This document shows, piece after piece, positions 1-20,112 of a DNA stretch of 20,112 nt. This DNA is from a virus. The DNA lies in IMG/VR virus record IMGVR_UViG_3300005435_000063, positions 1-20,112 of that record; one strand, given 5' to 3'. Each line of letters starts with the position of its first letter. Position 1 is the stretch's first letter. Made by a program: the position numbers and the translations under genes. The notes beneath the pieces were generated by a model. That model searched no databases. It had not been told where the DNA came from and saw only the letters and a program-made list of their open reading frames with translations.

Positions 1-1368
1 ACTATCGCCAACTCGTCTCGAGTAGAATTCCGCGTTCGTTAGCGTTCCCAGCCCCACCGTCGTCGGAGTATAGGCGACCCAAACGGATGGATAAGTTCGC
101 GCCAGAACCTGCCAATTGGCACCATCCGAGGCGACGGTAACTTGCTCATAAATTGTATTAAGCGTGGTCGTCGTAACGCCATCAATTGTCTGCGAGCTGG
201 TGGTGGCAATGGTGCAGATGTTGGCGAAACTAGCATCGGTCTTTTTAATCCTAAATACTTTGCCCGTGTTGCCGACTGCGGTTGGGAGAGTGAGTGTGAA
301 CGCCGATCCACTACAGAGAATCAGATCATCAGCTGTGGTGATGGAATATGTTGTGGTCTTGGCCGCTACTGCCAGTACGGTGGTGCCGCCCGATGGCGTT
401 TGCCATGAGGGATCAGCACTTGATCCACCACTTGTCCACACTTTGGTTGTTGATGCGTCCGGGGCGACTACGGTCAGTGCACCTGCACCATTGCCAAGCA
501 ACATGCCGTGTGCGGTGAGTGATGATTGCCCTATGCCACCATTGGGAACAGGCAAGACCGCATCTAATTGCGGGAAATATTGCCAGCTCCATGAGGCTAG
601 GCCCGTGCCGCCGCCGGTATTGATAACAGTCAAAAGCAGGGCACTGCTTCCGGCCATGCTTTGAATGGAGTTTCCGCCAGAGGTTTGCGTTGTCAAAACG
701 CCAGAGCTAAGATTGGTGATATAAAATTGTTGGCCCGAGGCAAGAGTCGAGGCCACAGGGAGCACAACTGTTTGTGTGGTTGAGCCTGTGAAATATTGAT
801 TATAGGTGCTGCTAACGGTGAGGGTTGTGGTGCCCGCAGCTGTCGCGGTCGAGGTGTAATTTCCCAAAACATTGTGGGCCGAGAAATTTAAATTCGCGTC
901 CCATCCGGCCCATGCTGTGGCGGTCGCCGCTGTAGTGACCGCAGTCTGGCCCGTGCCGCCCTGGTTGATCGCCGCAGTGCCTGAAATATCTGTGAAGGCC
1001 GGTTGCGAGAGCGATGGCACGCCTAAAAGCGAAATGGAATTAATCCACTGATGTGACACGCTCGCGGCTGATTCAATCCCACCCAATGTTGAAGCTGTAG
1101 GCGCTGGCAAACTAGCCGCTGGCAATGTGCCCGTGACAGCCGTCGCCAGTGGAATATTGGTGAGCGTGTTTGTGGACCCGCTGATTGATTTATTAGTGAA
1201 CGTATCTGTCGAAGCCCTACCCACAAGTGTGTCGGTTGCGGCAGGCGGCGTCCAAGTCTTGGTGTGATCGCTGGATTTAATAAAATCCGCATCGATGGTC
1301 CTGGTTGCAGCGGCCCATGCAAGCGAGCCCACAATGAAGGCTATAAATCCACACGCATATTTTTTCAT
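1..1368 (-). CDS. Large tail-fibre-like protein with N-terminal signal peptide (partial, C-terminus off the left edge)
   Basis: An uninterrupted frame of 456 codons runs from ATG at 1368 to base 1 with no stop, so the gene continues beyond the window. An AGGAG ribosome site 5 nt upstream fixes the start; there is no alternative Met nearby. Residues 1-20 (MKK, a hydrophobic run, then LAWA-AA) look like a Sec signal peptide, which is odd for a virion protein. The rest is Thr/Ser/Ala/Gly-rich and beta-type, as in phage fibres: TDTLVGRASTDTFTNKSISG near residue 46, NQGGTGQTA, NGGIGQSSLTAHGMLLGNGAG, then a TLPTAVGNTGKVFRIKKTD module near residue 370. It follows the short tailspike-type gene by 1 nt, so it is probably co-expressed. 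It may be the distal receptor-binding fibre or a secreted adhesin; which is unresolved. Confidence 0.8.
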   Translation of the reverse strand, partial: MKKYACGFIAFIVGSLAWAAATRTIDADFIKSSDHTKTWTPPAATDTLVGRASTDTFTNKSISGSTNTLTNIPLATAVTGTLPAASLPAPTASTLGGIESAASVSHQWINSISLLGVPSLSQPAFTDISGTAAINQGGTGQTAVTTAATATAWAGWDANLNFSAHNVLGNYTSTATAAGTTTLTVSSTYNQYFTGSTTQTVVLPVASTLASGQQFYITNLSSGVLTTQTSGGNSIQSMAGSSALLLTVINTGGGTGLASWSWQYFPQLDAVLPVPNGGIGQSSLTAHGMLLGNGAGALTVVAPDASTTKVWTSGGSSADPSWQTPSGGTTVLAVAAKTTTYSITTADDLILCSGSAFTLTLPTAVGNTGKVFRIKKTDASFANICTIATTSSQTIDGVTTTTLNTIYEQVTVASDGANWQVLARTYPSVWVAYTPTTVGLGTLTNAEFYSRRVGDS

Positions 1369-1369
1369 T

Positions 1370-2173
1370 TTATCTCCTGCTTTCCTCAGACCAATTTGAC
1401 CCGTCCCAGAAAAGACTTAAACGTGATCCGTTCCCGCCAACCCATTCGCCGTTTAGATCGAGCCCAGTGCCGTCTTGAAGTGTGACTGTGTTGGTGTCGT
1501 CGGTGCCAAAAAGACGGAGTTCTTGTCCAACATTTGTGCCCGCTGCGATTTGAGGGTTTGCGGTAACGGTAATGGGCGCGGCATTTCCTTTGATAAACCA
1601 GGTGTTTCGATCACCCACGCCGACAAAGCCAATTCCGCCGGCGGCCGTAATCAGATTTGGGCTTGCTCGCGTACCGGTGATCACATTATTGGCACCAACA
1701 GCGATCCAACGGCCCGAACCTGCGGTCGGGGTCACGATTGTGATATTGTCACCAGCCGCACTTGCTCCAGAATTGAAATAGAAAAACTTGTTCACAGATT
1801 CGACAAACACATTCAGTCCATCGCCACGGCTTGCGGAATCGATTGCCTTAAGTGCCGCGATATCAGTTAATCCATGCGTGAAGGTGATCAGCGATGCGCT
1901 GTTGCCGGGAATCGCGATATCATCCTCAGTCCATAGGGTTACGCCCAGGGCATCTTGCAAAACAATTTTATAAGATAATCCGCCAATCCAAATGTCGGCA
2001 TATCCATTGGCATCTAGAATCACGGGATTGGTGTTGCTTGATGTGCCAGATTGGTCTGTGTAGGTTACCTGCGGAGTTGTGGTTCCAGCGGCATAAGTCC
2101 ACACCTGACCACCAGATAGGGGCGCGCCGTTGCCATCAAAAAACCTTTGTCTAACCAGAGGGAGAAGTTCCAT
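1370..2173 (-). CDS. Short tailspike/tail-fibre protein with P22-type head-binding N-terminal domain
   Basis: 267 residues. Residues 7-85 match the common podovirus tailspike anchor: RQRFFDGNGAPLSGGQVWTY, then a TTTPQVTYTDQSG stretch, NPVILDANGYADIWIGG, and a LWTEDD end. Residues 95-165 (ITFTHGLTDIAALKAI, VNKFFYFNSG, GSGRWIAVG) resemble the linker found before catalytic domains of larger spikes. The protein then ends in a small beta-rich region with no recognisable enzymatic domain. P22 gp9 is 667 residues, so this looks like an adaptor rather than a whole spike. The start is ATG at 2173, with AAGGG about 10 nt upstream, a rather long spacing. It probably docks on the gp4/gp10 tail machine and may carry the product of the next gene. 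Confidence 0.75.
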   Translation of the reverse strand: MELLPLVRQRFFDGNGAPLSGGQVWTYAAGTTTPQVTYTDQSGTSSNTNPVILDANGYADIWIGGLSYKIVLQDALGVTLWTEDDIAIPGNSASLITFTHGLTDIAALKAIDSASRGDGLNVFVESVNKFFYFNSGASAAGDNITIVTPTAGSGRWIAVGANNVITGTRASPNLITAAGGIGFVGVGDRNTWFIKGNAAPITVTANPQIAAGTNVGQELRLFGTDDTNTVTLQDGTGLDLNGEWVGGNGSRLSLFWDGSNWSEESRR

Positions 2174-2174
2174 T

Positions 2175-4520
2175 TTAGTTTTTCCCTTTGCCCATGCGGC
2201 CCTTAACTTTATCCATCACCTTTTGCATGGCGGCCGATCCAGGATTTAGATCCGAGGCTTGAATGAATAATTCTTTTGTCTTGGGATCTTTTAAGTCCTC
2301 TTGTGTGAAACCATTGAGGGCCTTGGGGTCATGCTCCAGCAGGTTTTGCATGCCGTCGTTTGCCCACTTGTCTGGGCCTTTTGTTGGCAGAGGTTGACCG
2401 GCGACCATTCTGGAGGCTTCGACTGAAGGAATAATCTTTTTTGACAAAACTGAACCAGCTGTTTTTCCAAGGCTCAGATCTTGTGCCGCCTTTTTTGCAA
2501 AACCCATAGCCTCTGCCGTATTAAGGCCCTTATCGAGCGCATATTTGAACAGTTCACCGCTATATTTGTCGGCGGCTACACCCGCAGCAGTGCCAAGCTC
2601 TACACCTAAGATCGGTTCGTGAAATATTGCGCCGATGCCCGCGCCGATCGCTCCGCCCAAGACGGCTTTTCTGGACCCATGTGTGTCGGATTTTGAAAAT
2701 TGATCTAAATCATTTCTGGCCAGAATCTGTTTTTGGAAATTAGTGCCGAGTGCCTCGTCAATATTCCCGAATCTCTCTTGTGCACCATATTGATTTGCAC
2801 CACCGAGCGCTTTGGTTTTGGATGTAACACTATCGGGAGTGATGCCAGAAAAAAGTTGTTTATTTTGTTTCGCGGCATCAACCGCCGCTTGGGCCCGGTC
2901 AGCCCTTGACGCGAGTGGAGCGCTTGAGCTTTCAGAAACCGCCCTAGCGTAGGCCGGATCTGCGATTGATCCCATTTTTGTTTTCGCAGCATTGAGGGTC
3001 TTCGCCTCAGGGATCGCCTCGATTGTTCTATCAAAAAGCGAAGGTGTTGTGAGAATCTTGTGATTCATCAGATAGTCATTGACTGGGCTTGATAAATCTT
3101 TGCCGGTCTCCCGTCCTATGGCCTCAAGAAGTGGCGCGTGAAGTGCCTGACCTTTTTGAGACGTGATGCTGTTGAGATTTCCAATTGCCTTTTCTGGCGT
3201 TCCATACAGATCGCTCGCGACGTTTAATAGGCGCGATTGCCTGGCAACATCTGTCATTTGCGCCTTGTATTCAGGAACTCGAGATTTTACTTCACCGTCG
3301 AGATATGAGCGCATATCAGAAAGTGCTTGTTCTGATTGTGGCGCGAAGGATGCGACCGAATTGGAATATTGGATGTCCTTATCGAGTCCTTGGAGTATTT
3401 GTTTCGCCTGAGGCATCATTATGTTTTTGCCCATTTTCGACAGGCGGTCTTGCATCGCTTGCAGTTCCTTAACGGATTGCTCAGCCGAAGTGGAGGCCGG
3501 GACGCCATTGACCATCATGGAATCAATATGATTTTGCAGGACATTGACAAGTGGCTTTGTCTCAACTTGACCGCCAGCCTTGAACAATGTGCTATAGGCA
3601 TCATTTGATCCGGCGACGACTTGCTCTTTGAGCTTCCCAAGCGCGTCGGTCACATCGCTTGCCATTGACGTTAGCTTATTTGACTTCAGGGCCTCTTTAA
3701 AAGCCTGTTTTTTCTCATTGAATGCTTGTTGGGCGTCTTGGAGATTGTGTGATGCCTCGAATTTTTGATCCTGCAGCCCGGCCCTAACATCACCTTTGTT
3801 TTCGGTGACGGCACTTTTAGCTTGAGCCAAATCCTCTTGTGCTTTCGCCAATTGATCATCGGCTTGGTTTTTAAGATTCAAAATATTGTCGGCAATGTTG
3901 GATCTCTCGGGAGCCGCATTGATCGATGCGCGATCAGCAATATAGCGCCCGGTAGTATTCTCAGGAATGTTTGATAGGATTTTTCCAACCTTTTGCGCGG
4001 CCCATGTTGGCACTTCGCTGGCTTTTTGCAATACGTATTTGCCTGCCTTGGTTCCCGCCGCAGCCTCAAGACCCTTGCCAAGAAGTTGTCCACCGACTTC
4101 AGCGGCGGCGCCTTCGACGACGCCTTTCGCCGGATTTCCGTAAATCTCGGATCTTGTTTTATCTTGGCCTAGTAGGTATTGCTCGCCTAGATTTTTGAGT
4201 GATTCGCCGGCCCCGCCGCCAAGCGCGGCTCCTCCGACGGCACCTGCAGCGGTACCGCCAACGGGCTCGAGCGCTGTGCCCGCAACTCCACCGGCAACTC
4301 CACCGGCAACCATTCCTGCAGTTGGCAGCGTATTTAGGGCGCCTTGAATATAACCGCGCGGAGTCCCGCCTGGAATATCAGTATCAAGCCATGACTTGTT
4401 ATCCTTCGCGGGTGTCTCCCACGGCGCCTGACCGACAGGAAATGAATCAGGGAGGGAATCTTTTGATCCACCCGATTCCCAAGGAGCCTGGCCTACTGGA
4501 TAAGACTCTGCTCCGGCCAT
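2175..4520 (-). CDS. Large ejection/internal virion protein (P22 gp16-like position)
   Basis: 781 residues from ATG 4520, which overlaps the previous stop as TAATG; a TTG 15 nt further up in frame is less likely. It is the third of three consecutive ejection-type genes, as gp7-gp20-gp16 in P22 (gp16 is 609 residues). The N-terminus carries two copies of PVGQAPWE at about residues 8-15 and 28-35. A glycine-zipper hydrophobic stretch occupies about 69-105 and another about 619-651; both could insert in membrane. Between them lie long charged helical regions (about 210-290 and 400-560) likely to form coiled coils. The C-terminus is lysine-rich. In the family such proteins leave the capsid with the DNA and form a conduit across the envelope. 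Assignment rests on gene order and composition. Confidence 0.65.
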   Translation of the reverse strand: MAGAESYPVGQAPWESGGSKDSLPDSFPVGQAPWETPAKDNKSWLDTDIPGGTPRGYIQGALNTLPTAGMVAGGVAGGVAGTALEPVGGTAAGAVGGAALGGGAGESLKNLGEQYLLGQDKTRSEIYGNPAKGVVEGAAAEVGGQLLGKGLEAAAGTKAGKYVLQKASEVPTWAAQKVGKILSNIPENTTGRYIADRASINAAPERSNIADNILNLKNQADDQLAKAQEDLAQAKSAVTENKGDVRAGLQDQKFEASHNLQDAQQAFNEKKQAFKEALKSNKLTSMASDVTDALGKLKEQVVAGSNDAYSTLFKAGGQVETKPLVNVLQNHIDSMMVNGVPASTSAEQSVKELQAMQDRLSKMGKNIMMPQAKQILQGLDKDIQYSNSVASFAPQSEQALSDMRSYLDGEVKSRVPEYKAQMTDVARQSRLLNVASDLYGTPEKAIGNLNSITSQKGQALHAPLLEAIGRETGKDLSSPVNDYLMNHKILTTPSLFDRTIEAIPEAKTLNAAKTKMGSIADPAYARAVSESSSAPLASRADRAQAAVDAAKQNKQLFSGITPDSVTSKTKALGGANQYGAQERFGNIDEALGTNFQKQILARNDLDQFSKSDTHGSRKAVLGGAIGAGIGAIFHEPILGVELGTAAGVAADKYSGELFKYALDKGLNTAEAMGFAKKAAQDLSLGKTAGSVLSKKIIPSVEASRMVAGQPLPTKGPDKWANDGMQNLLEHDPKALNGFTQEDLKDPKTKELFIQASDLNPGSAAMQKVMDKVKGRMGKGKN

Positions 4521-5764
4521 TATTGTGCCACCCAATGATTCCCGATTACTTTATATGTTTTGCCGCCGTACTCCCTTGTTCGTCCATCGGGAGGCATGTT
4601 CTTTGTCATCTCATCAGTGATTTGACCCTTGACTGTTTGATAGCCCTTTTCGCCTAAAAATGGTCGCTGCCGATCAGCGATTTCGTTTGCGCGATCAGCG
4701 AGTTTTTTTGCGCCGACTGTTTGAATTCCATGGGCATAGTCGATTGCTTGCTGAATGAATTCGCCGGCATTTGCAGGTTGAGATTTATTTGTCAGTTTTT
4801 GAATAGAGGTTCCATATTTCTGAGCCAAATTGTCTGGCGTCATACTTTCGAGTTCGTGCTCAGTGGGCACGCCCCCACCAGCCATCTTTGCAGTTTCCAG
4901 AATCGCGAGTTTTGTTTGTGACTGATTAAGCTTGTTTAAATCACCGCCGGGCGCGACGCTCACAATCTCATTTAACTTTTGTGCAGCCTGAATATCTTTA
5001 AGGGATTGAGACGCATCTGCCTGTTGCCTTGATCCGTTAACAAGATTTGTATAATCCTGCATCGCTTTTTGTCGCATTTTGGGCGGTGGAGAAAAGCCAG
5101 CGCCGCCTGCGCTCGCTGGGCTAGTCGCTTTTGCAGGACTGGTGCCTCCCGAAAGGGCAGTCGGGCTTGTGATACTTCCATACGGAATGCCCGCCTCGGC
5201 CGCCGCCGCTTGCGCCTTAATCATTCCGATTTTCTGATCAATAGCTTTTGAGGCCTGAGAGGCCTGCTCGGATGCCGACATCCCCGCATATTTATGTGCG
5301 AGCACCCAATTCTTATCGACCTGTTGGGGCCATTGAGTTGTATCCTGACCCATTTGTTGAGCCATAGTTTTGGCTTGATCATAGCTTGCCTGACTGAACC
5401 CTTGCGCTTCAACACTTCCAGCGATTCTCGAAACCGTATCAGCTTGCTGCATTTGTCTTTCATGTATCAATTTTTGTTGATTCAGGTCTTGTGTGGCGAA
5501 TTGACCTTGCACTTCCATGTATTTATTGGGAGCACTCTTGGCCAAATCTGATAAAACGCCCTGGCGATTAATGGAAGTTGTGCCATCGGGATTTTGCACG
5601 ACATTGTTTTTAAATGCGGATCTGGCCGACTGATCATCACTGATCTGTTGTTGCTGAATTTTATTTTGTCCAGCTAGAGCTGACATCTGCATTCCCTTAA
5701 CCATGCCGCCCAAAATATCTGGTGTTTGTTCCTTTAAATAAATATCGCTATTAACTTCAGCCAT
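4520..5764 (-). CDS. Ejection/internal virion protein (P22 gp20-like position)
   Basis: 414 residues, close to P22 gp20 (471). The sequence is Gln/Ala/Ser-rich and mostly helical, with few Cys, as is usual for proteins packed in the capsid and ejected with DNA. Residues 210-240 form a Ser/Pro/Gly/Ala linker (about TSPTALSGG to GFSPPPK). The start ATG at 5764 directly follows the upstream TAA and has GGAGGGG three nt before it. It is translationally coupled to the larger ejection gene by a TAATG overlap. No enzymatic motif is visible. The role is inferred from gene order and composition rather than from a recognised domain. Confidence 0.6.
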   Translation of the reverse strand: MAEVNSDIYLKEQTPDILGGMVKGMQMSALAGQNKIQQQQISDDQSARSAFKNNVVQNPDGTTSINRQGVLSDLAKSAPNKYMEVQGQFATQDLNQQKLIHERQMQQADTVSRIAGSVEAQGFSQASYDQAKTMAQQMGQDTTQWPQQVDKNWVLAHKYAGMSASEQASQASKAIDQKIGMIKAQAAAAEAGIPYGSITSPTALSGGTSPAKATSPASAGGAGFSPPPKMRQKAMQDYTNLVNGSRQQADASQSLKDIQAAQKLNEIVSVAPGGDLNKLNQSQTKLAILETAKMAGGGVPTEHELESMTPDNLAQKYGTSIQKLTNKSQPANAGEFIQQAIDYAHGIQTVGAKKLADRANEIADRQRPFLGEKGYQTVKGQITDEMTKNMPPDGRTREYGGKTYKVIGNHWVAQ

Positions 5765-6691
5765 TTACCCCTCCGCCATAGACGCAAGGAACAGCATCAT
5801 TACCCGGTTCATGTCGATTTGCTTGAACCCATCTTTGTCCTCGATAATCAATGTGCGTCCCAGTTTGGATTTCTCTAAATCCTGAGCCATGAGTCCGATG
5901 TAATCGCCTGATCCATGTTTGTTTGATTTGTAATTGAACTTGTAGGCCTTGAGATGCGATTTTAAATTGGCCAAATCTTTTTGCGAGACTGGCTCAATGT
6001 TAGTCTTTAATCTCTCATCACACATGGCCATTGCTGCGATACCAGCTCCTTGGCCCGCTAGCCCACTCATTCGGTTTGCACTTGCGGTGTTGGCAGCGGC
6101 GGCCGCATTGCCCATGCCCATTTGAGTTTGGCTCACTTGATTGGCGTAATTCTGTCCAGCGCCGGCAACCTGGCCAACCGCTGTTTGCCCAATGCCGGCA
6201 AGGCCCGACAACATCCCGTATTTTTGTTGCTGGCTTTGAGTGAATCTATTGAACGCATTTTGATAGTCTTGGCTGGCGAGACCTTGGGAATATTGAGTCA
6301 GGGCCTTCATGGTGCCGCCTGAACCTAAACTTCCACTCGCCGCAGCTGACTGTTGCAAGGCCTTCATTCCTTGCTGCATTTGAAATTGATAGCCTGGGTC
6401 AGATTGGAAATCTGACATTGAAAATGATTTGGTCAGATCAGGCATCGCCGCCTGCAATTGGTTTAAGCCATTGGCACCTGCCTGCATGTAGGGCTGTGCG
6501 TTTTGTTGGTCCATGTTGAAAACATTGGCTTGGGTTTGATTGGCTTGATCGGCAGCACCTTGCTGTGCCTGCAATCCTGCCGCAGCTTTCGATCCGCTTA
6601 GATCCAGGGGATCAGCAAAATTCATTAACGTCCCGCCAAGCGTGCCCACACCCATCGGCACTCCGCCGCCTCCTCCTCCGCCTCCACCCAT
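5765..6691 (-). CDS. Ejection-type virion protein with C-terminal S74 (intramolecular chaperone) domain
   Basis: 308 residues from ATG 6691, chosen because AAAGGAG lies 7 nt upstream and the start then follows the upstream stop; the frame extends to 6736 without a ribosome site. It begins with Met and nine Gly. Residues 95-150 carry a pattern frequent in podovirus DNA-transfer proteins: DPGYQFQMQQGMKALQQ, SGGTMKAL and GLASQDYQNAFNRF. Residues 224-308 look like a peptidase S74 intramolecular chaperone domain: CDERLKTNI, YIGLMAQDLEK, and a final hydrophobic helix. In known S74 domains the first residue is the self-cleaving Ser; here it is Cys224, with Lys229 retained. Position matches P22 gp7. 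Whether it self-cleaves cannot be told from sequence. Confidence 0.75.
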   Translation of the reverse strand: MGGGGGGGGGVPMGVGTLGGTLMNFADPLDLSGSKAAAGLQAQQGAADQANQTQANVFNMDQQNAQPYMQAGANGLNQLQAAMPDLTKSFSMSDFQSDPGYQFQMQQGMKALQQSAAASGSLGSGGTMKALTQYSQGLASQDYQNAFNRFTQSQQQKYGMLSGLAGIGQTAVGQVAGAGQNYANQVSQTQMGMGNAAAAANTASANRMSGLAGQGAGIAAMAMCDERLKTNIEPVSQKDLANLKSHLKAYKFNYKSNKHGSGDYIGLMAQDLEKSKLGRTLIIEDKDGFKQIDMNRVMMLFLASMAEG

Positions 6692-6692
6692 T

Positions 6693-7043
6693 TTACAACT
6701 CCTTTGCCGTGTAAATAAAATCTGCACTCGTCGCAACGGGCTTCATCCCATGCCACAAATGAGCTTTTAGAATTCTTGCCGCATCAGGTTTTCGAATATT
6801 CACGGCCGCTGTTAAAAATTTAACTCCACGTTTTTTTGCGTCACCCTCAACAAACCGAATCATTGACATGACGACTTTCAATTCACGCCTATCGTCTAAA
6901 ACAAACATGTCATCAATAAAGCACTCAGACCGTTCGCCCGGAGGATAGGAGTAGGTAATGAACCCACGCTTTTTCTCATCGTAATGAAGCAAACGCCCGT
7001 CGCGGTCGATGATGTATTCTTTGAATAAATCAATTCCATCCAT
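6693..7043 (-). CDS. Small GNAT-like (acyltransferase-fold) protein, function unknown
   Basis: 116 residues. The order FIDDMFVLDDRRELKVVMSM, a helix ending GDAKKRGVKFLTAAV, then ARILKAHLWHGMKPVATSADF resembles strands 4-5 and helices 3-4 of GNAT N-acetyltransferases, including the late hydrophobic loop before the last strand. The usual acetyl-CoA loop (Q/R-x-x-G-x-G/A) is not evident; DDRRELK stands in its place. The protein is also shorter than a full GNAT (about 140-170). ATG 7043 overlaps the previous stop as TAATG, with GGGAG 8 nt upstream. It lies between tail and ejection genes, at about the place of P22 gene 14. It may have a structural rather than catalytic job. Confidence 0.45.
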   Translation of the reverse strand: MDGIDLFKEYIIDRDGRLLHYDEKKRGFITYSYPPGERSECFIDDMFVLDDRRELKVVMSMIRFVEGDAKKRGVKFLTAAVNIRKPDAARILKAHLWHGMKPVATSADFIYTAKEL

Positions 7044-7804
7044 TACCGGGCTCCCAGTGATGAGAATTGACTGTTCTTGCCGCCCAAAGTTCTAGCGCGC
7101 CAAAAAATACTTGAAATGGAAGCTGTGCCCGTAATATTGCTTGAGGTGTATTGCACCTGCCCATCCGCTGCATGGGTCGGAGTAACGGTCTGTGTGCCTG
7201 TGCCGTTGTCTGTCGCGGCTGTGACGGCTGAGCCTCCCGCTGTGGCCGATAATTTAAAAGTCGAGGATGTGGCGCTCGTCACATAGTAAGTTGTGGCAAC
7301 AGTGTAGCCAGTAGGTAGCGCGGTTGCGGCCGCGAGGGTGACTGATTGCCCATTAATCAAGGCCAATCCTGATTTAGTCCAAAGCCCCGTGGTGTGGTCA
7401 TATGTTGCCGTGAAGGCTATCGGCGTAATTGTAAACTCAACGCCCGAATCATCCGGTGTGTCGGTTTGAATGAGCGTGATTTGCCATTCGGCTAAAGTGG
7501 GCCTGTAGGTCAGAATAAAAAAGCCAGATTCAATAAGCTCAACCGCACTGGCGCCAGTGGTCACTCTTTGAATTAAAAAATCCACCACGACTTGAGTGAC
7601 GCCTTTTGAGCTAAACACCATGCCAACAAGGTCAGCCGCCGCAACTTGGTTATTTACAATGACAAAGGATTTCTCCTGCCCAAGAGCATAGAGCCTTTCC
7701 CAAATAGATCTAAAAAAGTAGGACCACGAGGTAGCTACAATCCCTGATTTGTCTTGAATTTTATCTTTGTAGGGCACATCGAATGTTTTTACTGGGGTTG
7801 CCAT
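7043..7804 (-). CDS. Conserved podovirus tail-associated protein with inserted beta module
   Basis: 253 residues. Residues 1-129 and 213-253 read as one unit: VVVDFLIQRVTTG, LIESGFFILTYRP, DDSGVEFTITPI, then DGQVQYTSSNITGT and IFWRARTLGG. Between them residues 130-212 form a separate Thr/Ala/Gly-rich module (INGQSVTLAAATALPTGYTV, TYYVTSATSSTFKLSA) of the same type as two found in the preceding gp10-like gene. Start ATG 7804 overlaps the previous stop (TAATG), with GGGGG about 8 nt upstream. It follows the gp10-like gene, where P22 has the gp26 needle, but I see no needle-type coiled coil, so I do not call it gp26. Probably a virion protein of the tail; its precise role is unknown. Confidence 0.6.
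   Translation of the reverse strand: MATPVKTFDVPYKDKIQDKSGIVATSWSYFFRSIWERLYALGQEKSFVIVNNQVAAADLVGMVFSSKGVTQVVVDFLIQRVTTGASAVELIESGFFILTYRPTLAEWQITLIQTDTPDDSGVEFTITPIAFTATYDHTTGLWTKSGLALINGQSVTLAAATALPTGYTVATTYYVTSATSSTFKLSATAGGSAVTAATDNGTGTQTVTPTHAADGQVQYTSSNITGTASISSIFWRARTLGGKNSQFSSLGAR
7169..7417 (-). repeat. Inserted beta module in the 253-residue tail protein
   Basis: This stretch encodes residues about 130-212. It carries the order G-x-x-V-x-L, LPTG, T-x-Y-x-V, ST-F-x-L-x-A, which parallels the two modules at 9061-9303 and 9346-9570. Similarity is at protein-pattern level, and the edges are judged by eye. Confidence 0.5.
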
Positions 7805-9900
7805 TAATTAGCCCCCGGTTCCACGTCAAGATTTGCGCCCAAAAGTCTAACTTTTACCGGATCTGTGATTTTCACTCTGAAAATGCGGTCGCGAAATGAG
7901 CCAAGTCTGCGCCACATCACCCGCGTGCGGTATGCCCCAATCTGACCCGAGCCTGCATCAGCAAGCGCGAATGATTCGCTTGAAAATGTGTGACCTCCAT
8001 CATCTGAAAAATCAAACATCACGGTCGGATTTGAGCCCTGGCCCGCCACAAGACCAATCCCAACCTCCATATCGAGTTGGAATTTAGAGCAAAATACTCG
8101 GTTCAAATCGCTTGTTGTATGGGGCGAGCTCCTGAGTCTCGTGATCGCGGCACCATCATCAGCAAAAACACTATCGTCTAGTTGATAGATTTTGTTGTTG
8201 GAATAATCACCCACGATGTGAATGCCTTGCTCCCACGCGAAGGCGCAGAAGTCGGCTCGGTGTCTTTCAAGTACTCCGCTATTTGTATAAGCCCTTTGAT
8301 GCCACATGCCCGTGCTCAAATCATAAACCCATGTGGCCTCGGCGAAATTGAGCACATAAAACATATGGCCATTACTTTGATATGTAAACGCAGTCGCTGC
8401 CGATGGATCGGCGTAACCAGAAATGGCTTGCTCAATAGCATGCGTGCTCACTCTTTGCGGAGTTAAACCTTGAGCCGCATAGACAATGCCTTGGCCTGAA
8501 TCGGAGCGCCCAAGCCAGAGCACGGTGCCCTCATCGGCTTTTGCGATGCTGTATTGAGCGACGGTGCCAATTTCAATAAACCCACCTTGGATTCTCTCAA
8601 ATGGAAAATTGGCGTTGCCCGTATCGGCAAAAATCTCGGTGGACCTCTGGGCGAACAAACAAAGATTTCTGTAACTGACCTCGACCGCAAGTAAAATATC
8701 AGGGGAGCCTTCGGCTGTACCGAATTCTAGCGCGTCGAAGTTAAAACTTTTTAAATCAGAGGCGAAAAATTTATTCGTTCCACCGTCGACAATGAGAAAA
8801 TATCCGTCAATCCAAGTGATGTCGCTTGCGGTGTCCACTGCGGAATAGAGCGCGCTAGATATGGGGTCGGTAAATGTGGCGAGAGCCCCAAAGCTACTTG
8901 TGCCGTCTTGGTTATCCAAAAAAAGCATCATCTTGGCGCCATCAACAAATACGGTCGAGCTATCGGTTCCGGTTCCACCAAAACTCATCGAGGCGGCTTT
9001 AACTCGGACTGTAGAGGTTAGAAATGTAATGGCGCTGCCGCCTGCTTCCCCGCTCGCACCTATAAGGGTCGCGGCCCACACGTTGCCCCCACCTGAGGTC
9101 AGATCTATGTGGGGTGTCCCGCTTGAAGCATTGGCGAGTGAGGATGCAACGGTAAATGAATCGGCATCCACATCGATCACAAAATAATTTGTCAGCGTGG
9201 AAACGCCACCAATACTTGCGCCCAGAAATGTAAACTGGATTTTTAGCCCAGTGTAAAAGCCGTGGGAGGCCTTAATAAAAGTGTCGGCAGTAAAATCAAT
9301 ATCTCCGGTGCCTGTTCCAAACACATTGAAAGGGATTTGCGGTGCAATCGTCAAAATGCCTGAGCCCTTGGCCGAAAATGCGACGACCGTCGCTGATAAT
9401 GCGTTTGCGAGGCTTGAAGCAAACTTGAAGGTATTCGCATCTGAAACGATGATCCAATAATCAGTGGAAGCCGCAAGGCCAGTTGGCAAAACTCCTGTCG
9501 ATGATAATTGAACCTTAAGCCCAGTATAAAACCCGTGAGCCGTATGCGTAACCGTATGGGCCGATGGATCAAGGTCACTGGACTCGCTCGATTGACTGGC
9601 CGTAATGGGAGCATACGTAGTAGGCACAGCGGTCCAATCTAATCCCCGATTAATTGAATAAAGCTGATTCCCGCTCACCACAAAAATGCGACCAATCGAA
9701 TCAACGTGCACACATCTGATGGGGCCCGATCCCACTTGCACTAAATTGGTGAGGCCAGGCGTGGCTCTGAGATAGGCGACTTCATGCTCTTTGCCGGTTT
9801 GTGACTGGATTTGCTCTGGATATAAATTGATGCAAGCCTGTGCTTCCACATTGACTGAATCGAGTGTGTAGGCGGGCCCGATAAATCCAGGGAAGCGCAT
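7804..9900 (-). CDS. Tail hub / packaged-DNA stabilisation protein, P22 gp10-like, with two inserted modules
   Basis: 698 residues. The N-terminus has the gp10 pattern: INLYPEQ near residue 25, AYLRATPGLTNLVQ near 42-55, then RIFVVSGNQLYSI near 71-83. Later parts (ITWIDGYFLIVDGGTNKFFASD, QRSTEIFADTG, GRSDSGQGIVY, VYDLSTGMWHQR, FDFSDDGGHTFS) read as repeated beta-propeller-type blades. P22 gp10 is 472 residues; the excess is explained by two adjacent modules at about residues 111-185 and 200-280. In P22 gp10 binds the gp4 ring, helps close the portal after packaging, and carries the tail fibres. ATG 9900 follows the upstream TAG directly, with GGGAG 5 nt before it. Its gene order after the gp4-like gene supports the call. 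Confidence 0.8.
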   Translation of the reverse strand: MRFPGFIGPAYTLDSVNVEAQACINLYPEQIQSQTGKEHEVAYLRATPGLTNLVQVGSGPIRCVHVDSIGRIFVVSGNQLYSINRGLDWTAVPTTYAPITASQSSESSDLDPSAHTVTHTAHGFYTGLKVQLSSTGVLPTGLAASTDYWIIVSDANTFKFASSLANALSATVVAFSAKGSGILTIAPQIPFNVFGTGTGDIDFTADTFIKASHGFYTGLKIQFTFLGASIGGVSTLTNYFVIDVDADSFTVASSLANASSGTPHIDLTSGGGNVWAATLIGASGEAGGSAITFLTSTVRVKAASMSFGGTGTDSSTVFVDGAKMMLFLDNQDGTSSFGALATFTDPISSALYSAVDTASDITWIDGYFLIVDGGTNKFFASDLKSFNFDALEFGTAEGSPDILLAVEVSYRNLCLFAQRSTEIFADTGNANFPFERIQGGFIEIGTVAQYSIAKADEGTVLWLGRSDSGQGIVYAAQGLTPQRVSTHAIEQAISGYADPSAATAFTYQSNGHMFYVLNFAEATWVYDLSTGMWHQRAYTNSGVLERHRADFCAFAWEQGIHIVGDYSNNKIYQLDDSVFADDGAAITRLRSSPHTTSDLNRVFCSKFQLDMEVGIGLVAGQGSNPTVMFDFSDDGGHTFSSESFALADAGSGQIGAYRTRVMWRRLGSFRDRIFRVKITDPVKVRLLGANLDVEPGAN
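9061..9303 (-). repeat. Second inserted module in gp10-like protein
   Basis: Encodes residues about 200-280 with SHGFYTGLKIQF and DSFTVASSLANASSGT. It is a diverged tandem duplicate of the module at 9346-9570; the DNA around 9239-9270 also resembles that around 9514-9540. Confidence 0.65.
9346..9570 (-). repeat. First inserted module in gp10-like protein
   Basis: Encodes residues about 111-185 with AHGFYTGLKVQL, STGVLPTGL and NTFKFASSLANALSAT. It matches the downstream copy in motif order and spacing, and the single module in the 253-residue tail protein in pattern. Confidence 0.65.
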
Positions 9901-10611
9901 CTATTCTCCCGTGAGCCAGTTAAATGGTCGTCCACGTGACTGTGTACCCAAATCCGTTGCCAAATAAATTGGCTTAGAATTCATTTGTTTAATGTCAGCC
10001 ATAGAATCCATGGCCATTTGAATAATTTGAGGGTCGAGCTGTTTACCGTATTGAGGTGCGAGCCTTAAATCTAAATTGTATTGGATCGCCTCGAAAAACC
10101 CTGGAGGGAGGGTGATAGCCGTATCGAGTGTGGCGATTGATGTCAGGGGCTTCCAGGAATATAAAACAATTTTATTCGCAGCACCAGGCACGGGCCAAAG
10201 GTTGATTGTGGCCAGCGGAAATGAATTCTCCATGTAAAGAACTTGAGGGATGGCTGTTTGCGTGGACTTGATTGAAATCCTAGACCAATCGTCAATGTTA
10301 ATCACAGTTAAAGAGAATTCATTTAATTGAACGGTCCCCTGCACTTCGATTGTAGCGTCATCAATGATTTGAGGTCTTGTGGTGTTAAATGTCCCGCCAG
10401 TTCCAATCGTGTAGGACTGCGTCCCGATGACGAGTTGAAACTTTTCAACAACTCGGTCAAATATCATAAGACTTTTGGCGCTCCAGCGATCAAGCATATT
10501 ATTGATTATCGCCAGACCATCACTGGCCTCGGCAGCTGAAGGCGCTTCGCCGGCCGCAATGGCGCCGATGTCTTTTAAACTTAGTGTGATTAAATCGCGG
10601 GCTGTGGACAC
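9901..10611 (-). CDS. Head completion / tail accessory factor, P22 gp4-like
   Basis: 236 residues. The N-terminus, ARDLITLSLKDIGAIAAGE followed by P-x-x-A-E-A-x-DGLAIINNMLDRW, is the typical start of the gp4-like family that binds below the portal. The C-terminal half has INLWPVPGAANKIVLYSW, LPPGFFEAIQYNLDLRLAP. P22 gp4 is 166 residues; this longer form is common in other podoviruses. The start is GTG at 10611, supported by GGAGG 4 nt upstream inside the end of the glycosyltransferase gene, giving a 22-bp overlap. It directly precedes the gp10-like hub, as in P22. The role is closing the filled head and building the tail base; catalytic cell-wall activity, reported for P22 gp4, cannot be judged here. 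Confidence 0.8.
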   Translation of the reverse strand: MSTARDLITLSLKDIGAIAAGEAPSAAEASDGLAIINNMLDRWSAKSLMIFDRVVEKFQLVIGTQSYTIGTGGTFNTTRPQIIDDATIEVQGTVQLNEFSLTVINIDDWSRISIKSTQTAIPQVLYMENSFPLATINLWPVPGAANKIVLYSWKPLTSIATLDTAITLPPGFFEAIQYNLDLRLAPQYGKQLDPQIIQMAMDSMADIKQMNSKPIYLATDLGTQSRGRPFNWLTGE

Positions 10612-11273
10612 GTGGCCTCCGCTCTTGATTTAAGCCATTGGCCTATGTGGCCCTTATAGGGAACGGGGCTAAAATCCCAGTGCGTGATTTCTAGCTCTGG
10701 ATAAAGATAAAGTTTCCCGCCCGTCTCACGCCATTCATGAGCAAAAAAACTCTCTTCGCTATGCAGGCCATTTGCGAATGGGGTTTGAAAGTAACAATGA
10801 AGTGTGTGGCCAAAGTGCGTGAATTTCCGCTCGGGATGAGCCTTTTCTAAGATCTCAAATACTTTGCGGCTTAAACATACAAACCCAGCCGGTAAAACGC
10901 CCACCTCAATAAGTCCATGCTGATCGGCCCACAATTCATCTTGGGCTAACCAAGCAATGGGGTAGGCTTCCCCGTCTTGCTTGAATCTGTAGCACCCACC
11001 CACGTAATCGACTGGCATTCTGGATAATTTAACCAGCGCACCAACCTCAAAAGTCAGGTCTGAATCCAAATAAATGATTTTATCGCAATCCGATTCGAGA
11101 AATGCTTTGGCCAGTTGGTTTCGACCCATCGCTGGGTGTGAGCAATTGGGCAAGAATTCAACAAGTAACTCATCGCCAAGCTTGTTTGCGACATATTGCT
11201 CACTCATCAAACAGTTCACCGTTCGACAAGGGAGTTTTCCGTCATAAACAGGGATGGCGACGAGTATTTTCAC
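10590..11273 (-). CDS. GT-A fold glycosyltransferase inside the structural operon
   Basis: 227 residues. ILVAIPVYDG at the start is the GT-A nucleotide-binding strand, and IIYLDSDLTF at about 66-75 supplies the D-x-D motif (D70, D72) for metal and sugar nucleotide. CSHPAMGRNQLAKAFL (44-59) precedes it, and SEESFFAHEWRETGGKLYLY (172-191) is the acceptor-side motif common in phage and bacterial relatives. GTG 11273 directly follows the upstream TAA, with AAAGGG 6 nt before. Sugar donor and acceptor are unknown; it might modify a virion protein or host surface glycan. It sits between a small virion-type gene and the gp4-like gene, a place empty in P22 itself, so it reads as an accessory gene settled in the operon. 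Confidence 0.75.
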   Translation of the reverse strand: MKILVAIPVYDGKLPCRTVNCLMSEQYVANKLGDELLVEFLPNCSHPAMGRNQLAKAFLESDCDKIIYLDSDLTFEVGALVKLSRMPVDYVGGCYRFKQDGEAYPIAWLAQDELWADQHGLIEVGVLPAGFVCLSRKVFEILEKAHPERKFTHFGHTLHCYFQTPFANGLHSEESFFAHEWRETGGKLYLYPELEITHWDFSPVPYKGHIGQWLKSRAEATCPQPAI

Positions 11274-11585
11274 TTATGACCCTTTAATCAGGCCAAGAGT
11301 GACGAGCGCCGCTTGAACAGCGTTCGATTGTGCCGCCAGTGTCGCAATAGCGTTTGCGATAATGGCGCTGTTGTAAGTGCCGGTCAGAGTCAAAATGCCA
11401 TTGGTCGGCGCCGCAGCTCCGCCCGATGCATCGACTACTGTGGCCTGTGCCGCCAATGTAATTTGCGCGACCGGAGTTTTGCCGTAAAAAGCAATTTTGT
11501 CCGTAGTTGACTGACCGTAGTCAGACCCATCCGGGCTCAATACTGACTGGCGTTTGTTTGAAGTGGTTTCAGTTTGCAATCCCAT
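11274..11585 (-). CDS. Small podovirus virion-type protein, function unknown
   Basis: 103 residues. LSPDGSDYGQ followed by TDKIAFYGKTPVAQ near the N-terminus and a C-terminal helix ending in LVTLGLIKGS form a pattern I associate with small proteins encoded just after the coat gene in podoviruses. Centre is Ala/Thr/Gly-rich. A head-decoration or fibre role is possible but is an inference from position. ATG 11585 has AAGGAGA immediately before it, and a second AGGAG further up. It lies downstream of the coat terminator, so its expression depends on read-through or an unseen promoter. Confidence 0.55.
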   Translation of the reverse strand: MGLQTETTSNKRQSVLSPDGSDYGQSTTDKIAFYGKTPVAQITLAAQATVVDASGGAAAPTNGILTLTGTYNSAIIANAIATLAAQSNAVQAALVTLGLIKGS

Positions 11586-11620
11586 TCTCCTTGTTCTCCT
11601 GTTAATGAAAATTTAAATAT

Positions 11621-11653
11621 AAAAAAAGAGAAGCGAGCGAGCGCCCGCTCCTC
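11621..11653 (-). terminator. Rho-independent terminator after the coat gene
   Basis: On the minus strand, 11 nt after the coat stop, GAGGAGCGGGC pairs with GCTCGCTTCTC-type bases to give an 11-bp stem (two G-U pairs) with a 4-nt loop, followed at once by seven T and then ATA. No promoter is evident between it and the next gene, so it probably acts as an attenuator that keeps coat expression above that of tail genes. Confidence 0.8.
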
Positions 11654-11664
11654 GACAAAAGTGA

Positions 11665-12888
11665 TTAGCCCATGATCCGACATGCGAGCTCGGGATAAAC
11701 GGTTTTCCATCCGTAGAGCACATCTAAACGACACGGGTGTTGGTCGTTATTGATGTCGTAAGCCCTGACAATCCGGATCGAAAGACCGGCATCTGGATCT
11801 TGCGCGCGAGATGCCATCTCCACTCCGCCAGGCAATTCCAAATCGGCCATACCGAGCACAAACGCATCACGGTGATAGGCCATGTTCTGAGGAGTCGTCA
11901 CACCATCGGCAGACACCTTTTGAACTGGCGTAACCGCCGCCTCATCAAGTGGAAGCGCTGTAATGTTTTGATAGGGGCCCGTGGACTGGAACGCAGGCGT
12001 GAAGGCGATTGTGCCGTTCACGGTACTTGAATTTAAATTCGCCGTTACCGTAAACTGCATGAGTGAACCCGTACTCTGACGAGTTTGCGGGTTAACAGCA
12101 AACACCGAACCAATCGTGAACACGTCACCCTTATTCAGTACGCCTGTTTCGCCTGATTCAAAGCCATCGCACACCAGTGTGGTATCGCCGTCCGCCGCCG
12201 TAGTCGTATTGACTAAAATGGTGTCGCCGTTATTGTCGCCGGTGATAAAGGACTGGACGTTTTGATCCATTTTCCAAGTGAAGCCCAGGGCCTCACCCAT
12301 GACACCCTTGTCATACTGAGACTTAATTTTCTCGGACGATTGGAAAAGGCCCTTCAATGCATCAACCATCGCGGCCTGAGCTGCGGGGTTCATGACGAGA
12401 GAGCGCTGACCATCGCGTGGGCATCCGTTTTCGTCCAGCTTTTGACCTGCTTGCAATGCGAGCAGTGCGGTCGCGGGCGTGGTGCCGGGAACGCCGACCG
12501 AGTTCCATACATTCACATACTGGCCAAGACCGTCGTAATCGATCTTGTTGGCAAGCGCCACGACTGCGGGCTTGATATAGCGCGCGCCGAATTCATCGAT
12601 CGACAAGGTCATATCTTTGCTTGAGAATTGAAAGCCAACATGTTTTTGCTGATCAAGAGTCAGCGCCACACTTTGGTCAGTCACGTCTTGCAGGTTCAAT
12701 GCAGCACCGTCGGTGACGGTAAAGCGTACGGGCTTACGGATATTGATGACAGAGCCAATTTTAGCGCCCGAGTTGGCAAACTGGCTGTCATATTGACGGT
12801 TCACACCCTTGGTAAAACCAAGTTCGTTTTTGAGCATTCTCAATGACTCTTTTGTAATCATTGAAATGGTTAAAAGACTGTTACTCAT
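11665..12888 (-). CDS. Major coat protein, P22 gp5-like
   Basis: 407 residues, against 430 in P22 gp5. The N-terminal half has the P22 coat pattern: MITKESLRMLKNELGF, IGSVINIRKPVRFTV, QKHVGFQFSSKDMTLSIDEF, and RYIKPAVVALANKID. Residues about 218-320 (VNTTTAADGDTTLV to TPAFQSTGPYQNITAL) are beta-rich and fall where the P22 insertion domain lies. The end has FVLGMADLELPGG and RIVRAYDINNDQHPCRLDVLYGW, the usual HK97-fold closing strands. ATG 12888 has GGGAG 7 nt upstream. Preceded by scaffold and followed by a strong terminator. It assembles the icosahedral shell around the scaffold. Confidence 0.92.
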   Translation of the reverse strand: MSNSLLTISMITKESLRMLKNELGFTKGVNRQYDSQFANSGAKIGSVINIRKPVRFTVTDGAALNLQDVTDQSVALTLDQQKHVGFQFSSKDMTLSIDEFGARYIKPAVVALANKIDYDGLGQYVNVWNSVGVPGTTPATALLALQAGQKLDENGCPRDGQRSLVMNPAAQAAMVDALKGLFQSSEKIKSQYDKGVMGEALGFTWKMDQNVQSFITGDNNGDTILVNTTTAADGDTTLVCDGFESGETGVLNKGDVFTIGSVFAVNPQTRQSTGSLMQFTVTANLNSSTVNGTIAFTPAFQSTGPYQNITALPLDEAAVTPVQKVSADGVTTPQNMAYHRDAFVLGMADLELPGGVEMASRAQDPDAGLSIRIVRAYDINNDQHPCRLDVLYGWKTVYPELACRIMG

Positions 12889-12901
12889 TTGGAAGCTCCC
12901 G

Positions 12902-12918
12902 GTCCCTAGTTATGGGAC
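12902..12918. other. Short inverted repeat in the coat leader
   Basis: GTCCC and GGGAC flank a 7-nt loop in the 60-bp scaffold-coat gap, shortly before the coat ribosome site. There is no T-run, so it is not a terminator. It might be an mRNA-stabilising or processing hairpin, or chance. Confidence 0.3.
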
Positions 12919-12948
12919 AAAGGTAAAATTTAAATCCTAAGCATGGCC

Positions 12949-13854
12949 CTATGCCCGCTTAGCTAATTGCTCCTCCCGCAATTTCTCAAATTCACGCTGA
13001 CTCAAATTCGGGTCATCGATGGATTTTTTGCCAGAGCCAGTCGCATTGGACTTCACTGGTTTAATCGGGGTTGGAGCCTTGGTGGTTTTTGGCTCTATTT
13101 TTTCAGATGAATCAGACTTTAAATATTTGGCTTCGAATTTTCCCAATTCACGTGCGGCAGCAATCGCGGGCAGAGCACAAATTCTTTTGTACTCGTCCTT
13201 ATTTTTAGCCAGCTCATACATGAGCTCAGGCCCATTATCAGATTCAAGAATCACCTGTTGAACCGTGATCGATATCGGAATGTCGTCGACATCCTCCATC
13301 AGCTCACCAAAGTCCGCGTGAGATTTTTTAAACTCCTCAACACGTCCCATGTGCGTTTCAATGGATTTTTGAACCTGCGTTTTGACCTGAGATTCTCTTT
13401 GTTTTGCATCCCGCGCAGATAGCTTTTGCTCAAGCTTCCAGTCGGTGAGTGCTTCGACATAAAGATCATGGGTTTCGAAATCATCGGCTTTGGGTTTGCC
13501 CTCGGCGACAACTGTGGTCTCAGGCTTTGGCGTCTCAGGGCTTTGATTTTTCAGCACTTGCGCGCGCAAAAAATCTCGCTCTTGTTCGACCGCACTGAGT
13601 TTGCCGTTGAGTTTATCAATCCGGCGCTTGAACCCGCCCTTTTTCTTGCCCTTGTCCTTGGGCTCATCAGTGACTTCCGTATCACTGTCATCTGATTCAT
13701 TTTCAACTTCTGGGGTTTCCGAGGCCTCAACTGTTTCATCCACCTTTTCAGGCGACGCGGATGTTTCCACAGGCTCAATAGGTTTTGCTAGATCGCCCAT
13801 GGCTTGGGTCACCTGCTCCGCACTATCTGATGTGGACTGGATCTGGATTGGCAT
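12949..13854 (-). CDS. Scaffolding protein (P22 gp8-like)
   Basis: 301 residues, same size as P22 gp8 (303). Residues 20-65 are strongly acidic (Glu, Asp, Ser, Thr), 66-80 basic (KDKGKKKGGFKRRIDKL), then a coiled-coil-like helix to about 105. Further helices follow, and the C-terminus has SIDDPNLSQREFEKLREEQ with basic ends, as in the coat-binding helix-turn-helix tail of scaffolds. No enzymatic motif is seen. ATG 13854 has GGGGAG 6 nt upstream, 3 nt after the portal stop. It would line the procapsid interior, direct coat assembly and then exit. Confidence 0.8.
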   Translation of the reverse strand: MPIQIQSTSDSAEQVTQAMGDLAKPIEPVETSASPEKVDETVEASETPEVENESDDSDTEVTDEPKDKGKKKGGFKRRIDKLNGKLSAVEQERDFLRAQVLKNQSPETPKPETTVVAEGKPKADDFETHDLYVEALTDWKLEQKLSARDAKQRESQVKTQVQKSIETHMGRVEEFKKSHADFGELMEDVDDIPISITVQQVILESDNGPELMYELAKNKDEYKRICALPAIAAARELGKFEAKYLKSDSSEKIEPKTTKAPTPIKPVKSNATGSGKKSIDDPNLSQREFEKLREEQLAKRA

Positions 13855-13857
13855 GGT

Positions 13858-15996
13858 TTAGCTCCCCATGGGTGTACCTGGTGTGGGCCCGCCAGTAGGT
13901 TGTTGTTGTGGAGGTTGCGCAGCTGGAGGTTGTCCTCCGCCAGCATCCGAACTTTGATCTATTGGTTGGTTCATGCTGAGAAGGTCGAGGCGGTGTTGAA
14001 TCGCTCCGACCTCTTCTTTCAGCATTGTCTGGGCCTCTTGTGAGCCCATTTTGGCCATAGCGACTTCGATCTCGGCCTGGATCTGTGCGAACGCGATTCG
14101 TTCTTTCGAAGCCAGCTCCACAGATTTCGTTTCAATCATGTGAGTTTTTTCGTTCAGATGTTGCGTGAGCTGATCAATCATCTGTTGCATGTGCTGCATG
14201 GCTTGCTGAGCTTGAGGTGGCAAAGGCTGTTGATCTTTGTCGTCGGGCTCGGCCAATCCTGGTGGCAGCATCTTTTTAAGACGGTCGGCAATTTCTTGCG
14301 CACCTGACCAATCCATATTTCTCACCATCAAATCGCCCGCAACCTGCACGATTTGCGGATAAGCCTTAGTGAGCTCCATCATGGACGCCACGGCCTCCTC
14401 ACGCTTGGTTGCGTAACTGGGGCCGGATGAAACGTTGGCGTCATATTTCCCAACACCTAGATTGTGAATGACGTCTTTGCCGTTTTTCTGGAAAATCTGG
14501 TTGATCGCAACCATCTCGGCCTCACCACTTTCGCCAATAATGCGAATGGTCCGGGGCGTGTCGTAAACTTTCGGGATCAGATCCACAATAATTCGGCCGC
14601 CGTGTCTCATGGCTCTAGAGAGATTGTCGATGTAATGGAAATTAGTCCTCTCAGCTTGTGTGGTGCGCCTTTGAATGGCCGTGCCTGAAATTTCATTTGA
14701 ACGGTTACCGAGTGAGGCGTCGTAAATCCCCGTGGTCGCGTTCAAATCATCTTTGGATTGCATCCGGGCGCCCGTGATCGCCTGCACAGGTGCTTCGTAC
14801 ACGTTACGCGCCGGCGGTCCTTGAGGCGTGCCCGAGGCGTCTTTGGAATTGTATTCAAGATAAGCGTGATTTTTGATGTTGGCCGTTTTCCACTGGGCCT
14901 CGAAACCTTCAAACTGCCCAGCCGCACCGATGAACGGCGCCCTGGGAGCTAACGCGATGGTCTCGGTCTCAGCCGACGCCCAATAATTGTACATGCGCTG
15001 GGGATCTTTGGCGTGGCGGATAATGCCCTCAAGCACCCGTTTGCCATCGATATCAAGCTCATCACCTAAAACCGGGATGATCGGAATCCATTGACCCAGC
15101 CAATCGGTTTCCTCTAATTTTTCAACCCCATTCATCTTGCACCACTTAATGGCTGGGAGCGTGCTCTTGCGCTCAGCTACAATTTGAATAGCGTCGGGAT
15201 TCACTTGAATTGCGGCCTGGATATCGGGCCTTGCCATGTAGTCAGCCAAATCATCTTTGTTGATGACCTCTTTGCTGTTCATTTGCAAAAGCGTGACTTC
15301 TTTAAATGTTTTGTAAAAATATTCAGCCACACGGCACGAGGCTTTCGAGGCCCATCCCGGCGCGTGATCGCCGATAGATTCCCAATCGGTCATGCCTGAT
15401 AATTTGGATTCCGGATATTGAGCCTTGTAATCGTCGTGGCTCATGTCCTCAAAGACAAAGCCCCAGTTGGAATCGGATCCATCGGGCTCTTGATAATTTG
15501 GATCTAAATATACAGTGAAGGAATTGCGAATCCTTTTAATAAGGATTTCTTGATCAAAGGACTGGGGATCACAGAAATCGGTGATGACTCTGAAATAACC
15601 AAGCCCTTTGGTTGCGGCAGCTTCAAAGGCTGTGTCATAGGCCACATCGGCGTTGGAATTATATTCGATGTGTCTGATTAAGCCTTGGAGGACCTTTGCG
15701 GTTTCCACATCGGCGTTGTCATCGACCGGGTTGACCTTAATCGATGGCCTATTTTGGCGTTGGTCGTTTGTGACCTGGCGCAAATATTGTGGGAGCCTAT
15801 TGATGGTGAGACAAGGTCTGCGATCAATTTCCCTTGATTGCTTAACGTCTTGTGGCCATTGCTCGCCCGATCTGAACTTCAGATCATCCAGGGCATCGCG
15901 CCTAATTTCTAGCTCCGCATCCACTGCCAACTGAAACCGCTCGCGCGCGATTTTCAGAAACTCATCATCTGCTTTTTTGGTGTCGGTGCCGTTCAC
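13858..15996 (-). CDS. Portal protein, P22 gp1-like
   Basis: 712 residues, against 725 for P22 gp1. Near the start ALDDLKFRSGEQWPQDVKQ and RPCLTINRLPQYLRQVTNDQ are P22-type portal signatures. Also seen are GYFRVITDFCDPQSFDQEI, the IPIIPVLGDELDIDGKRV segment, DLNATTGIYDASLG, and SGTAIQRRTTQAER. The last 120 residues form a Gln-rich helix and Pro/Gly tail, as in the P22 portal barrel. The only in-frame start is GTG 15996, since TGA lies two codons upstream; there is no Shine-Dalgarno match before it. It is the first gene of its operon, facing the plus-strand ABA gene. It forms the dodecameric DNA entry ring. Confidence 0.92.
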   Translation of the reverse strand: MNGTDTKKADDEFLKIARERFQLAVDAELEIRRDALDDLKFRSGEQWPQDVKQSREIDRRPCLTINRLPQYLRQVTNDQRQNRPSIKVNPVDDNADVETAKVLQGLIRHIEYNSNADVAYDTAFEAAATKGLGYFRVITDFCDPQSFDQEILIKRIRNSFTVYLDPNYQEPDGSDSNWGFVFEDMSHDDYKAQYPESKLSGMTDWESIGDHAPGWASKASCRVAEYFYKTFKEVTLLQMNSKEVINKDDLADYMARPDIQAAIQVNPDAIQIVAERKSTLPAIKWCKMNGVEKLEETDWLGQWIPIIPVLGDELDIDGKRVLEGIIRHAKDPQRMYNYWASAETETIALAPRAPFIGAAGQFEGFEAQWKTANIKNHAYLEYNSKDASGTPQGPPARNVYEAPVQAITGARMQSKDDLNATTGIYDASLGNRSNEISGTAIQRRTTQAERTNFHYIDNLSRAMRHGGRIIVDLIPKVYDTPRTIRIIGESGEAEMVAINQIFQKNGKDVIHNLGVGKYDANVSSGPSYATKREEAVASMMELTKAYPQIVQVAGDLMVRNMDWSGAQEIADRLKKMLPPGLAEPDDKDQQPLPPQAQQAMQHMQQMIDQLTQHLNEKTHMIETKSVELASKERIAFAQIQAEIEVAMAKMGSQEAQTMLKEEVGAIQHRLDLLSMNQPIDQSSDAGGGQPPAAQPPQQQPTGGPTPGTPMGS

Positions 15997-16005
15997 TATT
16001 CAAAA

Positions 16006-16011
16006 GCTAAA
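16006..16011 (-). promoter_or_regulatory. Candidate -10-like element of the portal operon
   Basis: TTTAGC on the minus strand, 10 bp beyond the nearest GTTTA-type repeat and 9 nt before the portal GTG. A matching TTTAGA holds exactly the same position before terS. No -35 is seen; the repeat array occupies that place. Confidence 0.35.
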
Positions 16012-16021
16012 GCAAACAAAG

Positions 16022-16050
16022 GTTTACACTAGGTTTAAGAAATGTTTACC
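16022..16050. promoter_or_regulatory. Array of three GTTTA(A/C) repeats at 11-bp spacing (portal/ABA divergent region)
   Basis: Plus-strand repeats begin at 16022 (GTTTACA), 16033 (GTTTAAG) and 16044 (GTTTACC), exactly 11 bp apart, so all lie on one helix face. The array lies in the 138-bp gap between the diverging portal and ABA genes. The left edge is 26 nt from the portal start codon. The third copy could also serve as a -35 (TTTACC) for the plus-strand genes, with an extended -10 TGGTATGAG 18 bp further on. A second array of the same kind lies at 18812-18846. Confidence 0.65.
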
Positions 16051-16074
16051 TTGCGGGTCTGGGTCTGGTATGAG
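16045..16074 (+). promoter_or_regulatory. Candidate promoter for the ABA-sandwich gene pair
   Basis: TTTACC (16045-16050) and TATGAG (16069-16074) are 18 bp apart, the latter preceded by TGG as an extended -10. It would leave a leader of roughly 55 nt. The -35 is part of the repeat array, so binding there should control it. Confidence 0.4.
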
Positions 16075-16134
16075 TATGGGCAAGCGATAACGTTTCACGG
16101 CACGACACCGAAGTCTGTGCGCTAGGATGAAGTT

Positions 16135-16614
16135 ATGGATCTCCGCAAACTAGACGCCGCAATCGCTGAGCATGTGATGGGCTGGCGACGATTAACCTAC
16201 GCCCAGCACAATCCAGATAATAAGTATTTTGCTGAGAACACCCGTCTCACTTCATATTGGCATAATTCAGACAGGAAGGAGATGGAGCGCGCGGAAGTAT
16301 CTGACTGTGTAGATTGCGGGACCGATTTCCCGGCATTTGCACCATCCTCCGACATTGCGAGTGCGTGGGAGGTGGTGGAGAAAATGACTCTTGTGTCAAC
16401 TGGCGATGGATTTGCTCCAGTATTTGAATTAAACAATGAAAAGAAGAATTGGGATGAAAAAGAGTGGTGCGCAATGTTTTTTGATCGTTGGCATTGCGCT
16501 CACTGGCCAGTGGGGCAAGAACAGGTTCGTGCCCATGCAGATGCCGCACCACTAGCAATTTGCTTAGCAGCTCTAAAAGCAAATGGCATCGATGTTAGTG
16601 AGTGGGAGGGGTGA
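16135..16614 (+). CDS. Phage ABA-sandwich domain protein
   Basis: 159 residues. LDAAIAEHVMGWR at the start, PSSDIASAWEVVEKM at about 70-84 and AHADAAPLAICLAALKANGI at about 133-152 are the three blocks of the phage ABA-sandwich family, small accessory proteins of unknown function common in tailed phages. A Cys pair (DCVDCG, 58-62) is present. ATG 16135 has AGGA 7 nt upstream. It is on the opposite strand to the late genes, between terL and portal, and is coupled to the next gene by a TGATG overlap. In other phages this family is often seen among accessory, early-type genes; that timing is unproven here. Confidence 0.8.
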   Translation: MDLRKLDAAIAEHVMGWRRLTYAQHNPDNKYFAENTRLTSYWHNSDRKEMERAEVSDCVDCGTDFPAFAPSSDIASAWEVVEKMTLVSTGDGFAPVFELNNEKKNWDEKEWCAMFFDRWHCAHWPVGQEQVRAHADAAPLAICLAALKANGIDVSEWEG

Positions 16615-16880
16615 TGGAATCGAAATGGAAGGTCCATATTTTTGGAGATCCAGCCGGCACAGAATGGGAAATCAGCATTGTTCGCGAGGATAATAAAAAT
16701 GGCCAACAATCTTGGGGATGGTTTGGCGAGGATAAATTGTTGGTCTCACACAATGGCGGACCATGTCACTGGCCTCTTGCGCCAGGTCTTGGTGTGAAAA
16801 TGATTGAAATTGCGAACCAAGAATGTGCTCGGCTAAACGAGAGTCAGAAAAAGTTTTATGACATCCATCCGGTTCCCTGA
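16614..16880 (+). CDS. Hypothetical small protein overlapping the terL 3' end
   Basis: 88 residues from ATG 16614, which overlaps the stop of the ABA gene and has GGAGGGG just before it; a GTG at 16602 in frame is less likely. I do not recognise a family. It is Trp-rich (KWKVHIFGD, EWEISIVRED, SWGWFGEDKLLVSHN, CHWPLAPG), with a short C-terminal helix (GVKMIEIANQECARLNESQK). It looks like a small cytosolic alpha/beta protein. The last 25 bp overlap the end of terL on the other strand, so the two coding regions are antisense there. No terminator is seen between the converging genes. Confidence 0.65.
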   Translation: MESKWKVHIFGDPAGTEWEISIVREDNKNGQQSWGWFGEDKLLVSHNGGPCHWPLAPGLGVKMIEIANQECARLNESQKKFYDIHPVP

Positions 16881-18370
16881 CTGCCCATCGTGTATTGCCT
16901 CACCTCAGTCTGCTGCACCACAATCTTTGGAAACTGCGCACCCAAGGCTGGATCTAAAATCCTAGCCCGGCAATCCAGCATGTCGTCATGCACTGATACA
17001 GGGAACGCCAAATATTCATCCTCAATAAAAGTTTGAATATAGTCGATTCGCCTTCCCTCATAGTTCACAAAGTATAAAATCTTGGGCATGTAGAATCGAC
17101 CTTGCTCATAGATTGGCACAAGCCTTTGGATGCGGTCCTCTTTGGCGATCTGCCCACCGAGCTCAATGATATTGAATCTGTAATTCTCCTGCTCCATGAC
17201 ATATTTCATGTGCTCAACATCGGATTGCATGCCGTAGTGCTCATAGCCCACAGCTTTTGGGTTGTGTTTACGGTGGAGTTCAAACAGCTTCGATGTACGT
17301 TGGGTGAGATTAAGTCTATCTCTCACCGCATCGATCAAATAATAATTATTGTCAGGGGCAAGGGCAATCACTTCCATTACAGTGTAGTCTGAGCTTTTCT
17401 TTTTAGCTGAAGCTGGGTCCACGATGATGTACACATTCCATTTGGATGTGTCTTTGATCACCTCATAATATTTAAGCCATTCTTCTTTAAAACCCATGGC
17501 TTTATCGGCAACGGGATCTTGGAGCATTTGTGTGCCAAATGTGTAGGGCCCCATATCCCGGCGCTTGATGAACAAATCGTCTTTGGAGAATAATACGGGC
17601 TCACCGTCCATTTTGCCATTGTGTGTGGCTGGATAAATGCGTGGCACGACCGAGCCTCGCTCCATCATAGTCTTGTAGGTGTCATTGGCGTGGTATCTGG
17701 TGCCAATGTACCTTTTATGCCCACCTTGCGAGCCAAGGTTGAGTGATAATTCCCATGCGGCCGTGACCTTTTTAATTTGATCCGTTGTGGTGACCGATTC
17801 CCTTGTGACCACGTCATCGTATACGCAGATCTTGAAATGTTTCGATGTGGGCTGGCCATCAACCAAACCCCAAGCCTCAACACTTGCTTCCTTGGGATTG
17901 GTCTTGCGCTTCACAATGAGTCCAGAATCTAGTGACCATTTCTGTGATTCAGCTCTAGGGTTTTGATATAAAACATCGGGGAATAAGCTTTTAAGGAAAT
18001 TATTGGATTCGAGTTCGCGCTTGATTTGCTCTAAGAACCCTTTGGCGATAGGTCTAGTGTGACTGAATATGGCGATGGTCGCGCCATCTGGATCACCCAA
18101 CAAATCTTGAATCGATTTGCCAAACGTGATGATGGTCGATTTGTAATGCTCACGTGCCCACAGATCTAAATGCCCGTTGGGATTGAGCTCCACCTCACGA
18201 CATCTGTCATAGAGCCAATCGCGGTCAATATCGCGGCGTTTGCAACCTATGGTGAGCAGGAAAAATAAATCCTCGAGGCATAATCGCCTGAGCGCCACAT
18301 GGTCCTCGGCCCCAATCACATCGGCATAGAGGCCATTTGATTGCAATCGCGTGAAGCCTTGGCAGATCAA
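16856..18370 (-). CDS. Terminase large subunit
   Basis: 504 residues, against 499 in P22 gp2. The Walker A-like AREHYKST is at residues 72-79, Walker B ICVYDD at 181-186 and the coupling motif GTRYH at 223-227. The RNase H-like nuclease follows with IIVDPA (D318), YEHYG (E377) and HDDMLD (462-467). It cuts and pumps concatemeric DNA into the procapsid. The start is TTG 18370, overlapping the terS stop as TTGA; AAAGG lies 6 nt upstream and no ATG occurs before the ATPase motifs, so TTG is well supported. Its 3' end overlaps the plus-strand 88-residue gene by 25 bp. Confidence 0.95.
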   Translation of the reverse strand: MICQGFTRLQSNGLYADVIGAEDHVALRRLCLEDLFFLLTIGCKRRDIDRDWLYDRCREVELNPNGHLDLWAREHYKSTIITFGKSIQDLLGDPDGATIAIFSHTRPIAKGFLEQIKRELESNNFLKSLFPDVLYQNPRAESQKWSLDSGLIVKRKTNPKEASVEAWGLVDGQPTSKHFKICVYDDVVTRESVTTTDQIKKVTAAWELSLNLGSQGGHKRYIGTRYHANDTYKTMMERGSVVPRIYPATHNGKMDGEPVLFSKDDLFIKRRDMGPYTFGTQMLQDPVADKAMGFKEEWLKYYEVIKDTSKWNVYIIVDPASAKKKSSDYTVMEVIALAPDNNYYLIDAVRDRLNLTQRTSKLFELHRKHNPKAVGYEHYGMQSDVEHMKYVMEQENYRFNIIELGGQIAKEDRIQRLVPIYEQGRFYMPKILYFVNYEGRRIDYIQTFIEDEYLAFPVSVHDDMLDCRARILDPALGAQFPKIVVQQTEVRQYTMGSQGTGWMS

Positions 18371-18786
18371 GATTCGCCTTTGAGTTGTTTTAATCTATCG
18401 TCGAGTTCAATCTTTTCGGGCGCCGCCGGATGGTTATTGACGACAACATCCACTTCATCTGGCTGTTTGTCGCGCCAGCCGAATCTGTTTTTCATATTGA
18501 AAATCCAGACCGAGGCGTTGAGTGAACGTGAGCTAGAACCGCCGCCATGTTCGGAGTCTGATTTGTTGACTATGTGGTCGATGCCAAGCTGTTCCCAAAA
18601 AATACGGCACCGGGCCGTGCCGATCTCTTTGGCGTTTAGAAAGTCTGGGTTTTGCTCAAACCAACTATAAAGCGTCTTTTTGGTTACGCCGACAAGACCG
18701 GCAAAAGCCTCAAAGCTTAGACCCTTTTCCATGTGTTCGATGAGCATTTCGCAGAATTTAGCTTTGTATGCGGTTGGCCTTCCCAT
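18367..18786 (-). CDS. Terminase small subunit
   Basis: 139 residues. Residues 12-46 form a helix-turn-helix (LIEHMEKGLSFEAFAGLVGV, then TKKTLYSWFEQNPDF) and 90-108 have NASVWIFNMKNRFGWRDKQ, both standard in TerS proteins of this type. The end is acidic/proline-rich, probably contacting TerL. It recognises the packaging site and starts cutting. ATG 18786 is directly abutted by GAGGG, too close for normal pairing. First gene of its unit, diverging from the ribbon-helix-helix gene across a repeat array. Overlaps terL by TTGA. Confidence 0.88.
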   Translation of the reverse strand: MGRPTAYKAKFCEMLIEHMEKGLSFEAFAGLVGVTKKTLYSWFEQNPDFLNAKEIGTARCRIFWEQLGIDHIVNKSDSEHGGGSSSRSLNASVWIFNMKNRFGWRDKQPDEVDVVVNNHPAAPEKIELDDRLKQLKGES

Positions 18787-18795
18787 CCCTCTGAA

Positions 18796-18801
18796 TCTAA
18801 A
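18796..18801 (-). promoter_or_regulatory. Candidate -10-like element of the terS-terL unit
   Basis: TTTAGA on the minus strand, 10 bp from the GTTTA array and 9 nt before the terS ATG, matching TTTAGC before portal at the same offsets. An alternative -10, TATATG at 18806-18811, is closer to consensus but is not conserved at portal. Confidence 0.35.
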
Positions 18802-18811
18802 TGCCCATATA

Positions 18812-18856
18812 GTTTAAGGAAGGTTTACATTAAGTTTAAGTTTACAAGCCTTAAAC
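18812..18856. promoter_or_regulatory. Array of GTTTA(A/C) repeats (terS/RHH divergent region)
   Basis: Plus-strand copies begin at 18812 (GTTTAAG), 18823 (GTTTACA) and 18834 (GTTTAAG), 11 bp apart. An extra GTTTACA begins at 18840, and an inverted copy CCTTAAAC is at 18849-18856, a perfect 8-bp match to GTTTAAGG at 18812-18819. The array spans the -35 of the plus-strand promoter and ends 26 nt from the terS ATG, exactly as the other array does from portal. Confidence 0.7.
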
Positions 18857-18868
18857 CTGACTTATACT
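18841..18868 (+). promoter_or_regulatory. Promoter of the ribbon-helix-helix gene, probably giving a leaderless mRNA
   Basis: TTTACA (18841-18846) and TATACT (18863-18868) are 16 bp apart, each one mismatch or two from consensus. The ATG begins only 7 nt after the -10, so transcription would start at or next to the start codon. Confidence 0.6.
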
Positions 18869-18874
18869 TCTGGT

Positions 18875-19096
18875 ATGGGTGAGCTCCTGGACAACATTAT
18901 CGCCAATTTCGACCCGACAAGCGCATCCGAAAAAGAGCGCGTGCACGACGGGAAGCCCTTAACCGTATGGGTTCCACTGGAATATAAAGAGAAATTTGAT
19001 TTGATCCAGGCCAAATGCGGGCGCAAATTTAGCAAAACTCTGAGAGAAATTATCAAATCCGCCATCGACCGCGTGCATATCGACGAGGCCGTTTGA
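18875..19096 (+). CDS. Ribbon-helix-helix (Arc/CopG-type) DNA-binding protein
   Basis: 73 residues. KPLTVWVPLEYKEKFDLIQA (about 27-46) gives the beta strand and first helix; SKTLREIIKSAIDRV (about 53-67) the second helix of a ribbon-helix-helix fold. Residues 1-26 form a separate acidic/helical arm. Such proteins are dimeric transcription regulators that insert a beta ribbon in the major groove. It faces away from terS across the GTTTA array and is followed by a terminator, so it is a single-gene unit. ATG 18875 has no ribosome site; a GTG near residue 23 is an alternative start that would still keep the whole fold. Autoregulation through the neighbouring array is likely but inferred. Confidence 0.7.
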   Translation: MGELLDNIIANFDPTSASEKERVHDGKPLTVWVPLEYKEKFDLIQAKCGRKFSKTLREIIKSAIDRVHIDEAV

Positions 19097-19154
19097 ATCT
19101 GGACTATCGCTCGCAAATCCTCGCGCTAAGATAAAGCTTCAAAATCCTACCTAT

Positions 19155-19183
19155 GCCCGTCAAGATCAGGCGGGCTCCTTTTT
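19155..19183 (+). terminator. Rho-independent terminator of the ribbon-helix-helix gene
   Basis: GCCCGTC pairs with GGCGGGC (one G-T pair) round the 7-nt loop AAGATCA, followed by TCC and five T. It lies 59 nt after the stop. Its T-run overlaps the stop codon of the converging membrane-protein gene; on the minus strand no T-run follows, so it appears one-directional. Confidence 0.75.
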
Positions 19184-19334
19184 ACTTGCGCCTATTCATC
19201 CGCCTACAATGCAGCAAATAGAGTTTGGTCTTAGCTCTGAGCATGTCAGTCCATGCATCAAGGGCCGCGACTGAGAAAATGGTGATAATGGAGAAAAGGC
19301 CGAGAGCGAAAACTGCGAGATAGTAATTGATCAT
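19182..19334 (-). CDS. 50-residue single-span membrane protein
   Basis: A 50-codon frame from ATG 19334 to TAA 19182. The start overlaps the rusA-like stop as ATGA, which supports translation by coupling; the ribosome site itself is weak. Residues 4-25 are uninterrupted hydrophobic (YYLAVFALGLFSIITIF and on), followed by a basic tail ending CRRMNRRK. By the positive-inside rule the C-terminus would be cytoplasmic. No family is recognised. Small holin- or antiholin-like and membrane-targeting roles are possible, but its place after a resolvase gives no direct clue. Confidence 0.65.
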   Translation of the reverse strand: MINYYLAVFALGLFSIITIFSVAALDAWTDMLRAKTKLYLLHCRRMNRRK

Positions 19335-19747
19335 AAAAAATCCACTGGGCTAAACTCCCTTTTGTCTGAATATTGATGGATTTCCTCAACTCTCACAAAG
19401 ATGCGCCCTGCATTTCTTGGACATTTCTCCCAACGATAAATCGGGTCCGGCATATTCTCAGGCCTATCATTGGCCATGACCCCGGCCAAAATCAAACCAT
19501 CGCGCACTGGTTTAAATGACGCGCGCAAGTTGTCATCGTCTGGTTGAAAGGCCGAGAATCTAATGAATGTGCACCTAGCGCATTTGAGTCGCTCCGGAGG
19601 TAGGGGCTTTTTCGCAAGTACAATGGCCGTCACGACGTGATTCTTCCATACCCTCGCATTGCCAGCCTTCGCGCGCCACGAGCCCTGCGGGCCGTTGGTG
19701 GTGATCTTTGGAAGGCCCTTGATTTCAAACTCGATGCTATAGCTCAC
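19331..19747 (-). CDS. rusA: RusA-like Holliday junction resolvase
   Basis: 138 residues from GTG 19747, whose start overlaps the TAG of the small helix-turn-helix gene; AAAAAGG lies 9 nt upstream. An ATG at 19831 opens the same frame earlier, but that part is the antiframe of the upstream gene and would add 28 residues unlike RusA. With the GTG start, DDDN falls at residues 70-73 and the last acidic residue at D94, near D70, D72 and D91 of E. coli RusA (120 residues). The block DDDNLRASFKPVRDGLI is typical of phage RusA relatives. It would resolve branched recombination or replication intermediates before packaging. A Cys pair (KCARC) lies just before the active site. Confidence 0.82.
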   Translation of the reverse strand: MSYSIEFEIKGLPKITTNGPQGSWRAKAGNARVWKNHVVTAIVLAKKPLPPERLKCARCTFIRFSAFQPDDDNLRASFKPVRDGLILAGVMANDRPENMPDPIYRWEKCPRNAGRIFVRVEEIHQYSDKREFSPVDFL

Positions 19748-19901
19748 CGGCCTTAACCTTTTTAAGAATTCTCGAGATGCACCCTCCCGTAACTCCCATT
19801 GCCCTTGCAATTTCAATTTGAGTGAGGCCATCGGCGCGGAGTTTCAAGATGCGCTCGATTTGTTTCGGCCCAAGCTTCCATTTGATTTCTGGGCCTCTCA
19901 T
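19737..19901 (-). CDS. Small helix-turn-helix protein
   Basis: 54 residues. KQIERILKLRADGLTQIEIA followed by RAMGVTGGCISRILKKV (about 13-49) is a clear helix-turn-helix of the resolvase/transposase-end type. There is no other domain, so it is either a compact DNA-binding protein or an adaptor. ATG 19901 overlaps the upstream stop as ATGA, and GGGG lies about 9 nt upstream. Its stop overlaps the GTG of the RusA-like gene. Coupling on both sides supports it as a real gene despite its length. Confidence 0.7.
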   Translation of the reverse strand: MRGPEIKWKLGPKQIERILKLRADGLTQIEIARAMGVTGGCISRILKKVKAGEL

Positions 19902-20098
19902 GGCTTCATACCCCATTTCTCAAGTCTGGCGAGAACGTCTTTCATCTGATCAGTTATGTGTTTAATCTCGGTCCTGGCTACTGGCTCGGCCTGCTCAATC
20001 GGCTGTATATCGATGAGAAGGGCAGAGCATGGTTCGTTTTCATATTTCGTTTCTAAACCCATGATTCTGGCAGTGTATCCAGATTTAATATCAACCAT
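19898..20098 (-). CDS. Hypothetical protein (possibly 5'-truncated by the window edge)
   Basis: 66 residues from ATG 20098; not recognised. The N-terminal half is mixed (SGYTARIMGLETKYENEP, SALLIDIQP) and the C-terminal third is a charged helix (EIKHITDQMKDVLARLEKWG), possibly a coiled coil. No ribosome site precedes ATG 20098 and the frame remains open to the window edge, so the true start may lie outside. Its stop overlaps the helix-turn-helix start as ATGA, so it belongs to the same early-type operon. Confidence 0.5.
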   Translation of the reverse strand: MVDIKSGYTARIMGLETKYENEPCSALLIDIQPIEQAEPVARTEIKHITDQMKDVLARLEKWGMKP

Positions 20099-20112
20099 CG
20101 TGGCATTTTTCT

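Follow-up and report, generated by a model that had tools for sequence, protein, structure and literature searches.

Matched operator-like arrays before the packaging, head and regulator genes of uncultured phages with a P22-type portal: a candidate late-gene control system

Phage P22 encodes two repressors of the ribbon-helix-helix (RHH) type, Arc and Mnt, whose targets lie in the immI region and are not known to include terS, portal or tail operons. In the pho box, 11-bp direct repeats lie just upstream of the -10 in place of the -35, and PhoB itself is a winged-helix response regulator. The C protein of phage Mu is, to our knowledge, not an RHH protein. Arc and Mnt have been named as kin of AmrZ, and most characterised RHH proteins are repressors, AmrZ and NikR being the only ones named as activator and repressor both (PMC3325190). 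Here we describe a candidate late-gene control system of uncultured phages with a P22-type portal, on whose late regulation no paper was found in the literature searched. The window, by which we mean the whole stretch of 20,112 bases analysed, contains the following genes and repeats:

13858-15996, minus strand: P22-type portal protein gene, the first gene of the head operon (PF16510, 6.5e-190)
16022-16049, minus strand: candidate operator array in front of portal, whose strand reads GTAAAC-N5-TTAAAC-N5-GTAAAC (perfect pattern match; matched in relatives)
16135-16880, plus strand: two small genes opposite portal, for a Phage_ABA_S domain protein (PF18066, 7.5e-14) and a 92-aa open reading frame
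16856-18370, minus strand: terL, large terminase subunit (PHROG 38, 4.5e-56)
18367-18786, minus strand: terS, small terminase subunit (PHROG 309, 3.3e-16)
18812-18839, minus strand: candidate operator array before terS, in the divergent gap between terS and the RHH gene (perfect pattern match; matched in relatives)
18840-18867, minus strand: imperfect extension of the array across the RHH core promoter (three-mismatch match; regulatory role predicted)
18875-19096, plus strand: gene for a 73-aa RHH-like DNA-binding protein, the candidate regulator (15 relatives have a homologue at this position; some members of the family match PHROG Arc-like repressors weakly)

A pattern search of the whole window with GTTTAMN5GTTTAMN5GTTTAM gave zero-mismatch matches at 16022-16049 (GTTTACACTAGGTTTAAGAAATGTTTAC) and 18812-18839 (GTTTAAGGAAGGTTTACATTAAGTTTAA), and no further perfect copy elsewhere in the 20,112 bases. 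The near edge of the array is 26 nt from the start codon at both portal (GTG 15996) and terS (ATG 18786), and a -10-like hexamer, TAGCTT (16004-16009, minus strand) or TAGATT (18794-18799, minus strand), starts 12 nt past each array. The initial annotation had described two GTTTA arrays with 11-bp spacing, the 26-nt distance and a -10-like sequence at a shared offset, all of which proved exact, and its search for further repeats is answered by the absence of other perfect copies in the window. When up to three mismatches were allowed, 3 array matches were obtained; dinucleotide shuffles gave an expectation of 0.04, and not one of 100 shuffled sequences had as many as 3. The third of these matches, with 3 mismatches, lies at 18840-18867 on the minus strand and runs into the promoter of the gene that starts divergently at 18875.

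Relatives were collected by a terL search which gave 38 loci and was extended by searching with an alignment and by scanning bacterial genomes; the group considered here comprises 25 contigs including the window, all with a P22-type portal and a terL of at least 65% identity. The RHH gene was found in 16 members (the window and 15 relatives), always on the strand opposite to the terminase genes and separated from them by 79-103 nt, and several members in which it was not detected are short contigs ending before that place. Cultured phages yielded no RHH match, and terL identity was below 30% among the matches listed, so that no close annotated relative was found among them; neither the RHH protein by itself, used to look for close relatives, nor its alignment, used to look for conserved blocks, gave any match. 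Two group members sit in Bdellovibrionaceae genomes. L112 is flanked by ordinary chromosomal genes in a Bdellovibrionaceae contig (these genes named by eye, without a family search) and has an integrase-like gene at its edge; judged by this context, we take it to be an integrated prophage, and hence at least one member of the group to be temperate. The initial annotation had pointed to relatives with intact genes and no conserved repeats as what would speak against it; the sole such case is L047, where array and RHH gene are both absent and TTGACA precedes portal, so that the lone exception is a fitting one.

It had also been suggested that the arrays act on the opposite genes, and this was borne out only in part. 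The RHH gene has the imperfect array on its promoter, and this stretch (18840-18867) is likely, by its position, to be autoregulatory for that gene. On the other hand, a regulatory effect of the portal array on the genes opposite portal was ruled out, as several relatives keep the array and lack those genes. In L041, L042, L018 and L021, for example, the array follows directly on terL and a divergent gene is lacking; the divergent arrangement at portal is therefore incidental, and the two small genes at 16135-16880 are probably passengers and not array targets.

That one regulator serves packaging and head genes together, as first proposed from the two gaps of the window, is strongly supported by the matching of arrays within genomes across the relatives. 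The portal array and the RHH-side array carry the same motif within a genome and different motifs between genomes, the spelling being GTAAAC, CTATAG, CTTTAA, GTTAA or a 20-bp palindrome. In 15 genomes the own-pair array score was 14.2 against 8.6 for mixed-genome pairs, the matches being short in L020, L178 and L013; in 18 genomes, with the -10 and start codon excluded, it was 14.6 against 7.5 (permutation p <= 5e-6), and a mononucleotide-shuffle control scored 7.1. In an unbiased whole-locus scan, which set the portal array against all other sequence of its locus, the region upstream of the RHH gene came out as the best match in the window, L041, L092, L010, L009, L111, L042 and L174; L013, L178, L020, L051, L044, L040 and L043 showed lower ranks and shorter matches. 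The portal array also led to replacement RHH genes: in L112, L046 and L049 another RHH subfamily stands at the regulator role, again with a matching array, which was the best match in L046 and L049 and the second-best in L112. About 15 motif-class changes are needed on the terL tree (26 rows, with good support for 8 of 23 inner branches; motif classes assigned by eye), on which the CTATAG, CTTTAA, GTAAAC and GTTAA classes are each scattered, and a single well-supported clade, L010/L013/L111, holds three motifs, each matched best inside its own genome. This matched turnover at both sites therefore indicates a shared, phage-encoded trans-acting factor and not a host factor. The motif alone is not diagnostic: among 68 viral stretches with CTATAG three times at 11-bp spacing, searched for across all viral contigs, 67 were unrelated and only the contig of L051 was recovered from the group.

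Furthermore, a third array copy was found before a gene named tail fibre, by gene order and resemblance to the tail genes of the window and not by a family search, in three longer records (L041 at 20286, L042 at 26472 and L092 at 2265). These sites scored 25, 20.5 and 20, respectively, against a background mean near 10 (s.d. 2), and their spacing to the promoter is about equal to that at the other array sites; in L041, which of the three is closest to the window, array and -10 are the same distance apart at each of the three promoters. No third site was seen in the window, L044, L051, L013, L040, L043, L178 or L112, some of these records being incomplete, and in the window and L112 there is no room for one because the corresponding tail gene abuts the preceding gene. 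Neither this tail site of the relatives nor the candidate regulator gene at 18875-19096 was mentioned in the initial annotation.

The promoters concerned were aligned on start codons alone, and each -10 was assigned by conservation of its position, either -12 or -13 being accepted. The elements assigned in the window are:

16004-16009, minus strand: -10-like TAGCTT of the portal promoter, predicted leaderless with a GTG start (promoter alignment)
18794-18799, minus strand: -10-like TAGATT of the terS promoter, predicted leaderless (promoter alignment)
18841-18846, plus strand: -35 TTTACA of the RHH promoter (5/6 match, spacer 16)
18863-18868, plus strand: -10 TATACT of the RHH promoter, separated from the ATG by 6 nt, predicted leaderless (promoter alignment)

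An xAxxxT hexamer at -12 was present at 84% of RHH, 88% of terS and 71% of portal starts, against a background of 12-15% averaged over positions. As this hexamer lies so near the start codon, which follows it by 6-7 nt in all three gene sets, the spacing implies that RHH, terS and portal mRNAs may be leaderless. A -35 with at least 4/6 matches was found at 68% of RHH promoters, above chance, and at 18% of terS and 17% of portal promoters, not above the 14-16% obtained from shuffles. The portal -10s were the weakest, with a mean of 3.1/6 against 4.2/6 for RHH (p 6e-5). On alignment to the -10, AT-rich cores appeared at about -16, -27 and -37 from it, every 11 bp, in both the terS and portal sets, and the array end falls 12 (+-1) nt from the -10, which is the layout of a class II-type promoter. 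If shifts by whole units are permitted, the terS and portal promoters share one register in 14 of 16 genomes, the exceptions being L013 and L042. These aligned promoters support the earlier view that direct repeats stand just upstream of the -10 in place of a -35. The likeness to the PhoB box drawn with that view holds for the layout and goes no further: no PhoB-family response regulator was found among the ten window proteins scanned, which speaks against a PhoB regulon, and the motif varies.

The product of 18875-19096 shows the RHH sequence pattern (KPLTVWVPLEYKEKFDLIQAKCGRKFSKTLREIIKSAID) and is probably an RHH protein, an assignment that is well motivated, though not proven. The window protein had no match in Pfam or NCBIfam and none in PHROG at 0.1, and 2 of 12 homologues matched a PHROG Arc-like repressor weakly, the best at 0.004. 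The replacement proteins of L112, L046 and L049 matched RHH_1, Antitox_RHH and FitA-like RHH, all below cut-off yet more clearly than the window family does; they belong to a different RHH subfamily, and kinship with the window protein forms no part of the RHH argument. Monomer models (pLDDT 75 and 81) gave an extended stretch followed by helices at 34-47 and 50-70, in agreement with the element order and lengths expected of RHH (strand-helix-helix). Structure searches with these monomers by Foldseek or VIA, against PDB and viral structures, returned no RHH chain; the ribbon forms only in the dimer. In RHH proteins an intertwined dimer of such chains recognises short operator repeats through its paired strands. 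An indirect pointer to binding of this kind is that the position just ahead of the predicted DNA-contact strand is occupied by Thr in 5/5 CTATAG genomes with a known RHH and in 0/11 others (Fisher p 2e-4, ignoring kinship, to which the correlation is partly due).

We propose, with a probability of roughly 0.58, that the RHH-like protein binds the arrays and controls the late promoters jointly as an activator replacing the -35. The arrays would be operators for the protein of 18875-19096, with one RHH dimer per near-palindromic hexamer (GTTTAC/GTTTAA in the window; CTATAG, CTTTAA or GTTAA in relatives), and the 11-bp spacing would stack these dimers on the same side of the helix. In front of terS, portal and the tail-fibre operon of some relatives, the array would span about -25 to -53 and end 12 nt before the -10-like hexamer, so that bound RHH could act as a class II-like activator standing in for the -35 and turn on packaging, head and tail genes together. 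We infer activation of this kind because the terS and portal promoters have no -35, and the layout reads as that of an activator because this lack is joined by a weak -10 and a fixed helical register. The RHH gene would be served by its own -35/-10 promoter, which bound RHH probably represses. In the private operator code that this suggests, the specificity of RHH and all its sites would switch in concert, repeatedly and sometimes through a swap of the RHH subfamily. The full picture, i.e. a true late-gene RHH activator that takes the place of the -35 at packaging, head and tail promoters that are leaderless, combined with a private operator code per phage lineage, we hold more tentatively, at slightly under an even chance.

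The same operators and the same protein could also be read with the opposite sign, RHH made early covering terS, portal and its own -35 region until it is removed, and late genes thus being silent in the lysogen or in early infection. Most RHH regulators do repress (PMC3325190), L112 shows at least one member that appears to be an integrated prophage, and in the window the array overlaps the RHH core promoter. However, late promoters with no recognisable -35 and with weak -10s would offer little basal activity to repress, the near-fixed 12-nt distance from array to -10 is not required for steric occlusion, and L047, which has no array, carries a consensus -35. We consider repression unlikely, if still a serious contender, and favour activator over repressor by about two to one.

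Three further readings do without the RHH protein as the ligand. The arrays might be bound by another regulator, encoded by phage or host, for which it may be said that the window is a 20-kb fragment with the remaining genome outside it and that RHH binding is a prediction; but about 15 motif changes among related phages, matched at both sites in each, are more than a host factor can account for, and it is the RHH gene to which the array is linked, even where the RHH subfamily has been replaced, which makes this improbable. Phage packaging sites often lie near or inside terS, and one array adjoins terS, so the arrays could be conceived as DNA-level packaging elements, such as terminase recognition sites, and not as promoter operators. 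Such elements would hardly be expected in 2-3 copies per genome, each at a fixed distance to a -10-like hexamer and to the start codon of a structural operon, the tail-fibre gene included, and we regard this as very improbable. Chance similarity of AT-rich sequence may seem to gain from the unspecific CTATAG triplets (67 of 68 unrelated), but it is contradicted by the permutation test (p <= 5e-6), by the 0.04 matches expected in the window and by the shuffle score of 7.1 against 14.6, and its probability is negligible.

An RHH activator of this type would, if true, add a mechanism rare among RHH proteins, and a private operator code, if true, would keep apart the late control of co-infecting phages. 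The matched and repeated turnover is a natural data set on the joint change of specificity in a DNA-binding protein and the full set of its sites, and the system is directly testable with the 73-aa protein and two short DNA fragments. Its parts are of known kinds, namely RHH regulators of several promoters (AmrZ, PMC3325190; Omega, PMC9499535), Mu C (PMC4461284) and leaderless genes; in the literature searched we found no description of their combination or of the matched, repeated change of regulator and sites, and neither a phage RHH late activator nor Bdellovibrio phages of this kind.

Like the pho box, the arrays are 11-bp direct repeats replacing the -35 beside a -10, but here they covary with an RHH gene and the motif changes from phage to phage, whereas the pho box consensus is constant in the PhoB regulon. 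With P22 Arc and Mnt the link consists of weak Arc-like PHROG matches. The initial annotation had added that its scheme would differ from late control in P22, where one late promoter works with antitermination; the parts of the genome for early functions and late regulators lie beyond the 20 kb analysed here. Omega (ParB) of pSM19035 resembles the proposed system in that arrays of RHH dimers occupy short repeats over several promoters, its own included (PMC9499535), and differs in its contiguous 7-bp WATCACW heptads of 7-10 copies, as against 6-bp near-palindromes at 11-bp spacing in two to four copies here; partition genes were not seen in the window. AmrZ of Pseudomonas aeruginosa is likewise a small RHH-type regulator of several promoters, repressing its own gene and activating others (PMC3325190), a likeness by description and not by sequence kinship; it activates algD from 282 bp upstream, whereas the sites described here would replace the -35 at fixed spacing in phage late operons. 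Mu C, finally, is one small phage protein that serves several late promoters with non-consensus -10/-35 elements by binding beside them (PMC4461284), and while it acts at the four late promoters of Mu (lys, I, P and mom), the promoters of the present group appear to be leaderless and to carry a -10 only.

Among the relatives carrying a P22-type portal and large terminase (terL), both the array of 11-bp-spaced repeats and the RHH-like gene were absent from a single member, L047, where the portal is preceded by a consensus −35 and a Fis-like gene lies upstream of the small terminase gene, terS:
L047 8446-8646, Fis-like HTH gene.
Possibly the late regulator of L047 is a different one. The array motif of some relatives, CTATAG, was also found in three copies at 11-bp spacing in unrelated viral contigs (L264, L269, L274, L279, L291, L299, L300, L306 and L320), where it often adjoins the apparent 3′ end of a tRNA gene, as judged by eye.

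Most members of the group start the portal with GTG, frequently in the context CATTGAAATGTGG, and no obvious Shine-Dalgarno motif was noticed at the relatives' portal starts. In the window, two genes that run opposite to terL and portal occupy the space separating them:
16135-16880, + strand, Phage_ABA_S domain gene and 92-aa ORF.
The Phage_ABA_S domain gene was detected among the relatives in L014, L015 and L028 only. Three relatives have terL in pieces:
L035 1588-3810, split terL.
L036 6001-8205, split terL.
L021 1253-3754, split terL.
An insert of ~740 bp interrupts terL near residue 280 in L035 and L036. An Rfam search returned no intron match at the gathering threshold.

One group member, L112, is an integrated prophage within a Bdellovibrionaceae genome, with L347 and L348 as its flanking sequence:
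L112 10001-11509, terL.
L348 11626-12783, integrase-like gene in the flank.
L111 is located on a contig from another Bdellovibrionaceae genome, and predatory bacteria may be the hosts of this phage group.
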